Part shown: positions 1 to 64,000 of the stretch, piece after piece
Layout: the number at the start of each line of letters is the position of its first letter
Position numbering within the stretch: the stretch's first letter is position 1
NCBI RefSeq assembly: GCF_918698245.1
Contig: NZ_CAKKMS010000002.1
Span: 434,001-498,000 of the forward strand
From: Pedobacter sp. Bi126
Lineage (GTDB): Bacteria > Bacteroidota > Bacteroidia > Sphingobacteriales > Sphingobacteriaceae
DNA: 64,000 nt
Reading direction: 5' to 3'
Position numbers and translations under genes: made by a program
Notes under the pieces: model-generated
Database searches by the model: none
Seen by the model: the letters and a program-made list of their open reading frames with translations, nothing else
Told to the model about the DNA's origin: nothing

Positions 1-27
1 TTAGAAACGAGCGCAAACATTATTTTA

Positions 28-291
28 CTACATCTTCATTTTAAAATGCGTCAGGAAATAGATGATGCAGATTAATATAATCGAATTTAAGATCAGTAAT
101 AACCAAGAAATAATAGATTTCCGGTCTTTCATTACTGCTATAAAAGATGTGATGTAAGCCATTGCAATTAACGCCAGGAATAAGTTTACAGTCTGGATAC
201 CCAAAATATAATATCCGTCGTATGAAAAAACGAGTGCACTGAGTGCTAAGAATACAACTGAGGCGGTAGTGTAGCGTTTATTCGGTTTCAT
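28..291 (-). CDS. Small hypothetical membrane protein
   Basis: An 87-residue protein that I do not recognise. It is strongly hydrophobic, with three likely membrane segments (about residues 12-24, 30-52 and 61-84) separated by short charged turns such as KDRKS. The ATG at 291 is preceded by an A/T-rich stretch and the stop is TAG. It lies 65 bp upstream of, and on the other side of the start of the window from, no identifiable partner; the next gene on the same strand ends at 357. Function cannot be assigned; it is probably an inner-membrane protein. Confidence 0.6.
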   Translation of the reverse strand: MKPNKRYTTASVVFLALSALVFSYDGYYILGIQTVNLFLALIAMAYITSFIAVMKDRKSIISWLLLILNSIILICIIYFLTHFKMKM

Positions 292-356
292 GTTGATTTA
301 ATTTACCATGTAAAGAGCATTCAATCGCACCCTTTACATGGCTCAAAATTTATAGT

Positions 357-3300
357 TTAATCACAATGCGGAACAGTAAAAGTCCAGGTTTCTGATTCTC
401 CGTTTGGAATAATATAGCCATTTCCTCTGATATTCTCGAACCATAATTTACCTCTAAGTTTTTCTCTGGTTCCTACTTCATTTAAGGTCGCACTATCATA
501 AAGTCTGCCGTTAATCATCACATATTTAATTTTTTCCGAATTGCGGATATCATCTAATGGATTGGCATCCATAATCACCATATCAGCTAGTTTCCCAACT
601 TCTAGTGAACCGATTTCTTTGTTCATCCCTAAATAACTTGCGCCGTTTAACGTTGCGGCCCTGATGGCTTGCATTGGCGTAAAGCCACCCTGAACAAACA
701 TCCAAAGTTCCCAATGTGCACCTAAACCCTGGATTTGTCCATGGGCACCAAGATTAATCTTTGTACCACCGTCAGCAATTTGTTTAGCAGCTTTGGCAAT
801 GTCGATATGGTTATAGTCGCTGTACTCAGAAGTTGTTCTCCGTCTGGCTCTCGCATCAATAATCGAACGCGGCGTATAGGTCATTAATTTTTCGTTCTCC
901 CAAACATTGGTTCTGTCGTACCAGTAATTTTCGCCCCATTGTCCCCCGTAAGCCACAATTAAAGTAGGTGTATAAGCTACATCGGTATTGTTCCAAAGCG
1001 TGGTAACATCTTTATAAACCGGTATAACAGGAATACTATGTTCTATTCCGGTATGCCCATCGGCAACCATATTCATGTTGGTGAAAAAAGTAGAGCCACC
1101 TTCAGGTACAACCTCCATATTTAACTGTCGTGCTGCTTCTAAAATCTGTTGACGCTGCTCTCTACGCGGTTGATTATACGACTTTACTGAAAATGCGCCA
1201 ACTGCCTTTAGCCTGCGCAGATTAGCCAAGGCATCATCTAAGCTATTAATCACCACTTTAAAATCGCCATCAGCACCATATAAAATAGATCCTGTTGAAT
1301 AAACCCTCGGGCCAACCATTCTGCCTGCTTTAAGCATTTCGCTCTGGCTAAAAACCATTTCGGTATTGCTTGACGGATCGTGCGAAGTGGTTACACCAAA
1401 AGCCAGATTGGCCATATAACTCCAATCGCTCTGTGGTGTTATTCCATCAGGACTGGTGCGCAAGTGCGCGTGAACATCAACAATGCCTGGCATAATGGTT
1501 TTGCCATTAACATCAATTACTTTGGCGTTGGCCGGAATGCTTACTTCATCTGTTTTTCCTATCGCAGTAATTTTATTTCCATCGGTAATAATGGTACCAT
1601 TTTCAATAACTTCGTCACCTTTCATCGAGATAATCCTTGCGCCTTTCAACGCCACTATTCCGGTAGGGATATCGGATTTTAAAACCAAATTGATGTCTAT
1701 AGAAGATGCTTCGGTTTTGGGGGTAGCTCCATCAAAGTTGAAAGCATTATTTACATCAACGGTAAAATATTTAGGACCCAACGTCCAATGCAGACTTTTA
1801 CTATCGGCGCTCCATTGAATATATGTTCCGCCATCGGTAGTCACTTTTGTAACCGGAATGGCTTTATTGCCTGCTGATGCATCCTGTGCCGTACCAATAT
1901 TGATCATTGGTGTGATGTAAACGTTAAACAATTCGTTAAATGCCACCCATTTATTATCCGGACTGATAACAAACTGATTTGCATATTGAGAAGTAAAGTG
2001 TGTTCTTTCGTTCGCTCCGTTTAAATCGATACTTTTTAATGCTTTTTTGCCATCAGCATAACTCTGGAAATAAATGCGGGTATCGGTATTGTTAAACTGT
2101 GGACGGATTCCATTATCTAAAATCAAAGTTTTAGCACCACCATTGGCTGGCATCATAAAAATACCTGTTCCGCGACCATAGTTATAGCCTAAAACATCGT
2201 TACCACTTCCTTTTCTAAAAACGATTTTATCGCCTTTTGTTGAGTATTGAGGGGAATAATAAAAACCTTTTTCATCAGTTAGCATAATGGTTTTTCCTGA
2301 CTTTACATCTGTACGCTTTATTGCGCCACGTAATTCATCGCTCCAGGTGGTATAAACAACATATTTTCCATCGGGACTAAAAGCAGGTTCAAATTCGAAA
2401 TCCAATCCATTGGTTAACCTTTCTGGTGTTCCTGCTGGTAATTCTTGTTTGTATAAGTATCCTGCAGCATTAAAGACAATTATTTTTCCATCAGGCGAAG
2501 TGGTTAATTGTCTTAACATTTTGGCTGAAAATTCATTGCTGAAAACCTGCTGTTCAAAATGTAATGCTTTTTGTACGGTTTGAATCGTATTCGCCTGAAA
2601 AGGAATAGTACTGTTGATCAATGTACCAATTTCTGTTTTTCTGATTTTTCCTTTTGCATAGAAAACAATGCTTTTGCTATCTGGAGTCCAGGCAAAATTT
2701 GGATAAACGCCAAAAATAGCCCAGGTTTCCTGCTGATCATGAGATAAATCTTCGTTAACCGGCCATTCTTCGCCAGTCTTCAGATTCTGGACATATAAAG
2801 TAGATTTTAACCTTACGCGTTTTACAAAAGCTATTAAATTTCCATCCGGAGAAACTTGCGGGCGACAGGCACCACCTTGTTCATTAATCAAAGTGGTTAA
2901 TTTTCCTGTCGTTAAATCCAGTTGACGGATGGCATAAATAGTCCCGTTAGGATCTTTACTATATTCAAAATTAGGGCCCGGACTTACATCTTCACTAAAG
3001 TAAACATATTTGCCATCTGGCGAAACGTTAGGTTCACCTGCATCCTGTTGATCGTTTTTACGTTTGGTTAACTGTACACCGTCGCCACCGTTTATGCTAT
3101 ACATCCACATTTCGCCAGCGCCTAACGATCGGCTTGCGGTAAAGTGTTTTCTGGCCACTAGGTATTCGCTATTTGGCATCCAGGTGGCATTATTCAATAA
3201 CCTGAAACTCTCTTTGGTAACCTGTTTTTTGCCAGAACCATCACGGTTCATAATCCATATATTATCTCCACCGCTTTTATCGCTGGTGTAAGAAATGTAT

Positions 3301-3584
3301 TTTCCGTTAGGACTAAAACGGGGTTGAACGTCCCAGGCAATGCCACCACTAATTAGTTTTGCAACTCCTCCGCTAATTGGCATCACGTAAATGTCGCCAA
3401 GTAAATCAAAGGCAATTTCCTGTCCATCAGCACTTACATCAAGGTTCATCCAGGTGCCTTCATCAGTATTTAAGGTAAAGTTTTTTGTGGTGCCCTGGTA
3501 TTTTTCGATATCCCATTTTTTCTCTTGGGCGTTTGAACTAAAAAATAATATTGAAAGAGCGGATAGAAAATAGAGATGCTTCAT
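357..3584 (-). CDS. Secreted TolB-like beta-propeller / amidohydrolase fusion
   Basis: A 1075-residue exported protein. The N-terminus is a signal peptide ending near SSNAQ (about residue 20). Residues 40-640 hold repeated SPDGK/YI-type PD40 (TolB/Tricorn) propeller blades. From about residue 660 a metal-dependent amidohydrolase domain follows, with the metal-binding DVHAHL near residue 705, a candidate bridging lysine in SVKSYNQ, a further histidine in IEHSIPV, and the C-terminal GKLADMVIMDANPL typical of the superfamily. Family knowledge suggests hydrolysis of a peptide- or imide-like substrate in the periplasm; the substrate cannot be told. The ATG at 3584 directly precedes the signal peptide. 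The architecture is common in Bacteroidota. Confidence 0.88.
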   Translation of the reverse strand: MKHLYFLSALSILFFSSNAQEKKWDIEKYQGTTKNFTLNTDEGTWMNLDVSADGQEIAFDLLGDIYVMPISGGVAKLISGGIAWDVQPRFSPNGKYISYTSDKSGGDNIWIMNRDGSGKKQVTKESFRLLNNATWMPNSEYLVARKHFTASRSLGAGEMWMYSINGGDGVQLTKRKNDQQDAGEPNVSPDGKYVYFSEDVSPGPNFEYSKDPNGTIYAIRQLDLTTGKLTTLINEQGGACRPQVSPDGNLIAFVKRVRLKSTLYVQNLKTGEEWPVNEDLSHDQQETWAIFGVYPNFAWTPDSKSIVFYAKGKIRKTEIGTLINSTIPFQANTIQTVQKALHFEQQVFSNEFSAKMLRQLTTSPDGKIIVFNAAGYLYKQELPAGTPERLTNGLDFEFEPAFSPDGKYVVYTTWSDELRGAIKRTDVKSGKTIMLTDEKGFYYSPQYSTKGDKIVFRKGSGNDVLGYNYGRGTGIFMMPANGGAKTLILDNGIRPQFNNTDTRIYFQSYADGKKALKSIDLNGANERTHFTSQYANQFVISPDNKWVAFNELFNVYITPMINIGTAQDASAGNKAIPVTKVTTDGGTYIQWSADSKSLHWTLGPKYFTVDVNNAFNFDGATPKTEASSIDINLVLKSDIPTGIVALKGARIISMKGDEVIENGTIITDGNKITAIGKTDEVSIPANAKVIDVNGKTIMPGIVDVHAHLRTSPDGITPQSDWSYMANLAFGVTTSHDPSSNTEMVFSQSEMLKAGRMVGPRVYSTGSILYGADGDFKVVINSLDDALANLRRLKAVGAFSVKSYNQPRREQRQQILEAARQLNMEVVPEGGSTFFTNMNMVADGHTGIEHSIPVIPVYKDVTTLWNNTDVAYTPTLIVAYGGQWGENYWYDRTNVWENEKLMTYTPRSIIDARARRRTTSEYSDYNHIDIAKAAKQIADGGTKINLGAHGQIQGLGAHWELWMFVQGGFTPMQAIRAATLNGASYLGMNKEIGSLEVGKLADMVIMDANPLDDIRNSEKIKYVMINGRLYDSATLNEVGTREKLRGKLWFENIRGNGYIIPNGESETWTFTVPHCD

Positions 3585-3598
3585 TATATTTTGGATGG

Positions 3599-4567
3599 TT
3601 ATTTAAATAATTCGTGTATTTTTCTCTGGAGTAATTTTTTGTCAGGTAACTGGGTTTTATACTCAGCTACCAAAGTAGGAGAAAGGCTTCTGCTTAATGC
3701 ATATTCTACTACTTCGTTATCTTTATCTTTGCAAAGCAGAATGCCAATACTTGGATTTTCGTTTGATTTTTTAACATCCCTATCTAAAGCTTCTAAATAG
3801 AAGTTTAATTGGCCTAAATGTTCGGGCTTGAATTTGTCTACTTTTAATTCAAATGCGACTAAACATTGTAAGCCACGGTGATAAAAAAGCAAATCGATAT
3901 AAAAATCGCTGTTACCGACCTGTATTTTGTATTCTTCACTGATAAACAAAAAGTCTTTTCCCAGTTCAAGGATGAAACTTCGCATTTCTTGAACTAAACT
4001 TTTTTGTAAATCACTTTCGGTGTGAGGTTCTGAGAGATTAAGAAATTCAAATACGTAGCTATCTTTAAAACTGTTTTCTAGGTCGTCGTGTAATTCTCTC
4101 AACACCGTTGAGAGTTTTGCGTTGCCAATAATCGATCTTTCAAAAAAGCCAGCCGAGATTTGACGATCGAGTTCTCTAAAAGAATAATTTTCTTTTTTTG
4201 ATAATTTAAGATAAAATTCACGTGCTTCAGGATTACTGCATCGAGAAAAGATAGCCAAATTGTGCGACCAGCTTATTTCTCTCACCAGTGGTGAGAGTTT
4301 TGGATATTCGCAGTAGCTCTCGTAAAACTGTTTCATCCGCCAAAGATTTTTATCCGAAAAACCTTTCAAACCAGGTTCGTTTTTTGATAAAAATTCGGCT
4401 AATTGTTTTACAACCGATTGTCCCCATTCGGCTTTTTTAACCTTGTTATGGATATACTCGCCGATATTCCAATACAGATTAATTAGTGTAGAATTTACAG
4501 TCTTTAACGCAGCCGTTCGGGCATTTTTAATTAAGCTAATAATATCTGCAAACTGCGTTTCTATCAT
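3599..4567 (-). CDS. YhcG/DUF1016-family PDDEXK nuclease
   Basis: About 322 residues. The N-terminal half matches the DUF1016 N-terminal domain (INLYWNIGEYI, WGQSVVKQLA, NLWRMKQFY). The C-terminal half is a PDDEXK nuclease fold with an acidic residue in DFYIDLLFYH, the E-x-K pair in AFELKVDKF and a following GQLNFYLEAL helix. I chose the ATG at 4567; a TTG seven codons upstream (4588) is also open. YhcG proteins are often associated with restriction-modification or mobile DNA, but here it stands alone, 14 bp downstream of nothing related and convergent with no partner. Nuclease activity is inferred from motifs only. Confidence 0.85.
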   Translation of the reverse strand: MIETQFADIISLIKNARTAALKTVNSTLINLYWNIGEYIHNKVKKAEWGQSVVKQLAEFLSKNEPGLKGFSDKNLWRMKQFYESYCEYPKLSPLVREISWSHNLAIFSRCSNPEAREFYLKLSKKENYSFRELDRQISAGFFERSIIGNAKLSTVLRELHDDLENSFKDSYVFEFLNLSEPHTESDLQKSLVQEMRSFILELGKDFLFISEEYKIQVGNSDFYIDLLFYHRGLQCLVAFELKVDKFKPEHLGQLNFYLEALDRDVKKSNENPSIGILLCKDKDNEVVEYALSRSLSPTLVAEYKTQLPDKKLLQRKIHELFK

Positions 4568-4682
4568 GTAATCTGTCTTAATGAGCAAAGTTAATAATCT
4601 TTTCTAAAGATGATTTTTTGAATTTCTATCAATAATAAGTAGTGATTTTAGATTAAATGTATAGTTTTGATACCGCCGATTT

Positions 4683-6575
4683 ATGACAGCAATAGAGATT
4701 TTACAAAAATATTGGGGACATCAAGCTTTTAGGCCTTTACAGGAAGATATTATTTCTTCGGTTCTGGAAGGAAAGGATAGTTTAGCATTATTGCCTACAG
4801 GTGGGGGTAAATCGATCTGTTTTCAGGTTCCTGCTTTGGTTAAAGAGGGGATTTGCATTGTAGTTTCGCCTTTAATTGCCTTGATGAAAGATCAGGTAGA
4901 GAACCTGAAATCTAAAGGGATTGAAGCCATTGCCATTTATGCTGGCATGGGTAAACGAGAAATCGATATCTTGCTGGATAACTGTATTTACGGAAAAATC
5001 AAATTCCTTTATTTATCTCCTGAACGTTTATTGTCTGATTTAGTGCGGGTTCGCATTTCGTACATGAATGTAAATTTAATTGCTGTAGATGAAGCACATT
5101 GCATTTCGCAGTGGGGTTATGATTTTCGTCCGCCATACCAAAAGATCGCCAAACTCCGCGAAATCCTTCCTAATGTGCCTGTTTTGGCACTTACCGCGAC
5201 TGCTACTGAGTTTGTGCGGAAAGATATTGTAGAGAAGCTTGAAATGAAAGACCCACAGGTTTTTGTTAAAAGTTTTGCCAGAGATAACTTAAGCTACGTG
5301 GTTTTCGGCCAAGAAGATAAGTATAAAAAACTAATTGATATTTGCCAAAAAGTAAAAGGTACAGGTTTGGTTTATGTACGTAACCGCAGGGAAACCGCCG
5401 AGGTTGCTAATTTTATCAATAGGAATCAGATTAAGGCCGATTTTTACCATGCCGGATTAGAGCGTGATGTACGTTTTTTAAAACAAGAAGAATGGAAAAA
5501 TAACAAAACCCGGATTATGGTGGCTACAAATGCTTTCGGGATGGGAATTGATAAGGCAGATGTTCGTTTTGTGGTGCATTTAGATTTACCAGAAAGTTTA
5601 GAAGCCTATTACCAGGAAGCTGGTAGGGCAGGGCGCGACGAAAAACGAAGCTACGCTGTTCTGTTAGCTAATCAATCCGATGTTGTGGGCTTAGAATCCA
5701 GGTATTTAGATAGTTTTCCTACTCCAGATGAGATCAGAAAAACCTATCACTACCTCGGTAATTATTTTCAATTGGCATTTGGTGCAGGCGAAGGTTTAAC
5801 TTTTACTTTTGATGTAGCTGATTTCTGTAAAAGATTTAATATTAGTGTTTTAAAAACAATTTCTGCTTTGAAGTTTTTAGAACACGATGGCTACATCACC
5901 TTATCTGAAAGTGTTTTTCTACCATCAAGAATGATGTTTATTGCCAGTCATGAAGACATTTACCGTTTTCAGATTGAAAATAAAGCTTACGATGGCATTA
6001 TAAAAACCATTCTGCGTTCGCACGGTGGTGCTTTCGACGGTTTTGTTAAGATTAATGAAGCCGATTTAGCCAAGAAAACAGGATTGTCGTATAAAGAAAT
6101 TATCGCATTGCTTAATAAATTGCAGGCCATCGAGTTACTTACTTATACGCAGCAAACCGATCAGCCGCAATTGCAATACATTAGGCCGAGAGTAGATATG
6201 GACCATTTCGATCTCGACGTGAAATACCTCGAACTGAGAAAGGAAATCCTACATAAACAGATTAACGCAGTGGTAGCTTACGCTTCATCAAATTTGTGCA
6301 GGAGTATTCAGCTGCTTCATTATTTCGACGAAGATCATGCTGCAAAATGTGGGGTATGCGATGTTTGCCTGGCTGAGAAAAGAGCCGAAAATCAGAGCCA
6401 GATGGGAGAGGAAATTGAATTTGAGATTGTTTCTTTACTGCAACAACAACCTTTAAGTCTTGACGATCTGGTTACAAGTATTAAAAATGGTGCCGAAGCT
6501 GAAAGGATCGATACCATTAGAGAATTATTAGATGCAGGTAAGATAAAAACTGATGGGAAGAAGTATTATCTTTAG
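4683..6575 (+). CDS. recQ: ATP-dependent DNA helicase RecQ (short form)
   Basis: A 630-residue superfamily 2 helicase. Walker A is LLPTGGGKS (Lys43), motif II is DEAH at about residues 136-139 followed by the RecQ aromatic loop CISQWGYDFRP, and motif VI is YYQEAGRAGRD. The RecQ zinc-binding cysteines are present near residues 538-560 (CRS...KCGVCDVC). Past a winged-helix region there is no HRDC domain; the protein ends with a short winged-helix-like tail, so it is the HRDC-less form seen in many Bacteroidota. RecQ unwinds recombination and replication intermediates. A TAGTTTTG (-7-like) element sits at 4662-4669, very close to the ATG. The stop codon lies in a 7-bp tandem repeat. Confidence 0.93.
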   Translation: MTAIEILQKYWGHQAFRPLQEDIISSVLEGKDSLALLPTGGGKSICFQVPALVKEGICIVVSPLIALMKDQVENLKSKGIEAIAIYAGMGKREIDILLDNCIYGKIKFLYLSPERLLSDLVRVRISYMNVNLIAVDEAHCISQWGYDFRPPYQKIAKLREILPNVPVLALTATATEFVRKDIVEKLEMKDPQVFVKSFARDNLSYVVFGQEDKYKKLIDICQKVKGTGLVYVRNRRETAEVANFINRNQIKADFYHAGLERDVRFLKQEEWKNNKTRIMVATNAFGMGIDKADVRFVVHLDLPESLEAYYQEAGRAGRDEKRSYAVLLANQSDVVGLESRYLDSFPTPDEIRKTYHYLGNYFQLAFGAGEGLTFTFDVADFCKRFNISVLKTISALKFLEHDGYITLSESVFLPSRMMFIASHEDIYRFQIENKAYDGIIKTILRSHGGAFDGFVKINEADLAKKTGLSYKEIIALLNKLQAIELLTYTQQTDQPQLQYIRPRVDMDHFDLDVKYLELRKEILHKQINAVVAYASSNLCRSIQLLHYFDEDHAAKCGVCDVCLAEKRAENQSQMGEEIEFEIVSLLQQQPLSLDDLVTSIKNGAEAERIDTIRELLDAGKIKTDGKKYYL

Positions 6576-6615
6576 ATGTGAGATGTGAGATGTGAGATGT
6601 GAGATGTGAGATGTG
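6574..6615. repeat. Six tandem copies of a 7-bp repeat (AGATGTG)
   Basis: Six uninterrupted, identical copies of AGATGTG run from 6574 to 6615. The first copy overlaps the TAG stop codon of recQ (6573-6575), so a change in copy number leaves the protein unchanged. Heptameric tandem repeats like this occur between genes in many bacteria and are prone to slippage. No terminator is seen between recQ and the next gene. Confidence 0.95.
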
Positions 6616-6720
6616 AGAAAAATGCCAATCAAGTTACCAATAAAATATTAGTTTTGTAATGAACTATTTAATCTGTATAATCAAACAATCAGTATAATCT
6701 TCCGCGAAGCGAAAAAACAA

Positions 6721-8028
6721 ATGATAACAAAAAACAATAAGAAAACCATCCGTTCGTGGGCATTCTTCGATTGGGCAAACTCTGCCTATAACTTAGTCAT
6801 CACTTCTACTATTTTTCCGGCTTATTATACCATTATTACCACCACTAAAGAACATGGTGATAAAGTGGAGTTCTTTGGCCGGACCTTTGTAAATACCTCG
6901 CTTTCCAATTATGCCTTGTCGTTTGCTTATTTGATTATGGCTTTTGCTTTGCCAATACTTTCATCCATTGCCGATAGAAGAGGGAATAAAAAGTCATTTA
7001 TGAAATTCTTTACCTATGTGGGTGGAGCCGCCTGTATCGGTTTATATTTCTTTAAACTGGATACGCTCGAAATGAGCATCATTTTGTTTGCAATAGCTGC
7101 AATGGGATATATTGGAGGGGTATTATTCAGCAACTCTTATTTGCCTGAAATTGCAACCGAAGAACATCAGGATCGTGTGAGTGCACAAGGTTTTTCGTAT
7201 GGTTACATCGGCTCAGTTTTACTTCAACTGATTTGTTTCCTATTTGTGTTAAAGCCAGGATGGTTTGGTATTACAGATCTCTCATTTCCACCAAGGTTAT
7301 CATTTTTATTAGTTGGTATATGGTGGATCGGTTTCTCTCAGATTCCTTTTTCAGCACTTCCGAACGGAACACCTCAGCACGATAAAGTAAAAACGAATAT
7401 CCTTAAAGATGGCTTTAGCGAATTATCGAAAGTTTGGGCGCAGGTTAAACAAATGAGGGTTTTAAAAGGATTTTTAGTTTCTTTCTTTTTCTACTCTATG
7501 GGTGTACAAACCATTATGCTTGCTGCTGCTGGTTTTGCTGAAAAAACATTAAAATTAGGAACGGCAAAATTGATTGCAGTAATATTGATCATTCAACTTG
7601 TTGCCATCCCCGGTGCCATGCTCATGTCGTATTTAGCTAAAAAAATAGGGAATATAAATGTGTTAATTATGGTAGTTGTAGTATGGATAGGCTGTTGTGT
7701 TTTTGGTTATTACATCACTGGCGAGTATCAATTTTACTCATTGGCCGCAATTGTAGGCTTAATTATGGGCGGAATCCAATCTTTATCGCGCTCTACCTAT
7801 TCTAAATATTTACCGGTTGATACAAAAGATAGCACTTCATTCTTCAGCTTTTACGATGTAACGGAGAAATTGGCGATTGTAATTGGCCTTTTCAGTTTTG
7901 CTTACATTGAAGATTTAACCGGAAATATTCGCTACTCAATTATCGCTTTGGCATCATTTTTTATTGTTGGATTAGTTCTTTTAGTACTTCTAAGAAAAAA
8001 CGAACATAAAGAATCGCTAAAATTGTAA
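6721..8028 (+). CDS. MFS transporter, UMF1 / Atg22-like family
   Basis: A 435-residue integral membrane protein with about 12 transmembrane segments. The N-terminal SWAFFDWANSAYN motif and the GGIQSLSRSTYSKYLP segment near the end are hallmarks of the UMF1 family of the major facilitator superfamily, related to vacuolar effluxer Atg22. The substrate is unknown for most bacterial members. A -7-like TAGTTTTG occurs at 6649-6656 upstream of the ATG. The gene is followed after 22 bp by the LutA-like gene, which may be co-transcribed. Confidence 0.85.
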   Translation: MITKNNKKTIRSWAFFDWANSAYNLVITSTIFPAYYTIITTTKEHGDKVEFFGRTFVNTSLSNYALSFAYLIMAFALPILSSIADRRGNKKSFMKFFTYVGGAACIGLYFFKLDTLEMSIILFAIAAMGYIGGVLFSNSYLPEIATEEHQDRVSAQGFSYGYIGSVLLQLICFLFVLKPGWFGITDLSFPPRLSFLLVGIWWIGFSQIPFSALPNGTPQHDKVKTNILKDGFSELSKVWAQVKQMRVLKGFLVSFFFYSMGVQTIMLAAAGFAEKTLKLGTAKLIAVILIIQLVAIPGAMLMSYLAKKIGNINVLIMVVVVWIGCCVFGYYITGEYQFYSLAAIVGLIMGGIQSLSRSTYSKYLPVDTKDSTSFFSFYDVTEKLAIVIGLFSFAYIEDLTGNIRYSIIALASFFIVGLVLLVLLRKNEHKESLKL

Positions 8029-8050
8029 GTTTGCAGTCGTTAAGAATATT

Positions 8051-8788
8051 ATGAAAGTAGAATTATTTGTGCCTTGTTTTGTAGATCAGCTCTATCCTGA
8101 AACCGCTTTTAATACTTTAAGGTTATTAGAAAAATCGGGGTGTGATGTAACCTACAATTCAAAACAAACCTGTTGTGGGCAACCTGCATACAATGCGGGT
8201 TATTGGGATGAGGCTAAAGAAGTGGGTACAAAATTCTTAAACGATTTTACCGAAAATACCTATGTCGTAGCGCCGTCAGCATCGTGTGTAGGCATGGTGA
8301 AAGGTGGATTTAACGATCTGTTTACCAATACCATTGTACACAACAAATGCCGGAGTTTGCAATCGAATATATGGGAGCTTTCTGATTTTCTGGTAAACGT
8401 AGCCAAAAGAGATTATTTCGGTGCTGAATTGGAAGGAAAAGCCGTTTACCATGATTCGTGCAGCGCATTGCGTGAGTGCAAAATCAAAGATGAACCCCGC
8501 CAGTTGCTTTCTAAAGTACACGGTTTAGAAATGATCGAAATGGAAGATACCGATATGTGCTGTGGTTTCGGCGGAACATTTGCGGTTAAATTCGATGCCA
8601 TTTCATCTGCAATGGCCGAGCAGAAAGTTAATCATGCGCTCGCACAGCAGGCAGATTACATCATTTCGACCGATTTATCTTGCCTTTTACATCTTCAGGG
8701 GTATATTGAGAAAAATAATCTTGCGATTAAAACCATGCACATTGCCGATGTATTGTGTAATGGCTGGCTGGAAAGTACAGAATACTAG
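8051..8788 (+). CDS. LutA/YkgE-like (Fe-S) oxidoreductase subunit, two CCG domains
   Basis: A 245-residue protein with two cysteine-rich CCG domains: CCGQPAYNAG (Cys41-Cys42) with an upstream PCFVDQ, and CCGFGG near residue 170 with an upstream HDSCSALRE. This is the architecture of LutA (YkgE), the subunit that with LutB and LutC oxidises L-lactate in Bacillus and other bacteria. Neither LutB nor LutC is in the window; the gene sits 22 bp after an UMF1 transporter. It may therefore work with partners elsewhere, or in another redox reaction. Family assignment is firm; the pathway is inferred. Confidence 0.85.
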   Translation: MKVELFVPCFVDQLYPETAFNTLRLLEKSGCDVTYNSKQTCCGQPAYNAGYWDEAKEVGTKFLNDFTENTYVVAPSASCVGMVKGGFNDLFTNTIVHNKCRSLQSNIWELSDFLVNVAKRDYFGAELEGKAVYHDSCSALRECKIKDEPRQLLSKVHGLEMIEMEDTDMCCGFGGTFAVKFDAISSAMAEQKVNHALAQQADYIISTDLSCLLHLQGYIEKNNLAIKTMHIADVLCNGWLESTEY

Positions 8789-9264
8789 CCACCAAGCTTT
8801 AGCTTTTGTGGAAGTAACGCTGAAGATGATTAAATCTCTAATTTATTTTGGAAAGCAGTTGCAGAAGCCAATGGGATAGAGCAGTCCCGCTCTCGCTTCT
8901 GCTCCGATGAAAAATCGGGAGCATCTCGCTTTGATCGGGTTTAGTTGGCGTAAATAGTACTGTTATCAAGAGTAAAATAAACCCGACCGACAGCGTTATC
9001 CCGATTTAGGATCAATTTAATTTAAGATAATTTCAATCGGGATTAAGCAAAGGGCGGGACTATCGGTACAGAAGCACTACAGGTACTGCTTTTCTAATAA
9101 AGGATTAGGCATTGTAATATTTAAATTACTTTCAGCCTAAATCTATCCTTAAACGATCTAAACGTAATCTTTAACACAATTTAACACGTTTTATATTACA
9201 AACTACAATACCTTTGTTAAACCTTTTTAAGGCTTTTGTATCTAACAAACAAAACAAAATCGTA
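8789..9264. other. Intergenic region with a composite palindromic repeat
   Basis: No convincing gene is present. A short out-of-frame opening to 8879 is a continuation of an alternative frame over the LutA-like gene. Between about 8875 and 9075 there are several inverted repeats in series: a GCTCCGAT/ATCGGGAGC hairpin (8901-8922), GATCGGGTTTA (8933-8943) against TAAACCCGACC (8978-8988), and ATCCCGATTT (8998-9007) against AATCGGGAT (9034-9042). This looks like a dispersed intergenic repeat unit rather than a gene. Confidence 0.6.
9209..9216 (+). promoter_or_regulatory. Candidate Bacteroidota -7 element (TACCTTTG)
   Basis: TACCTTTG matches the TAnnTTTG consensus for the primary sigma factor of Bacteroidota. 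It lies 48 bp before the ATG of the GLPGLI-like gene. No clear TTTG at the -33 position is seen, so this is a motif match only. Confidence 0.45.
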
Positions 9265-10161
9265 ATGAAAAAAATAATCTTCGCTTTACTGGGCGTTTTA
9301 TCAATTGCATCAATTGCAGATGCGCAGCAGAAAAAAACTTCAGGAGCCATACAATTTGAAAATATTATCGATCCGGCAGCTATGGCCTCGGCGAGCGGTA
9401 TCCAGCTAACCGATCAGATGAAAGCCAGAATGCCCTCATCAAGCAAAAGCAACTTCGAGTTGTTGTTTACGGCTACAAATGCCAGTTATATGCCAGTTGA
9501 AGAAACTGAGGATAGTAATGGAGCAGGTGGTGGCGGTGGCGGCATGGGCCGTATGATGATGCGTTTTGGTGGTGGCGGTGGTAACAGAGAATACTATTAT
9601 ACCTTTGCAGATAAAGGACTTACAGAGGTTTTTGATCTGAACGATACCACATATTACATGCCGAGTAAATTAACTTTATCTACTTCTGGTCCGATTGGCT
9701 CAATGAGAATGGGCGGTAGAAATCCTAATGATACCACTGCAGCAAAACCAGCTCCGGCACCAACCATAGAAGTGATTAAAACAGATTCTACTAAACAGAT
9801 TATCGGTTTTACCTGTCACCAGGCGATTATAAGATCTACAAGGGCGATAAAAATCCTGGATATGGATAAAAACGTAGTAGAAGAAACCAAAATCTGGTAC
9901 ACAAAAGATTTAGGCTTCGACTTTTCTCCGAACCCAAATATGTGGACTGAAGGTGCAGTTTTAGCGATCGAAGGCAGAGGTAACAGCTCAATTGCCAAAA
10001 GCATCGAATATAGAAATGTAAGTACAAAAGATGTAACCGCACCTAAAAAAGCAAAATTGATCACTGCTGAAGAGTATAAAACTAAAATGGAGAACATGAT
10101 GAAACGTTTTAGACAGAACAGACCAGGTGGTGGCCAGGTAAGATCATTTGGTATGAATTAA
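9265..10161 (+). CDS. Secreted GLPGLI/DUF4412-like protein with glycine-rich loop
   Basis: I start this gene at the ATG at 9265, which gives a clean signal peptide (KKIIFALLGVLSIASI, cleavage near ADAQ); an upstream TTG at 9214 is open but would bury that signal. The mature part resembles the GLPGLI family of Bacteroidota: a conserved IIGFTCHQA segment followed by a KIWYT strand and a later MWTEGAVLAI in the place where GLPGLIL usually occurs. A low-complexity Gly/Met insertion (about residues 90-120) is unusual. The function of the family is unknown; location is periplasm or cell surface. A strong terminator follows. Confidence 0.7.
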   Translation: MKKIIFALLGVLSIASIADAQQKKTSGAIQFENIIDPAAMASASGIQLTDQMKARMPSSSKSNFELLFTATNASYMPVEETEDSNGAGGGGGGMGRMMMRFGGGGGNREYYYTFADKGLTEVFDLNDTTYYMPSKLTLSTSGPIGSMRMGGRNPNDTTAAKPAPAPTIEVIKTDSTKQIIGFTCHQAIIRSTRAIKILDMDKNVVEETKIWYTKDLGFDFSPNPNMWTEGAVLAIEGRGNSSIAKSIEYRNVSTKDVTAPKKAKLITAEEYKTKMENMMKRFRQNRPGGGQVRSFGMN

Positions 10162-10173
10162 TTCATTCTGCGA

Positions 10174-10223
10174 GACTTCCGAAGTTTGTGCTTTAGGCCA
10201 GCCACAGGCGAACTTCTGAAGTC
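10174..10223. repeat. Inverted repeat GACTTCCGAAGTT / AACTTCTGAAGTC
   Basis: A 13-bp arm at 10174-10186 and its near-perfect complement at 10211-10223 (one mismatch) flank 24 bp. Each arm is itself close to a palindrome (ACTTCnGAAGT). It lies just before a separate terminator and looks like a dispersed intergenic palindrome. Confidence 0.7.
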
Positions 10224-10230
10224 TTATAAT

Positions 10231-10267
10231 AAAGCCCTGAAGGTATAAGCTTTCAGGGCTTTTTTTG
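10231..10267 (+). terminator. Rho-independent terminator after the GLPGLI-like gene
   Basis: AAAGCCCTGAA (10231-10241) pairs with TTCAGGGCTTT (10252-10262) across a 10-nt loop and runs into T residues to 10266. An 11-bp stem with a T-tract is a strong intrinsic terminator. Confidence 0.88.
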
Positions 10268-10351
10268 TATCATTTTTGAAAGGGTTGGCTTTAGTTTTTG
10301 CATCTAAACTGAGAATAACTATTATTGGAGTTGAATATAACCTAGCCAAAA

Positions 10352-11437
10352 GTGATTACAGCCGAGAACAAAACAAATTTATTAGCAACCAAGCAGCATT
10401 TCGAAATTTTAGATGGATTAAGGGGCGTAGCGGCCATTGTGGTGGTTATTTATCACTTTATGGAAATCGCTATTACCAATTATAACAAGAATTTTCTTTC
10501 GCATGGTTTCCTCGCTGTCGATTTCTTTTTCTGTTTATCCGGTTTTGTAATTGCCTATGCTTACGATAGCCGTGCACCACATATGGGGATTACACAGTTC
10601 TTTAAATTAAGGCTTATCCGTTTGCACCCGCTGGTGGTTATTGGTTCCGTTTTAGGACTGATTACTTTTCTGATCGACCCATACAGCGATCTTTATGAGG
10701 TTTATGGATTCGGGAAAACCTTTCTTTTATTTTTATCCTCAGCTTTTTTAATCCCTTATCCGGCCATGCCCGAGCGTTATACCAACTTATTCTGCTTAAA
10801 TGCACCAGCCTGGTCGTTATTCTGGGAATATATTGCCAATATCTTTTACATTTTTATACTTTACCGCCTGGGTAAAAAAACACTGCTCGTTTTGGTTGTT
10901 ATAGGAGCGGTATGCCTTTGTTATGTAGCTGTTCGCGCTACTAACGTAGGTGGCGGCTGGGGAGGGCAGAATTTCTGGGACGGTGGGGCACGCGTGCTGT
11001 ATTCTTTTACAGCCGGTATGCTGGTTTACCGTTTAAATTGGGTGATCAAAAATAAACTTGGCTTTTTAGGCATGATCGTGCCTTTGCTCGCAGCCTTTTT
11101 AGTTCCTTTTAATGATAAATACAATTGGATTACCGAGCCGATACTTGTGCTGTTTTATTTTCCACTTTTAGTGGCACTAGGAGCAGGTACAGTATTAAAT
11201 CCATCGCTTAAAAAGATCTGTAATCTTTCAGGCGAAATATCATATCCGCTTTATATGGTACATTATCCATTTGTCTGGATATTTTTAACCTATGTAGCCG
11301 AAGTTCAGCCACCAGCATCCTTACTTTGGGTGGTGATACCGGTTTCTGTACTGCTTTTAACCGTTTTCGCTTATGTGGTAATGAAATTCGTCGATATTCC
11401 ATTGCGTAAATATTTGAAGGTTAAATTTTTAAGCTAA
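10352..11437 (+). CDS. Membrane O-acyltransferase (acyltransferase 3 family)
   Basis: A 361-residue polytopic membrane protein with about 10 helices. The N-terminus carries the family signature FEILDGLRGVAAIVVVIYHF with the conserved histidine at residue 35, and LAVDFFFCLSGFVIAYAY follows. Such OafA/YrhL-type enzymes move acetyl or similar groups onto cell-surface sugars. The GTG at 10352 is used: an in-frame stop lies 12 bases upstream (TAG at 10343) and there is no earlier ATG. It stands alone, about 18 kb from the polysaccharide locus, so its acceptor is not known. Confidence 0.87.
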   Translation: MITAENKTNLLATKQHFEILDGLRGVAAIVVVIYHFMEIAITNYNKNFLSHGFLAVDFFFCLSGFVIAYAYDSRAPHMGITQFFKLRLIRLHPLVVIGSVLGLITFLIDPYSDLYEVYGFGKTFLLFLSSAFLIPYPAMPERYTNLFCLNAPAWSLFWEYIANIFYIFILYRLGKKTLLVLVVIGAVCLCYVAVRATNVGGGWGGQNFWDGGARVLYSFTAGMLVYRLNWVIKNKLGFLGMIVPLLAAFLVPFNDKYNWITEPILVLFYFPLLVALGAGTVLNPSLKKICNLSGEISYPLYMVHYPFVWIFLTYVAEVQPPASLLWVVIPVSVLLLTVFAYVVMKFVDIPLRKYLKVKFLS

Positions 11438-11462
11438 TCGAGTGTGGTTAGTGGAGACACGA

Positions 11463-11560
11463 ACCATGGCTTCACATAAGATCTTAATTTATTAACGGAA
11501 TTGATTAGTAAAGGAGATAAACACAAAGAAAGATTCGTCATTGCAAACTGAAGCCATGGT
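11463..11560. repeat. 98-bp element bounded by a perfect 12-bp inverted repeat
   Basis: ACCATGGCTTCA at 11463-11474 is the exact complement of TGAAGCCATGGT at 11549-11560. The interior contains CGTCATTGC (11536-11544), and the right flank GAAGCAATCTTTCT (11574-11587), both also seen in the repeat-like sequence near 62.93 kb. This appears to be a member of a dispersed intergenic family. Confidence 0.7.
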
Positions 11561-11618
11561 AATTGCGTTGGAGTGAAGCAATCTTTCTAATTTAATCCCA
11601 CTGGTTTTATGCTTTACC

Positions 11619-11649
11619 TTGCTTTTTAGCCGAAAAATGCATACATTTG
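11619..11649 (+). promoter_or_regulatory. Promoter of thrS-infC-rpmI-rplT
   Basis: TTG at 11619-11621 and TACATTTG at 11642-11649 are 20 bp apart, which fits the Bacteroidota -33/-7 arrangement (TTTG, 19-21 bp, TAnnTTTG). Transcription would start near 11655, about 65 nt before thrS. Confidence 0.7.
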
Positions 11650-11718
11650 CACAAAATAAAATCACATTGTAAGTGATCTTTAAAACTTTTTTATTTAAAA
11701 ATTAAATCATAGTTGTAG

Positions 11719-13644
11719 ATGATTAACATTACTTTACCTGACGGTTCTGTCCGTCAGTATGAAAAGGGCACTTCTGCCCACCAAATTGCATTGTCAATTT
11801 CTGAGGGTTTAGCCCGTAACGTATTAGCCGCTGAGGTTAATGGCGAAGTTTGGGATTCAACAAGGCCGATCGAATCTGATTCATCAGTAAAATTATTGAC
11901 CTGGAATGATACTGCCGGAAAATCGACTTTTTGGCATTCATCAGCTCACTTAATGGCTGAGGCTTTAGAAGCACTTTATCCGGGTACTAAATTCGGTATC
12001 GGCCCGGCTATCGAAACTGGTTTTTATTATGATGTAGACTTTGGTGACCGTGAATTTTCTTCGGACGATTTCAAGGCCATCGAAACCAAAATGATCGAAC
12101 TGGCTAAGCAAAAGGAAACTTTTGTACGCGAAAGTGTAAGCAAAGCTGATGCGGTAAAATATTTTACCGAAAAAGGCGATGAGTATAAACTGGATTTAAT
12201 TGACGGCCTGGAAGATGGTAAAATTACTTTCTATACCCAAGGTTCATTTACCGATTTATGTCGTGGTCCACATATTCCGAATACTGGTTTTGTGAAAGCA
12301 GTAAAACTGATGAATGTAGCTGGTGCTTACTGGCGTGGCGACGAAACCAAAAAACAGTTAACCCGTATTTATGGGGTAACTTTTCCTAAGGCGAGCGAGC
12401 TTACTGAATATCTTTTAATGATTGAGGAGGCAAAAAAACGCGATCACCGTAAACTAGGGAAAGAACTGGAGCTGTTTGCTTTCTCAGAAAAAGTAGGCAT
12501 GGGCTTGCCTTTATGGCTGCCTAAAGGAACTGCTTTGCGCGAGCGTTTGGTGAACTTTTTAACTAAAGCACAAGCTAAAGCAGGTTACGAGCAAGTAGTA
12601 ACACCGCATATCGGACACAAAAATTTATATGTAACCTCAGGTCACTGGGAGAAATACGGTAAAGATTCGTTCCAACCAATTAAAACACCACAAGAAGGAG
12701 AGGAGTTTTTCTTAAAACCGATGAACTGCCCTCACCACTGTGAGATTTACAAAACAAAACCACGTTCTTATAAAGATCTTCCGGTTCGTTTTGCCGAGTT
12801 TGGTACGGTTTACCGTTACGAACAAAGTGGCGAATTACATGGGTTAACCCGTGTACGTGGCTTTACTCAAGATGATGCACACTTATTCTGCATGCCAGAA
12901 CAGGTGAAAGAAGAGTTTAAAAAAGTAATCGACTTGGTGCTTTATGTATTTAAATCATTAGGTTTTGATAACTATACTGCTCAAGTTTCATTAAGAGACC
13001 CGGAGAACAAATCGAAATATATTGGTTCTGACGAAAATTGGAGACTATCTGAAAATGCCATTATCGAAGCAGCTGCAGAAAAAGGCTTAAATACTGTCGT
13101 AGAATATGGCGAAGCCGCCTTCTATGGCCCTAAGCTCGATTTTATGGTGAAAGATGCTTTAGGTAGAAAATGGCAGTTAGGTACTATCCAGGTTGATTAT
13201 AATCTACCAGAGCGTTTCGAATTGGAATACACCGGTAGCGATAACCAGAAGCACAGACCAGTAATGATTCACCGTGCACCATTTGGTTCATTGGAAAGAT
13301 TTATTGCTGTTTTGATTGAGCATTGTGCCGGAAACTTCCCGTTATGGTTAAGTCCGGAGCAATTTATTGTTCTTCCTATTTCAGAAAAATATGAAGAATA
13401 TGCAAAAAAAGTTTTAGATGAACTAAATAATTCCGATATTCGCGGGCTGATTGACTTTCGTGATGAGAAAATCGGTCGCAAAATACGCGATTCGGAAGTT
13501 AAAAAGATCCCATACATGCTCATTATCGGTGATAAGGAAATGGCAGAAAGAAAAGTTTCTGTCCGCAAACATGGTGAGGGAGATTTAGGTGAAATGACGT
13601 TGGAAGAGTTCAACAATTTATTAAGAAAAGAAATAACAGTTTAA
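11719..13644 (+). CDS. thrS: Threonine--tRNA ligase
   Basis: A 641-residue class II aminoacyl-tRNA synthetase that charges tRNA-Thr. It has the N-terminal TGS domain (residues 1-60), the editing domain around [11 protein letters not shown], and the catalytic core. The zinc ligands expected from E. coli are Cys337 (MNCPHHC), His388 (QDDAH) and His518 ([13 protein letters not shown]). Motif 2 is [12 protein letters not shown]. The C-terminal anticodon-binding domain follows. It is the first gene of the thrS-infC-rpmI-rplT operon, an arrangement found widely in bacteria; infC starts 16 bp after its stop. Confidence 0.97.
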
Positions 13645-13660
13645 ATTAAATAGTACAAAT

Positions 13661-14230
13661 TTGGCATTAGGAAGACCAGGATTTAACAGGGGACCACGTC
13701 CACCTTTTAAGAAAAAAGAAGCAGAGCATAACATTAATCAGTATATTAAATCGCCCGAAGTGCGTTTAGCTGGCGATAATGTTGAACCGGGGATTTATCC
13801 TTTGGCAAAAGCTTTGGCACTTGCTGATGAACTGGAATTGGATTTGGTAGAAATATCTCCAAATGCCGTACCACCAGTTTGTAGAATTATTGATTACAGT
13901 AAATTTGTTTATGAGCAAAAGAAAAAGCAGAAAGAAATTAAAGCTAATGCGAAACAAACTGTAATTAAGGAGATCCGTTTTGGTCCTAATACCAACGATC
14001 ACGATTTCCAGTTTAAATTGAAGCATGCAGTAAGCTTTTTAGAGAACGGTGAGAAAGTTAGAGCTTATGTGCATTTTAAAGGTAGAGCAATTGTTTACAA
14101 AGAGCAGGGAGAAATTTTATTGTTAAAATTCGCTCAGGCTTTAGAAGATGTAGGAAAAGTAGAGTTGTTACCTAAGTTAGAAGGTAAACGTATGTTCCTA
14201 ACAGTTGCGCCTAAAGTAGCAAAAAAATAA
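13661..14230 (+). CDS. infC: Translation initiation factor IF-3 (TTG start)
   Basis: A 189-residue IF-3, with a Bacteroidota-type basic N-terminal extension ([16 protein letters not shown]), an N-domain ([12 protein letters not shown]...GIYPLAKAL), a lysine-rich linker and the C-domain ([25 protein letters not shown]). IF-3 binds the 30S subunit and rejects poor start codons. The gene has no ATG in frame before about residue 177, so a non-ATG start is forced; TTG at 13661 fits the extension. In E. coli infC starts with AUU, which allows IF-3 to limit its own synthesis; the TTG suggests the same type of control here. Confidence 0.95.
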
Positions 14231-14259
14231 AAATAGGTTTATAAATTAAAAAACAGGTT

Positions 14260-14460
14260 ATGCCAAAAATGAAAACCAATTCCAGTGCTAAAAAGCGTTT
14301 TTCGCTTACTGGAACAGGTAAAATCAAAAGAAACAACGCATACAAAAGTCACATCTTAACAAAGATGAGCACTAAACGTAAACGTGCCTTAGGTCAAGCA
14401 AGTATCGTATCTGATGCTGATATGGGTAACGTTAAACGTATGCTTTGTATCGGAAAGTAA
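14260..14460 (+). CDS. rpmI: 50S ribosomal protein L35
   Basis: A 66-residue basic protein starting [14 protein letters not shown] with the L35 pattern [19 protein letters not shown]. It sits in the expected place between infC (29 bp upstream) and rplT. L35 is a late-assembling large-subunit protein. No anomalies. Confidence 0.97.
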
Positions 14461-14490
14461 TTTATTAATTCACCAGGTATCAGGCTTTAA

Positions 14491-14509
14491 GTTTCCGGTT
14501 AAACGGAAC
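14491..14509 (+). other. Short hairpin in the rpmI-rplT spacer
   Basis: GTTTCCG (14491-14497) can pair with CGGAAC (14504-14509) in the 75-nt spacer before rplT. In other bacteria L20 binds its own mRNA to repress translation; whether this hairpin plays that part is a guess from its position. Confidence 0.35.
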
Positions 14510-14535
14510 GCCGCTTGCCAAAAAACAACAACAAC

Positions 14536-14880
14536 ATGCCACGTTCGGTAAACGCAGTAGCTTCGAGAAGAAGAAGAAAAAAAATCCTTAATCTAGCCAA
14601 AGGCTATTGGGGAGCAAGAAGTAAGGTTTATACTGTTGCTAAAAACACAGTAGAAAAAGGTTTGCAATATGCATACCGTGACCGTAAAGTTAAGAAAAGA
14701 GAATTCCGCGGATTATGGATCCAACGTATTAATGCAGGTGCTCGTCAGCACGGTATTTCTTACTCTCAATTAATTGGTAAACTAGCTTCTAAAGAAATCG
14801 GTTTAAACCGTAAAGTATTGGCTGATTTAGCAATGAATCACCCAGAAGCTTTCAAAGCTGTAATTGATGCAGTAAAATAG
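14536..14880 (+). CDS. rplT: 50S ribosomal protein L20
   Basis: Starting at the ATG at 14536 gives a 114-residue protein beginning [16 protein letters not shown], the normal L20 N-terminus and length; an upstream TTG at 14515 would add seven residues (PKNNNN) and is not favoured. The signature [20 protein letters not shown] is present. L20 is needed early in 50S assembly and is a known autogenous repressor of the infC-rpmI-rplT operon in E. coli. Confidence 0.97.
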
Positions 14881-14910
14881 AAATTTTCGCTTAGGCGATA
14901 ATCATATTTA

Positions 14911-14942
14911 AAAAGGTCCCGATGTAAATCGGGACCTTTTTT
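14911..14942 (+). terminator. Rho-independent terminator after rplT
   Basis: AAAGGTCCCGAT pairs perfectly with ATCGGGACCTTT across a 3-4 nt loop and continues into T residues. The A-run on its left side means it can also serve the convergent metallopeptidase gene ending at 14967. Confidence 0.9.
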
Positions 14943-14966
14943 GTTGTTTGGTTTGGTTCTGAAAAT

Positions 14967-16580
14967 CTAATATAATCCCAATTCTGCAAGACTGGCAAAC
15001 TGTAGACCATCCTGTGCTGAATTTAAAATAACTTTAAAATACTGGAATGTTTTGGCGCTTCCAAAATCAAAGTACTGCGCACCATTTACATTTTGGGCCA
15101 CATAGTTATTAACTGAAGTAAAGTTTATGCCATCTGTGCTGGTGAGCAGTTCAAAGTTTTTTACAGCCCTGCTCAAACCACTTCTTTGTGTTAAACTTAA
15201 ACCATTTGCCGTTTTTGAAGCGCCCAAATTGATCACTATAGTATGTGGATAGCTTGTTGCCGAGCTGCTCCATCTCGAATGCCAGTAAGTACTTGCACTA
15301 TTATCAATCAACCTTGCCGCTCTACCATTTGTAGCACCTTCTCCACTGGTTTCTTCCGAACTAAACGAAGCAATACTCCAGCCTGTTTTGCTTAACTCAT
15401 TTTTCGTTGAGAAATTTAATACTGGTAAGCCTCCTGAAAAAGTATAAGCATAAATCTGCTCGGTTACGGTTCCATTGTCGTGTACCAGTTTAACTTTTAG
15501 TTCATATGGAATACCATCAGCTTTTTCCTGCAAATCCGCAATTGGCATTACAACTCTAAAACTATCTGTACCTATCTTTTTCGATTCCCACGTAATGGCG
15601 TTATAATCCTTATTTACACCAGTACCCTCATTGCTTACATTAGGGTCGTTGTAATACAGAATACTGGTTACGTTGCCAGTAGATGTAAATTTTCCAGATA
15701 CCACTATGGAAGCCAAAGTGCTGGAGTAGCTGGCGTATATTTTATTAATACTGCTGGTTACCGAACCGTAATAGGTGCTAGCGTTATTATTGAAAACCTG
15801 ATTGGCATTTAAAATAGCCGCGTCTGCAGCGGTTAAAAATGTAGGGCTTTTTCCTAAGGTTCCATTACCGCCCCACATTAATGCCATGCCCAGAGTTGAG
15901 TTCTCAGAAACTTTCTGTCTGTTGTGCGGTAAATTTAATCCATGACCAAGTTCATGTACCATACCTCCAAACCAAACACTGAAGCGATTGCCAACGGTAG
16001 TGCTTAAGCCCAGATTTGCAATGTCCATTTCTTCATAATCCAGCGCATAACACCATCTGCCGGTACCATAAAACGGACCCCCGCTTGGTGTTCCATTCGA
16101 ACCGATAGAATACCTTGGAATAATGATCAAGGTATGATCGCTGGTTTTATCTGCCGGGTGCGCAGCAAAATAAGCGTTTACTTCGCTTGCAACTGCACCG
16201 CTACCTCCAGAGTATGGGTAACTCGCTTTTGGCAATGTTCCTCTAATGGTTAGGATTTTTACATTTCCTGCGCCATCATCAGCAAGGCCAAATGTTTTAT
16301 TGCCATAACCATTGCGGTTCATTTCTTGTTTGTACCAATCTTGTGTCCATAATAAAAGATCGCTCAATCTTTTTCTATAACCCGCAAGGGTATCGAGGTC
16401 GTTAGGTACAAAATACACAATATTTACATTGCGGCTTTGGGTAATAATGTTGGTTGTAGCCAGTTTTTTGTTAATAGAGAAGGTTTTTTCCTCTTGTTGT
16501 AATACTTCGGTCTTTTTACAAGATAGGGCGAACAAGCAGGTACAGAATAGCCCTGTTAAAAGTAAACTGTTTTTTTTCAT
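14967..16580 (-). CDS. Lipoprotein zinc metallopeptidase with discoidin (F5/8 type C) domain
   Basis: A 537-residue exported lipoprotein: the signal peptide ends in a lipobox (FALSC, about residue 21) followed by KKTEV. The catalytic part has the zinc motif HELGHGLNLPH at about residues 209-219 (HExxHxxxxxH type). The last 140 residues or so form an F5/8 type C domain (NELSKTGWSIASFSSEE, ARLIDNSASTYWHSRW, FQYFKVILNSAQDG), a carbohydrate-binding jelly roll. It is probably a surface peptidase that acts on glycoproteins, an inference from the domain pair. Two CAAACGTTTG palindromes lie upstream. Confidence 0.85.
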   Translation of the reverse strand: MKKNSLLLTGLFCTCLFALSCKKTEVLQQEEKTFSINKKLATTNIITQSRNVNIVYFVPNDLDTLAGYRKRLSDLLLWTQDWYKQEMNRNGYGNKTFGLADDGAGNVKILTIRGTLPKASYPYSGGSGAVASEVNAYFAAHPADKTSDHTLIIIPRYSIGSNGTPSGGPFYGTGRWCYALDYEEMDIANLGLSTTVGNRFSVWFGGMVHELGHGLNLPHNRQKVSENSTLGMALMWGGNGTLGKSPTFLTAADAAILNANQVFNNNASTYYGSVTSSINKIYASYSSTLASIVVSGKFTSTGNVTSILYYNDPNVSNEGTGVNKDYNAITWESKKIGTDSFRVVMPIADLQEKADGIPYELKVKLVHDNGTVTEQIYAYTFSGGLPVLNFSTKNELSKTGWSIASFSSEETSGEGATNGRAARLIDNSASTYWHSRWSSSATSYPHTIVINLGASKTANGLSLTQRSGLSRAVKNFELLTSTDGINFTSVNNYVAQNVNGAQYFDFGSAKTFQYFKVILNSAQDGLQFASLAELGLY

Positions 16581-16818
16581 ACGATAATTTTAGGTTTAGG
16601 TTGATAATATTTGGAATTGGTTGTTGTTGCTTTTTTATATGCTGCACTCAGCCCCTTTACCTAATCTTGTCGATTTCAATACCAAGATTATACCACCATA
16701 ATTTGCCAGTCTTGGCCACTGTTCCAAACCTTAAAAAGAGCGTATCGTAAATAGATTTTTACCTTATCTGGATTTAAGTTACAAACAAACTTATACAGTA
16801 GGCTGAATTAAAACAGCG

Positions 16819-16828
16819 CAAACGTTTG
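16819..16828. promoter_or_regulatory. LacI-type operator candidate, copy 1 (CAAACGTTTG)
   Basis: CAAACGTTTG is a perfect 10-bp palindrome with the central CG typical of LacI/GalR-family operators; it is embedded in GCGCAAACGTTTG. It lies 25 bp upstream (minus-strand sense) of the TAAGTTTG element and about 240 bp from the metallopeptidase ATG. Confidence 0.5.
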
Positions 16829-16935
16829 TGTGGGATGAAATGTAATAAGCTTGAATGATGTAGTAGAATTGCCGTTTGAGCAGGTTCTAAGGCTATTTGA
16901 TTAGTTATTAAAATGACCTTAAAATTTATTACGCG

Positions 16936-16945
16936 CAAACGTTTG
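16936..16945. promoter_or_regulatory. LacI-type operator candidate, copy 2 (CAAACGTTTG)
   Basis: Second exact copy of GCGCAAACGTTTG, 117 bp from the first. Two spaced operators are common for LacI-family repressors that act by looping. No LacI-family gene is in the window. Confidence 0.5.
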
Positions 16946-17158
16946 ATCGGCTTGTATTGAGCAACAGATGCTTGAGTAAGTTTAGGTTTACAGCTGGCAA
17001 ATATGAGGGATAGCTTTAAGAGTAGATCAGCTGTAGCCAATTACTGTAGATTAATGTAAGTCTTATAGAACAATTTTTAATCTAAGCTGTAGAGGGGGAG
17101 TGTATGGAGGGTATGAAAAGCGACCTGATGTGAAATCTCGAGTCGCTTTATGTTTTTT

Positions 17159-17488
17159 TTAACTTTGGTCATCAGTTTCTGCGTCTGGTGCATTCTTTTT
17201 AACCGATTCGATACCATTATCTCTGGCCGAGGTACTTTCGTACATTTCGCTGGAGCCAATAATCTGGCCATTTGTAGCCTTTAAACTGAAATGGTATTTG
17301 CCGTTAGACGATGTCTTTTTCTCAAATTTTGAATCATCCTGTGCATTTTTTTTAACAGATTCGATTCCATTCTCGCAGCTTGATTTGGCCGAATAGCCTT
17401 CGCTGGTTAAAATGGTTTGGCCATTGCTCGCTTTAAGATTAAACTGAAATTCTCCGTTCGATCTTTTGGTAATTACAAATTTTCCCAT
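17159..17488 (-). CDS. YegP-like protein, two DUF1508 repeats
   Basis: A 109-residue protein built of two copies of the DUF1508 unit: GEFQFNLKASNGQTILTSEGY...NGIESVKKNA (residues 12-50) and GKYHFSLKATNGQIIGSSEMY...NGIESVKKNA (about 63-101). This is the UPF0339/YegP fold, small soluble proteins of unknown role. The ATG at 17488 and the duplicated structure make the call firm. It is separated by about 120 bp from the gene behind it and probably has its own promoter. Confidence 0.9.
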   Translation of the reverse strand: MGKFVITKRSNGEFQFNLKASNGQTILTSEGYSAKSSCENGIESVKKNAQDDSKFEKKTSSNGKYHFSLKATNGQIIGSSEMYESTSARDNGIESVKKNAPDAETDDQS

Positions 17489-17610
17489 GGGTCTGATTTT
17501 GGATTATTTACTTTGGTTAGTATTTTACCTTATTAATAAGTAGACGGTATTCCTAAAGTTACTAAAGTTTGATTCAATTACAATGAGCAAACAAGAGAAT
17601 TAATGATAAT

Positions 17611-19062
17611 TTAACCCAGGCTATTGGTAAACTTCATGCGGATGCCGCTCTGAAAGTTCTGGATAATTTTAAAAATTTCGATCAAGGTTACTTTTTCGAT
17701 TTTGGTTAAACTATCAATTTCGATAAAGTTATTGGGTGCCGCCAGGTCATTGATAATCAGATTGGCCTGATGTTTCAATCTCAGGCCCATCAAATAATAA
17801 TAAGACTGCGAAAGTTCGTTAAACTGCTCTTCACTAAAAACACCAAGTTCTCTTAAGGCCTTTAAACGTTCGCCTGTATTTTCTTTTTGGAAAATCCTGT
17901 TCTGTAAGGCATAAACCCTTGCCAGATCTACAATAGGAGTCATGGCTGTTTTAATATCGAATACTTCTTTTTTATGGATTTTTTGCGTTCTTATATTCCT
18001 AAAATAGGTGAGCGGTGGCTCATAGAGTAAGGCATTTTTGGCCAGGTATACGTAGAATTTTTCGATGGGTTTCTGCAGCTCTTCATCAACAAAAGCACGT
18101 AAGCTTTCCATAATGGTTAAATCGCCGTAAATGGCCCTGCAATCAAAAAATGCAGCAAATTTTACGGCAGCTTCGGGTAAAGCTTCTTCTATCCAGTTTT
18201 TATAATTGTATTTCCAGTGTGATAGCGAATGCGTCCAGTTTGGGTTAGTGGCCATATAATCGCCATCGCAGTATACAAAACCAACAAAATTTAATTTATC
18301 CGAAACCTGGGTAGCCATGTCCAGAAAATAAGAACGTACAGCCGCTCTTTTATCTTCTCCGGTATCTTCATAAATAATGGCATTGTCCTGATCGGTTTTT
18401 AAGCTAAGCTCTTTTCTGCCTTCGCTACCCAAAACCATAAATACAAATTTTGCAGGTGGCGGACCAAGTTTAGCAATCACCTCTTCAATAATTTTAAAGG
18501 AAATGGTATCGGCAATAGTAGTTACCACCTCATTTACAATTTTCGAATGTACACCTCTAGCCAGTAACTGAGACACAATGCCTGGCACTTTTTGCCATTT
18601 TAATTTTAGATCGCTTGTATTTACAGCAGATTTTACTGATTGGATAAAAACCAATGGAGATTCGGCCTGCTCGCTTAAAAGGCGGTTTCTGCTTAAAAAG
18701 CCAACGTAATTACCATTGTCGTTTACCAATAAATAGCGCGACTTCTTACTGAACATCATCAATATCGCCTCATATACATAAGCATCTGGAGTTATGGTAA
18801 CAATATGGGTATCCATAACTTCGTCAATCGGCAAATTTGAATTTAGTTGTTTGGCAATTACATTATCCCTTAAAGTAATATCGGTTACGAAGCCCAGATA
18901 AACATCCTGATCATTTTTAATAAAGAGGCAACTGGTTTTCTGTTCTGACATTTTAATTGCAGCTTCAAAAATAGGTGTGCCCGGGCTGCAACTTACTATC
19001 TTTTTAAAAGTAATGTCTCCAATACGAGCGGTATAAATTTGATCGGCTAGTTTATCTTCCAT
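17611..19062 (-). CDS. CBS-pair / DUF294 nucleotidyltransferase-like protein
   Basis: A 483-residue cytoplasmic protein. Residues 15-140 hold a CBS pair (SEQKTSCLFIKNDQ, VDTHIVTITPD-like strands), residues 150-320 the DUF294 GlnD-type nucleotidyltransferase domain with GSEGRKELSLKTDQDNAI, and the C-terminus the DUF294_C helical domain. The usual N-terminal cyclic-nucleotide-binding domain of related proteins is missing. The catalytic aspartates of the DQDNA motif are kept. Its start overlaps the end of the exonuclease gene by 11 bp, so the two are translated together; such pairs occur elsewhere and may work on nucleotides or nucleic acids. Confidence 0.85.
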   Translation of the reverse strand: MEDKLADQIYTARIGDITFKKIVSCSPGTPIFEAAIKMSEQKTSCLFIKNDQDVYLGFVTDITLRDNVIAKQLNSNLPIDEVMDTHIVTITPDAYVYEAILMMFSKKSRYLLVNDNGNYVGFLSRNRLLSEQAESPLVFIQSVKSAVNTSDLKLKWQKVPGIVSQLLARGVHSKIVNEVVTTIADTISFKIIEEVIAKLGPPPAKFVFMVLGSEGRKELSLKTDQDNAIIYEDTGEDKRAAVRSYFLDMATQVSDKLNFVGFVYCDGDYMATNPNWTHSLSHWKYNYKNWIEEALPEAAVKFAAFFDCRAIYGDLTIMESLRAFVDEELQKPIEKFYVYLAKNALLYEPPLTYFRNIRTQKIHKKEVFDIKTAMTPIVDLARVYALQNRIFQKENTGERLKALRELGVFSEEQFNELSQSYYYLMGLRLKHQANLIINDLAAPNNFIEIDSLTKIEKVTLIEIFKIIQNFQSGIRMKFTNSLG

Positions 19063-19729
19063 TAAAAAATCCCTGTAAAATTCTCTTAAACGAAAAATCT
19101 TTTGTCTTTTTCTTTTCCAGGTTAAAAGTATGTTCCTGATGGTAGGCTGAAGTTAAGCTAATTTTACCTGTTTTTAAAAGATGAAAGAAAATCTTTGCCG
19201 TGTTTAGTGTATCAGATAAAGCATTGTGCGTATTTTCGGGTGCTTCATTAAATAAAATGGTATAAAATTTATCCAGCTTTAAATGACTGATTACTGTATT
19301 GGTGATGTAAGGTGCGCTTGCCTTCATCGTACAAAAAAAAGCCAGGTTTTTAAAAATGTTTTCCTTTCCGATTCGGTATAATTCAACATTCACCATATGA
19401 TAATCGAGCTCAATAAAATGACCGATAACCAAAGGCTGATATTTTTCGATGTCTTCGGAAAACTGCAACATCACTTTTTCTTTGTTTTCGCCATGTGTAT
19501 GCAGATATTCAGGGGTAATTTTGTGGATTTTTAATGCAGCATTATCAATAGTGAAATCGGTATTTTTGATATAATGATTTTCCCGCTTAATTTCCTGATA
19601 AGATTGATCATAAATAATCCAGGCAATTTGGACAATATGAGGCCAGTTCTTTTCTTTAGAATAAGGCGCCGTCCAATTTTTAGGCAGACCTGAAGTTTCG
19701 GTATCAACAACGAGGAAGTATTCTTGCAA
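19052..19729 (-). CDS. DnaQ-like DEDDh 3'-5' exonuclease (TTG start)
   Basis: A 225-residue exonuclease domain with the DEDDh residues visible: Exo I VDTETSGLP (Asp and Glu), Exo II GHFIELDYHM (Asp) and Exo III HNALSDTLNTA (His and Asp). It lacks a polymerase or UvrC domain. The only start available between the upstream in-frame stop and Exo I is TTG at 19729. It overlaps the CBS/DUF294 gene by 11 bp, which indicates a two-gene operon. The substrate (DNA repair, RNA or nucleotides) cannot be told from sequence. Confidence 0.85.
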   Translation of the reverse strand: MQEYFLVVDTETSGLPKNWTAPYSKEKNWPHIVQIAWIIYDQSYQEIKRENHYIKNTDFTIDNAALKIHKITPEYLHTHGENKEKVMLQFSEDIEKYQPLVIGHFIELDYHMVNVELYRIGKENIFKNLAFFCTMKASAPYITNTVISHLKLDKFYTILFNEAPENTHNALSDTLNTAKIFFHLLKTGKISLTSAYHQEHTFNLEKKKTKDFSFKRILQGFFNGR

Positions 19730-19893
19730 TTTTAAAGTGGTTAGAAGATTGAACTATTCAAAGGTAATTATTTAACAATATAAACTGTAATTATTCATAT
19801 ATCCTTTAATAAAGACGATTGTTAAATAAAGCGTTTTTTTATTTGTTAAAGTGAAAGATTAACGCTTAATTGGTGTTCAAATTTAATTAAAAT

Positions 19894-21264
19894 ATGCGCT
19901 CTCTATTATTTAGCTCCTTAGCCTGTTTATTGTGCCTTGGCTCTGCTTTTGCTCAGGAAAAGCTCGGAGAAAACATGCATTTCAAAAAACTTGATAACGG
20001 TTTAGAAGTGCTGGTTGTTGTAGACCGGACGGTGCCACTGGTTACCATCGAAATGGCCTGCAGAAATGGTTCTTTTACTGAAACCGATGAATTTAACGGC
20101 TTAAGTCATCTTTACGAGCATTTATTCTTTAAGGCGAACAAAGATTATCCCGATTTCGAACGTTTAAATTCGAGAATGAACGATCTGGATATCAATTCGA
20201 ATGCCACTACGCGGGAAGAAGTGGTAAATTATTTTTTTACGCTTCCTGCTGCTAATTTAAAACCCGGATTAAGCTTGATGAATTCATCCATCCGTTATCC
20301 AAAATTCATAAAAGAAGATATGGCTTTGGAAAATGAAGTGGTAAATGCCGAATTTACAAGGCACGAATCTAGTCCGATATTTGCTTTGATAGAGGCCAAT
20401 TCGCGGCATATGTGGGGAGCAAATTATTCCCGTAAAAATGTAATCGGTAGCCATGAGGTAATTTTATCAGCTACTCCATCAAAAATGGATTCCATTAAAA
20501 ATAAATATTACTGGCCAAATAATTCAGTTCTGGTAATTGCCGGTGATGTTAAAGTTGATGAAGCTTTTAGTTATGTAAGTTCTGTTTTTGGAAACTGGAA
20601 ACGATCGCCGGTTGATCCTTTTGTGAAATGGCCAATCCCTGAGTTTAAACCGCTTCAAAAAAACGATTATTATTTTGTAGAATCGAATAAAAGCCCTGTT
20701 CCGTTTATGCTTTTTAGCTGGCATGGTCCAGATACCAGAAACGATATTCCGGCCACTTACGCAGCTGATGTTTTTTCTTTCATCGTGAATCAAAACGGTT
20801 CTAAAATGAAACAGGCGCTTATTAATTCAGGATTAGCCCAACAGGCTGATGTGAATTATTATACGCAAAAATATACCGGGCCAATTAGTTTGATGGTGAG
20901 TCCTAATCCGGCAAAAATAAATGAATGTTACCAGGAGGTGCTGAAGCAAATTTCGCTTTGGGCCAATGAAGATTATTTATCTGATCTGCAGATTGAAAGA
21001 GCCAAAAGACTATTATCTATAGAACAGGTAGAAAGGAGAGAGGTTACTTCCGATTATGCACATTTACTTTCCTTCTGGTGGGCTTCAGCATCGATTGATT
21101 ATTATACCCATTATGAAGAAAATGTAAATAAAGTAACAAGAAAGGATTTACTCGATTATGTACGCAAGTATATTAAAGATAAACCTTATTGCGCTGGCCT
21201 GATGATGGATAAAGCAGGTATGAATGAAGTGAAGCCGGAAACATTTTTTAAATCACCCAAATAA
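19894..21264 (+). CDS. M16 zinc peptidase, catalytic subunit
   Basis: A 456-residue exported protein; the signal peptide ends near SAFAQ (residue 21). The inverted zinc motif HxxEH is present as HLYEH (His72, Glu75, His76) with the downstream glutamates in ENEVVNAEF (residues 145-152). The C-terminal half is the second M16 domain. It lies 11 bp before a second M16 gene that lacks the zinc site, matching the two-subunit layout known for mitochondrial processing peptidase and bacterial pairs. It probably degrades peptides in the periplasm. Confidence 0.92.
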   Translation: MRSLLFSSLACLLCLGSAFAQEKLGENMHFKKLDNGLEVLVVVDRTVPLVTIEMACRNGSFTETDEFNGLSHLYEHLFFKANKDYPDFERLNSRMNDLDINSNATTREEVVNYFFTLPAANLKPGLSLMNSSIRYPKFIKEDMALENEVVNAEFTRHESSPIFALIEANSRHMWGANYSRKNVIGSHEVILSATPSKMDSIKNKYYWPNNSVLVIAGDVKVDEAFSYVSSVFGNWKRSPVDPFVKWPIPEFKPLQKNDYYFVESNKSPVPFMLFSWHGPDTRNDIPATYAADVFSFIVNQNGSKMKQALINSGLAQQADVNYYTQKYTGPISLMVSPNPAKINECYQEVLKQISLWANEDYLSDLQIERAKRLLSIEQVERREVTSDYAHLLSFWWASASIDYYTHYEENVNKVTRKDLLDYVRKYIKDKPYCAGLMMDKAGMNEVKPETFFKSPK

Positions 21265-21275
21265 CCTAACGCTCG

Positions 21276-22559
21276 ATGAAAATATTCATATTTTTTATAA
21301 ACTTTATCTTAGTTTTTCATATTGCCAACGCACAAACCAAAGCCATTTCATTTGATGTAAACGGTTTAAAGGTGATTTTAAAACCTACCCAGAAAGAAAC
21401 AGTTAGTATGAGCATGTTTTTTAAAGGTGGTGTAATGAATTATGATGCCGAAAGGGCAGGAATTGAAAATCTGGCTTTGGCATCTGCGGCAACCTGTGGC
21501 ACTAAAAATTACAGCGTTGTCGATTATCAGGAGTTGGCTGATGAATATGGTATTGATATTTCTGGTTCATCTACAACTGATTATGGTACCATTAGTATGG
21601 ATTGCATTTCTAAGTATCTTGACCAAGGTTGGAAGCTTTTTTCGGATGCTGTAATTAATCCTGCTTTTGATAAAACAGAGTTTCAAACCACTAAAGAACG
21701 GATGATTACGGGTATTTATCATAGTCAATCTGATCCTGAAACAAGGATTGAGCAGTTGAGCATGGAAAGCATGTTTAAAGATTCGCCTTATAGCACTAAT
21801 CCTTTGGGCACAAGCAAAACTGTTGGAGGTTTTACTGCCGAAATGGTTAGTAATTATTACCATAACGAATTGTTGAATAAGAATAAAATGTTTTTGGTGG
21901 TAGCTGGGAACATCACAAAAGAAGAACTTGAAAAGAAAATTCAAGCTTCTTTCAGCGCGCTCAAAGGAAAAGTTTACACGCCACCAGTTTACGATCGTAA
22001 AACTTTAACAGGGGAGCATCTGGTAATCGAACAAAGAGATATTGCCACGAATTACATGAGTTGTATTATGAATGCCCCAACCATGACAAATGCTGATTAT
22101 TATGCTTTTGTATTAACCATTAACGCATTAAGTGGTAGTATGAATTATGAATTGAGAACTAAACTTGGGTTATCGTATGCGCCAGGAGCAACCGTTAAAT
22201 TACAACAGATTCCATATACCTCTATGTTTGTAAGTACCACTCAACCTAAAAAAGCTTTTAAAGCGATGATTACGGTATACAATAACATTAAAGAAGGAAA
22301 GTACGGTGAACGTTATCTTGAGGCATTAAAAAAAGAACATCGGGATAGATACTACAGGCACCAGGAAAGTGCAAGTTCGATTGTGAAAGATTTGGGTGAA
22401 GCTGAAGTGCTTGGCGATTATAGTATTACCGAGAATATGGTAGCCAATTTTAACAAGGTAAGCCTGCAGGACATGAAAGATTCTTTCGGAAAATATTTAA
22501 AAGGTGCCATTTGGATATACCTAGGCGATGAACAGGTAGGCAGAGCAGCTTTTCAGTAA
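21276..22559 (+). CDS. M16-family peptidase partner lacking the zinc site
   Basis: A 427-residue exported M16 protein (signal peptide ending near IANAQ). Where the HxxEH motif should stand, the sequence reads AGIENLALASAATCGT, so both histidines and the glutamate are missing. Other family features, such as TKERMITGI and the ELRTKLGLSYAPGA segment, are kept. It is 11 bp downstream of the catalytic M16 gene and most likely forms the non-catalytic half of a heterodimer that shapes the substrate chamber. Confidence 0.92.
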   Translation: MKIFIFFINFILVFHIANAQTKAISFDVNGLKVILKPTQKETVSMSMFFKGGVMNYDAERAGIENLALASAATCGTKNYSVVDYQELADEYGIDISGSSTTDYGTISMDCISKYLDQGWKLFSDAVINPAFDKTEFQTTKERMITGIYHSQSDPETRIEQLSMESMFKDSPYSTNPLGTSKTVGGFTAEMVSNYYHNELLNKNKMFLVVAGNITKEELEKKIQASFSALKGKVYTPPVYDRKTLTGEHLVIEQRDIATNYMSCIMNAPTMTNADYYAFVLTINALSGSMNYELRTKLGLSYAPGATVKLQQIPYTSMFVSTTQPKKAFKAMITVYNNIKEGKYGERYLEALKKEHRDRYYRHQESASSIVKDLGEAEVLGDYSITENMVANFNKVSLQDMKDSFGKYLKGAIWIYLGDEQVGRAAFQ

Positions 22560-22570
22560 CTCTTCAGGGG

Positions 22571-22654
22571 CGTCATTTCGAGCGAAGAGCAACGCAGTCG
22601 AGAAATCTTTCTATATAGATCTCTCCATTTCGCTGCGCTTCAGTCGAGATGACG
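22571..22654. repeat. Dispersed palindromic repeat (CGTCATTTCGA ... TCGAGATGACG)
   Basis: CGTCATTTCGA at the left and TCGAGATGACG at the right are inverted (one mismatch) and flank a GC-richer core (GCGAAGAGCAACGCAGTCGAG and GCTGCGCTTCAGTCGAG). This type of GTCATTTCGAGCG element is common between genes in Bacteroidota. It sits between convergent genes and may serve as a terminator. Confidence 0.75.
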
Positions 22655-22716
22655 TTTTCCTATTTTATTGTACTAGTACTTGCGATGTCTTTAATGTCGT
22701 ATCGAGAGACAATTCA

Positions 22717-23454
22717 TTACTTACCAATCAATAAAAAGGCCACAGCAGCTAATACCGAGCCGATTATGGGGCCAACAATAGGTACCCAGGCATAACTCCA
22801 GTCGCTACTTCCTTTTCCTTTCATTGGGATTAAAAAGTGAATAATCCGCGGGCCCAAATCTCTTGCCGGATTAATAGCATATCCGGTTGTTCCACCTAAA
22901 GCCAAACCAATTACCCACACCAAAAACGCTACCGGGATTGCACCCATTGAGCCTAATCCAATAGGGGTAACCGTTTCTTTAGTGCCCATACTCGCATCAG
23001 TAAAATAAAAGATTACAAATATTAAAACGAAAGTGCCTATAATTTCTGATACCAAATTAGACGACATATTTCTGATGGCTGGCGCGGTTGCAAAAGGAGC
23101 AGCCTTTAAACCTTGGTCATCTGTAGCATCGAAATGATCTTTGTAAATAAGCCAAACCAGGAAAGACCCTGTCATGGCACCAGCCAGTTGTGCAATAATA
23201 TAAAATGGCACCAATGCCCAGCTGAAGCCTTTTCCGATGGCAAGTCCGAGGGTTACAATTGGATTTAAGTGCGCCCCACTGTACGGGCCGGCAACAACAA
23301 CCCCTACAAATACGGCAAGTGCCCAGGCGGTTGTAATTACAATCCAACCACTATCGTTGCCTTTAGTACCTTTAAGTACTACGTTAGCCACTACACCATT
23401 TCCTAAAAGAATCATTAGTGCAGTACCAATAAATTCTGCGAGATATACATTCAT
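22717..23454 (-). CDS. glpF: Glycerol facilitator (MIP family)
   Basis: A 245-residue channel with six membrane segments. The second pore loop reads GYAINPARDLGPR; the Asp after NPAR is the mark of glycerol-conducting members. The first loop reads GAHLNPIVTLG, an NPI in place of the standard NPA. It is the last gene of glpD-glpK-glpF and starts 34 bp after glpK, so glycerol uptake, phosphorylation and oxidation are encoded together. Confidence 0.9.
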   Translation of the reverse strand: MNVYLAEFIGTALMILLGNGVVANVVLKGTKGNDSGWIVITTAWALAVFVGVVVAGPYSGAHLNPIVTLGLAIGKGFSWALVPFYIIAQLAGAMTGSFLVWLIYKDHFDATDDQGLKAAPFATAPAIRNMSSNLVSEIIGTFVLIFVIFYFTDASMGTKETVTPIGLGSMGAIPVAFLVWVIGLALGGTTGYAINPARDLGPRIIHFLIPMKGKGSSDWSYAWVPIVGPIIGSVLAAVAFLLIGK

Positions 23455-23488
23455 ATAATTAAATTCTTATCCGATTAAAATTGTTCAA

Positions 23489-26586
<3,098 letters not shown>

Positions 26587-26744
26587 TTAGATTTATAAAA
26601 ATAATAAAACGAAACAATACGCAATTATAAGAAATCATAATCGAAATAATATAATATGTGTGTTAAAAATTTATTAAATATTTATGCAAAATATTTTAAA
26701 GAATGTTTTTATTGCTAATTTGCAGCACGCTAATTAAATATATT
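26587..26744. promoter_or_regulatory. Divergent control region between glpD and the DeoR-type gene
   Basis: A 158-bp, very AT-rich spacer between divergently transcribed genes. I find no exact TAnnTTTG on either strand and no clear long palindrome. It must hold both promoters, and by analogy with glpR systems the repressor sites. Confidence 0.45.
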
Positions 26745-27509
26745 ATGATGAATTTGGCTGAGAGGCACCAGTTTATATTAAGTCGCCTGCAACGTGATCA
26801 ATACATAAATGTAGTCGATTTATGTAAGGAGTTGAAAGTTTCGTCTGTAACAATAAGAAAGGACTTAAAACTACTTGAAGATAAGAGCCTATTATTTAGG
26901 ACCCACGGTGGGGCTACTGTAAACAATCCATATACGGTAGACCGTCCGGTTAATGAGAAAGAGAAAATACAATCTACAGAAAAGAACAAAATAGGTATTG
27001 CGGCTGCTGCATTGCTAAATGACAATGATTCTATTGTTATTGCATCGGGAACTACAGTGCTTTATTTTGCCAAGAATATTGCGCCAGCAACAAATTTAAC
27101 CGTTGTAACTTCTGCATTAAATGTAGCGCTCGAATTAATGCGCGAACCTAGTATTGAAGTGATACAATTAGGCGGATTGCTTAGGAAAAGTTCTTCATCG
27201 GTAATGGGTGCTTATGCGGAACAGGTTTTGCAGGATTTTTATTTTAATAAGCTATTTCTTGGTGTTGATGGGATTGATCTTGATTTTGGAATAACCACTA
27301 CAAACGCCATGGAAGCACATTTAAACCGCAAAATGATTGGTGCATCACAAAAAACGATTGTTCTTGCCGATTCTACTAAATTTGGGAAAAGAGGCTTTGG
27401 AAAGATATGTGGATTAGAAGAAATTGATCATATTATTACCGATAAAGGAATTTCTGAACAAATTGTTAAACATTTAGAGAGTTTAGGTGTTACTGTTACT
27501 ATCGTATAG
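26745..27509 (+). CDS. glpR: DeoR-family repressor, probable GlpR
   Basis: A 254-residue regulator started at the ATG at 26745 (an ATG at 26748 is equally possible; an upstream ATG at 26703 would add a hydrophobic stretch not seen in the family). The N-terminal helix-turn-helix is ERHQFILSRLQRD...VDLCKELKVSSVTIRKDL followed by LLFRTHGGA; the C-terminus is the DeoR sugar-phosphate sensor. It diverges from glpD-glpK-glpF, so it likely represses that operon and responds to glycerol 3-phosphate. The role is inferred from position. Confidence 0.85.
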   Translation: MMNLAERHQFILSRLQRDQYINVVDLCKELKVSSVTIRKDLKLLEDKSLLFRTHGGATVNNPYTVDRPVNEKEKIQSTEKNKIGIAAAALLNDNDSIVIASGTTVLYFAKNIAPATNLTVVTSALNVALELMREPSIEVIQLGGLLRKSSSSVMGAYAEQVLQDFYFNKLFLGVDGIDLDFGITTTNAMEAHLNRKMIGASQKTIVLADSTKFGKRGFGKICGLEEIDHIITDKGISEQIVKHLESLGVTVTIV

Positions 27510-27553
27510 CGCATTCCACGCGAACGGTATAATCCAAACATTATAATTTGAAC

Positions 27554-27943
27554 ATGGAAAGAAAACGAATACACATTTTAGAGGATGATCAGGAGATCAG
27601 AAACGTTATTGAAATTCTATTAAAAGATGAGGGTTTCGAATTGCAGCTTTCATCATCATTTGCTGAGTTAAAGAAAAATATCCAGGATGCAATGCCTGAT
27701 CTTTTTTTACTTGATGTAATGTTACCAGATGGAAACGGAGCAGAAATTTGTGAAGATTTAAAAACCGATATTTTTACCAAACACATCCCAATTATCGTAA
27801 TGTCTGCACAGAATAATAGCGAACAGAAAGCTATTGATGCATTTGCTGATGATTATATCAGTAAACCTTTTGATATTTATGATGTTTTGGAGCGTATTAA
27901 TGCGCAGCTGAAACGAAGCGCTGAAAATAAAACAAAAGTTTAA
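27554..27943 (+). CDS. Single-domain response regulator (receiver)
   Basis: A 129-residue CheY-like receiver, starting at the ATG at 27554. The acidic pair is EDDQE, the phosphoacceptor is Asp54 (LFLLDVMLPDG), Ser/Thr is in VMSAQ and the lysine is in YISKPFD. There is no output domain and no histidine kinase nearby; the gene lies 44 bp after the DeoR-type gene and is followed by a terminator. It may act by protein-protein contact in a phosphorelay whose kinase is elsewhere. Confidence 0.9.
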   Translation: MERKRIHILEDDQEIRNVIEILLKDEGFELQLSSSFAELKKNIQDAMPDLFLLDVMLPDGNGAEICEDLKTDIFTKHIPIIVMSAQNNSEQKAIDAFADDYISKPFDIYDVLERINAQLKRSAENKTKV

Positions 27944-27960
27944 TTACATTAGACTAGCAA

Positions 27961-27996
27961 AAAAAAGGGAAGTCAAAAAAATGGCTTCCCTTTTTT
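27961..27996. terminator. Bidirectional terminator
   Basis: AAAAAAGGGAAG at 27961-27972 pairs with CTTCCCTTTTTT at 27985-27996. The stem is flanked by A and T runs, so it works for both the receiver gene (+) and the acetyltransferase gene (-) that ends at 28013. Confidence 0.88.
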
Positions 27997-28012
27997 ATGT
28001 ATAAAACAATTA

Positions 28013-28690
28013 TTAAGTCTGCTTAACATCCTGAGCTTTGTTAAACATCACAAAACGTTTAGAATCGCCAACACGTTGAGGTACTGTTGCATTTGAAACA
28101 ATGGCGTAATCTTCAGTATTCTTGTTTATAAAAACGCCTGCGCCAATAATGTTGTGGGTACCAATGGTTATATCTTCTTTGACTGCAGAATTTATGCCTA
28201 AAAAAGAGTTGCGGCCAATAGTTACATTACCAGCTAGTATATTACCAGACAATAAAACATTGTTTTCTATCGTAGAGTGATGACCAATCCGCGCGCCGAT
28301 AAGCATGCAATTATTACCAATGCATACAAAAGGTTGTATGTCGCAGCACTGATCAATGAAAGTATTGTGTCCGAATACCAAATCGGGCCACACATTGGCT
28401 TTAGATGAAATATAATTTGCAAAACTATAGCCAGATTCGCTTACCCTGTGGTACACGCTTTCCCTGGCACTGTTTCTACCAATGGCAATATGCATTTTAT
28501 GGGTTTCTGGAGGAAAATCTTTAATCACCTGGGTGAGACTTAAAATGGGTAATCCTAATAGCATACTTCCTGCAGGTGGTACATACGCATCATCAACACA
28601 AAAGGCAACAACATTATAGTCGCTGTCATTCATAAAGGAGTAACAGATAAACTCAGCCATTTTTCCAGTTCCATAAATAATAACTTTCAT
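28013..28690 (-). CDS. NeuD/PglD-like sugar acyltransferase
   Basis: A 225-residue protein with an N-terminal Rossmann-like part (VIIYGTGKMAEFICYSF) and a C-terminal left-handed beta helix of hexapeptide repeats (CIGNNCMLIGARIGHH, NILAGNVTIGRNSFLG, ITIGTHNIIGAG). These are the features of the NeuD/PglD acetyltransferases that acetylate amino sugars using acetyl-CoA. It lies divergently, 717 bp upstream of the exopolysaccharide locus, and could supply an acetylated sugar to it. The exact substrate is not visible. Confidence 0.82.
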   Translation of the reverse strand: MKVIIYGTGKMAEFICYSFMNDSDYNVVAFCVDDAYVPPAGSMLLGLPILSLTQVIKDFPPETHKMHIAIGRNSARESVYHRVSESGYSFANYISSKANVWPDLVFGHNTFIDQCCDIQPFVCIGNNCMLIGARIGHHSTIENNVLLSGNILAGNVTIGRNSFLGINSAVKEDITIGTHNIIGAGVFINKNTEDYAIVSNATVPQRVGDSKRFVMFNKAQDVKQT

Positions 28691-29407
28691 ATTTAATTCT
28701 TGTTTTTAGGTTTCTAACGAATTTATGCATAAAACAGGCTTTTAAACCTTTTTAAAGCATACTGTACATATTTTGCTAATTCCTGTTTACAGCTTTCACA
28801 GTTGCGCATTTTTTTGCTTTTTGAGCTGCTTTAAAGGGATATTGCTTTTATGTTAATCGTTTTATCTGATTTGATCGCCAATAACATACCGCTATTAAGG
28901 AAAGCTCAATCGTGTTAAGCAGAATGTATTTTTTAATAATTAGAAACGTGTTGTAAAACAGCTTGCACAGAAATATGCGAGGTATGGCTTGATCATGGCC
29001 TGGCTAGAAAAAAATAATCAGTTGAGCAGTAAATCCACCCTTGGTAATTGGCAGCTTTTCTTTAAAATTTTATAAAAATCATTTTATACCCCTAATAAAT
29101 TGTAGTATTAAATAGCTTTTTTAAATGTTAAAACATTTTCTGATGTTTTTTGAGCTTTACCGATTAAGATCTCACTAAAAAACAGACTTTTTTGAGCAAA
29201 AATATAGGCCGGATATTATACAAGTTACGCGTTGTAAAATTTACAAATGATGTGCAATTTATGAGCACAGTATTTAAAATGCTGTGCATGCTGGTCATAT
29301 TTTATACAATTTAAATACAACCCCAGTCTACCTATAAAACATTGACGCTTAATTGCATAGCTTAGTTCTCAATAAATCGAAACAAAAAACTAAACATTAC
29401 TTAAGCT
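28691..29407. promoter_or_regulatory. 717-bp divergent control region before the exopolysaccharide locus
   Basis: No gene is supported here. The stretch is very AT-rich and carries two palindromes close to the export gene: TGTAAAATTTACA (29233-29245) and a 23-bp imperfect palindrome GCACAG...CTGTGC (29275-29297). I found no TAnnTTTG element with good spacing. Such a long leader in front of a polysaccharide operon is a likely place for regulation of transcription start or elongation. Confidence 0.5.
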
Positions 29408-30166
29408 ATGAAGAAAGTAATCTTATTTATCGCAATATATACAAGCATTATCACCGGATGCGCTCCCAGAAGAGATCTTGTATACTTTAGTAACCTGGCC
29501 AAACAAACCAGCGAAGTTAAGCTTCAAGGTCAGGAAGTTAAAATTCAGCAAAACGACCTTTTAAGCGTAAGCATAAACAGCTTAAATCAGGAGTCGAATG
29601 TTTTATTTGCTGTTAATACCAAAAATGCAGGCGCTGAAAACAATTATAAAGTAGAAGGTTACCGGGTAAGTAAGGATGGAATGATTAACCTGCCCGTTGT
29701 AGGTAACGTTCGCCTGGAAGGTTTAACCATTGAGCAGGCACAAGCTGCCATATCGAAAGAATTGGATAAATATGTTAAAAAACCGGTAGTTGACGTTCAG
29801 TTGGTCAATTTTAAAGTAACAGTAATTGGCGAAGTAAACCGACCATCAACCTTTACTGTACAGGGAGATAATATTAACCTCTTAGAAGCATTAGGAATGG
29901 CGGGCGATATGACCGTTTATGGCAAAAGGGAAAATATTTTAGTGATCAGACAACAGGATGGTCAAAGGGTGATGAAAAGACTTAACCTGAACAATCAGGA
30001 TGTGATGGATTCTCCATTCTTTTACCTGAAACAAAATGATGTGGTATATGTGGAGCCTGATAAATCAAAAGCGATTGAATACAGTCCCAATACACGTATT
30101 ATGCCAGTGGTAATTGCTTCTATATCAGCAGTTGCAGTATTAATCACAGCTGTTCTTCGTCGATAA
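29408..30166 (+). CDS. Polysaccharide export outer-membrane lipoprotein (Wza type)
   Basis: A 252-residue lipoprotein; the lipobox is ITGC (Cys18). The central part is a polysaccharide biosynthesis/export domain (LSVSINSLNQES, GMINLPVVGNVRLEGLTIEQA) followed by an SLBB domain (VTVIGEVNRPSTFTVQG). A C-terminal helix VIASISAVAVLITAVL may cross the outer membrane as in Wza. It is the first gene of the locus, 22 bp before the co-polymerase gene, and forms the exit channel for the polymer. Confidence 0.93.
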   Translation: MKKVILFIAIYTSIITGCAPRRDLVYFSNLAKQTSEVKLQGQEVKIQQNDLLSVSINSLNQESNVLFAVNTKNAGAENNYKVEGYRVSKDGMINLPVVGNVRLEGLTIEQAQAAISKELDKYVKKPVVDVQLVNFKVTVIGEVNRPSTFTVQGDNINLLEALGMAGDMTVYGKRENILVIRQQDGQRVMKRLNLNNQDVMDSPFFYLKQNDVVYVEPDKSKAIEYSPNTRIMPVVIASISAVAVLITAVLRR

Positions 30167-30188
30167 ACGTCTCTTAAAACATTATATC

Positions 30189-32477
30189 ATGCTTAAACAA
30201 AGTACAAATAGTGGCGCAAAAGATTTTGCAGAAACTATGACAAGATTTGCCAGAAACTGGCACTATTTCTTAATCAGTATCATTATTTCTATAGCTGCTG
30301 TATATGCTTTTCTATACATTACTCCACCAAAATATAAAGTGAGCAGTACACTTTTAATCTCTGATGATAAAAATGGTGCAGCAATGTCTAATAGTACCGC
30401 TTTTAGTGATCTTAATATGTTTCAAACGGTTAAAACGGTTGATAATGAAATTGAGATCTTAAGGTCGAGAGATCTGATTTTTAAAGTATTGAAAAAACTA
30501 AATCTAGAAACGGCTTACTTTAAAAAAGAGGGGATTAGAGAAAAAGAGCTTTATGGCAAAACGTCCCCACTTGTAGTTACTGCTATCAGTTTAAAAAATG
30601 GTGCTTACGCAAGAAAAATTAACATTTCTTATCTGGATGAAATCTCTTACATCATTCAGGATAGCCTAAAAACAAATATTGTAAAGTATGGCGATACCAT
30701 TAATACTAAAAACTACGCAATTAAAATAGATAAGGGACCAGCATATAAAACCGAATTTGGTAAAATTAGACTTCAGTTTAAAAACTTATATAAAATGACC
30801 GAGGCTTATAACCTGGTTTCATTAAAAATAGTTCCGGTTGTTAAAGATGCCAATACCATTACCATTAGTTTGAACGATGTGGTTCCTCAGCGGGGAATTG
30901 ATATTCTTAACGATCTGATCGAAACTTACAACATCAATAACGTCAACAATAAAAATACCATTGCCCGTAATACCATTAAATTTATCGATAACCGCCTAAA
31001 ATACCTGGTTGCAGATCTAACAGGTACTGAAGAGGACGTAGAAAACTACAAGCAACAAAACCGTGTTACCGATGTTAATATGGATGCGCAGATGAATGCT
31101 GCACGTTCAGGAGAGTATAATCAGTTGCTGGAAACATCATCAGTGCAGCTGAGGATATTGCGGTCAATCGAAAATTATTTCAGAGGCAAACAAAGTCAAT
31201 ATAACCTTGCTCCAAGTGCAATGGGCTTAAAAGACCCGATTCTGAATTCATTGATTTCAAAATTTAACGATCTTCAATTGGAAAGAAATAGGATGTTACG
31301 TACCGCTAATGCAGAAAATCCTTTAGTGCTAAACCTTAATGAGCAGATAGCAACCTTAAAAACCAATATCTTAGAAAACTTATCTAGTATTAAACAAGGT
31401 TTCGTTATTGAAAGAAACAACCTGAGCGCCAACTACTCTCAATTCGATAATAAAATTAAATCTGTACCTACTATAGAGCGTGGTTTATTAGAAAGAAGCC
31501 GCGAACAAAGTGTAAAATCGGGTTTATATAAATATTTACTGCAAAAAAGAGAGGAAACTGCATTATCACTTTCTGCAACCGTTCCAACTTCACAGGTGGT
31601 AGATAAACCGGCTTACAATACTATTCCTAATAGCCCTAAACAACCACTTTTATATCTGTGTGGATTCATTTTTGGTTTTTTTGTTCCAGCTGGAGTAATT
31701 TACGCCAAAGGATTTTTCAATAACAAGGTACAGGATGCCAGTACTATTGAGTTAACCGGTGCCAAAATGCTTGGTGAACTTTCTCATAACCTGGATAAAA
31801 GCACCATCGTTTTTCAAAAAGACAACCGTTCTACCATATCAGAGTTGTTTAGGTACATCAGAATGAATTTAGGACTGATGTCTAACAATATCGAGAATAA
31901 GGTAATGTTGGTTACCTCGAGTATGAAAGGAGAGGGTAAAACATTCTTTAGCGTAAATCTGGCTACTACATTAGGCATGCTTGATAAAAAAGTTGTTGTA
32001 CTGGAGTTCGATCTAAGAAAACCTGACCTCTTGAATAAAGTTGGTTTAAAGCAAACTAACGGGTTAACCGATTATTTAATTGGCGAGTCTGTATTAGATG
32101 ATATTATTAAACCTACCAGTGTTTCAGATAATATATGGGTTATTGGATGCGGTCAATCGCCTGAAAATCCTGCCGAAGTAATGATGAGCCCTAAAATGGA
32201 TTTATTGTTTGATGAACTGAAAGAAAGATTCGATTACATCATTATCGATACTTCGCCGGTTGGCCAGGTGGCTGATGCCTTTAGTTTGGCCGAATATGCC
32301 GATGTAAGCATTTACCTGGTGCGGTATAATTATACCAATAAATACCAGCTCGCCATATTGAAAGATATTTGCGAAAACAATAAGCTTAAAAATCCGATGG
32401 TTGTTTTTAACGATGCCAAACGGGAGAAAAGCCAGAAATACAGCTACGGTGGTTATGGATATGCCATGGCAAACTAA
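30189..32477 (+). CDS. Polysaccharide co-polymerase / tyrosine autokinase (Wzc type)
   Basis: A 762-residue inner-membrane protein. Wzz domains with membrane helices near residues 28-48 and 490-510 enclose a long periplasmic coiled coil (about 260-430). The cytoplasmic BY-kinase has Walker A SMKGEGKT (Lys584), Walker A' VVLEFDLRKPDL and Walker B YIIIDTSPVG. The C-terminus has a tyrosine cluster (KYSYGGYGYAMAN) for autophosphorylation. It sets chain length and couples polymerisation with export. No Wzb phosphatase gene is seen in the locus. Confidence 0.95.
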   Translation: MLKQSTNSGAKDFAETMTRFARNWHYFLISIIISIAAVYAFLYITPPKYKVSSTLLISDDKNGAAMSNSTAFSDLNMFQTVKTVDNEIEILRSRDLIFKVLKKLNLETAYFKKEGIREKELYGKTSPLVVTAISLKNGAYARKINISYLDEISYIIQDSLKTNIVKYGDTINTKNYAIKIDKGPAYKTEFGKIRLQFKNLYKMTEAYNLVSLKIVPVVKDANTITISLNDVVPQRGIDILNDLIETYNINNVNNKNTIARNTIKFIDNRLKYLVADLTGTEEDVENYKQQNRVTDVNMDAQMNAARSGEYNQLLETSSVQLRILRSIENYFRGKQSQYNLAPSAMGLKDPILNSLISKFNDLQLERNRMLRTANAENPLVLNLNEQIATLKTNILENLSSIKQGFVIERNNLSANYSQFDNKIKSVPTIERGLLERSREQSVKSGLYKYLLQKREETALSLSATVPTSQVVDKPAYNTIPNSPKQPLLYLCGFIFGFFVPAGVIYAKGFFNNKVQDASTIELTGAKMLGELSHNLDKSTIVFQKDNRSTISELFRYIRMNLGLMSNNIENKVMLVTSSMKGEGKTFFSVNLATTLGMLDKKVVVLEFDLRKPDLLNKVGLKQTNGLTDYLIGESVLDDIIKPTSVSDNIWVIGCGQSPENPAEVMMSPKMDLLFDELKERFDYIIIDTSPVGQVADAFSLAEYADVSIYLVRYNYTNKYQLAILKDICENNKLKNPMVVFNDAKREKSQKYSYGGYGYAMAN

Positions 32478-32544
32478 AGCTACCTTGTTTTAAAAGAGAA
32501 TACCTTGCCCTTTACCAAATAAACGTCCCCAAACGATTTAATTC

Positions 32545-32613
32545 TGTTTACAAACAATAAGGCTGCGATGCTTAAACTGCGCATCGATTAAAGTCATTAG
32601 CTGTTTGCAAACA
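32545..32613 (+). other. Nested palindromic element
   Basis: TGTTTACAAACA (32545-32556) and TGTTTGCAAACA (32602-32613) are each (near-)palindromic and pair with each other with one mismatch. Inside, CGATGC (32566-32571) pairs with GCATCG (32581-32586). The whole can fold into one large hairpin or two small ones, a possible switch. Confidence 0.6.
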
Positions 32614-32673
32614 ACTCTTAATTAGATTACCTATTTGCCCCAAAAAGCAAAATGAGATTTAAAATAAAAATTG

Positions 32674-32702
32674 TCATGTAAGTGATATAGCGAAGCTGTA
32701 TC
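32674..32702 (+). repeat. 29-bp direct repeat with hairpin, copy 1
   Basis: The unit begins TCATGTAAGT and ends AGCTGTATC. Within it GATATAG pairs with CTGTATC around a CGAAG loop (7 bp, one G-U). An identical copy begins 74 bp downstream. Both lie in the leader of the NusG-like gene. Confidence 0.9.
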
Positions 32703-32747
32703 CGGCCGACTAAATAAAGCTTCTTAGCTGAAAAAAACAGATACCTA

Positions 32748-32776
32748 TCATGTAAGTGATATAGCGAAGCTGTATC
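32748..32776 (+). repeat. 29-bp direct repeat with hairpin, copy 2
   Basis: Identical in all 29 positions to the copy at 32674-32702. It ends 39 bp before the ATG of the NusG-like gene. Confidence 0.9.
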
Positions 32777-32815
32777 AAATTGCCTAAAAAATAAATCTAT
32801 AACCTCATCAAAAAA

Positions 32816-33364
32816 ATGGAATCTACAATTAACATCAAGCCCTCGTTCGCAAAAAAATGGTTTGTGATCTATACACGCCCACGTTGGGAGAAAAAAGTTG
32901 ACCGTTTGCTGCAAGAGCAAGGTTTCGAATCTTTTTGTCCTGTTCGTCATGTAGAAAATCAATGGGCCGATAGAAAGAAAATAGTTAGCCTTCCGCTTTT
33001 TACCGGATATGTATTTGTGAAAATTGATGAGCGTGAAGGTTACAAAATCAGGTATACACTCGGTGTTTTAAACTTTATTAATTACATGGGTAAGCCTGCA
33101 GTAGTTCGGGATAGTGAGATTGAAAAGTTGAAACACATTATGGATACCTACAATGATGTAGATGTAGTGAGTTTAACCGGTGTTTCCAAAGGAGACCGTG
33201 TTCGGATCAGTAATGGTCTCTTTCATAATCAGGAAGGAGAGGTGATCCAGATTCAAGGTAAGCATGTTTTAATGTCATTCGATCATTTAGATTGTGCTTT
33301 AGTTACCAGAGTGCCAATAAGCAACTTAACATTAACCGTAAATACACAACAACATTATGTATAA
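32816..33364 (+). CDS. UpxY-type NusG-like transcription antiterminator
   Basis: A 182-residue NusG paralogue. The NGN domain covers residues 14-105 ([31 protein letters not shown]) and the KOW domain about 125-165 ([22 protein letters not shown]). In Bacteroides, UpxY proteins bind RNA polymerase on their own capsule operon and let it read through early termination. Its place as the third gene, directly behind structured leader RNA, fits such a role. Its last 8 bp overlap the next gene, so the two are translationally linked. Confidence 0.9.
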
Positions 33365-34655
33365 CGCTGAAGATAATCTGAAAATGACGGTAATTGGCCT
33401 TGGCTACGTTGGCTTACCGTTGGCAGTAGAATTTGCAAAAAAATACAAGGTATTTGGCTTTGATATTAACCAGAGCAGAATAGCAGAGTTAAAAGCTGGA
33501 TACGACAATACACTAGAAGTTAATGAATCAGAATTGAATGGGGTGTTAACCTTCGAATGCACAACTTTAAAAGGCCTGTACTGTACCAATGAAATCGAAA
33601 AATTACGCAGCTCGTCGGTTTACATTGTTACAGTACCAACGCCTGTTGATAAAAATAACAGGCCAGATTTAACACCTTTAATTAAAGCGAGCTCAGTTGT
33701 GGCTAAGGTTTTAAAGAAGGGAGATATAGTGGTTTACGAATCAACTGTATATCCTGGTGTAACTGAAGACGAATGTGTACCCATTTTAGAAAAAGGATCT
33801 GGTTTGGTTTTCAATAAAGATTTTTTTGCTGGTTATTCTCCAGAGCGCATTAATCCTGGAGATAAACAACATACTGTTGCCAACATCTTAAAAATCACAT
33901 CAGGTTCTACTCCCGAAGCTGCAGAAAAAATAGATGCACTGTACCGTTCGGTAATTACTGCCGGAACTTATAAAGCTTCGTCTATTAAAGTAGCGGAAGC
34001 AGCAAAAGTTATTGAAAACGCCCAGCGCGATATCAATATTGCTTTTGTAAATGAACTAGCCATGATTTTTAACCAGATCGGTATCGATACTTCAGAGGTC
34101 TTAGCGGCAGCTGGAACCAAATGGAATTTCCTGAATTTTAAACCGGGTTTGGTTGGTGGACATTGTATTGGTGTAGATCCATATTATTTGGCTCAAAAAG
34201 CACAGGAAGCTGGCTATCACCCTGAAATTATTTTAGCCGGGCGACGTGTAAACGACGGAATGGGTAAATATGTGGCTGATCAGATCATCAAAAAAATGAT
34301 CGCTAAAAACATCCATATTGTGGGAGCAGAAGTGCTGGTGTTGGGTTTTACCTTTAAAGAAAACTGTCCTGATGTACGCAATACCAAAGTAATTGATATT
34401 GTAAGGCGGTTGGAAGAATATAAAGTTAAAGTAACCATTCACGATCCCTGGGCAAATGCCGATCAGGCCAAGCATAACTACGGTATTATTTGCGAAAATG
34501 GTTCATCAAAAACCAGAAAATACGATGGGATTATACTGGCAGTAGCGCACGAAGCTTTTAACAATTTAAATATCACGGCATTGCGTAAACCGGAATGTGT
34601 GGTGTACGATATAAAAGCAGTATTGCCACAATCATTAGAAACGGTTCGATTGTAA
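33357..34655 (+). CDS. Nucleotide-sugar dehydrogenase (WbpO/TviB type)
   Basis: A 432-residue UDP-glucose/GDP-mannose dehydrogenase-family enzyme. The NAD-binding loop is [15 protein letters not shown], the catalytic cysteine is Cys270 in [12 protein letters not shown], and [18 protein letters not shown]-type sequence marks the C-terminal domain. The sequence looks closest to enzymes that oxidise UDP-HexNAc to uronic acids, as in Vi antigen synthesis, rather than plain UDP-glucose dehydrogenase. It would supply an amino-uronic acid to the polymer. It overlaps the NusG-like gene by 8 bp. Confidence 0.9.
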
Positions 34656-34659
34656 GGCC

Positions 34660-36102
34660 ATGAATTTAACATATAAAGCGCGATCGGGCATTATATGGTC
34701 GATTGGACAGCAGTTTAGTGTTAAATTCATAAACCTGTTCGTTACCGTCATATTGGCCCGCTTATTAAGTCCTGCAGAATTTGGCTTAATCGCAATGCTC
34801 TCTATTTTTATCGCTGTCGGTAATTCCTTAATGGATAGTGGCTTAACATCGTCACTGATCCGCACAAGGATGGCAGGACAAAAGGATTTTTCTACTATAT
34901 TTTTTTTTAACCTGTTTGGAAGCATCATTGTATATGGGGTTTTGTTCTTTGCAGCACCGCTAATAGCTGGTTTTTACAGGCAGCCAACACTTACCGATAT
35001 TGTTCGGGTTTATGGATTAACCTTTTTAATCAATGCCTTTTTTAGTATTCAGAGTACTTTATTAACTAAGGAAATGAAATTTAAACTGCAAACGGTAATT
35101 CAAATACCTGCAGTGGTACTAGGCGGCTGTTTAGGTATTTACCTGGCAAAAAATGGTTATGGAACCTGGAGTTTAGTTTGGATGAGTTTATTGAGTGCGA
35201 GTGTTTCTACTGTTTTACATTGGTTTTATTCAGACTGGCGACCACGACTGATTTTTAATAAAAAAAGCTTCAGAAAGCACTTTCATTTTGGTTACAAAAT
35301 GACACTTTCCGGCCTGTTGGACACCATTTATCAAAATTTATACACCGTTATTATAGGTCGCTTTTACGCGGCAGCCCAATTGGGCTTTTATGCCAGGGCA
35401 GATAGTTTAAGTCAGTTGCCGATTGGGATTATTTCTACGGCAATTGGTAAAGTAACCTATCCTATGTTTTCGAACATCAGCGATGACGATGTAAAGCTTA
35501 AAATGGTTTACCGCAGGTTAATGCAGCAGGTGTTATTCTGGAATGCACCCATCCTGATTTTTTTAGCACTTATTGCTCAACCTTTAATCTCTTTGCTTTT
35601 AACCGATAAATGGCTGCCATCTGTACCTTATTTTCAGATTTTATGTATTGCGGGTATTCTATATCCAGTACACGCATATAACCTGAATATTTTAAAAGTT
35701 AAAGGGCATAGCGGGCAGTTCTTGAAATTAGAAATTATAAAAAAGGTGCTAAGTGTAATCGGAATTATCTGTGTAATTCCATTTGGCATCATGGGGCTTC
35801 TATATTTTCAGCTCTTCTTTACTGTTTTCGCCTATTATATCAATTCAACATATAGTGGCAAATTAATCAATTACCCAATTAAAGAACAGCTTCATGATAT
35901 ATTCCCTATTTTAATGTTATCCAGTCTGTTAGGTGTTGCTTGTTATTGTCTCGATACCTGGTGTTTAACACATTATCACATCAACAATATTTTGCGCATT
36001 GCTGGCATAAGCATCATTTATGGCAGTTTTTACCTCGGCATAAGTAGCAGCATCAAACTCGCTGCGCTCCTTGATTTTAAACAATTAATCCTCAAACAAT
36101 GA
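34660..36102 (+). CDS. Polysaccharide flippase (Wzx / MOP superfamily)
   Basis: A 480-residue membrane protein with about 12-14 helices. The N-terminus ARSGIIWSIGQQFSVKFINLFVTVILARLLSPAEFGLIAM is typical of WzxC-type flippases, and YARADSLSQLPIGIIS is also conserved. It moves undecaprenyl-linked repeat units to the periplasmic face. It starts 4 bp after the dehydrogenase and overlaps the aminotransferase gene by 4 bp. Confidence 0.92.
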   Translation: MNLTYKARSGIIWSIGQQFSVKFINLFVTVILARLLSPAEFGLIAMLSIFIAVGNSLMDSGLTSSLIRTRMAGQKDFSTIFFFNLFGSIIVYGVLFFAAPLIAGFYRQPTLTDIVRVYGLTFLINAFFSIQSTLLTKEMKFKLQTVIQIPAVVLGGCLGIYLAKNGYGTWSLVWMSLLSASVSTVLHWFYSDWRPRLIFNKKSFRKHFHFGYKMTLSGLLDTIYQNLYTVIIGRFYAAAQLGFYARADSLSQLPIGIISTAIGKVTYPMFSNISDDDVKLKMVYRRLMQQVLFWNAPILIFLALIAQPLISLLLTDKWLPSVPYFQILCIAGILYPVHAYNLNILKVKGHSGQFLKLEIIKKVLSVIGIICVIPFGIMGLLYFQLFFTVFAYYINSTYSGKLINYPIKEQLHDIFPILMLSSLLGVACYCLDTWCLTHYHINNILRIAGISIIYGSFYLGISSSIKLAALLDFKQLILKQ

Positions 36103-37256
36103 TACCTGTAACTAAACCCTTTTTGCCAAAACAGGCAGATTTTAAAAGCTATGTAAGTAGCATTTGGGCCAGACAGTGGCTCACGAATAATGGTCCGTTA
36201 GTAAATGAATTGGAGTTGAAGTTGCAACAATACTTAGAACTACCTCATTTATTATACGTAACCAATGGTACTATCGCATTACAGCTGGCCATACAGGCAT
36301 TAGAAGTAAAAGGTGAAATTATTACCACACCGTTTTCTTTTGTTGCTACCACCAGCAGTATTGTTTGGCAAGGTTGCAAACCTGTTTTTGTTGATATAGA
36401 TGAACATACGCTAAACATAGATCCCAATAAAATTGAAGCGGCCATTACGCCTAATACCTCGGCTATTTTGGCTACACATGTTTTTGGAAATCCTTGTGAT
36501 ATTGAAGCGATAGACCGCATTGCAAAAAAACATGGACTAAAGGTAATTTATGATGCCGCCCATTGTTTTGGCACAAAATATAAAGGTAAATCGATCTTCG
36601 CTTATGGCGATGTAAGTACAACCAGCTTCCATGCAACTAAACTGTTTCATACCATTGAAGGTGGGGCTGTTTTTACTCAAAATCCTGATATTTTAAAGAG
36701 AATGGCGCTGATGCGTAATTTCGGTTATAGTGGGGTAGATACCTTTTCAGAGATCGGAACCAATGCTAAAAACTCCGAATTTCATGCTGCAATGGGGCTT
36801 TGTAACCTAAAACATATTGATCAGATTTTAAGTAAACGCAAAGAGCTGTCACAGCATTACGAAATGCGCCTGAATAAAATTGAAGCGCAGTTTCAGGTTA
36901 TTCAAGCCGATACGGAATTTAATTACGCATATTATCCCGTAATATTCCGATCGGAAGAAGTTATGCTCGATTGCATGAAACAGTTAGAACTGGTTCAGGT
37001 GTATTGTAGGCGGTACTTTTACCCATCGTTATCGGCCTTACCATACATTGCTAAGGTAAATATGCCGATCTGTGATTCTATTTCCAAACGCATTATGTGT
37101 TTGCCACTTTACCATACGTTAACCAGTGCCGATCAGGATTTAGTAGTCAGGATTATTTTGAGAACTCAGAATTACCGCAAAAAACAAGTGCTTAAACTCG
37201 CCGATTACAACACATTGGTTAATGGCAGTATTGGCATGGCGGTTAACGGCAATTAA
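36099..37256 (+). CDS. DegT/DnrJ/EryC1-family sugar aminotransferase
   Basis: A 385-residue PLP enzyme. The PLP lysine is Lys181 in STTSFHATKLFHTIEGGAVF, and the cofactor aspartate is in VIYDAAHCFG. These enzymes transaminate keto-sugar nucleotides (for example UDP-4-keto-6-deoxy-GlcNAc made by a WbpM/PglF dehydratase, present here at 55898). The ATG overlaps the flippase stop by 4 bp. Confidence 0.92.
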   Translation: MIPVTKPFLPKQADFKSYVSSIWARQWLTNNGPLVNELELKLQQYLELPHLLYVTNGTIALQLAIQALEVKGEIITTPFSFVATTSSIVWQGCKPVFVDIDEHTLNIDPNKIEAAITPNTSAILATHVFGNPCDIEAIDRIAKKHGLKVIYDAAHCFGTKYKGKSIFAYGDVSTTSFHATKLFHTIEGGAVFTQNPDILKRMALMRNFGYSGVDTFSEIGTNAKNSEFHAAMGLCNLKHIDQILSKRKELSQHYEMRLNKIEAQFQVIQADTEFNYAYYPVIFRSEEVMLDCMKQLELVQVYCRRYFYPSLSALPYIAKVNMPICDSISKRIMCLPLYHTLTSADQDLVVRIILRTQNYRKKQVLKLADYNTLVNGSIGMAVNGN

Positions 37257-37270
37257 TAGCAGCTTCTATT

Positions 37271-38140
37271 ATGAAACAAGACGATACAGGTGTAATGGTT
37301 AGCATTTTTTGCATCACTTATAACCACAGTAAATTTATTGCGAAAGCACTGGATGGATTTCTGATGCAGAAATGCAATTTTAATACAGAAATTATTATTG
37401 GCGACGATTGTTCTACAGATGGAACCACAGAGATTATTGATGAATATGTTGCCAAACATCCTGATAAAATTAAGCGTTTAAAAGCACCAAAGAATATCGG
37501 TGCTACCCAAAACGTAATTCGGGTTGCGCTAGAAACAAAAGGTAAATACGTAGCCACATGTGATGGTGATGATTATTGGTTAGACCCATATAAACTGCAG
37601 AAGCAGGTAGATTTTTTAGAAAATAACCCTGAATATGTAATGTGCTGCCATTATACACGCGAAATAAATTTTGATGATACTGAGCTGTTTTACATGGATT
37701 TTAACCCTGTCCCATTACAGTATAGCTTTAGTGATCTGATTGTAAACAGGCAAGTAGAAACCTGTACTGCATCTATTGTTTACCGCAACATTGAAGCCAT
37801 TAGAAATCTTTATAAAAACGATTGGTTTTTAAAATGCAATGCCTGTGATAAACTGTTGAAACTCTATTGTACCTGGGTAACGGGTAAAAAAATATATGTT
37901 TTACCCGAAGTAATGAGTTGTTACAGGCGTCACCCGGGAGGCATTTGGAGTCCGGTTGCCTATATTCCATTAAAGAAGATGCAACTGAGTGATTTCTGTA
38001 TCATCATTAAAATCTTCACCTATACCGGCTTACAAAAAGTTAAACTTTTGAACTTTTACCTCAGAAAATACTTCCTCTTTGAAGTGAAATATAAAACCTT
38101 TGGAAACGCTTTCCAGACCATTAAAACAATTGTAAATTAA
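37271..38140 (+). CDS. Glycosyltransferase family 2
   Basis: A 289-residue GT-A-fold enzyme: VSIFCITYNHSKFIAKALDGF at the start, the nucleotide-binding IIIGDDCSTDGTTEII, and the metal-binding DGDDYW. It uses an activated sugar donor at the cytoplasmic face. The acceptor and donor are unknown. It is 14 bp behind the aminotransferase and 6 bp before the next glycosyltransferase. Confidence 0.92.
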   Translation: MKQDDTGVMVSIFCITYNHSKFIAKALDGFLMQKCNFNTEIIIGDDCSTDGTTEIIDEYVAKHPDKIKRLKAPKNIGATQNVIRVALETKGKYVATCDGDDYWLDPYKLQKQVDFLENNPEYVMCCHYTREINFDDTELFYMDFNPVPLQYSFSDLIVNRQVETCTASIVYRNIEAIRNLYKNDWFLKCNACDKLLKLYCTWVTGKKIYVLPEVMSCYRRHPGGIWSPVAYIPLKKMQLSDFCIIIKIFTYTGLQKVKLLNFYLRKYFLFEVKYKTFGNAFQTIKTIVN

Positions 38141-38146
38141 TTCGAA

Positions 38147-39241
38147 ATGACTACTAAATTATGCTTCGTAATCAACAGTTTGGAAGGTGGCGGAGCTGAA
38201 AGGGTTATTAGTAACCTGGCTAATCATTTTAGTGATAAAAAATGCAGTGTTACAATGATTTGCCTTAATACAGCTCAAGTTAAATATCAGATCAATAAAC
38301 AGGTTAAAATTATAAATCTTGTAGAAAGAAAAGAAAGTGAAAATCTCTTAAACAGAATTAGATATGCTTACTTAACTTTTTACAGATTACTTTCTCTATT
38401 AAAGAAAGAAAAACCAGACTGCACCATTTGTTTTATGACATCGGCGAACGTGTGGGCAGGTTTATGTTGTATGATTTTGGGTTTGCCTTATCTGGTTTCG
38501 GAAAGAACGGCCCTAAATAGCACCTTACAACAATACAACAAATTACTGCAGTGGTTTATATTTCATATTTATAGAAAATCAAAAGCCATTGTGCTACCAG
38601 CTTTTGGGATGTTTAAAGGATTTAAAAGGATTAAGCAATTCGAAAAACTGAATAATTTTGAAACGATCCACAATCCGATCAATCAGTTTGTAAAACCAAA
38701 TAAAGATACCGTAAACGATAAAGCATTTATACTTTCCGTTGGAAGATTATGTCGCGAAAAAGGCTTCGATCTGCTTATTGATGCTTATAGCCGCTTGCAG
38801 CTATCCGATGTTGATCTTTTAATCTCTGGTGAAGGGCCTGAAAGAGGAAACCTCGAAAAGCAGATTACGGATTTAAGTTTAACAGATAAAGTTAAATTGA
38901 TCGGCTTTAAATCGAACCTGCAGGATTATTATGCGCAGGCAGAGGTTTTTGTGCTCTCTTCCAGGAATGAGGGCTATCCAAATGTACTGGTAGAAGCGAT
39001 GGGAATGGGCTGTGCCTGTGTAGCAATGGACTGCGAGTTTGGCCCTTCAGAGATTATCGAACATGGAATTAACGGACTTCTGGTTGCTAAAGAAGATATA
39101 GTAGGACTTTCATTGTCTATTGATAAGATACTTAATAACAGTAGTTTAAGAAATAAATTTTCAGCAAAAGCAAAATCGATCAACAAAACAAATTCTATCG
39201 AACTCATTTCTGCCAACTGGGAGCAACTCATCATGTCATGA
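38147..39241 (+). CDS. Glycosyltransferase family 4
   Basis: A 364-residue GT-B-fold enzyme. The N-terminus FVINSLEGGGAERVISNLA and the donor-binding SVGRLCREKGFDLLIDAY, SRNEGYPNVLVEAMGMGC (E-x7-E region) are typical of GT4. A retaining transferase that extends the repeat unit. The stop overlaps the next gene by 4 bp. Confidence 0.92.
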   Translation: MTTKLCFVINSLEGGGAERVISNLANHFSDKKCSVTMICLNTAQVKYQINKQVKIINLVERKESENLLNRIRYAYLTFYRLLSLLKKEKPDCTICFMTSANVWAGLCCMILGLPYLVSERTALNSTLQQYNKLLQWFIFHIYRKSKAIVLPAFGMFKGFKRIKQFEKLNNFETIHNPINQFVKPNKDTVNDKAFILSVGRLCREKGFDLLIDAYSRLQLSDVDLLISGEGPERGNLEKQITDLSLTDKVKLIGFKSNLQDYYAQAEVFVLSSRNEGYPNVLVEAMGMGCACVAMDCEFGPSEIIEHGINGLLVAKEDIVGLSLSIDKILNNSSLRNKFSAKAKSINKTNSIELISANWEQLIMS

Positions 39242-40455
39242 TTAAAAAAATAATGTTTCTCTTTTTGTTGTTTGTCTATGTTTATGCAACAACATTCAAT
39301 ATCTTCATGACTGGGGTTTTTAGAATTCCGGCACCAATAGTTTTCCTGGCGCCGTTAATTTATTTCTACCGGACAGAAGAAACAGGGTTTCTATATGGCA
39401 AAGAATTATTTATTTTCTTTATTGCCGCCCTGTTTTTTTATCTCATAGGTCAGGCAGATGTTACTGGTTTTTTTGCCTTATTAATTGTTGCTGCGTGCTT
39501 TGCCTTGTTGTTCAACTATGTTATCGGTACGAATTTAAAACGGATGAACATCGCAGTCGGATTTTTCTTCGGTGTATTGCTGCTTTCCGGAATCATCATG
39601 TTTATCGATCACCAGTACAATATGGCAGCTATCCGTTCGCTTTTGGTGCAGGAAGACGTATTGCAGGCACCAGCAGGTATATCGACCACTATTTTTACTT
39701 TCGGCTACCAGATGGCTGCTTTAACGCCATTTTTAGTTATTAATGCTATACTGTTTAAACGAAGCTGGCTAATTAACCTTCTCTTGTTTGGGTTATCGCT
39801 CTCTCTTATTTTCTTCGGTATGCAACGGTCGGTTTTGGTCGCTTTTGCAGTTGTAACCGGATTATTTTTTTTAAGCTATTATAAAGCCAAATCCATTTTA
39901 ATATTCGGTGTGTTTTGCGCCATATTTTTTATCGCGCAAAGTTCAATTGAACAATTTTCTGAGGGGAAAAAACAACAGAATATTTTAAATAAAAGTGCCG
40001 AAAATGCGAAAGGTAAAGAAGAGCGCGGCGATTTAATGGGAGAGAACATCCAAATTATAACGGAATATCCTTTTGGGCTATTGTTTTATGGAAAAACCTG
40101 GAACGATGTAGTGCAACACAATTTTGTTTATAAAAAAGGGCCTATCGTAATTACATCCCATAATGCCTATTTAATGTTTATTACTTATTTGGGGCCTTTG
40201 CTGGGCTTTATTTTACTCATTTTATTATATCGAAAAGTAGGGAAGATCATTTTTTATGCTTTTCTGCACATCAAAGATAAGAAAAATGCGCTCCTGGTCT
40301 GTTTGAGTTGTTCTTTTTTGGCAATATCCATCAACTCATTTTTTCATAACGAATGGCTTCTGGCAACGAGCGGACCAACATTGTTCCTATACTTTGCCAT
40401 TCTACAACTCTCCAAAATCAAAATGGAAGATCCCATTTTGGTTGAATACAATTAA
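39238..40455 (+). CDS. Probable polysaccharide polymerase (Wzy type)
   Basis: A 405-residue membrane protein with about 10-11 helices and one larger loop (about residues 235-300, ending near KKGPIVITSHNAYLMF), the pattern of O-antigen polymerase/ligase proteins. The SHNAYLMF motif resembles the conserved H-N of that family. As the only such protein in the locus it is the best candidate for Wzy, which joins repeat units in the periplasm. Sequence conservation in the family is low, so the call rests on topology and context. Confidence 0.75.
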   Translation: MIKKIMFLFLLFVYVYATTFNIFMTGVFRIPAPIVFLAPLIYFYRTEETGFLYGKELFIFFIAALFFYLIGQADVTGFFALLIVAACFALLFNYVIGTNLKRMNIAVGFFFGVLLLSGIIMFIDHQYNMAAIRSLLVQEDVLQAPAGISTTIFTFGYQMAALTPFLVINAILFKRSWLINLLLFGLSLSLIFFGMQRSVLVAFAVVTGLFFLSYYKAKSILIFGVFCAIFFIAQSSIEQFSEGKKQQNILNKSAENAKGKEERGDLMGENIQIITEYPFGLLFYGKTWNDVVQHNFVYKKGPIVITSHNAYLMFITYLGPLLGFILLILLYRKVGKIIFYAFLHIKDKKNALLVCLSCSFLAISINSFFHNEWLLATSGPTLFLYFAILQLSKIKMEDPILVEYN

Positions 40456-40474
40456 CACAATTAAATTGACGAAT

Positions 40475-41749
40475 ATGAATATCCCATTCTCTCCGCCCTT
40501 TATCGATCAAACTGTGGTTGATCAGGTATTGGAAACCCTTAACGATAAATGGATTACCACAGGGCCAAAAGTAAAAGCCCTTGAATATGAAATTAAATCG
40601 ATGACTGGAACTGATGAGGTGATCTGTGTAAACTCCTGGACATCGGGTGCCATTTTAATGTTAAAGTGGTTTGGCGTTAAAGCTGGCGACGAAGTAATTG
40701 TACCGGCATATACCTATAGTGCCACAGCATTAGCTGTGCTTCATTGCGGTGCAACTCCGGTTATGGTTGATGTGCTTGATGATTTTAATGTAGATCCAGA
40801 AAAGGTTCAGGCGGCAATTACCTCAAAAACCAAAGCTATAATTGCAGTAGATATTGCCGGTTGGCCGTGTGATTATACTACTCTAAAAGAATTGATTAAC
40901 CATATTGATATTAAGAAAAAATTTAAATGTCAGTCGGATAAACAATCCTTGCTTAAAAGGATATTACTGATTTCGGATGCTGCACATTCAATAGGCAGTT
41001 TATATTACGATAAACCAGCTGCACAGATGTGCGATGTAACAATATTTTCGTTTCATGCCGTTAAAAATATTACCACAGCCGAAGGAGGCGCGATCTGTTT
41101 AAATCTCCCATCTGCATTTGATCCTCAGGAAGAATACAACTACTTAAAAATGTACACGCTTAATGGTCAGAACAAAGATGCGCTTTCTAAATCAAGAGGT
41201 GCTGGCTGGCGGTACGACATCCTGTTTCAGGGACTAAAGATCAATATGCCTGATATCTGCGCTGCAATTGGTTTAGCACAGATCAGGAAATATAATCTAG
41301 ATCTTTTACCTCAGCGTAAGAAAATTGCGCAGCATTACTGTGATGGCTTTCAGCACGAAGATTGGTTTATTGCGCCACCTTTAGTGAGTACGCAACGAGA
41401 ATCCTGTTACCATCTTTTCCCCTTGAGGGTTAAAGGTTTAACCGAGATACAGCGAGATCAGATCATTGATGACCTGGCATCTTTGGGGATTGCGAGCAAT
41501 GTGCATTTTATCCCGATGCCAATGCTTACGCTCTTTAAAAACCTGGGTTATAAAATTGAAGATTATCCAATGGCCTATCAGAATTATGCCTGTGAGATCT
41601 CTCTACCCATTTATCCGCAATTAACAGATACAGAAGTAGAATTTATCATCACTTCGGTAATCAGCTGTGTGCATATTCAATTAAATAGCCATTCAGAAAT
41701 TGAAGAAGGTGGCTTTTCAGGACATAAACAAATGGCAGTAGCATCATGA
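40475..41749 (+). CDS. DegT/DnrJ/EryC1-family sugar aminotransferase
   Basis: A 424-residue PLP enzyme started at the ATG at 40475 (MNIPFSPPFID); an earlier opening at 40394 lies inside the polymerase gene. The PLP lysine is Lys197 in FSFHAVKNITTAEGGA. The YTYSATALAVLHCGATPVMVD segment is typical. It is the second of three aminotransferase-like enzymes here, so the polymer may hold more than one amino sugar. Its stop overlaps the phosphoglycosyl transferase by 4 bp. Confidence 0.9.
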   Translation: MNIPFSPPFIDQTVVDQVLETLNDKWITTGPKVKALEYEIKSMTGTDEVICVNSWTSGAILMLKWFGVKAGDEVIVPAYTYSATALAVLHCGATPVMVDVLDDFNVDPEKVQAAITSKTKAIIAVDIAGWPCDYTTLKELINHIDIKKKFKCQSDKQSLLKRILLISDAAHSIGSLYYDKPAAQMCDVTIFSFHAVKNITTAEGGAICLNLPSAFDPQEEYNYLKMYTLNGQNKDALSKSRGAGWRYDILFQGLKINMPDICAAIGLAQIRKYNLDLLPQRKKIAQHYCDGFQHEDWFIAPPLVSTQRESCYHLFPLRVKGLTEIQRDQIIDDLASLGIASNVHFIPMPMLTLFKNLGYKIEDYPMAYQNYACEISLPIYPQLTDTEVEFIITSVISCVHIQLNSHSEIEEGGFSGHKQMAVAS

Positions 41750-42348
41750 AAATAAATAAGAAAAGAATATTCGATGTGGTTTTTGCAATCCTGTGTTTAG
41801 TGTTGTTCAGTCCGCTTTTAATCTTGATTGCCATCCTAATCAAGCTCGACTCAAAAGGTCCTGTTATTTTTAAACAGATCAGGGTTGGACGGAATATGAA
41901 AGATTTTCATTTGGCAAAGTTTCGAACCATGTATGTGATACAGGGCAACAATAGTTTACTCACCATCGGGAACAGAGATAACCGAATTACAAGAATAGGC
42001 TACTGGTTGCGGAAATACAAGTTAGATGAATTGCCCCAGCTATTGAATGTTTTAAAAGGGCAGATGAGTTTTGTTGGACCAAGACCGGAAGTTAGAAAAT
42101 ACGTGAATCTTTACAATGAAGAACAACGTTACGTTTTATCCGTTAAACCGGGTATTACTGATTGGGCATCGGTTGAGTTCTGCAATGAAAATGAGCTGCT
42201 AAAACATGCCGAAGATCCTGAGACTTATTACATCGAAAGGATTATCCCCGCAAAAATTAAACAGAACATGAGGTATATCAAACACAATGATATCCTAACC
42301 GATTTCAAAATTATTTGGTTAACGATTAACAGGATTGTCATCAACTAA
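41746..42348 (+). CDS. Initiating phosphoglycosyl transferase (PglC-like, small monotopic)
   Basis: A 200-residue enzyme with one N-terminal membrane segment (VVFAILCLVLFSPLLILIAILI) and the catalytic FRTMY, KLDELPQLLNVLKGQMSFVGPRPE and PGITDWAS motifs. This is the minimal monotopic form, without the extra helices of WcaJ/WbaP. It puts the first sugar phosphate on undecaprenyl phosphate. Together with the CapD dehydratase and aminotransferases, the first sugar may be a di-N-acetyl trideoxyhexose, an inference. Confidence 0.93.
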   Translation: MKINKKRIFDVVFAILCLVLFSPLLILIAILIKLDSKGPVIFKQIRVGRNMKDFHLAKFRTMYVIQGNNSLLTIGNRDNRITRIGYWLRKYKLDELPQLLNVLKGQMSFVGPRPEVRKYVNLYNEEQRYVLSVKPGITDWASVEFCNENELLKHAEDPETYYIERIIPAKIKQNMRYIKHNDILTDFKIIWLTINRIVIN

Positions 42349-42354
42349 AATAAT

Positions 42355-43455
42355 ATGTGCGCTCCACAAAAAACTATTAAAGAAGAAGTTAAGCTTAAAA
42401 AGAAAGTGTTCTTTGTACTCAGCTCATTAACTTCGGGCGGCTCAGAACGAGTGTTCTGGAATTTGGCCCAGGGATTTAACAAAGATAAGTTTGACGTGAC
42501 CATTGTGATCTTAGATTCGACCGTGAATTGTTTCTCGATGGATCTTGAAGGTGTCCGTTTTATCGATTTAAAAACCAAAAAAGCATCTAAATCTTTTTTT
42601 GCGCTTTATAACTTGCTAAAGAAAGAAGAACCTTATGCGGTTTTTTCCACTACCGATCACATCAATATTTTAGTCTCGCTCGTTGGTCGGTTTTTAAAAA
42701 TTCCGATGCTTATTGCCAGGGCTTCTAATATTCCGCACGAACAAAGATTGTTTGAAGGATTTAAGTCGAGGTTTTACGAGCTTTTTGCCAGCGCAAGTTA
42801 TCGGGGTTACAAACAGATCGTTTGCCAATCAGAAGAAATGAAGCAATCATTGATTGATACTTACAATGTCAATCAGGAGCTGATCAGGGTAATTGCCAAC
42901 CCGGTATTGAAAACTAATAAGTTAAAGGAAGCAAAAACACCTGATAAAATTTATAAATTATTAGTTGTGGCCCGTTTTGCACTGGAAAAAGGCTTAGAAC
43001 GGCTGGTTGATATTATGGCGCATTTGCCCGAAAATTATCATCTCGATTTCGTGGGAACAGGAGCACTAAAAGATCAGATTAACACCAAAATTAAGGACCT
43101 GCAGCTCGATCACAGACTTAAAATTTTAGGAGAGATTAAAAACATCCACGAGGTAATGGTGCAGCACGATTTAATGGTGCTGAGTTCTTACACAGAAGGT
43201 TTTCCGAATGTGGTTTTAGAAGCGCTTACCGTAGGCCTACCAGTAGTAACCTTCAGAGTGAGCGGCATTCCAGGATTAATTATCGATGGCTTTAACGGTT
43301 TTGTTCTAGAACAGGATGATCTGGCAGGCTTTAGGCGGCGAATTATCCAGGCCTGCACTCAGGGCCAATGGAACCCAGCTGAGATTAGGAGAAATGTATA
43401 TCAGAAATGTGCGCTTGATAAAATCAGCGCTCAATATGAAGAATTAATTAGTTAA
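42355..43455 (+). CDS. Glycosyltransferase family 4
   Basis: A 366-residue GT-B enzyme: FFVLSSLTSGGSERVFWNLA, VVARFALEKGLERLVDI and SSYTEGFPNVVLEALTVGLPVV. The donor and acceptor are unknown. It is 6 bp behind the initiating transferase, so it may add the second sugar. Confidence 0.92.
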   Translation: MCAPQKTIKEEVKLKKKVFFVLSSLTSGGSERVFWNLAQGFNKDKFDVTIVILDSTVNCFSMDLEGVRFIDLKTKKASKSFFALYNLLKKEEPYAVFSTTDHINILVSLVGRFLKIPMLIARASNIPHEQRLFEGFKSRFYELFASASYRGYKQIVCQSEEMKQSLIDTYNVNQELIRVIANPVLKTNKLKEAKTPDKIYKLLVVARFALEKGLERLVDIMAHLPENYHLDFVGTGALKDQINTKIKDLQLDHRLKILGEIKNIHEVMVQHDLMVLSSYTEGFPNVVLEALTVGLPVVTFRVSGIPGLIIDGFNGFVLEQDDLAGFRRRIIQACTQGQWNPAEIRRNVYQKCALDKISAQYEELIS

Positions 43456-43475
43456 CAATCTAAAATATTATCACT

Positions 43476-45317
43476 ATGTGTGGAATATACGGCACAACCA
43501 TACCTTACTCAAACGGAACTATCCGTGAGAAAATGGCAAGAATCAGTTTTCGGGGTCCGGATTATACAGGGGTCCAACGTTACGATCAGGTTATTTTTGC
43601 ACACAATAGATTGGCCATCATCGATCTTGATGCCCGCTCCAATCAACCCTTTTCGTATAGGCATCTCCATATTGTTTTTAACGGAGAAATATACAACTAC
43701 AAAGACATTAGAAGAGATCTGGAACAGAAAAACTATCAGTTTAACACCAGTTCCGATACCGAAGTAATATGCGCAGCTTATTTAGAATATGGAGCCGATT
43801 GCTTAACCCGCTTTAACGGGATGTTTGCTTTTGTGATTTATGATACCCATAAAAACGAACTGTTTGGTGCCAGAGACCGTTTTGGCAAAAAACCTTTTTA
43901 TTATGCACACGATCACCGGTCGTTCGAATTTGCAAGTCAACCCTCACAAATCAATATAGACAGGAATCTAAGTGTTAACGAAGAAGCCATTAATCAATAT
44001 TTAATTTGGGGTTATGTGCCAGAGCCTCAGTCTATTTATGCAGAGGTGAAACAGTTGCCTGCAGCCAACTATTTTAAATACGATCTTAAATCGCATAAGC
44101 TTAAAATTACAGAATACTGGACTTTAGATTATGGCTGGAAGAACAAATTTGAGGGAAGTTATGAAGAAGCTAAAGAAGCTTTAGCGCATATTTTGGCCGA
44201 TGCGGTTAAAATCAGGATGAATGCTGATGTGCCATTGGGTGTGTTTTTATCTGGCGGTATAGATTCATCACTAATTGCAGCTATGGCCACAAAAGAAATC
44301 GACCACGTTAAAACATTTTCTATAAAATTTAATGAAAAAGGTTTCGATGAAAGTGCTTATGCCAATCAGGTTGCTAAACACCTTGGCACCGACCATTATA
44401 CCATTGAGTGTAATTATAATGATGGCATTGACTTAATTGAAAATTTTAACCGTTTTTATGACGAGCCTTTTGCCGATTCGAGTGCTATACCTACCATGTT
44501 GCTCAGTAAAAATACCAGGAAGCATGTAACCGTTGCCTTAAGTGGTGATGCTGGCGATGAAGCTTTTTTAGGCTACCATCGCTATAAATGGATTAAACAG
44601 GTTAACAGCCTGTTTTATGCGCCACACAGCATTAGAAAAGCATTGGCAGGCTTAATTAGCCAATTGCCGAGCTATCGCCATAAATTAATTGCCATGGGTA
44701 TTTCCATGGAAGATATAGAAAAACTATATGTAAAAATGTTTGGCAATATGGAAAATTCGTGGGTAAAACAACCCGATCTGGCCAAGTATAACCCATTGAT
44801 GCATATTTTAACCAATCCATCTAAACCTTTGTTAGAACGGATTTCTGATTTTGATATTAAAACCTATTTAAACGGAGATATCAACACCAAAGTAGATCGT
44901 GCTTCAATGGCCTTTTCGCTTGAATCGCGATCTCCTTTAATGGATTACAGAGTGATAGAGTTTTCTAGAAGCCTACCCACAGCATTTAAATACACCAATG
45001 GAAACCAGAAACGGATATTAAAAGATTTATTGTTCGATCGTGTTCCTGCACATATGTTCGATAGGCCAAAGGCTGGCTTTACCATGCCGTTCCAGCATTG
45101 GTTCAGAAATGAATTAAAAGATTATGTGATGGATAATTTATCAGTCGATAATTTGAAGAACATTCCAGGCATTCATTTGAAAAGAACCCAAGAAATTATC
45201 AATGAGCATATGACCGGGAAGTGGAACAGATATCCGCAGATCTGGAAATTGCTGGTACTCTCTCAATGGTTAATTAAAAATAAATCAACCGCAGATAAAG
45301 TTTCTTTAGTAGCATAA
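43476..45317 (+). CDS. asnB: Glutamine-dependent asparagine synthetase-like amidotransferase
   Basis: A 613-residue protein with an N-terminal class II glutaminase domain (catalytic Cys2 in MCGIYG, RGPD, NGEIYNY) and a C-terminal synthetase domain (PP-loop SGGIDSSLIAA, ALSGDAGDEAFLGYHRYKW). Class members make asparagine, but in polysaccharide loci homologues such as WbpS amidate uronic acids. The presence of a uronate-forming dehydrogenase here supports the second role; the sequence alone does not settle it. Confidence 0.88.
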   Translation: MCGIYGTTIPYSNGTIREKMARISFRGPDYTGVQRYDQVIFAHNRLAIIDLDARSNQPFSYRHLHIVFNGEIYNYKDIRRDLEQKNYQFNTSSDTEVICAAYLEYGADCLTRFNGMFAFVIYDTHKNELFGARDRFGKKPFYYAHDHRSFEFASQPSQINIDRNLSVNEEAINQYLIWGYVPEPQSIYAEVKQLPAANYFKYDLKSHKLKITEYWTLDYGWKNKFEGSYEEAKEALAHILADAVKIRMNADVPLGVFLSGGIDSSLIAAMATKEIDHVKTFSIKFNEKGFDESAYANQVAKHLGTDHYTIECNYNDGIDLIENFNRFYDEPFADSSAIPTMLLSKNTRKHVTVALSGDAGDEAFLGYHRYKWIKQVNSLFYAPHSIRKALAGLISQLPSYRHKLIAMGISMEDIEKLYVKMFGNMENSWVKQPDLAKYNPLMHILTNPSKPLLERISDFDIKTYLNGDINTKVDRASMAFSLESRSPLMDYRVIEFSRSLPTAFKYTNGNQKRILKDLLFDRVPAHMFDRPKAGFTMPFQHWFRNELKDYVMDNLSVDNLKNIPGIHLKRTQEIINEHMTGKWNRYPQIWKLLVLSQWLIKNKSTADKVSLVA

Positions 45318-45321
45318 TAAG

Positions 45322-46215
45322 ATGAATGCAACTGTTAACCTCTTTAATAAAATATTCGCAGCTGATAAATGGAACATTGGTTTTATTTATCAAACACCTG
45401 AAGAGCTGATCAGCACAAAAAAGCTGAATGCGGGGATAAACTGGCTGCAAGAAGATAGCATCGATTATGCCGCTGATCCTTTTGTGGTGAGTGTAAATAA
45501 TGCACCAAGGATTTATTACGAAGAACTGGATTTTTGGAAAGGGAAGGGCGAGATTATGATGATTGATGGATTCGACTTCAAAAACAAGAAGAAAGTGCAG
45601 GGCATCAAACCAGATGCGATCCATTTATCTTATCCCTATCTGATAGAAGAAAATGGTTGTTTATACTGCATTCCCGAAACGTCAGAAGCGAAAGAAATAG
45701 CACTCTATCAGGTTGATCAGGAGAATCCTAGCCAGTTAACCAAAATAAAAGTGCTGGTTAGTGGAAAAGCTTTTGTAGATAGCTCGATTATTTATCATGA
45801 AAATAAATATTGGCTTTTTACCAGTGTATCCGGAGATCATCATCACCTGTACATTTATCATTCTAAAACTTTAAACGGTCAGTACACAGGGCATTATCAG
45901 AACCCAATTCCAGTAGAAAAAGAATTTTGCAGGGCTGCAGGGAGTTTGTTTAAAGTTGGCAAATCGCTGTACCGCCCAACGCAAAACCCAATTAACCGTT
46001 ACGGCGGTTCAATTATCATTAACGAAATTGAAATACTGAGCGAAGAAGCGTTTTCAACCATCAATAAATTCGAAATATTACCAGATAAACCTTACAACAA
46101 AGGGCTCCATAACATCAGTTTCGCCAACAACATTATAGTAATAGATGGCAAGCGGAAAGTAATGAGTTTGATGATGCCGTTCAAAAAAATTGTTCGAAAC
46201 CTTAAAAGGAAATAA
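45322..46215 (+). CDS. Beta-propeller protein resembling the GINT1 N-terminal domain
   Basis: A 297-residue protein without signal peptide. Repeated W/Y-F-V-beta patterns (DYAADPFVVSVNN, LSYPYLIEENGCLYCIPET, DSSIIYHENKYWLFTS, FCRAAGSLFKVGKSLYRPTQN) suggest a five-bladed, GH43-like propeller. This pattern matches a domain known from the N-terminus of plant GINT1 glycosyltransferases and many bacterial polysaccharide loci. Its reaction is unknown; it may be a sugar-modifying (formyl or glycosyl) transferase. It lies 4 bp after the amidotransferase. Confidence 0.6.
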   Translation: MNATVNLFNKIFAADKWNIGFIYQTPEELISTKKLNAGINWLQEDSIDYAADPFVVSVNNAPRIYYEELDFWKGKGEIMMIDGFDFKNKKKVQGIKPDAIHLSYPYLIEENGCLYCIPETSEAKEIALYQVDQENPSQLTKIKVLVSGKAFVDSSIIYHENKYWLFTSVSGDHHHLYIYHSKTLNGQYTGHYQNPIPVEKEFCRAAGSLFKVGKSLYRPTQNPINRYGGSIIINEIEILSEEAFSTINKFEILPDKPYNKGLHNISFANNIIVIDGKRKVMSLMMPFKKIVRNLKRK

Positions 46216-46228
46216 ATCGCCATTCGAA

Positions 46229-47311
46229 ATGACAACACCAGAAAAAAGAATGATTTTTATTTCGTTAACCGATGCCCCCAATGGTGCTGAAAATGTGTTG
46301 TTGATGATGGCTACCACTGTTAACGGCGAAATGTACTTTTTAAAGAAACATGCTTTTACAGGGCTTAAAATTTCTGAAGGGGTTTCCAAAAGATACTTAT
46401 CTAAAAAAACAATTTTTTGGGGTTTTGTAAAACTGATACCAATACTCCGAAAATATAAAAAGGATGATGTGTTAATGAGCACACATCCATATTTAAATGC
46501 TTTTTTAGGCTTTTTAAAACGTATAGGTTATCTCAGGTCCAAATTAATTGTACGCGAATGCACTTCTGTTTTTACCCGGTTCACTGGAATTAAAAAACGC
46601 ATTTATCAAATCATTTACCGCATGGGTTATCCGGCTGTAGATTTAGTAGTTTGCCAAACTACATTAATGAAAATGCAACTGCTTGATCATAATAGCTTTT
46701 TATCGAAGCACAAAATATTGGTTCAACCCAATCCCATCGATTTTAATAAAATCATTGCTAAATCTGATCAGCCTTTAATTAATGGCGATGCCAAACTTGA
46801 TTTTATCTGCTCTGCGGGAAGGTTGATCCCGGAAAAAGGATTTCCGATTTTGATCAAAGCTTTTAAACTGATTAAACAGAAGCACCCTAAACTTAAATTA
46901 CTCGTACTGGGAGAGGGAAAAGAAAGATCATCATTAATCAATATTATCGAGGAGAATAACTTAAGCGATTCGGTTTTTTTAAAAGGGCAGATAGATAATC
47001 CGGCTCCTTATTTTAAACTGGCAAAACTTTGTGTGGTAGCTTCCATAAAGGAAGGTTTTCCGAATGTACTGTTAGAAATGATGTCGGTAAACAGCGCAGT
47101 CGTATCTACACTTTGTGCAGGAGGCATCAGCGAAATTCCTGCTATTGCCAAAGTTGAAGTAAACAACGTGGAAGCCCTCGCCAAAGCGATGGGCGAAAAA
47201 TTGAAACATAACCAAAATCCGGATGCAGAAACGGCGATGCAGTATTTGTACGGCCGTAGACCAGAAATATTTGCTCAATCTATTTTAAACGCATTGCAGC
47301 AACATAACTAA
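46229..47311 (+). CDS. Glycosyltransferase family 4
   Basis: A 360-residue GT-B enzyme started at the ATG at 46229, 13 bp after the preceding stop; a TTG at 46190 inside the upstream gene is less likely. It has MIFISLTDAPNGAENVLL at the start, SAGRLIPEKGFPILIKAF and SIKEGFPNVLLEMMSV as donor-site motifs. Donor sugar not known. A 120-bp spacer follows. Confidence 0.9.
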   Translation: MTTPEKRMIFISLTDAPNGAENVLLMMATTVNGEMYFLKKHAFTGLKISEGVSKRYLSKKTIFWGFVKLIPILRKYKKDDVLMSTHPYLNAFLGFLKRIGYLRSKLIVRECTSVFTRFTGIKKRIYQIIYRMGYPAVDLVVCQTTLMKMQLLDHNSFLSKHKILVQPNPIDFNKIIAKSDQPLINGDAKLDFICSAGRLIPEKGFPILIKAFKLIKQKHPKLKLLVLGEGKERSSLINIIEENNLSDSVFLKGQIDNPAPYFKLAKLCVVASIKEGFPNVLLEMMSVNSAVVSTLCAGGISEIPAIAKVEVNNVEALAKAMGEKLKHNQNPDAETAMQYLYGRRPEIFAQSILNALQQHN

Positions 47312-47431
47312 ATCCAAAATATTAAACTAACCATTACCGCATTTTCTGATGGGATGCTTTGCTGTATCCTAAAAACTAATAATTAAGCCTTCTGTGAGGC
47401 CATTCTTAACTGTTTCTCAAACTTAAATTTT

Positions 47432-48523
47432 ATGAAAATTCTAATTACCGGTACAGCCGGATTTATTGGCTTCCATTTGGCAAAACGCTTATTGGAAAGA
47501 GGAGACGTTGTTGTGGGCATTGATAACATCAACGATTATTATGATGTAAACCTTAAACATGCCCGCTTGGCTCAAACTGGTATTAACCATACCGATTTGG
47601 TTTACGGTATTCCTCAGGTAAGTGATAGATACGAAAATTATACTTTCATAAAGTTGGATATCTGCGATAAAGAAAGTTTAGAAAATTGTTTTAAAACCTA
47701 TCAGTTCGATGCGGTTTGTAATTTGGCCGCCCAGGCAGGTGTACGGTATAGTTTAACCAATCCGGATGCTTACATAGAAGCCAATATTAAAGGTTTTTTA
47801 AATATCCTGGAGTGTAGCCGTCATTTTAAAATTGGCCATTTATTGTACGCCAGCTCTTCAAGTGTTTATGGATTAAATAAAAAAATGCCATTTTCTGCTC
47901 ATGATAATGTTGATCACCCGGTTTCATTATACGCAGCTTCTAAAAAAAGCAACGAATTAATGGCACATGCTTATAGCCATTTATTTAATCTACCAACCAC
48001 TGGTTTACGTTTCTTTACAGTTTACGGTCCTTGGGGCCGCCCGGATATGGCTTTGTTCTTGTTTACAAAAGCAATTTTGGAAGGCAAGCCCATCGAAGTT
48101 TTTAATAACGGGGAAATGAAAAGAGATTTTACGTATGTGGATGATATTATTGAAGGCATTGTGAGGGTTTTTGATCAACCGGCACAGGCAAATCCAAACT
48201 GGAACAACCAAAACCCTGATCCAGCTACATCAGCAGCGCCTTTTGCCGTATTTAATATTGGGCGGGGGGCACCGGTTAACTTATTGGATTTTGTTGAAGA
48301 AATTGAAAAAGAGACGGGATTAACCGCACAAAAAATATTTATGCCCATGCAAGATGGCGATGTGGCAGAAACATCAGCAGATATTGATGATTTAAAAAAA
48401 TTATTAAATTATGAACCATCTGTTTCTGTGCACAAAGGTGTAAAGAATTTTGTGAACTGGTTTACAACTTTTTATCACCCAAATTTACAGTTGGAACCTA
48501 AAACAAGTGTTGTTGTAATTTAG
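47432..48523 (+). CDS. UDP-glucuronate 4-epimerase-like SDR enzyme
   Basis: A 363-residue extended SDR. The NAD loop is [15 protein letters not shown], the catalytic YAASK (YxxxK) follows SSSSVYG, and [16 protein letters not shown] is the mark of the UDP-glucuronate epimerase group. It would give UDP-galacturonate, a donor for a uronic acid in the polymer. The next gene is a pectate-lyase-like protein. Confidence 0.88.
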
Positions 48524-48596
48524 TTTGTCATGACTGTGTAAACTAGATGTATAATAAATTTTATAAAACTGAATTATTAAACTGTCATTTTACTAT

Positions 48597-48617
48597 CTGT
48601 AAGCAATTGGTTTACAG
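48597..48617 (+). other. Short hairpin before the lyase gene
   Basis: CTGTAA (48597-48602) and TTACAG (48612-48617) can pair in the 211-bp AT-rich spacer before the lyase gene. The spacer breaks the close packing of the locus, so the lyase may have its own promoter, though no TAnnTTTG is seen. Confidence 0.35.
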
Positions 48618-48734
48618 TATAAGTAATGCCGAATATTAAGCCTATTATTTAATTATCAGCGTTTTAACTGCATTTTATTAAATGTACTCATTTATCGCAT
48701 ATAGCGTTAAGTTGTAAATTTAAAAAAATAAAAA

Positions 48735-50135
48735 ATGCAGAGAAAGACAAAATTGTTTAAAAAAGTGAGTTTAATTGGTTTAATGTTGACGACAATTATC
48801 TTCTTTAGTAATTGTAAAAAAAGTGTGAATGCCGATGATAAATTGGCCGACAGTAAAGAATTGTTTTCAAGCGATTCATCATCAGTATTAGCTGCTATTA
48901 GTGGTAGTACAGGTAAATTAAGCCTTATAGGAGTAAAGTCTGAAGGAGGTTATGCATATAAAATTTCACAATCCATTTCAGGAGGCGACAATGCTACTTC
49001 AAAAGAACAATCAATTTTAAGGTTATTTGAAAACGGAGTAGAACTTGGTCCTGCCCATAGCATACACGATGACATTAGGAATTTAGGTAAAGGAAGGTTT
49101 AGCCATTGGGGTACTACAGTAATATTTTCAGCCTCTGACAATACCGACCCAAGAACTAACGGCCGTTCTTATACTTATGTAATGGGTGCTACAAGTGCTC
49201 TTTTACCTCCAACAGAAACGGTAACTCCGCCTGCAAATACAACCATAAATGCAGCCTTAGTAGGTTATGCTTTGGTAAATGGTAAAACAACAGGTGGCCA
49301 GGGTGGTGTCGAAACTACGGTAACAACCCTTGATCAATTAAAAGCAGCTGTTGGTGATAACATTACACGTACTATTTATGTAAGTGGCACCATTAAAGGC
49401 GCTGGTAAGGATATTGTTTATGTAAAATCAAACAAATCTATTATTGGTAGATCTGGAGCTGTTATTGAGGGTGTGAATCTGTTTATTTATACAGTAAGTA
49501 ACATTATAATTCAGAACATCACTTTTAAAAATTACGTAGAACAGGCAGCAGTACAAATTAAAGAGGCTGCTCACCATGTTTGGGTAGATCATTGCGATTT
49601 CTCTACAGATCGTACTCATGGCTGGGAATATTGGGGTAAAGACATTACCATTACTAGGGAATCTGATTATGTAACGGTTTCCTGGAGTAAATTCCATGAT
49701 ACCAACCTATCAGTACTAATTAGTGGCGGTATCGAAGGCCACGAAGCAGATAGAGGTAAATTGCACGTAACTATGCACCACAACATGTGGTATAATGTTA
49801 CCGAAAGGGAGCCATCAATGAACTATGGCAGTGTACACATGTTTAACAACTATCACCTTAACAACTCAGGTTACTCAATTGGTACAAGAGCAGGTGGTAT
49901 AGTAAGAACAGATAATGAGTATTTCTCAAATTGTGCTAAACCATTAACTACAAAAGTGGCAAGTGATCCGGAAGGATATTTTAGCGGTATTACCACCAAT
50001 ATTTACGATAAATGTGGTGCAAACAATATAACGACGGCAGTTTCTACCTGGGTTCCAGAGTATGAGTACAAATCATTCCTTAACGATGCGGCGAGTGTGC
50101 CTGCAATCGTAACGGCGAATGCTGGTGCCAAGTAG
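48735..50135 (+). CDS. Pectate-lyase-like (PL1) lipoprotein
   Basis: A 466-residue lipoprotein (lipobox FFSNC, about residue 27). From residue 170 it is a right-handed beta helix of polysaccharide lyase family 1: VWVDHCDFSTD, YVTVSWSKFHD and VTMHHNMWYNVTEREPSMNYGSVHMFNNY. Arg358 fits the catalytic arginine; the second conserved arginine (PelC Arg223) is replaced by Asn363. It would cleave a uronic-acid polymer by beta-elimination, and probably trims or releases the polymer made by this locus. The residues 30-160 before the lyase domain are not recognised. Confidence 0.82.
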   Translation: MQRKTKLFKKVSLIGLMLTTIIFFSNCKKSVNADDKLADSKELFSSDSSSVLAAISGSTGKLSLIGVKSEGGYAYKISQSISGGDNATSKEQSILRLFENGVELGPAHSIHDDIRNLGKGRFSHWGTTVIFSASDNTDPRTNGRSYTYVMGATSALLPPTETVTPPANTTINAALVGYALVNGKTTGGQGGVETTVTTLDQLKAAVGDNITRTIYVSGTIKGAGKDIVYVKSNKSIIGRSGAVIEGVNLFIYTVSNIIIQNITFKNYVEQAAVQIKEAAHHVWVDHCDFSTDRTHGWEYWGKDITITRESDYVTVSWSKFHDTNLSVLISGGIEGHEADRGKLHVTMHHNMWYNVTEREPSMNYGSVHMFNNYHLNNSGYSIGTRAGGIVRTDNEYFSNCAKPLTTKVASDPEGYFSGITTNIYDKCGANNITTAVSTWVPEYEYKSFLNDAASVPAIVTANAGAK

Positions 50136-50167
50136 GTAAAGCAAAACCTTCATATTTTTTCTGCAAT

Positions 50168-50189
50168 AAGCCACCTGGATAGGTGGCTT
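50168..50189 (+). terminator. Weak hairpin after the lyase gene
   Basis: AAGCCACCT pairs perfectly with AGGTGGCTT across GGAT. There is no good T-tract after it, so it is at most a weak terminator or RNA-stabilising hairpin. Confidence 0.5.
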
Positions 50190-50213
50190 TGCAGTTTAAA
50201 TTAAAATTTTGAC

Positions 50214-51368
50214 ATGATGAATATAACTAGTAAGAAGATTTTTATCGTTTGCGACTCTTCCAGATCCCTGCTCGATTTTAGAGGGAAGCTGATCGAAAAA
50301 ATGCAGCAACATAACCAGGTTTTTGTGTTTACACCAAAAATTGAACAAGAATCTGTTCGGAGTAAACTGAAAGCACTGAATGTAATTACCTACGAGAGTA
50401 AATTAGATGGTAGTAATGTTTCTATCCTATCCGATTTAAGGTTTATCTTTTCGCTATATAAACTCATCAGGCAAATAAAGCCTGATATTTTTTTTCCTTA
50501 CACCTTTAAACCTGTCATTTACGGCTCTTTTTTAGCTAAAATATGCAAGGTTAAACTAATTGCCCCCATGCTTACTGGCTTGGGTTATAACTTTACCGAT
50601 AATTCTTCCGGTAATAAACTAATTGTTAAAATAACAAGGTTATTACTAAAACTAAGTCTGAAACCCAATCCACGTTTAAATATTATTTTTCAGAACAAAG
50701 ACGATTCTCAACGCTTAATCGATCTCAAGATCCTAAATAAAAAACACCAGGTTTATGTAGTTAACGGATCGGGGGTAGATTTAAGTCATTATCACTATTC
50801 TAAACCAAGCACCTCGCCCATAACCTTTTTAATGGTATCTCGGCTCATTAATGCAAAAGGCATTAAAGAATATTACGATGCCGCTAAATTAGTTAAGCAA
50901 CGGTTTCCGCAAGCCGTTTTTAAATTGATTGGACCATACGATCCGAATATTGACGCCATTGCACCCGAGCTGTACCAAAAAATTGCGAGTGGAGATACGA
51001 TTCAATACATCGGACAGGTTGATGATGTGCGCCCAGATATTGAGCGTTCTTCGGTAATGGTGCACCCTTCTTATTATGGGGAAGGCGTTCCACGCTGTGT
51101 GCTCGAAGGAATGGCAATAGGTAGGGCAGTAATTACCTGCGACTCTGTAGGGTGCCGTGAAACCGTTAATAACGACCTTAAGCAGGCCAATGGATTTCTT
51201 ATCCCGATTAAAGACGCCAGTGCGCTAGCCAATAAAATGGAATATTTTATTAATAACAGTAATGATATTATTGCTTTTGGGAACAAAGGACATGAATTTG
51301 CAAAAACAAAATTTGATGTGAATATCGTTAATGCACAACTCTTTAAGATTATGCATTTACAGGCTTAA
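50214..51368 (+). CDS. Glycosyltransferase family 4
   Basis: A 384-residue GT-B enzyme with FIVCDSSRSLLDFRGKLI, GSGVDLSHY, VSRLINAKGIKEYYDAA and YGEGVPRCVLEGMAIGRAV. The N-terminal FPYTFKPVIYGSFLAK and GLGYNFTD are typical of the PglA-type branch that adds HexNAc to undecaprenyl-linked sugars. It lies on the far side of the lyase gene, so it may belong to a second transcript. Confidence 0.9.
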   Translation: MMNITSKKIFIVCDSSRSLLDFRGKLIEKMQQHNQVFVFTPKIEQESVRSKLKALNVITYESKLDGSNVSILSDLRFIFSLYKLIRQIKPDIFFPYTFKPVIYGSFLAKICKVKLIAPMLTGLGYNFTDNSSGNKLIVKITRLLLKLSLKPNPRLNIIFQNKDDSQRLIDLKILNKKHQVYVVNGSGVDLSHYHYSKPSTSPITFLMVSRLINAKGIKEYYDAAKLVKQRFPQAVFKLIGPYDPNIDAIAPELYQKIASGDTIQYIGQVDDVRPDIERSSVMVHPSYYGEGVPRCVLEGMAIGRAVITCDSVGCRETVNNDLKQANGFLIPIKDASALANKMEYFINNSNDIIAFGNKGHEFAKTKFDVNIVNAQLFKIMHLQA

Positions 51369-51421
51369 CCAACCTTTTACACATTAATAACTAACCAAAT
51401 AAATAAACTAAACCTAAAATT

Positions 51422-52225
51422 GTGAACAATACATTTATTTACAAACGAGCCACTTTAGCCGACTTTAGGGAAGCTATTGATGAGTATGGATGGGTTGTAT
51501 ATGAAAAGGCAATCAATCAGAAATTAATTTCAGAAATAACAACAGGTTTCGAAACTTCTTATCTCTTAAGGAGAGAAATACAGGTTTTAAATGGAATTGA
51601 AGAAAATATGGAGGGAACACTACATCATTTGCTTGAGAAAGATAATTTCGCTATTGAGCTTTTGAGTAAATTGTTCTGCCACAGAGAAATCCGTGATTTT
51701 TTGGGCGGAAACTACATTCTTAATGGGATAAATGGAGTAATTAACACCAAAAAGAGCAAATCCTATATCCAAAATATCCACCGTGATGTACGTACATTTT
51801 CGTCTGAATCTAAGTTTATGATCCAGATGATTATTGTGCTCGATGATTTTACCATATTTAATGGCGCTACGCACTTTTTGTCGGGTTCTCATAAATTAGA
51901 TATTAAACCTGAAGAAAAACACTTTAAAGCTTTCGCTAAACAAGCTATTGCCAAGAAAGGAAGCATTATATTATTCGATTCTAATATCTGGCATGCAGGG
52001 GGGATCAATTTCACTCGCAAACAGCGTAGAGCTTTAACCTTGGGTTTTACCAAACCTTACATTAAACAGCAATTCGATTATCCCAGATTTTTGGGATATG
52101 AATTTGGCGAAAAAATAGATAGCGATTTAAGGCAGATTATTGGTTACAATGCAAGGGTACCCGCCAGTTTACAGGAATATTACAGACCAGTAGAGAGCAG
52201 AATGTACAAAGCAGACCAAGGGTAG
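51422..52225 (+). CDS. Phytanoyl-CoA dioxygenase (PhyH)-family protein
   Basis: A 267-residue Fe(II)/2-oxoglutarate oxygenase-like protein. The metal triad is visible: His120 and Asp122 in NIHRDVRTF, and His191 in SNIWHAGG; an arginine for 2-oxoglutarate is in RKQRRAL (202-203). It starts at GTG 51422 with no ATG upstream. PhyH proteins in sugar and lipid pathways hydroxylate small substrates. It is followed after 11 bp by a PLP-fold protein and may act on a sugar or an acyl group; this is inference. Confidence 0.8.
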   Translation: MNNTFIYKRATLADFREAIDEYGWVVYEKAINQKLISEITTGFETSYLLRREIQVLNGIEENMEGTLHHLLEKDNFAIELLSKLFCHREIRDFLGGNYILNGINGVINTKKSKSYIQNIHRDVRTFSSESKFMIQMIIVLDDFTIFNGATHFLSGSHKLDIKPEEKHFKAFAKQAIAKKGSIILFDSNIWHAGGINFTRKQRRALTLGFTKPYIKQQFDYPRFLGYEFGEKIDSDLRQIIGYNARVPASLQEYYRPVESRMYKADQG

Positions 52226-52236
52226 AGGATAAAACA

Positions 52237-53208
52237 ATGGAAACAGAAACGCACTCACCCAAAACAATTGGTGGCTACATCCCGTTGGAATTATCAAAAG
52301 GGGAGCTTTATTATCCTGATTTAATTGCACTTAATACAGGCAGAAATGCACTGGAGTATGTGTTAAGGACAAGAAAATACTCCACCATATATCTTCCATA
52401 CTATACCTGCGAGGTTTTGCTAGAACCGCTACAAAAGCTAAATGTACAGTATCACTTTTATCATATAGACGAAGATTTAGATCCGGTAATAGATTTTGAA
52501 ATAGGCGAACATTGTTGCTTCCTTTACACCAATTACTTCGGACTTAAAACGGAAACCGTTAAAATGCTAGCTAAAAAAATCAAGAACCTGATTATAGACA
52601 ATGCCCAGGCATTTTTTTCTAAGCCGGTAAACAATTGCGATACCTTCTACTCATGCCGCAAGTTTTTCGGTGTACCCGATGGTGCCTATCTTAATATCTC
52701 TAAAACATTGGGTTTAAATTTAAAACAAGATCAATCAACAGACCGGTTTGCTCACCTGATTAAAAGTATCGATATCAATATTGAAGAAGGGTATGCCGAT
52801 TATATAGAAAACAACAAGCAGCTGTGCAATAACGAAATCAAAAAGATGTCGGTATTAACAAAAACCATTCTTTCCAGCATCGATTACGATAAGTGTGCCG
52901 ATATCAGAAGAAAGAACTTTGCTTATCTGGATGAGCACCTGGGAAAGGAAAATATTTTGAGGCTAAATTTTTCTGAAGAGGATGTGCCGATGGTTTACCC
53001 ACTTCTGGGAGAAAATCCCTCTATTAAACAGCAGCTCATCAATCAAAAAATATTTGTAGCCACCTATTGGCCAAATGTTTATGAATGGGCACATGTTGAT
53101 AGTTATGAATACTTTTTGGCTAAACATCTTATTTCGTTACCAATTGATCACCGCTACAGCATAGCGGATATGAAAGTCATTGTTAAAGCTTTAAAACCGC
53201 TCATATGA
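52237..53208 (+). CDS. Divergent DegT-like PLP-dependent enzyme
   Basis: A 323-residue protein, shorter than normal DegT enzymes. The fold-type I pattern is present: LNTGRNALEYVL, IYLPYYTCEVLLEPL, the cofactor aspartate Asp121 in IIDNAQAFF, and Lys142 in YSCRKFFGVPDGAYL. These suggest an active aminotransferase or related PLP enzyme. Its stop overlaps the GNAT gene by 4 bp, so it likely makes the amine that the GNAT protein acetylates. Confidence 0.78.
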   Translation: METETHSPKTIGGYIPLELSKGELYYPDLIALNTGRNALEYVLRTRKYSTIYLPYYTCEVLLEPLQKLNVQYHFYHIDEDLDPVIDFEIGEHCCFLYTNYFGLKTETVKMLAKKIKNLIIDNAQAFFSKPVNNCDTFYSCRKFFGVPDGAYLNISKTLGLNLKQDQSTDRFAHLIKSIDINIEEGYADYIENNKQLCNNEIKKMSVLTKTILSSIDYDKCADIRRKNFAYLDEHLGKENILRLNFSEEDVPMVYPLLGENPSIKQQLINQKIFVATYWPNVYEWAHVDSYEYFLAKHLISLPIDHRYSIADMKVIVKALKPLI

Positions 53209-53693
53209 ACACTCAGATTTACTTAAGGCCATTAGCGTTAAAAGATGCTGACGTGTCGTACAAGTGGAGAAACGATCCTGAAGTGTGGTCGTACACCAAA
53301 TTTGTGTTAAAAGATCCAATTAGTGCCGAAGTTGAAAAACAATGGCTATTAAATAAACTAAATCTGACCAACGAAAAACGTTTTGCCATCTGTGTAAAAA
53401 ATACAAATGAATACATTGGCAATATTCAGTTGCTCGATATCGAAAACGATAGTGCAGAATTTCACCTATTTATCGGCGAAAAGAAATACTGGGGGAAGGG
53501 CATAGGTTATAACGCCTCTTTAATGTTGTTAAAATATGCCTTTTATAACCTTAACCTTAAATACATTTTCTTAGAAGTACATTCAGATAACCTGGCTGCT
53601 TATTCTATTTATAAAAAAGTAGGCTTTCAACCTGTTTCACAGCAGGAAGATTTCATAAAAATGGTAATTAATTCTTCTGTTTTACTTGCTTAA
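53205..53693 (+). CDS. GNAT-family N-acetyltransferase
   Basis: A 162-residue RimJ/RimL-like acetyltransferase: the acetyl-CoA loop is KKYWGKGIGYNAS, and the C-terminus has HSDNLAAYSIYKKVGFQ. It resembles sugar N-acetyltransferases such as PseH/WecD type, with WRNDPEVWSYT at the N-terminus. It overlaps the PLP gene by 4 bp. A role in acetylating an amino sugar is likely but not shown. Confidence 0.88.
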   Translation: MNTQIYLRPLALKDADVSYKWRNDPEVWSYTKFVLKDPISAEVEKQWLLNKLNLTNEKRFAICVKNTNEYIGNIQLLDIENDSAEFHLFIGEKKYWGKGIGYNASLMLLKYAFYNLNLKYIFLEVHSDNLAAYSIYKKVGFQPVSQQEDFIKMVINSSVLLA

Positions 53694-53739
53694 AACTGAA
53701 CTATTTACTTTAAATCTACCCTAATTTAATAGCTCAAAA

Positions 53740-54777
53740 ATGAGAAAGATTATTACAATTGATGATAAACAAGAATGGTCTGCATATGTAAAGCGTGCTT
53801 TGCATTACGATTTTTATCACACCTGGTATTATCACTCTTTAGATAAAAGTGGTTTACCTATACTGTTTGTGTATGAGGAAGGCGAAAATTACATTGCCTT
53901 CCCACTTTTGAAGAGAAACATCCCTGGTTCCGATTTTTTTGATTTTACATCGGTTTATGGATATACAGGGCCTATTTCAAACATGGACTTCAATACTTTG
54001 AACGATGATTTTATGGAACGCTTTAAAAATACATTCATAGCGTATCTCGAAACTGGTCAAAATGTAACCGTTTTTTCCAGATTGCACCCGTTTTTTAATC
54101 AGGAAAGGTTAATGGAGAAGTTTTCTGGCGTATATGCCAATGGAAAAACAGTGGCGATCGATTTAACCACAACCATTGAAAGTCAACGGGCGGGTTATCG
54201 AAAAAGCGTAAAAGAAAAAATCAGACGATTGCGAAAGCGCGATTATGAAGTCAGAATTTCTACCGATATTAATGATGCGGGTATATTTTCTGAAATATAT
54301 ACCGAAAATATGATTCGAATAGGCGCAAAAGATCATTACCTTTTTAATAATGCCTATTTCGTTGCACTACTTTCTTCTGATGAATTTGATAGCAAGCTTT
54401 TTTTGGTGTATAAAGATGGGATAGCCATATCAGGCGCCATTGTAGTTTGTACCAAAGAAATTATGCAGGTGCACCTTTTGGCTACCAGAACCGCTTACCT
54501 GTTCGAATCGCCAGCTAAATTATTAACTGACGAAATTACCGTAATTGGCAGGCAATTGGGTTATAAATATTTTAACCTGGGAGGCGGTGTTAATTTTAAA
54601 GAAGACAACCTTTTTGGTTGGAAGATGGGTTTCTCTAATTTATGTTTCGAATTTAATAGTTGGCGGTATATTGCCAATAATGAATTATACAATACACTTT
54701 TAAACGAAAGATCCCTTGATCCTTTTTCGACTGTTGATTTTTTTCCACTCTACCGTAGTCCTGTAGTTGCTTCGTAA
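53740..54777 (+). CDS. FemAB/GNAT-fold protein (copy 1 of tandem pair)
   Basis: A 345-residue protein with a double GNAT fold of the FemAB/acetyltransf_6 group: FYHTWYYHSLDKSGLPILFVY, YGYTGPISNMDF, RAGYRKSVKEKIRRLRKRDYEV, and the C-terminal LGGGVNFKEDNLFGWKMGFS. Homologues transfer aminoacyl or acyl groups onto an amino sugar or peptide. It is followed after 24 bp by a paralogue. In a polysaccharide locus it might attach an amino acid to a sugar amine, an inference. Confidence 0.75.
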   Translation: MRKIITIDDKQEWSAYVKRALHYDFYHTWYYHSLDKSGLPILFVYEEGENYIAFPLLKRNIPGSDFFDFTSVYGYTGPISNMDFNTLNDDFMERFKNTFIAYLETGQNVTVFSRLHPFFNQERLMEKFSGVYANGKTVAIDLTTTIESQRAGYRKSVKEKIRRLRKRDYEVRISTDINDAGIFSEIYTENMIRIGAKDHYLFNNAYFVALLSSDEFDSKLFLVYKDGIAISGAIVVCTKEIMQVHLLATRTAYLFESPAKLLTDEITVIGRQLGYKYFNLGGGVNFKEDNLFGWKMGFSNLCFEFNSWRYIANNELYNTLLNERSLDPFSTVDFFPLYRSPVVAS

Positions 54778-54801
54778 TTAATTATTATTTCTTTTAATAA
54801 A

Positions 54802-55866
54802 ATGGATATGCTGATTGAAAATAATGCTACGGGCACTACTTTGCAATTAACTTTAGCGCAAAAAGACGATTGGGTAAAGTATATTAGCTTGGCTGCCGAT
54901 TATGATTTTTATCATACCTGGCACTACCATGCTATGGCAACCAACGGAAGACCCATTTTATTTGTGTATTGCGAAGCCAATAGTTTTATCGCTATGCCTT
55001 TATTGGAACGTGCAATACAGGATACACCATATTACGATCTGCATTGCGTTTACGGATATTCAGGCCCTGTTTCTAACCTGAAATTTACCGATATGAGCGA
55101 TGTTTTGAAAGGAAATTTTTTAAATGCTTTTTCAGCATTCTTATGTAAAGGCAGCTACGTTTCTGTTTTCTCCAGGCTTCACCCTTTTTTTGATCAAAAT
55201 ATACTGTTACAAAAAACGGATAGCATATATGAAAATGGAAAAACAGTTGCCATTAACTTACAACAAAGTACAGAAGAGCAACGCAAACAGTATAGGCAAA
55301 CAACAAGAGATAGCATTAAAAAATGTAGAAGGTTTGGTTATGTTGCTGTAGAGGCTACTACTCAGGAAGATATCGCTGCTTTCACAAAACTCTATCAATC
55401 TAATATGAACCGTATTAATGCTGCTGATTTTTATCTTTTTACTGAAGAATACTTTACCAAACTTGTTCAGGCTAAAGAATTCGACTGTAAGTTAATCCTG
55501 GTTTATGCAAACGATGATTTAGTTTGTGGCAGTATAATTATGTGTACCAAAGGCATTATAGAGGGCCACTTAATTGCCACAAATGTTAATTATCTTAAAA
55601 ATTCTCCTGCTAAATTTTTGGTCGATGAAATTAGTGAGTTAGGCCGTAAGTGGAAGATGAAATACTACCATTTAGGTGGCGGACTTGGTTATAAAGAAGA
55701 TTCGCTCTTTGAATGGAAACTGGGTTTTTCAAATATGGTTTTAGATTATTGCAGTTGGCGTTTTATTGCCAATAAAGCTGTTTATAATCAACTAGTAGAA
55801 AAATCGGGTAACCAGATACATACAGATGTAGACTTTTTCCCCCTCTATAGAATGATACCTCAATAA
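54802..55866 (+). CDS. FemAB/GNAT-fold protein (copy 2 of tandem pair)
   Basis: A 354-residue paralogue of the previous gene, with the same landmarks: FYHTWHYHAMATNGRPILFVY, YGYSGPVSNLKF, KQYRQTTRDSIKKCRRFGYVA, and LGGGLGYKEDSLFEWKLGFS. The pair came from tandem duplication and is moderately diverged, so the two probably have different acceptors or act one after the other. It lies 32 bp before the CapD/WbpM dehydratase. Confidence 0.75.
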   Translation: MDMLIENNATGTTLQLTLAQKDDWVKYISLAADYDFYHTWHYHAMATNGRPILFVYCEANSFIAMPLLERAIQDTPYYDLHCVYGYSGPVSNLKFTDMSDVLKGNFLNAFSAFLCKGSYVSVFSRLHPFFDQNILLQKTDSIYENGKTVAINLQQSTEEQRKQYRQTTRDSIKKCRRFGYVAVEATTQEDIAAFTKLYQSNMNRINAADFYLFTEEYFTKLVQAKEFDCKLILVYANDDLVCGSIIMCTKGIIEGHLIATNVNYLKNSPAKFLVDEISELGRKWKMKYYHLGGGLGYKEDSLFEWKLGFSNMVLDYCSWRFIANKAVYNQLVEKSGNQIHTDVDFFPLYRMIPQ

Positions 55867-55897
55867 ATTTTAAACAAATATTTAATGATTCTCAATT

Positions 55898-57826
55898 ATG
55901 AAAAATTTCTTCTTTCCAGACAGAGCACACTCAAGGTGGTTAATTTTATTGATTGATCAGATGATCGTTGTATGGACATTATTTATATCCATTGTATTAA
56001 CCAATACATTAAGCTACACCGACGTTTTTAACTCAGGCAACGCTGTTTATGTGGCACTTTATTGTTCCATCGCTGCAGGTGTTTTCATTTCACTAAGAAT
56101 ACACACCGGTATTATCCGTTATTCCAATACCGAAGATATTTTGAGGGTTTTTCTTGCGGTTTTTGTAACCAGTTTACTCTTTGTTTGTGTAAATAAAATA
56201 CTTTCGCAACGTTTTCAATTGCTTTGGCATCAAATGGATAAGGCATTGATATTGAACTTTTTTATCTCCTCATCGCTGCTTATTCTCATGCGTATTTTGG
56301 TAAAAGGAGTGTTTTTATTTTTCAAAGAACTCAAATCAGAAACCAAAGAGAATATTCTGATTTATGGATCGGAAAAAAAAGCGATCCTCATCAAAAAAGC
56401 AATAGAACAGAACGGAGATTCTAACCTGAACATCATTGGCTTTGTTGATGATAACAGAGATCGGGTTGATAAATATCTCGAGCAGAAAAAGGTATACCAC
56501 TCTTGTTCAGTAGCATTATTAAAAGAAAAACACAATATAAAAAAGATACTTTTTGCAGAAGATGCATTAAATACTTTAAACAAAAAGAAAATTATCGATA
56601 TCTGTGTTAACGAGGGTATGAAAGTAATTATGGTGCCACCATCAGATAAATGGTTGTATGGCAAGTTGGATTCGCACCAATTACGCGACCTGAAAATTGA
56701 AGATCTGCTGGAACGTGAACCGATTAAGCTCAATAAAAAGAATATTCTGAAAGATTTAAGCGGTAAATGTATTTTAGTTACAGGCGCTGCGGGTTCTATC
56801 GGATCGGAGATTGTTCGGCAGGCCTTACAGTACAATCCTAAATCTGTAATTCTCTGCGACCAGGCAGAAACACCGCTTCACGATTTAAAACTCGAACTGG
56901 AAGATAACTTCCAGGAGGCGAACGTGAAGATATTTATGGCCAATGTGCAGAATTTAAACCGGATCAGAACATTGTTCGAACTCTACAAACCTGAAATTGT
57001 TTTCCATGCTGCGGCTTATAAACATGTTCCCATGATGGAAAATAATCCGGCCGAGGCCATTTTAACCAATGTACTGGGCACTAAAAACATGGCCGATATA
57101 TCAATGGAATTTGGCGTAGAGAAGTTTGTAATGATTTCTACCGATAAAGCCGTTAAGCCTACTAATGTAATGGGGGCATCTAAACGTTTGGCCGAAATTT
57201 ATATTCAGTCACTAAACAGTCCTGAGATTATTTCAACTGGCGAAATTACCACACAAGCTTCGCGCACCCGCTTTGTAACTACCCGTTTCGGAAATGTTTT
57301 GGGCTCAAATGGCTCTGTTATTCCAAGGTTTAAAAGCCAGATAGAAAAAAGAGGCCCTATAACGGTAACCGATCCGGAAATTACCCGCTACTTTATGACA
57401 ATTCCGGAAGCCGTTCAATTGGTAATGGAAGCTGGAGCAATGGGTAAAGGAGGAGAGATATACCTTTTCGATATGGGTAAGCCAGTTAAGATTGTCGATT
57501 TGGCTGTAAATATGATCAAATTAGCGGGCTTAACACCTTATGTGGATGTCGATATCGTGTTTACAGGCTTAAGGCCGGGAGAGAAGCTCTATGAAGAGCT
57601 TTTGCTTATTGATGAAGAAATTATACCTACCCATCATCCGAAAATTAAAATATCACAGAAAGTAGCTTACAATTATTTGTACGTTAATCAGATTATTAAA
57701 GATCTGATCGTGCTGAATAACGATGGCAACGATTTGAATATGGTGAAGAAAATGAAAGAAATTATACCCGATTACATCAGTAATAATTCAAGATTTGAAG
57801 AATTAGACCTGTTGGTAGCCAATTGA
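55898..57826 (+). CDS. CapD/WbpM-type nucleotide-sugar 4,6-dehydratase
   Basis: A 642-residue membrane-bound enzyme. Four N-terminal membrane helices (residues 15-145), a CoA-binding-like Rossmann domain (ILIYGSEKKAILIKKAIEQ), and the SDR dehydratase domain (VTGAAGSIGSEIVRQAL, ISTDKAVKPTNVMGASKR, RFGNVLGSNGSVIPRF). It converts UDP-GlcNAc to UDP-4-keto-6-deoxy sugar, the first step to bacillosamine- or QuiNAc-type sugars. It is the last gene of the polysaccharide locus. The DegT enzymes act next in this pathway. Confidence 0.93.
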   Translation: MKNFFFPDRAHSRWLILLIDQMIVVWTLFISIVLTNTLSYTDVFNSGNAVYVALYCSIAAGVFISLRIHTGIIRYSNTEDILRVFLAVFVTSLLFVCVNKILSQRFQLLWHQMDKALILNFFISSSLLILMRILVKGVFLFFKELKSETKENILIYGSEKKAILIKKAIEQNGDSNLNIIGFVDDNRDRVDKYLEQKKVYHSCSVALLKEKHNIKKILFAEDALNTLNKKKIIDICVNEGMKVIMVPPSDKWLYGKLDSHQLRDLKIEDLLEREPIKLNKKNILKDLSGKCILVTGAAGSIGSEIVRQALQYNPKSVILCDQAETPLHDLKLELEDNFQEANVKIFMANVQNLNRIRTLFELYKPEIVFHAAAYKHVPMMENNPAEAILTNVLGTKNMADISMEFGVEKFVMISTDKAVKPTNVMGASKRLAEIYIQSLNSPEIISTGEITTQASRTRFVTTRFGNVLGSNGSVIPRFKSQIEKRGPITVTDPEITRYFMTIPEAVQLVMEAGAMGKGGEIYLFDMGKPVKIVDLAVNMIKLAGLTPYVDVDIVFTGLRPGEKLYEELLLIDEEIIPTHHPKIKISQKVAYNYLYVNQIIKDLIVLNNDGNDLNMVKKMKEIIPDYISNNSRFEELDLLVAN

Positions 57827-57857
57827 TTACCGTAAAAATACCCTAATGTAATTATTT

Positions 57858-57865
57858 TACTTTTG
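57858..57865 (+). promoter_or_regulatory. Candidate -7 element (TACTTTTG)
   Basis: Matches TAnnTTTG, 95 bp before the HTH gene and 31 bp after the dehydratase. No TTG at the right -33 distance. It may start a separate transcript. Confidence 0.35.
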
Positions 57866-57960
57866 TTCATGAAATAATTATTAAATTGCACTAAATAGTA
57901 ATAGTCGTCCCAGATTGTTGATAGAATTTAAATGTTTTATTTTAAATTAAATTAACTGCT

Positions 57961-58377
57961 ATGAGTTTAAATGTAGGCCAAGTTCTTGAGCGTGTTGTAC
58001 GCAGAGATAGAATGGGGATAAGTGAATTATCCCGGAAATTAAATGTAAGTAGAAGAACTATTTACAATTGGTTTGATCAGAAAAGTCTAAACCCTGAAAT
58101 CATTTGGAAAGTGGGTACCGTAATCGGTCACGATTTTTCTGTTGAGCTACCCGAAACTTTTGCTAAAAACAGTAACTATATCCATGAAGCTTTTGATACA
58201 CATACAGGGGATCAAACCAAAGGTGATGCGAATTCTGTATACTTCTGGATGAATAAATACATCAAGTTACTTGAAAAATACAACGAAATATTAAGCAATA
58301 ACAACATAGATAAGGGTGTTTCAGAAACGGTTGCACATCATACTATGCCAAGAAATAACAATCGATCTATTTCTTAA
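57961..58377 (+). CDS. Helix-turn-helix DNA-binding protein
   Basis: A 138-residue protein with an N-terminal HTH (GISELSRKLNVSRRTIYNWFDQKSLNPEIIWKVG, residues 19-52). The rest is not recognised; residues 90-110 may form a short coiled coil (WMNKYIKLLEKYNEIL). It lies directly behind the polysaccharide locus and could regulate it, but there is no direct sign. Confidence 0.75.
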   Translation: MSLNVGQVLERVVRRDRMGISELSRKLNVSRRTIYNWFDQKSLNPEIIWKVGTVIGHDFSVELPETFAKNSNYIHEAFDTHTGDQTKGDANSVYFWMNKYIKLLEKYNEILSNNNIDKGVSETVAHHTMPRNNNRSIS

Positions 58378-58475
58378 GCCATCGCTGGTATTTTATTTAT
58401 TTTAAACCCATATCTTCTTAGGGTTTACCATCCCGGTGAACTCTCCCTTTTTTTATAGTATCTCTCTAAATAATT

Positions 58476-58498
58476 CACCATAAGCACGCTTTATGGTG
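58476..58498 (+). other. Leader hairpin before the beta-barrel gene
   Basis: CACCATAA (58476-58483) pairs perfectly with TTATGGTG (58491-58498) around a 7-nt loop. There is no T-tract, so it is more likely a 5'-leader structure of the gene at 58530 than a terminator. Confidence 0.5.
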
Positions 58499-58529
58499 AT
58501 GGATTTCTATTCACTAAAATTTCGAAATC

Positions 58530-59087
58530 ATGAAAAAAATTAACGCACTAACTCTACTGTTATCATTGTTTGCTTTTCAAGGCGCCAAAGCACAATCGCA
58601 GGTTTATGGTGGTACAGGTATCCGGTATTCTGTTGGTATTGAAACAGGTTTGGCTACTGGCTATTTGGCCAAAAAGTACGAGGCACCGCTTGGCGTTTCC
58701 GTTCAGGCAGAATTTCCCATTACCGAAAGCATTTTATATGCCTCGGTAAATACCGGATTCAATAACATTTTTGTATCGGGCAATTATTCCCGCCTGGTAG
58801 ATGATTTACAGCTTGTACCAGTTAAAGCTGGCTTAAAATATTTCTATAGAAGTAATCTTTATCTGCAGTCGGAGATAGGTTTTTCCTTCCTTTTAAATAA
58901 AACAAATTGTGTTGAGGGCAAAAAAGCAGCATTTGTATATGCGCCACAGGCAGGAATGATATTTTATCTGCACAACAATAATTATATCGATGCAGGATTA
59001 CGCTATGAAAGCAATAGCAAATTCTATCACTGCGACCATACGAACAACTTTGTAGGCTTCAGAATCGCCTGGGGCTTCAGTTTATAA
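58530..59087 (+). CDS. Outer-membrane beta-barrel protein
   Basis: A 185-residue exported protein with a signal peptide ending near GAKAQ (about residue 22). Alternating beta strands with aromatic girdles (GIRYSVGIETGLATGY, YASVNTGFNNIF, LYLQSEIGFSFLL, FVGFRIAWGFSL) and a final aromatic/Leu fit a small eight-stranded barrel. Function unknown. Near the polysaccharide locus, but with no clear link. Confidence 0.78.
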   Translation: MKKINALTLLLSLFAFQGAKAQSQVYGGTGIRYSVGIETGLATGYLAKKYEAPLGVSVQAEFPITESILYASVNTGFNNIFVSGNYSRLVDDLQLVPVKAGLKYFYRSNLYLQSEIGFSFLLNKTNCVEGKKAAFVYAPQAGMIFYLHNNNYIDAGLRYESNSKFYHCDHTNNFVGFRIAWGFSL

Positions 59088-59128
59088 AACGGGTATTCCT
59101 TAGTAATCATCTTTAATAAGCTTCATAA

Positions 59129-59428
59129 ATGAAAGCAAGTATACAATACAATACGATGAACGGATTGTGGATCCTTTTTATTGATTGCAAATATGAGGAT
59201 TCTCCGAAATACATCAGGATGATTACGAAAATTATAATCAAAATGTTATCAGGAACAATCATTCCCGGCAATCGGCGAAGGGTTAGATCTGGCAGGCATT
59301 ACCTGATCCATGAGCATGTGATAGAATTGCACACAGACGAATGGTTTCCATTGGTGCTGGCAAGCGAGAGCAAAGAGCTTTTGGAAGGGATTAAATCCAT
59401 CTTTATGGATATGAGCGGGAAAAAATAA
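59129..59428 (+). CDS. Small hypothetical protein
   Basis: A 99-residue protein that I do not recognise. It is followed by a good terminator and codon use is like its neighbours, which supports it as a real gene. The KIIIKMLSGTIIPGNRRRVRSG part is basic. It lies 41 bp after the barrel gene and may share its transcript. Confidence 0.5.
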   Translation: MKASIQYNTMNGLWILFIDCKYEDSPKYIRMITKIIIKMLSGTIIPGNRRRVRSGRHYLIHEHVIELHTDEWFPLVLASESKELLEGIKSIFMDMSGKK

Positions 59429-59463
59429 CCCGCCCAATTTATTTTATCGATCAAAAATACGGG

Positions 59464-59495
59464 AAGGTTGCTCCGAAAGGAGTAGCCTTTTCTTG
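59464..59495 (+). terminator. Rho-independent terminator
   Basis: AAGGTTGCTCC pairs with GGAGTAGCCTT (two G-U) around GAAA, then a T-rich run. It ends the barrel/hypothetical transcript. Confidence 0.85.
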
Positions 59496-59852
59496 TTTCC
59501 ATGCTATCGTAAGCAATAAAGACAGTAACATAATTTAAAATCGGTCCGAATCAGTCACGATGAGCCTTCCGATGAAAATCCTATCGTGTGGAACGATTAA
59601 TTAAGTATTTAAACTTGTCTTTCTACAAGCTACCATAAACAGATTCTGAAAATCGGTCGTCTTTCCCGCGCAGGCGGGAATCTTAATGCAACCGACAAGG
59701 CCCTGCCAAGGCATTATGATGATTCATAAGCTTTCTTCTCTTCAAAGGCATTCATGAGCACTACATGGTTTCCAATCAATCCATTGTTTTCTAAAAACTG
59801 ATTTATCAGGATTACAATCCGATATTTACGGTACCGCCTATATCTTTAATTC
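59496..59852. other. Intergenic region with dispersed-repeat fragments
   Basis: No gene seen. It contains TTCCCGCGCAGGCGGGAATC at 59664-59684, a hairpin CCCGC/GCGGG of a type common in Bacteroidota intergenic repeats, and other inverted pieces such as GCACGATGA-like text. It separates convergent genes. Confidence 0.5.
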
Positions 59853-60866
59853 CTAATATTCGATTACAACCTTACCAATTGTTTTTCCGCTTTCTAATAA
59901 GCGATGAGCTTCTTTTAGATTTTGTGCTGTAAATCCTTTCATTGTGGTGTTTAAAGTGGTTTTAAGCGTGCCATTGTCAAAAAGTTCGGCAAGTTTGTTT
60001 AAAATATGGTGTTGCTCTTCCATATCGCCAGTTTGATACATCGAACGGGTGTACATCAATTCCCATGAAAAAGTAACACTTTTGTTTTTTAACTTATTCA
60101 GCGCAATAGGAGTGGCTGAACCGGTAATGGAAACAATGTGTCCCTGAGGTTTGATCAATTCTACTATGGCATCCCAATAGCTATTTAAATCAACAAAATC
60201 TAGTACAAAGTCTACTTCCTGGTAACCTGCTGCATGTATTTCTTCAACCAGGTTTTTATGGTCTACCACCAAATCGGCTCCCATAGCCAGGCACCATTCT
60301 TTCGTTTCTGTACGCGAAGCTGTGGTAATTACCTTTAGTCCGCTTATTTTTTTTGCGAGCTGTATGGCAATTGAACCTACACCACCGGCACCTCCAATAA
60401 TGAGTATACTTTTTCCTTTATCTTTTTGTTCGCTGATGCGGATACGATCGTATAACGATTCCCATGCGGTAAGCGTAGTTAGGGGCATGGCAGCAGCTTC
60501 AGCATTGCTGAGTGTACTTGGCTTTAAGCCCACAATACGTTCATCTATCAATTGATATTCTGCATTACTGCCACTTCGTGTAAGGTCGCCTGCATAATAA
60601 ACCGCATCGCCAGGCTTAAAAAAAGTAACCGCTTCTCCAACAGCTTCTACCGTTCCGGTAGCATCCCAGCCAATCACCTTCGGCGTTTCCAGTACAGTAT
60701 CTTTAGCACTGTTCTGGCGTATCTTATAATCTACCGGATTTACACTGATTGCATTTATCTTAACCAGTATATCGCGTCCGCTGGGATGTGGAACAGCTGT
60801 TTCAAATTCGATAAAACTTTCTTCAGCCGAAATGGGTAGTGAGGTTTTAAATCCTATAGCTTTCAT
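59853..60866 (-). CDS. Zinc-independent MDR / quinone oxidoreductase-like dehydrogenase
   Basis: A 337-residue medium-chain dehydrogenase/reductase. The NADPH loop is ILIIGGAGGVGSIAIQLAKK, and the N-terminal GroES-like part has INAISVNPVDYKIRQ and GWDATGTVEAVGEAV. The zinc-binding cysteines of true alcohol dehydrogenases are missing, so this is the NADPH:quinone reductase-like branch. It diverges from an AraC-type gene that likely controls it. Substrate unknown. Confidence 0.9.
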   Translation of the reverse strand: MKAIGFKTSLPISAEESFIEFETAVPHPSGRDILVKINAISVNPVDYKIRQNSAKDTVLETPKVIGWDATGTVEAVGEAVTFFKPGDAVYYAGDLTRSGSNAEYQLIDERIVGLKPSTLSNAEAAAMPLTTLTAWESLYDRIRISEQKDKGKSILIIGGAGGVGSIAIQLAKKISGLKVITTASRTETKEWCLAMGADLVVDHKNLVEEIHAAGYQEVDFVLDFVDLNSYWDAIVELIKPQGHIVSITGSATPIALNKLKNKSVTFSWELMYTRSMYQTGDMEEQHHILNKLAELFDNGTLKTTLNTTMKGFTAQNLKEAHRLLESGKTIGKVVIEY

Positions 60867-60908
60867 GGTGTCTTTATATTAATATCAATTTTTATGATTT
60901 CTGTAAGG

Positions 60909-60916
60909 CAAATATA
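60909..60916 (-). promoter_or_regulatory. Candidate -7 element for the dehydrogenase (TATATTTG on minus)
   Basis: Read on the minus strand this is TATATTTG, a TAnnTTTG match, 43 bp before the ATG at 60866. No TTG at -33; activation by the AraC-type protein is possible. Confidence 0.45.
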
Positions 60917-60917
60917 A

Positions 60918-60941
60918 ACTGATATTACGTTATAATTCAGT
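60918..60941. promoter_or_regulatory. Operator candidate between divergent promoters
   Basis: ACTGA (60918-60922) and TCAGT (60937-60941) with inner ATTA/TAAT arms form an imperfect 24-bp palindrome between the two -7 elements. It is a likely binding site for the AraC-type regulator, inferred from place and symmetry. Confidence 0.4.
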
Positions 60942-60961
60942 ATAAATTAGCTTTTAATTGG

Positions 60962-60969
60962 TAAATTTG
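60962..60969 (+). promoter_or_regulatory. Candidate -7 element for the AraC-type gene (TAAATTTG)
   Basis: TAAATTTG matches TAnnTTTG, 20 bp before the ATG at 60989. No -33 TTG seen. Confidence 0.45.
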
Positions 60970-60988
60970 CGCTATGGTTTAATACAAA

Positions 60989-61828
60989 ATGAATAAAGAA
61001 ACCCTATACGAACCTTTTGAAATCGTTTATAAAAAGCTTGATGAATGTCCGAAAGAAGGGCATAAACATTTATTTTTCGAACTGGTATACATTTTATCAG
61101 GTACGGGAAAACAATGTATCAATAACAATAAATTTGATTACTCTGCCGGCCATATGTTTCTCATTACGCCTGAAGATTGCCATTCGTTTGAGATAGAAAC
61201 CACTACCGAATTTTTCTTTCTCCGTTTTGGGAATGTATATATCCGATCGAAGGATTTTCGTACCGATGATGTACAGCGGATGGAATATATTCTGCAGAAT
61301 GCCAGTCATCAACCGGGCTGTATCTTAAAAAACTTCTCAGATAAACCTTTTATTCGGTCGCTTATTGATGCAATGATGGCTGAATATGTAAACCGCGATC
61401 TGTATAACAAAGAGTTAATTGCGAAAATGGTAGATACGATGATTGTTGTGGTAGCCCGGAATATTGCCAAATACCTGCCTGCTGCCATTAAAGAAGATGC
61501 CGAAGAGAAAACCTTGGCCTTACTAAACTATATTCAGGCTAATATTTATAACCCGGAGAAATTAAGGGCCGAAAAATTGAGCAGCCAGTTTGGTATTTCT
61601 GAGAATTATTTTGGTAAATATTTCAAGAAACATACCAACGAAACACTTCAGCAATATATTGCCAATTTAAGGATTAAACTGGTTGAGGCACGTTTGCGTT
61701 TCAGTAACATGCGGATCAATGAAATTGCATATGAGTTGGGGTTTACGGACGAAAGCCATTTGAATAAATTCTTCAAATCACAAAGGGGATTAAGCCTTAA
61801 AGCTTTTAGAAACTCGCTCGTGGCTTAA
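60989..61828 (+). CDS. AraC-family transcriptional regulator
   Basis: A 279-residue regulator: an N-terminal cupin sensor (HKHLFFELVYILSGTGKQCIN, GHMFLITPEDCHSFE) and a C-terminal double HTH (LSSQFGISENYFGKYFKKHT and INEIAYELGFTDESHLNKFFKSQRG). It diverges from the dehydrogenase gene with a 122-bp spacer, a normal layout for an AraC regulator and its target. Confidence 0.92.
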   Translation: MNKETLYEPFEIVYKKLDECPKEGHKHLFFELVYILSGTGKQCINNNKFDYSAGHMFLITPEDCHSFEIETTTEFFFLRFGNVYIRSKDFRTDDVQRMEYILQNASHQPGCILKNFSDKPFIRSLIDAMMAEYVNRDLYNKELIAKMVDTMIVVVARNIAKYLPAAIKEDAEEKTLALLNYIQANIYNPEKLRAEKLSSQFGISENYFGKYFKKHTNETLQQYIANLRIKLVEARLRFSNMRINEIAYELGFTDESHLNKFFKSQRGLSLKAFRNSLVA

Positions 61829-61920
61829 ATACAATTTACTGTTGTTAAAAAGCAACAAAAAGTAGCGTAATTACAACTATAATGATCGGCTGATTTGCTG
61901 AATCTGGCTAACAGGCCGGC

Positions 61921-61928
61921 TACATTTG
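61921..61928 (+). promoter_or_regulatory. Candidate -7 element for the HTH-pentapeptide gene (TACATTTG)
   Basis: TACATTTG matches the consensus, 31 bp before the ATG at 61960. A TTTG at 61894-61897 is 23 bp upstream, slightly longer than the usual spacing. Confidence 0.5.
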
Positions 61929-61959
61929 CAATGTCGAAAGATTAAAAAAGACAGTACGT

Positions 61960-62874
61960 ATGGATGCAAAAATGATCGGCAACAAAATTGCCGGAGCACG
62001 AAAAAAAATAAACATGTCTCAGGCCGGACTTGCCGGACATGTATTTGTAAGCCCACAGGCCGTTGGAAAATGGGAGCGGGGAGAATCAATGCCAGATATT
62101 ATTACCTTAAACCAACTCACCAAGATTCTTGATGTAGACCTCAATTATTTTTCAGAAAACCACTCTTCTGCAAATGCCATCAGTGCGGTTGAAGAGACAA
62201 TACCAGAGGTAAGCAGTTTAACAGATTTACATCAGCCTCAGCTATTGACCAATTTTAGCGGGAACGATCTGGCCAAAACCGATTTTGCTGGTGTTATTGC
62301 GCATAAGCTAAAATTTAACGGGAGTAATTTACGTGGCTCAGATTTCACTGGTGCTGACCTGACTGGGAGTTCGTTTCTGGGTAGTGATGCACGTGAGGCC
62401 AATTTTCAAGCTGCAAACCTCACCGATTGCAGCTTGTCGGCTACTGATCTAACAGCCACTAATTTTGATCAGGCCATTTTGGTGCGTACAAAATTCTATG
62501 CTTTAGAACTGGCTGGGGCGAAAATCAGTAATACCAAACTCATTGAGGTAAAGCTGAGCAAGACCGATTTAAGGAAAACGGTTTTTGAAAACTGTGTTTT
62601 TGAGGGGGTAGACTTTGACTATTCCGATCTGCGTGGACTGCGTTTGGATGGGCAGACTTTTATAGGGGTGCTGTTTCACAACGCAGCACTTAACGAAACT
62701 ACATTTAAAGGTGCAACCCTTAAAAATGTCTCTTTCCGCTCTACATTCGCCCTGACGAACAAATATTACAAAGCCATTAAAACGATCTGCTTCGAAGGGG
62801 CAACGATGGATAAGCTAACCTATGCTTCACTCAAAGGTTTAGGTGCCGATTTATCGAAGGTTAACCTGATGTAA
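61960..62874 (+). CDS. XRE-type HTH fused to pentapeptide repeats
   Basis: A 304-residue protein. Residues 5-65 are an XRE-type HTH (GNKIAGARKKINMSQAGLAGHVFVSPQAVGKWERGES). From about residue 85 to 290 pentapeptide repeats follow (ADLTGSSF, ANFQAANLTDCSL, TDLRKTVFENC, SDLRGLRLDG). The repeats form a right-handed, DNA-mimicking helix in Qnr/MfpA proteins, but that function is not implied here. The fusion suggests a DNA-binding protein with a repeat scaffold as sensor or partner site. Targets unknown. Confidence 0.88.
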   Translation: MDAKMIGNKIAGARKKINMSQAGLAGHVFVSPQAVGKWERGESMPDIITLNQLTKILDVDLNYFSENHSSANAISAVEETIPEVSSLTDLHQPQLLTNFSGNDLAKTDFAGVIAHKLKFNGSNLRGSDFTGADLTGSSFLGSDAREANFQAANLTDCSLSATDLTATNFDQAILVRTKFYALELAGAKISNTKLIEVKLSKTDLRKTVFENCVFEGVDFDYSDLRGLRLDGQTFIGVLFHNAALNETTFKGATLKNVSFRSTFALTNKYYKAIKTICFEGATMDKLTYASLKGLGADLSKVNLM

Positions 62875-62930
62875 TATAGGCATATCTATGCCTCTTAAAA
62901 AAGGAGGTGAGCTGATCAGTATAGATGGAT

Positions 62931-63000
62931 CGTCATTGCGAGGCCGATTTTTTATCGGATGAAGCAATTTTATCGCACCAGGAAAGGTTGCTTCCCCGAA
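62931..63000. repeat. Dispersed repeat fragment (CGTCATTGCGAGG ... GAAGCAA)
   Basis: CGTCATTGCG at 62931-62940, a CCGAT/ATCGG hairpin (62944-62958), and GAAGCAA (62961-62967) against TTGCTTC (62989-62995). The same words occur at 11536-11587, and a GTCATTTCGAG variant at 22572. Confidence 0.65.
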
Positions 63001-63068
63001 AGCCGGGATAGGCTTTTGTTCCTCACCGCATTGGCGCCCCATTTTCTAAGCTGCCAATCATAAACGAA

Positions 63069-63158
63069 TTAACCTTCAGGTATTTCTGGCTCTACCAATT
63101 TAATCAGTTTTTCTAACGATTCCTGCCAACTTTGATTTGGAAATCCATAAGAGATAAT
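63069..63158 (-). pseudogene. C-terminal remnant of an SRPBCC/AHSA1-like gene
   Basis: Read on the minus strand, about 29 codons give SYGFPNQSWQESLEKLIKL and end VEPEIPEG then stop. The W-x-x-SLEKL pattern is like the C-terminal helix of SRPBCC (AHSA1) proteins. Two in-frame stops lie directly before it, so only the tail of the gene is left. Confidence 0.4.
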
Positions 63159-63299
63159 TTATTATATAATTCTGTTTAGCGTGATGTATTATTGGTAATT
63201 CCCATCATTCATTATTGGCTGCATAAAAAAGGTTGGTTAGCTCAGATATCAAGCACACATTAGCCGATAAAATACTTTTTTTGCATCATGGATTGCAGT

Positions 63300-63352
63300 G
63301 GCATCCGCCCAATCTGGGAGATACAGCGGAAAGCCCGGCCGATAGGGATGCC
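63300..63352. other. GC-rich inverted repeat
   Basis: GGCATCC (63300-63306) pairs with GGATGCC (63346-63352) around a 39-nt GC-rich core that includes CAGCGGAAAGCCCGGCC. It stands out in AT-rich surroundings and may be part of an interspersed repeat or a structured RNA. Confidence 0.4.
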
Positions 63353-63527
63353 ATAAATTTATCTCAAAAAGATCACCTGAAAGTTTTTCAATGCACCTGA
63401 AGCAGTCTCGAACCTACAAGGGAAAGGTTTTCTTCCTCCTAGACAATCTCAATAGTAAAAAATCTGATCACTGAAACCGCTGTTGTGCATTTAATCTAAG
63501 ATTGCTATAGAAGACCCAGCTATCATC

Positions 63528-63842
63528 TTAAACTTTTTCATTGTTCCATGCCGATATATAGGCTAACAATGGACAAAGGCTTTCTCCATATGCTGTGAGT
63601 GCGTACTCTACCCTCGGTGGAAGTTCTTTGTATTCTTTCCTGCTGATCAAGCCATCGGTTTCAAGTTCTCTCAATTGTTCAGTTAATACTTTTCTTGATA
63701 TAGCGGGTATCCGAACATTAATTTCCCCAAAACGCCTGGCACCTTTGGAAAGCACATGCAAAATAATGACTTTCCAACGTCCTCCGAGCAGTGCTATCGT
63801 CTCTATAGCAGGACAGTAAGCATGATTTAAGTTGTTTTCCAT
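63528..63842 (-). CDS. HxlR-family transcriptional regulator
   Basis: A 104-residue winged-helix protein with CPAIETIALLGGRWKVIILHVL, RRFGEINVRIPAISRKVLTEQLREL and PPRVEYALTAYG, the HxlR pattern, and the conserved N-terminal cysteine (Cys10). It diverges from a gene for an NAD(P)-binding-fold protein at 63967, the usual layout for HxlR regulators that respond to redox or aldehyde stress. A -7-like element (TACTTTTG on the minus strand) is at 63928-63935. Confidence 0.92.
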   Translation of the reverse strand: MENNLNHAYCPAIETIALLGGRWKVIILHVLSKGARRFGEINVRIPAISRKVLTEQLRELETDGLISRKEYKELPPRVEYALTAYGESLCPLLAYISAWNNEKV

Positions 63843-63927
63843 TTGTTACGTTAAGGTTACCACTTTTTATTCTGTTAACGACGAGGTAGGGTGGTTTATC
63901 GTATCGATTTCAGTTTCTTTGCCTGGA

Positions 63928-63935
63928 CAAAAGTA
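63928..63935 (-). promoter_or_regulatory. Candidate -7 element for the HxlR gene (TACTTTTG on minus)
   Basis: The minus strand reads TACTTTTG, a TAnnTTTG match, 86 bp before the ATG at 63842. A CAA (TTG on minus) at 63959 is 23 bp upstream. Moderate support. Confidence 0.4.
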
Positions 63936-63966
63936 ATTGATTCTTATTTATCTTAAAACAAAAACT

Positions 63967-64000
63967 ATGATTTTAGTAACAGGTGCAACTGGTAATTTAG
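63967..64000 (+). CDS. NAD(P)H-binding / NmrA-like protein, cut by window edge
   Basis: Only the first 11 codons are present: MILVTGATGNL. This is the nucleotide-binding start (TGATGN) of atypical SDR proteins such as NmrA or QorB. The gene diverges from the HxlR gene, which supports it. The rest lies outside the window. Confidence 0.7.
   Translation, partial: MILVTGATGNL

Follow-up and report, generated by a model that had tools for sequence, protein, structure and literature searches.

Two copies of an ops-like element in the leader of a Pedobacter upxY gene are probable loading sites for the UpxY antiterminator

The leader of a NusG-like gene in Pedobacter sp. Bi126 contains two identical repeats which, judged from sequence comparison, are very probably two copies of an ops-like loading element for the antiterminator UpxY, and this element probably lets the NusG-like protein board RNA polymerase so that a long gene cluster is read to its end. 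In the window, i.e. the whole stretch of 64,000 nt that was analysed, the 29-mer TCATGTAAGTGATATAGCGAAGCTGTATC is found exactly at 32674-32702 and 32748-32776 of the plus strand, with starts 74 nt apart, as the initial annotation had described and as sequence reading and a repeat search confirmed; the 24-nt cores of the two copies lie at 32677-32700 and 32751-32774. The leader was likewise correctly delimited: the previous ORF, a wzc/Wzz-like gene, ends at 32477 and upxY starts at 32816, leaving 338 nt (32478-32815, plus strand), and copy 2 ends 39 nt ahead of upxY. It had been proposed that occurrence at many unrelated genomic sites would speak against an antiterminator signal; a search of the whole genome (6,291,746 bases) allowing up to three mismatches found the 29-mer only at these two leader sites, and the guess survives. 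For the 20-nt core of the element, 100 shuffles of the window gave 0.00 occurrences expected by chance.

The gene upxY (32816-33364, plus strand) encodes a UpxY-family NusG paralogue of 182 aa, the presumed reader of the element. The protein scores 139.3 bits on the NCBIfam model NF033644 antiterm_UpxY (cut-off 100) and matches Pfam NusG at 1.6e-21, while it stays below the respective cut-offs of the RfaH, LoaP and NusG models; ten Pedobacter records encode it with 65-99% identity. Among proteins of solved structure, RfaH comes closest to it (profile E about 1e-16), and the invariant residues W50, D52 and R53 of UpxY align around RfaH R40, which contacts upstream DNA according to a section of the structural report (PMC11001881). 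An AlphaFold model of UpxY (12 rows) reached a pLDDT of only 38.9 and was discarded as unusable. By Pfam, the neighbours of upxY are wza-like (Poly_export) and wzc/Wzz-like genes located upstream in the same cluster (29408-32477, plus strand) and a UDP-glucose/GDP-mannose dehydrogenase gene, not upxZ, after it, which is the setting of a polysaccharide operon. The presumed target is the same-strand run of mostly polysaccharide-type genes after upxY (33357-57826, plus strand), which continues to about 57.8 kb; co-transcription is presumed, and apart from the dehydrogenase most of these genes were named by eye from ORF translations.

The leader itself is likely untranslated RNA. A promoter and terminator scan of 32400-33000 returned no terminator and one 9-of-12 promoter-like match, which lies inside upxY (shuffle mean 1.7); the Bacteroidota -7 promoter motif TANNTTTG was not found within 32479-32680, and an Rfam scan of the window gave no match. 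When the leader was aligned with those of nine relatives, the element copies stood out as islands of conservation. Besides both copies, a block in the 5' half of the leader, AAACGTCCC...TTTAATTC (32521-32547), is largely invariant in ten relatives.

From 99 copies in the family, the conserved unit was determined as the 24-nt element TGTRASYGRNNTRGCGAAGCYNTR, which reads T G T R A S Y G, R N N T, R G C G A A G C Y and N T R; its conserved parts are TGTRASYG, RGCGAAGCY and the final Y-R step. Copies were counted with at most 3 mismatches in 16 fixed positions together with GCGAAGC or GCGGAGC, or with at most 1 mismatch, and because the invariance of positions 14-20 comes partly from this selection, anchor-free and free-loop counts were made as well. 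G14 is present in 99/99 copies, which were partly selected on it. Positions 21-24 were not used in finding the family copies, yet Y23 occurs in 98/99 and R24 in 91/99, and the two occur together in 91 copies, the background of a Y-R step in these leaders being 0.25; position 24 is A in 66 copies, G in 25 and T in 8. A phylum-wide scan with these positions left free gave a similar picture in the 30 loci that were read (Y21 in 30, Y23 in 29, R24 in 28), also for the 22 loci absent from the earlier class search (22/22, 21/22 and 20/22, respectively). Between sub-types of the element (L084 and class-level loci), the block TGTAAGTG / TGTGACTG / TGTAACTG / TGGGACTG varies, as do positions 9-13, and this variation might encode which UpxY reads which leader.

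In the family, occurrence of the element follows that of UpxY. The strict pattern TGTAAGTGNNNTNGCGAAGC gave 76 matches in 53 of 301 genomes and the reversed pattern none; every one of these 53 belongs to the 84 genomes in which the best UpxY match is strong (E up to 7.4e-37), and the 217 others contribute none (Fisher P 2e-37, related genomes not being independent). With a threshold of 1e-10, 183 of the 301 genomes have a UpxY match, i.e. many of the 217 have a weaker one, and these may use the GACTGA form of the element. The expectation that the element lies near UpxY-like genes was borne out at family level, where 72 of the 76 strict matches have a UpxY gene no more than 2.5 kb away; each of the remaining four (L136-L139) is found shortly before a polysaccharide export gene that heads a cluster. 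Among 11 loci found by protein, ten have the element, with one copy in L006 and L015 and two in each of L007-L014; it is absent from the Chitinophagaceae locus L016. The full family set comprised 90 UpxY places with E down to 2e-36 (G047, G059 and G079 were left out for an in-frame stop, G077 was kept despite one), and 75 of these genes have the element, in 99 distinct copies.

At class level, a looser form of the pattern gave 43 matches in 35/395 class genomes, with 0 in the control. When 30 of these sites were read for context, 17 had a UpxY gene within the flank; of the other 13 loci ten were tested, and in eight of them a polysaccharide or nucleotide-sugar gene comes first or second after the element, in one a winged-helix-like gene and in one an aldehyde ferredoxin oxidoreductase gene (L161). 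A profile built from 20 UpxYs found the protein in 128/395 class genomes. The resulting class set of 125 places, from which G362, a partial gene, was left out along with eleven genes belonging to the family of the window, has a relaxed element near 50 UpxY genes, in 18/34 families, and a weight-matrix scan of the same regions gave 48 matches above 9 bits versus 6 in reversed sequences. The GACTGA form TGKGACTGANNNNGCGRAGC gave 67 matches in 49/395 phylum genomes (control 1); of 30 sites read, 8 of which were already in the class search, 14 have a nearby UpxY. For ten phylum sites with no UpxY nearby, the next gene is a UDP-sugar dehydrogenase in three, an export gene in one, a GH88 gene in one (L342) and a cytidylyltransferase-like gene in one, and it has no Pfam match in four. 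The element is thus widespread but not universal: it is absent from 15/90 family and 75/125 class UpxY regions, and therefore either not every UpxY uses it or it is placed elsewhere. A k-mer search for an alternative element in the 75 class regions returned mostly A-rich words and nothing interpretable.

The genome of the window has a second UpxY gene (L149, outside the window), and a third, sequence-related element of GACTGA type, TGTGACTGAGGGGGCGAAGCTGTG, adjoins it at C1:1095416-1095439. This element lies 3' of upxY, between it and an asparagine-synthase-like gene. Three more matches in the same genome, each with 3 mismatches, do not exceed what the reversed control gives (6 matches). The order upxY, element, asparagine-synthase-like gene recurs in L180-L182.

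As to the structure formed, the initial annotation had described a 7-bp stem (GATATAG/CTGTATC) with a CGAAG loop; the fold predicted here is instead one of 8 bp with a GAA triloop (GATATAGC-GAA-GCTGTATC), and the outer stem did not prove to be a conserved feature. Six contiguous pairs outside GC-GAA-GC are found in 15 of the 22 copies from the closest orthologues and in 4 of the 77 copies from less related UpxY loci. This comparison bears directly on the most serious alternative, in which the nascent leader RNA would form the functional hairpin, either binding UpxY or aiding polymerase escape, in the manner of the dfn hairpin read by LoaP. The copy in the window does fold well as RNA (-7.3 kcal/mol, z -2.65), and the outer arms pair in most copies from the closest orthologues; however, two other natural variants have z values of -0.50 and -0.91, not clearly better than shuffles, and the strongly conserved TGTRASYG is mostly outside the stem. 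When the 3' arms of the 77 copies were re-dealt, pairs 12-22 to 8-26 were no commoner in the real copies (2.86 versus 2.80; 171/1000 shuffles as high), whereas contiguous pairs counted from 13-21 outwards were slightly in excess (2.36 versus 2.14; 36/1000 shuffles as high), and this slight excess is due to pair 13-21. We consider an RNA hairpin improbable as the functional form.

Pair 13-21 holds in 98/99 family copies (AT 44, GT 34, GC 20, AC 1) and in 47/50 class-level copies, and is the sole varying pair that does so. The two inner G-C pairs never vary, partly owing to the selection of copies, and thus covariation cannot test them; the copies are moreover related by descent, which limits any reading of covariation. 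An isolated 12-nt strand gave -0.3 kcal/mol in folding software, no better than shuffles, though its parameters are not known to carry a bonus for GNA loops. As DNA, GCGAAGC is described as an ultra-stable mini-hairpin with a Tm of 78 C, one of two types, with GNA or GNNA loops on G-C pairs, in a part of the report on such structures (PMC4686876). In the window this core occupies 32690-32696 in copy 1 and 32764-32770 in copy 2. Within 300 nt before UpxY matches, GCGNAGC occurs 77 times in sense, 2 in antisense, 1 reversed and 2 as complement in the family set, and 32, 1, 5 and 1 times, respectively, in the class set. In a free-loop count, for which only the upstream half and the two G-C pairs were fixed, 144 of 151 triloops are GNA (GAA 131, GGA 12, GTA 1); at least two of the seven others are antisense readings of true sites, and the reversed control gave one match. 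Hence the core loop of the element varies as GNA, almost only on the operon strand.

Strand and placement bear on two further alternatives. At 48 of the family genes, 73 copies are on the strand of upxY, and at 26 genes 26 copies are on the opposite strand. The opposite-strand copies point at a divergent operon, the first gene of which is wza-like by eye in L179, the sole one read in detail; the element therefore appears to mark the operon to be read through, not upxY itself. A double-stranded operator or promoter part bound by an ordinary transcription regulator would agree with a short conserved intergenic sequence and with the winged-helix-like gene that often adjoins the element in class-level loci. 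Against it, the element has a single orientation relative to the operon, the relaxed form in the 125 class regions being found 50 times in sense and 0 in antisense (0 reversed, 1 complement), and it lies between genes of same-strand clusters, where it is expected to be transcribed. Moreover, 23-137 nt separate the end of the last copy's 20-nt core from the start of the matched protein stretch, which is not always the start codon, in the 48 same-strand leaders of the family, and in five class loci (L155, L159, L160, L171, L177) the element ends 3-11 nt before the upxY ATG, a distance too short for an operator located upstream of a promoter. An operator is thus quite unlikely.

Less likely still is that the element acts on the upxY mRNA as a signal for translation or autoregulation. 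Its position shortly ahead of upxY in the 48 same-strand cases might point to this, but 26 genes have the element on the opposite strand, four family sites precede an export gene with no upxY nearby, and in the second locus of the same genome the element follows upxY and precedes the asparagine-synthase-like gene. That the exact duplication inside one leader is a functionless dispersed repeat or mobile-element remnant is hardly credible, with two sites in 6.29 Mb, conservation islands against the leaders of nine relatives, and an element kept between distant UpxY loci.

The same-strand leaders also show that pairing of copies is not essential. The initial annotation had suggested a paired recruitment or pausing site for UpxY; recruitment or pausing is supported by the finding of an orientation-specific element with an ops-like core in polysaccharide leaders at or near UpxY genes, but 26 of the 48 leaders have a single copy, 19 have two, one has three and two have four, with spacings from 47 to 177 nt. 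Such variable copy number and spacing speak against a rigid dimer site and for copies that each give a separate chance of loading.

For the preferred reading, a loading element read as DNA by UpxY, the following mechanism is proposed. RNA polymerase would pause at each leader copy as at a consensus elemental pause, with G14 of the 24-nt element at -10, Y23 at -1 and R24 at +1, and the predicted 3' end of the paused transcript (-1) is T32699 in copy 1 and T32773 in copy 2. Another register considered at first (C15 at -1, G6 at -10) was dropped because G6 is C in 11/99 copies and the conserved positions 23 and 24 fit the second register; in this second register +1 is more often A than G, unlike in the classical consensus pause (G-10 Y-1 G+1). 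In the open bubble, the non-template RGCGAAGCY is predicted to fold into a DNA mini-hairpin in which two G-C pairs close a triloop, GAA here and GNA in general, and on this hairpin the NGN domain of UpxY would dock. UpxY would also touch the upstream duplex, where TGTRASYG would be located at about -23 to -16. Loaded UpxY would then ride with RNA polymerase and suppress premature termination across the polysaccharide operon of ~25 kb, and several copies would offer several chances of loading.

In the ops register of E. coli, G2 is at -10, T11 at -1 and G12 at +1, and in the register proposed for the element its GCG start together with Y-1 and R+1 would line up with the consensus pause in a like manner. 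Further likeness to ops (GCGGTAGC, GGCGGTAGCGTG) lies in a G-C based non-template mini-hairpin core, which is predicted for the element, and in a NusG-paralogue system acting on long operons, RfaH being the closest solved relative of UpxY. The ops hairpin seen by cryo-EM is given as G2:C9 and C3:G8 plus G4:A7 in a section of PMC11001881, i.e. GC-GGTA-GC of the GNNA type, and the C3:G8 pair matters for RfaH recruitment according to an excerpt of PMC5995543. In contrast to the GNNA tetraloop of ops, the element has a GNA triloop; it has in addition the conserved block TGTRASYG upstream of the bubble, it is present in 1-4 copies per leader, and its reader would be UpxY, the gene of which mostly lies inside or beside the target. 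By this comparison the element and ops would represent the two mini-hairpin types, GNA and GNNA. The ops sequence GGCGGTAGNNTG itself is not at the site, and its two one-mismatch matches elsewhere in the window are at chance level (1.35 expected).

Closest in protein family (NF033644) is the UpxY/UpxZ system of Bacteroides capsule operons, reportedly described by Chatzidaki-Livanis in 2009 and 2010, in which an antiterminator gene also heads a polysaccharide operon; the present locus differs in having a UDP-sugar dehydrogenase gene in the place of upxZ. Saba 2024 is said to have addressed recruitment for Bacteroides after the 2020 analysis cited below, and Bacteroides UpxY reportedly recognises the paused polymerase via exposed non-template DNA and upstream duplex DNA. 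In a portion of PMC12691694, Saba 2024 is given as the source for a bridge that UpxY makes to duplex DNA upstream, and a passage of PMC7593976 mentions two B. fragilis UpxYs without UpxZ. LoaP of Bacillus velezensis, again a NusG paralogue with a leader-encoded recruitment signal, associates with the dfn RNA hairpin without a detectable pause, as far as the same portion of PMC12691694 goes; the element differs from dfn in that its outer RNA stem is not conserved, the outer pairs being at chance beyond close orthologues. None of the titles and abstract openings listed in the literature searches describes this element, and a Bacteroides version may already be in print; in the one listed paper that contains GCGAAGC and also names UpxY (PMC12691588), these letters belong to a PCR primer.

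More broadly, we are inclined to think that Bacteroidota carry a widespread ops code apart from the proteobacterial one. This code would be bipartite: one block, TGTRASYG or also TGGGACTG, would lie in the upstream duplex, and the other part would be a DNA mini-hairpin with a GNA triloop, placed at a consensus pause; UpxY would read the code in cis and in trans. Ops and the element would then embody one principle in two forms, a NusG paralogue reading a GNA or GNNA mini-hairpin extruded from the bubble. The signal also suggests that recognition by way of a DNA hairpin in the bubble is used repeatedly and is not an oddity of E. coli. A passage of a 2020 analysis (PMC7593976) called it unknown by what means NusG paralogues are recruited when their genes lie inside the operons they act on, and a 24-nt signal with coordinates, strand, predicted pause nucleotide and loop rule makes the recruitment question testable well beyond Bacteroides. 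A simple genome scan for the element also flags operons that UpxY is likely to target, even where no upxY adjoins them.

In class polysaccharide loci (L155-L177, e.g. L164:913-1434 on the minus strand, L169 and L171), a winged-helix-like gene of ~176 aa (MLxxLISSKTRIKLLLKFFLN...) with weak PaaX-like and ArsR-like matches, below cut-off, recurs immediately next to the element. Outside class Bacteroidia, in two genomes of a single genus (L335:1500-3018 and L336:1500-3020), the element is ~70 nt upstream of a contractile tail-sheath gene; hence the element may serve more than polysaccharide operons, and operons of contractile-injection type may also be under a UpxY-like antiterminator. The two sheath genes have no Pfam match; they match the PHROG tail sheath at E 5.5e-16 and 6e-17, and that of L335 matches solved sheaths in phmmer at E 2.2e-15.
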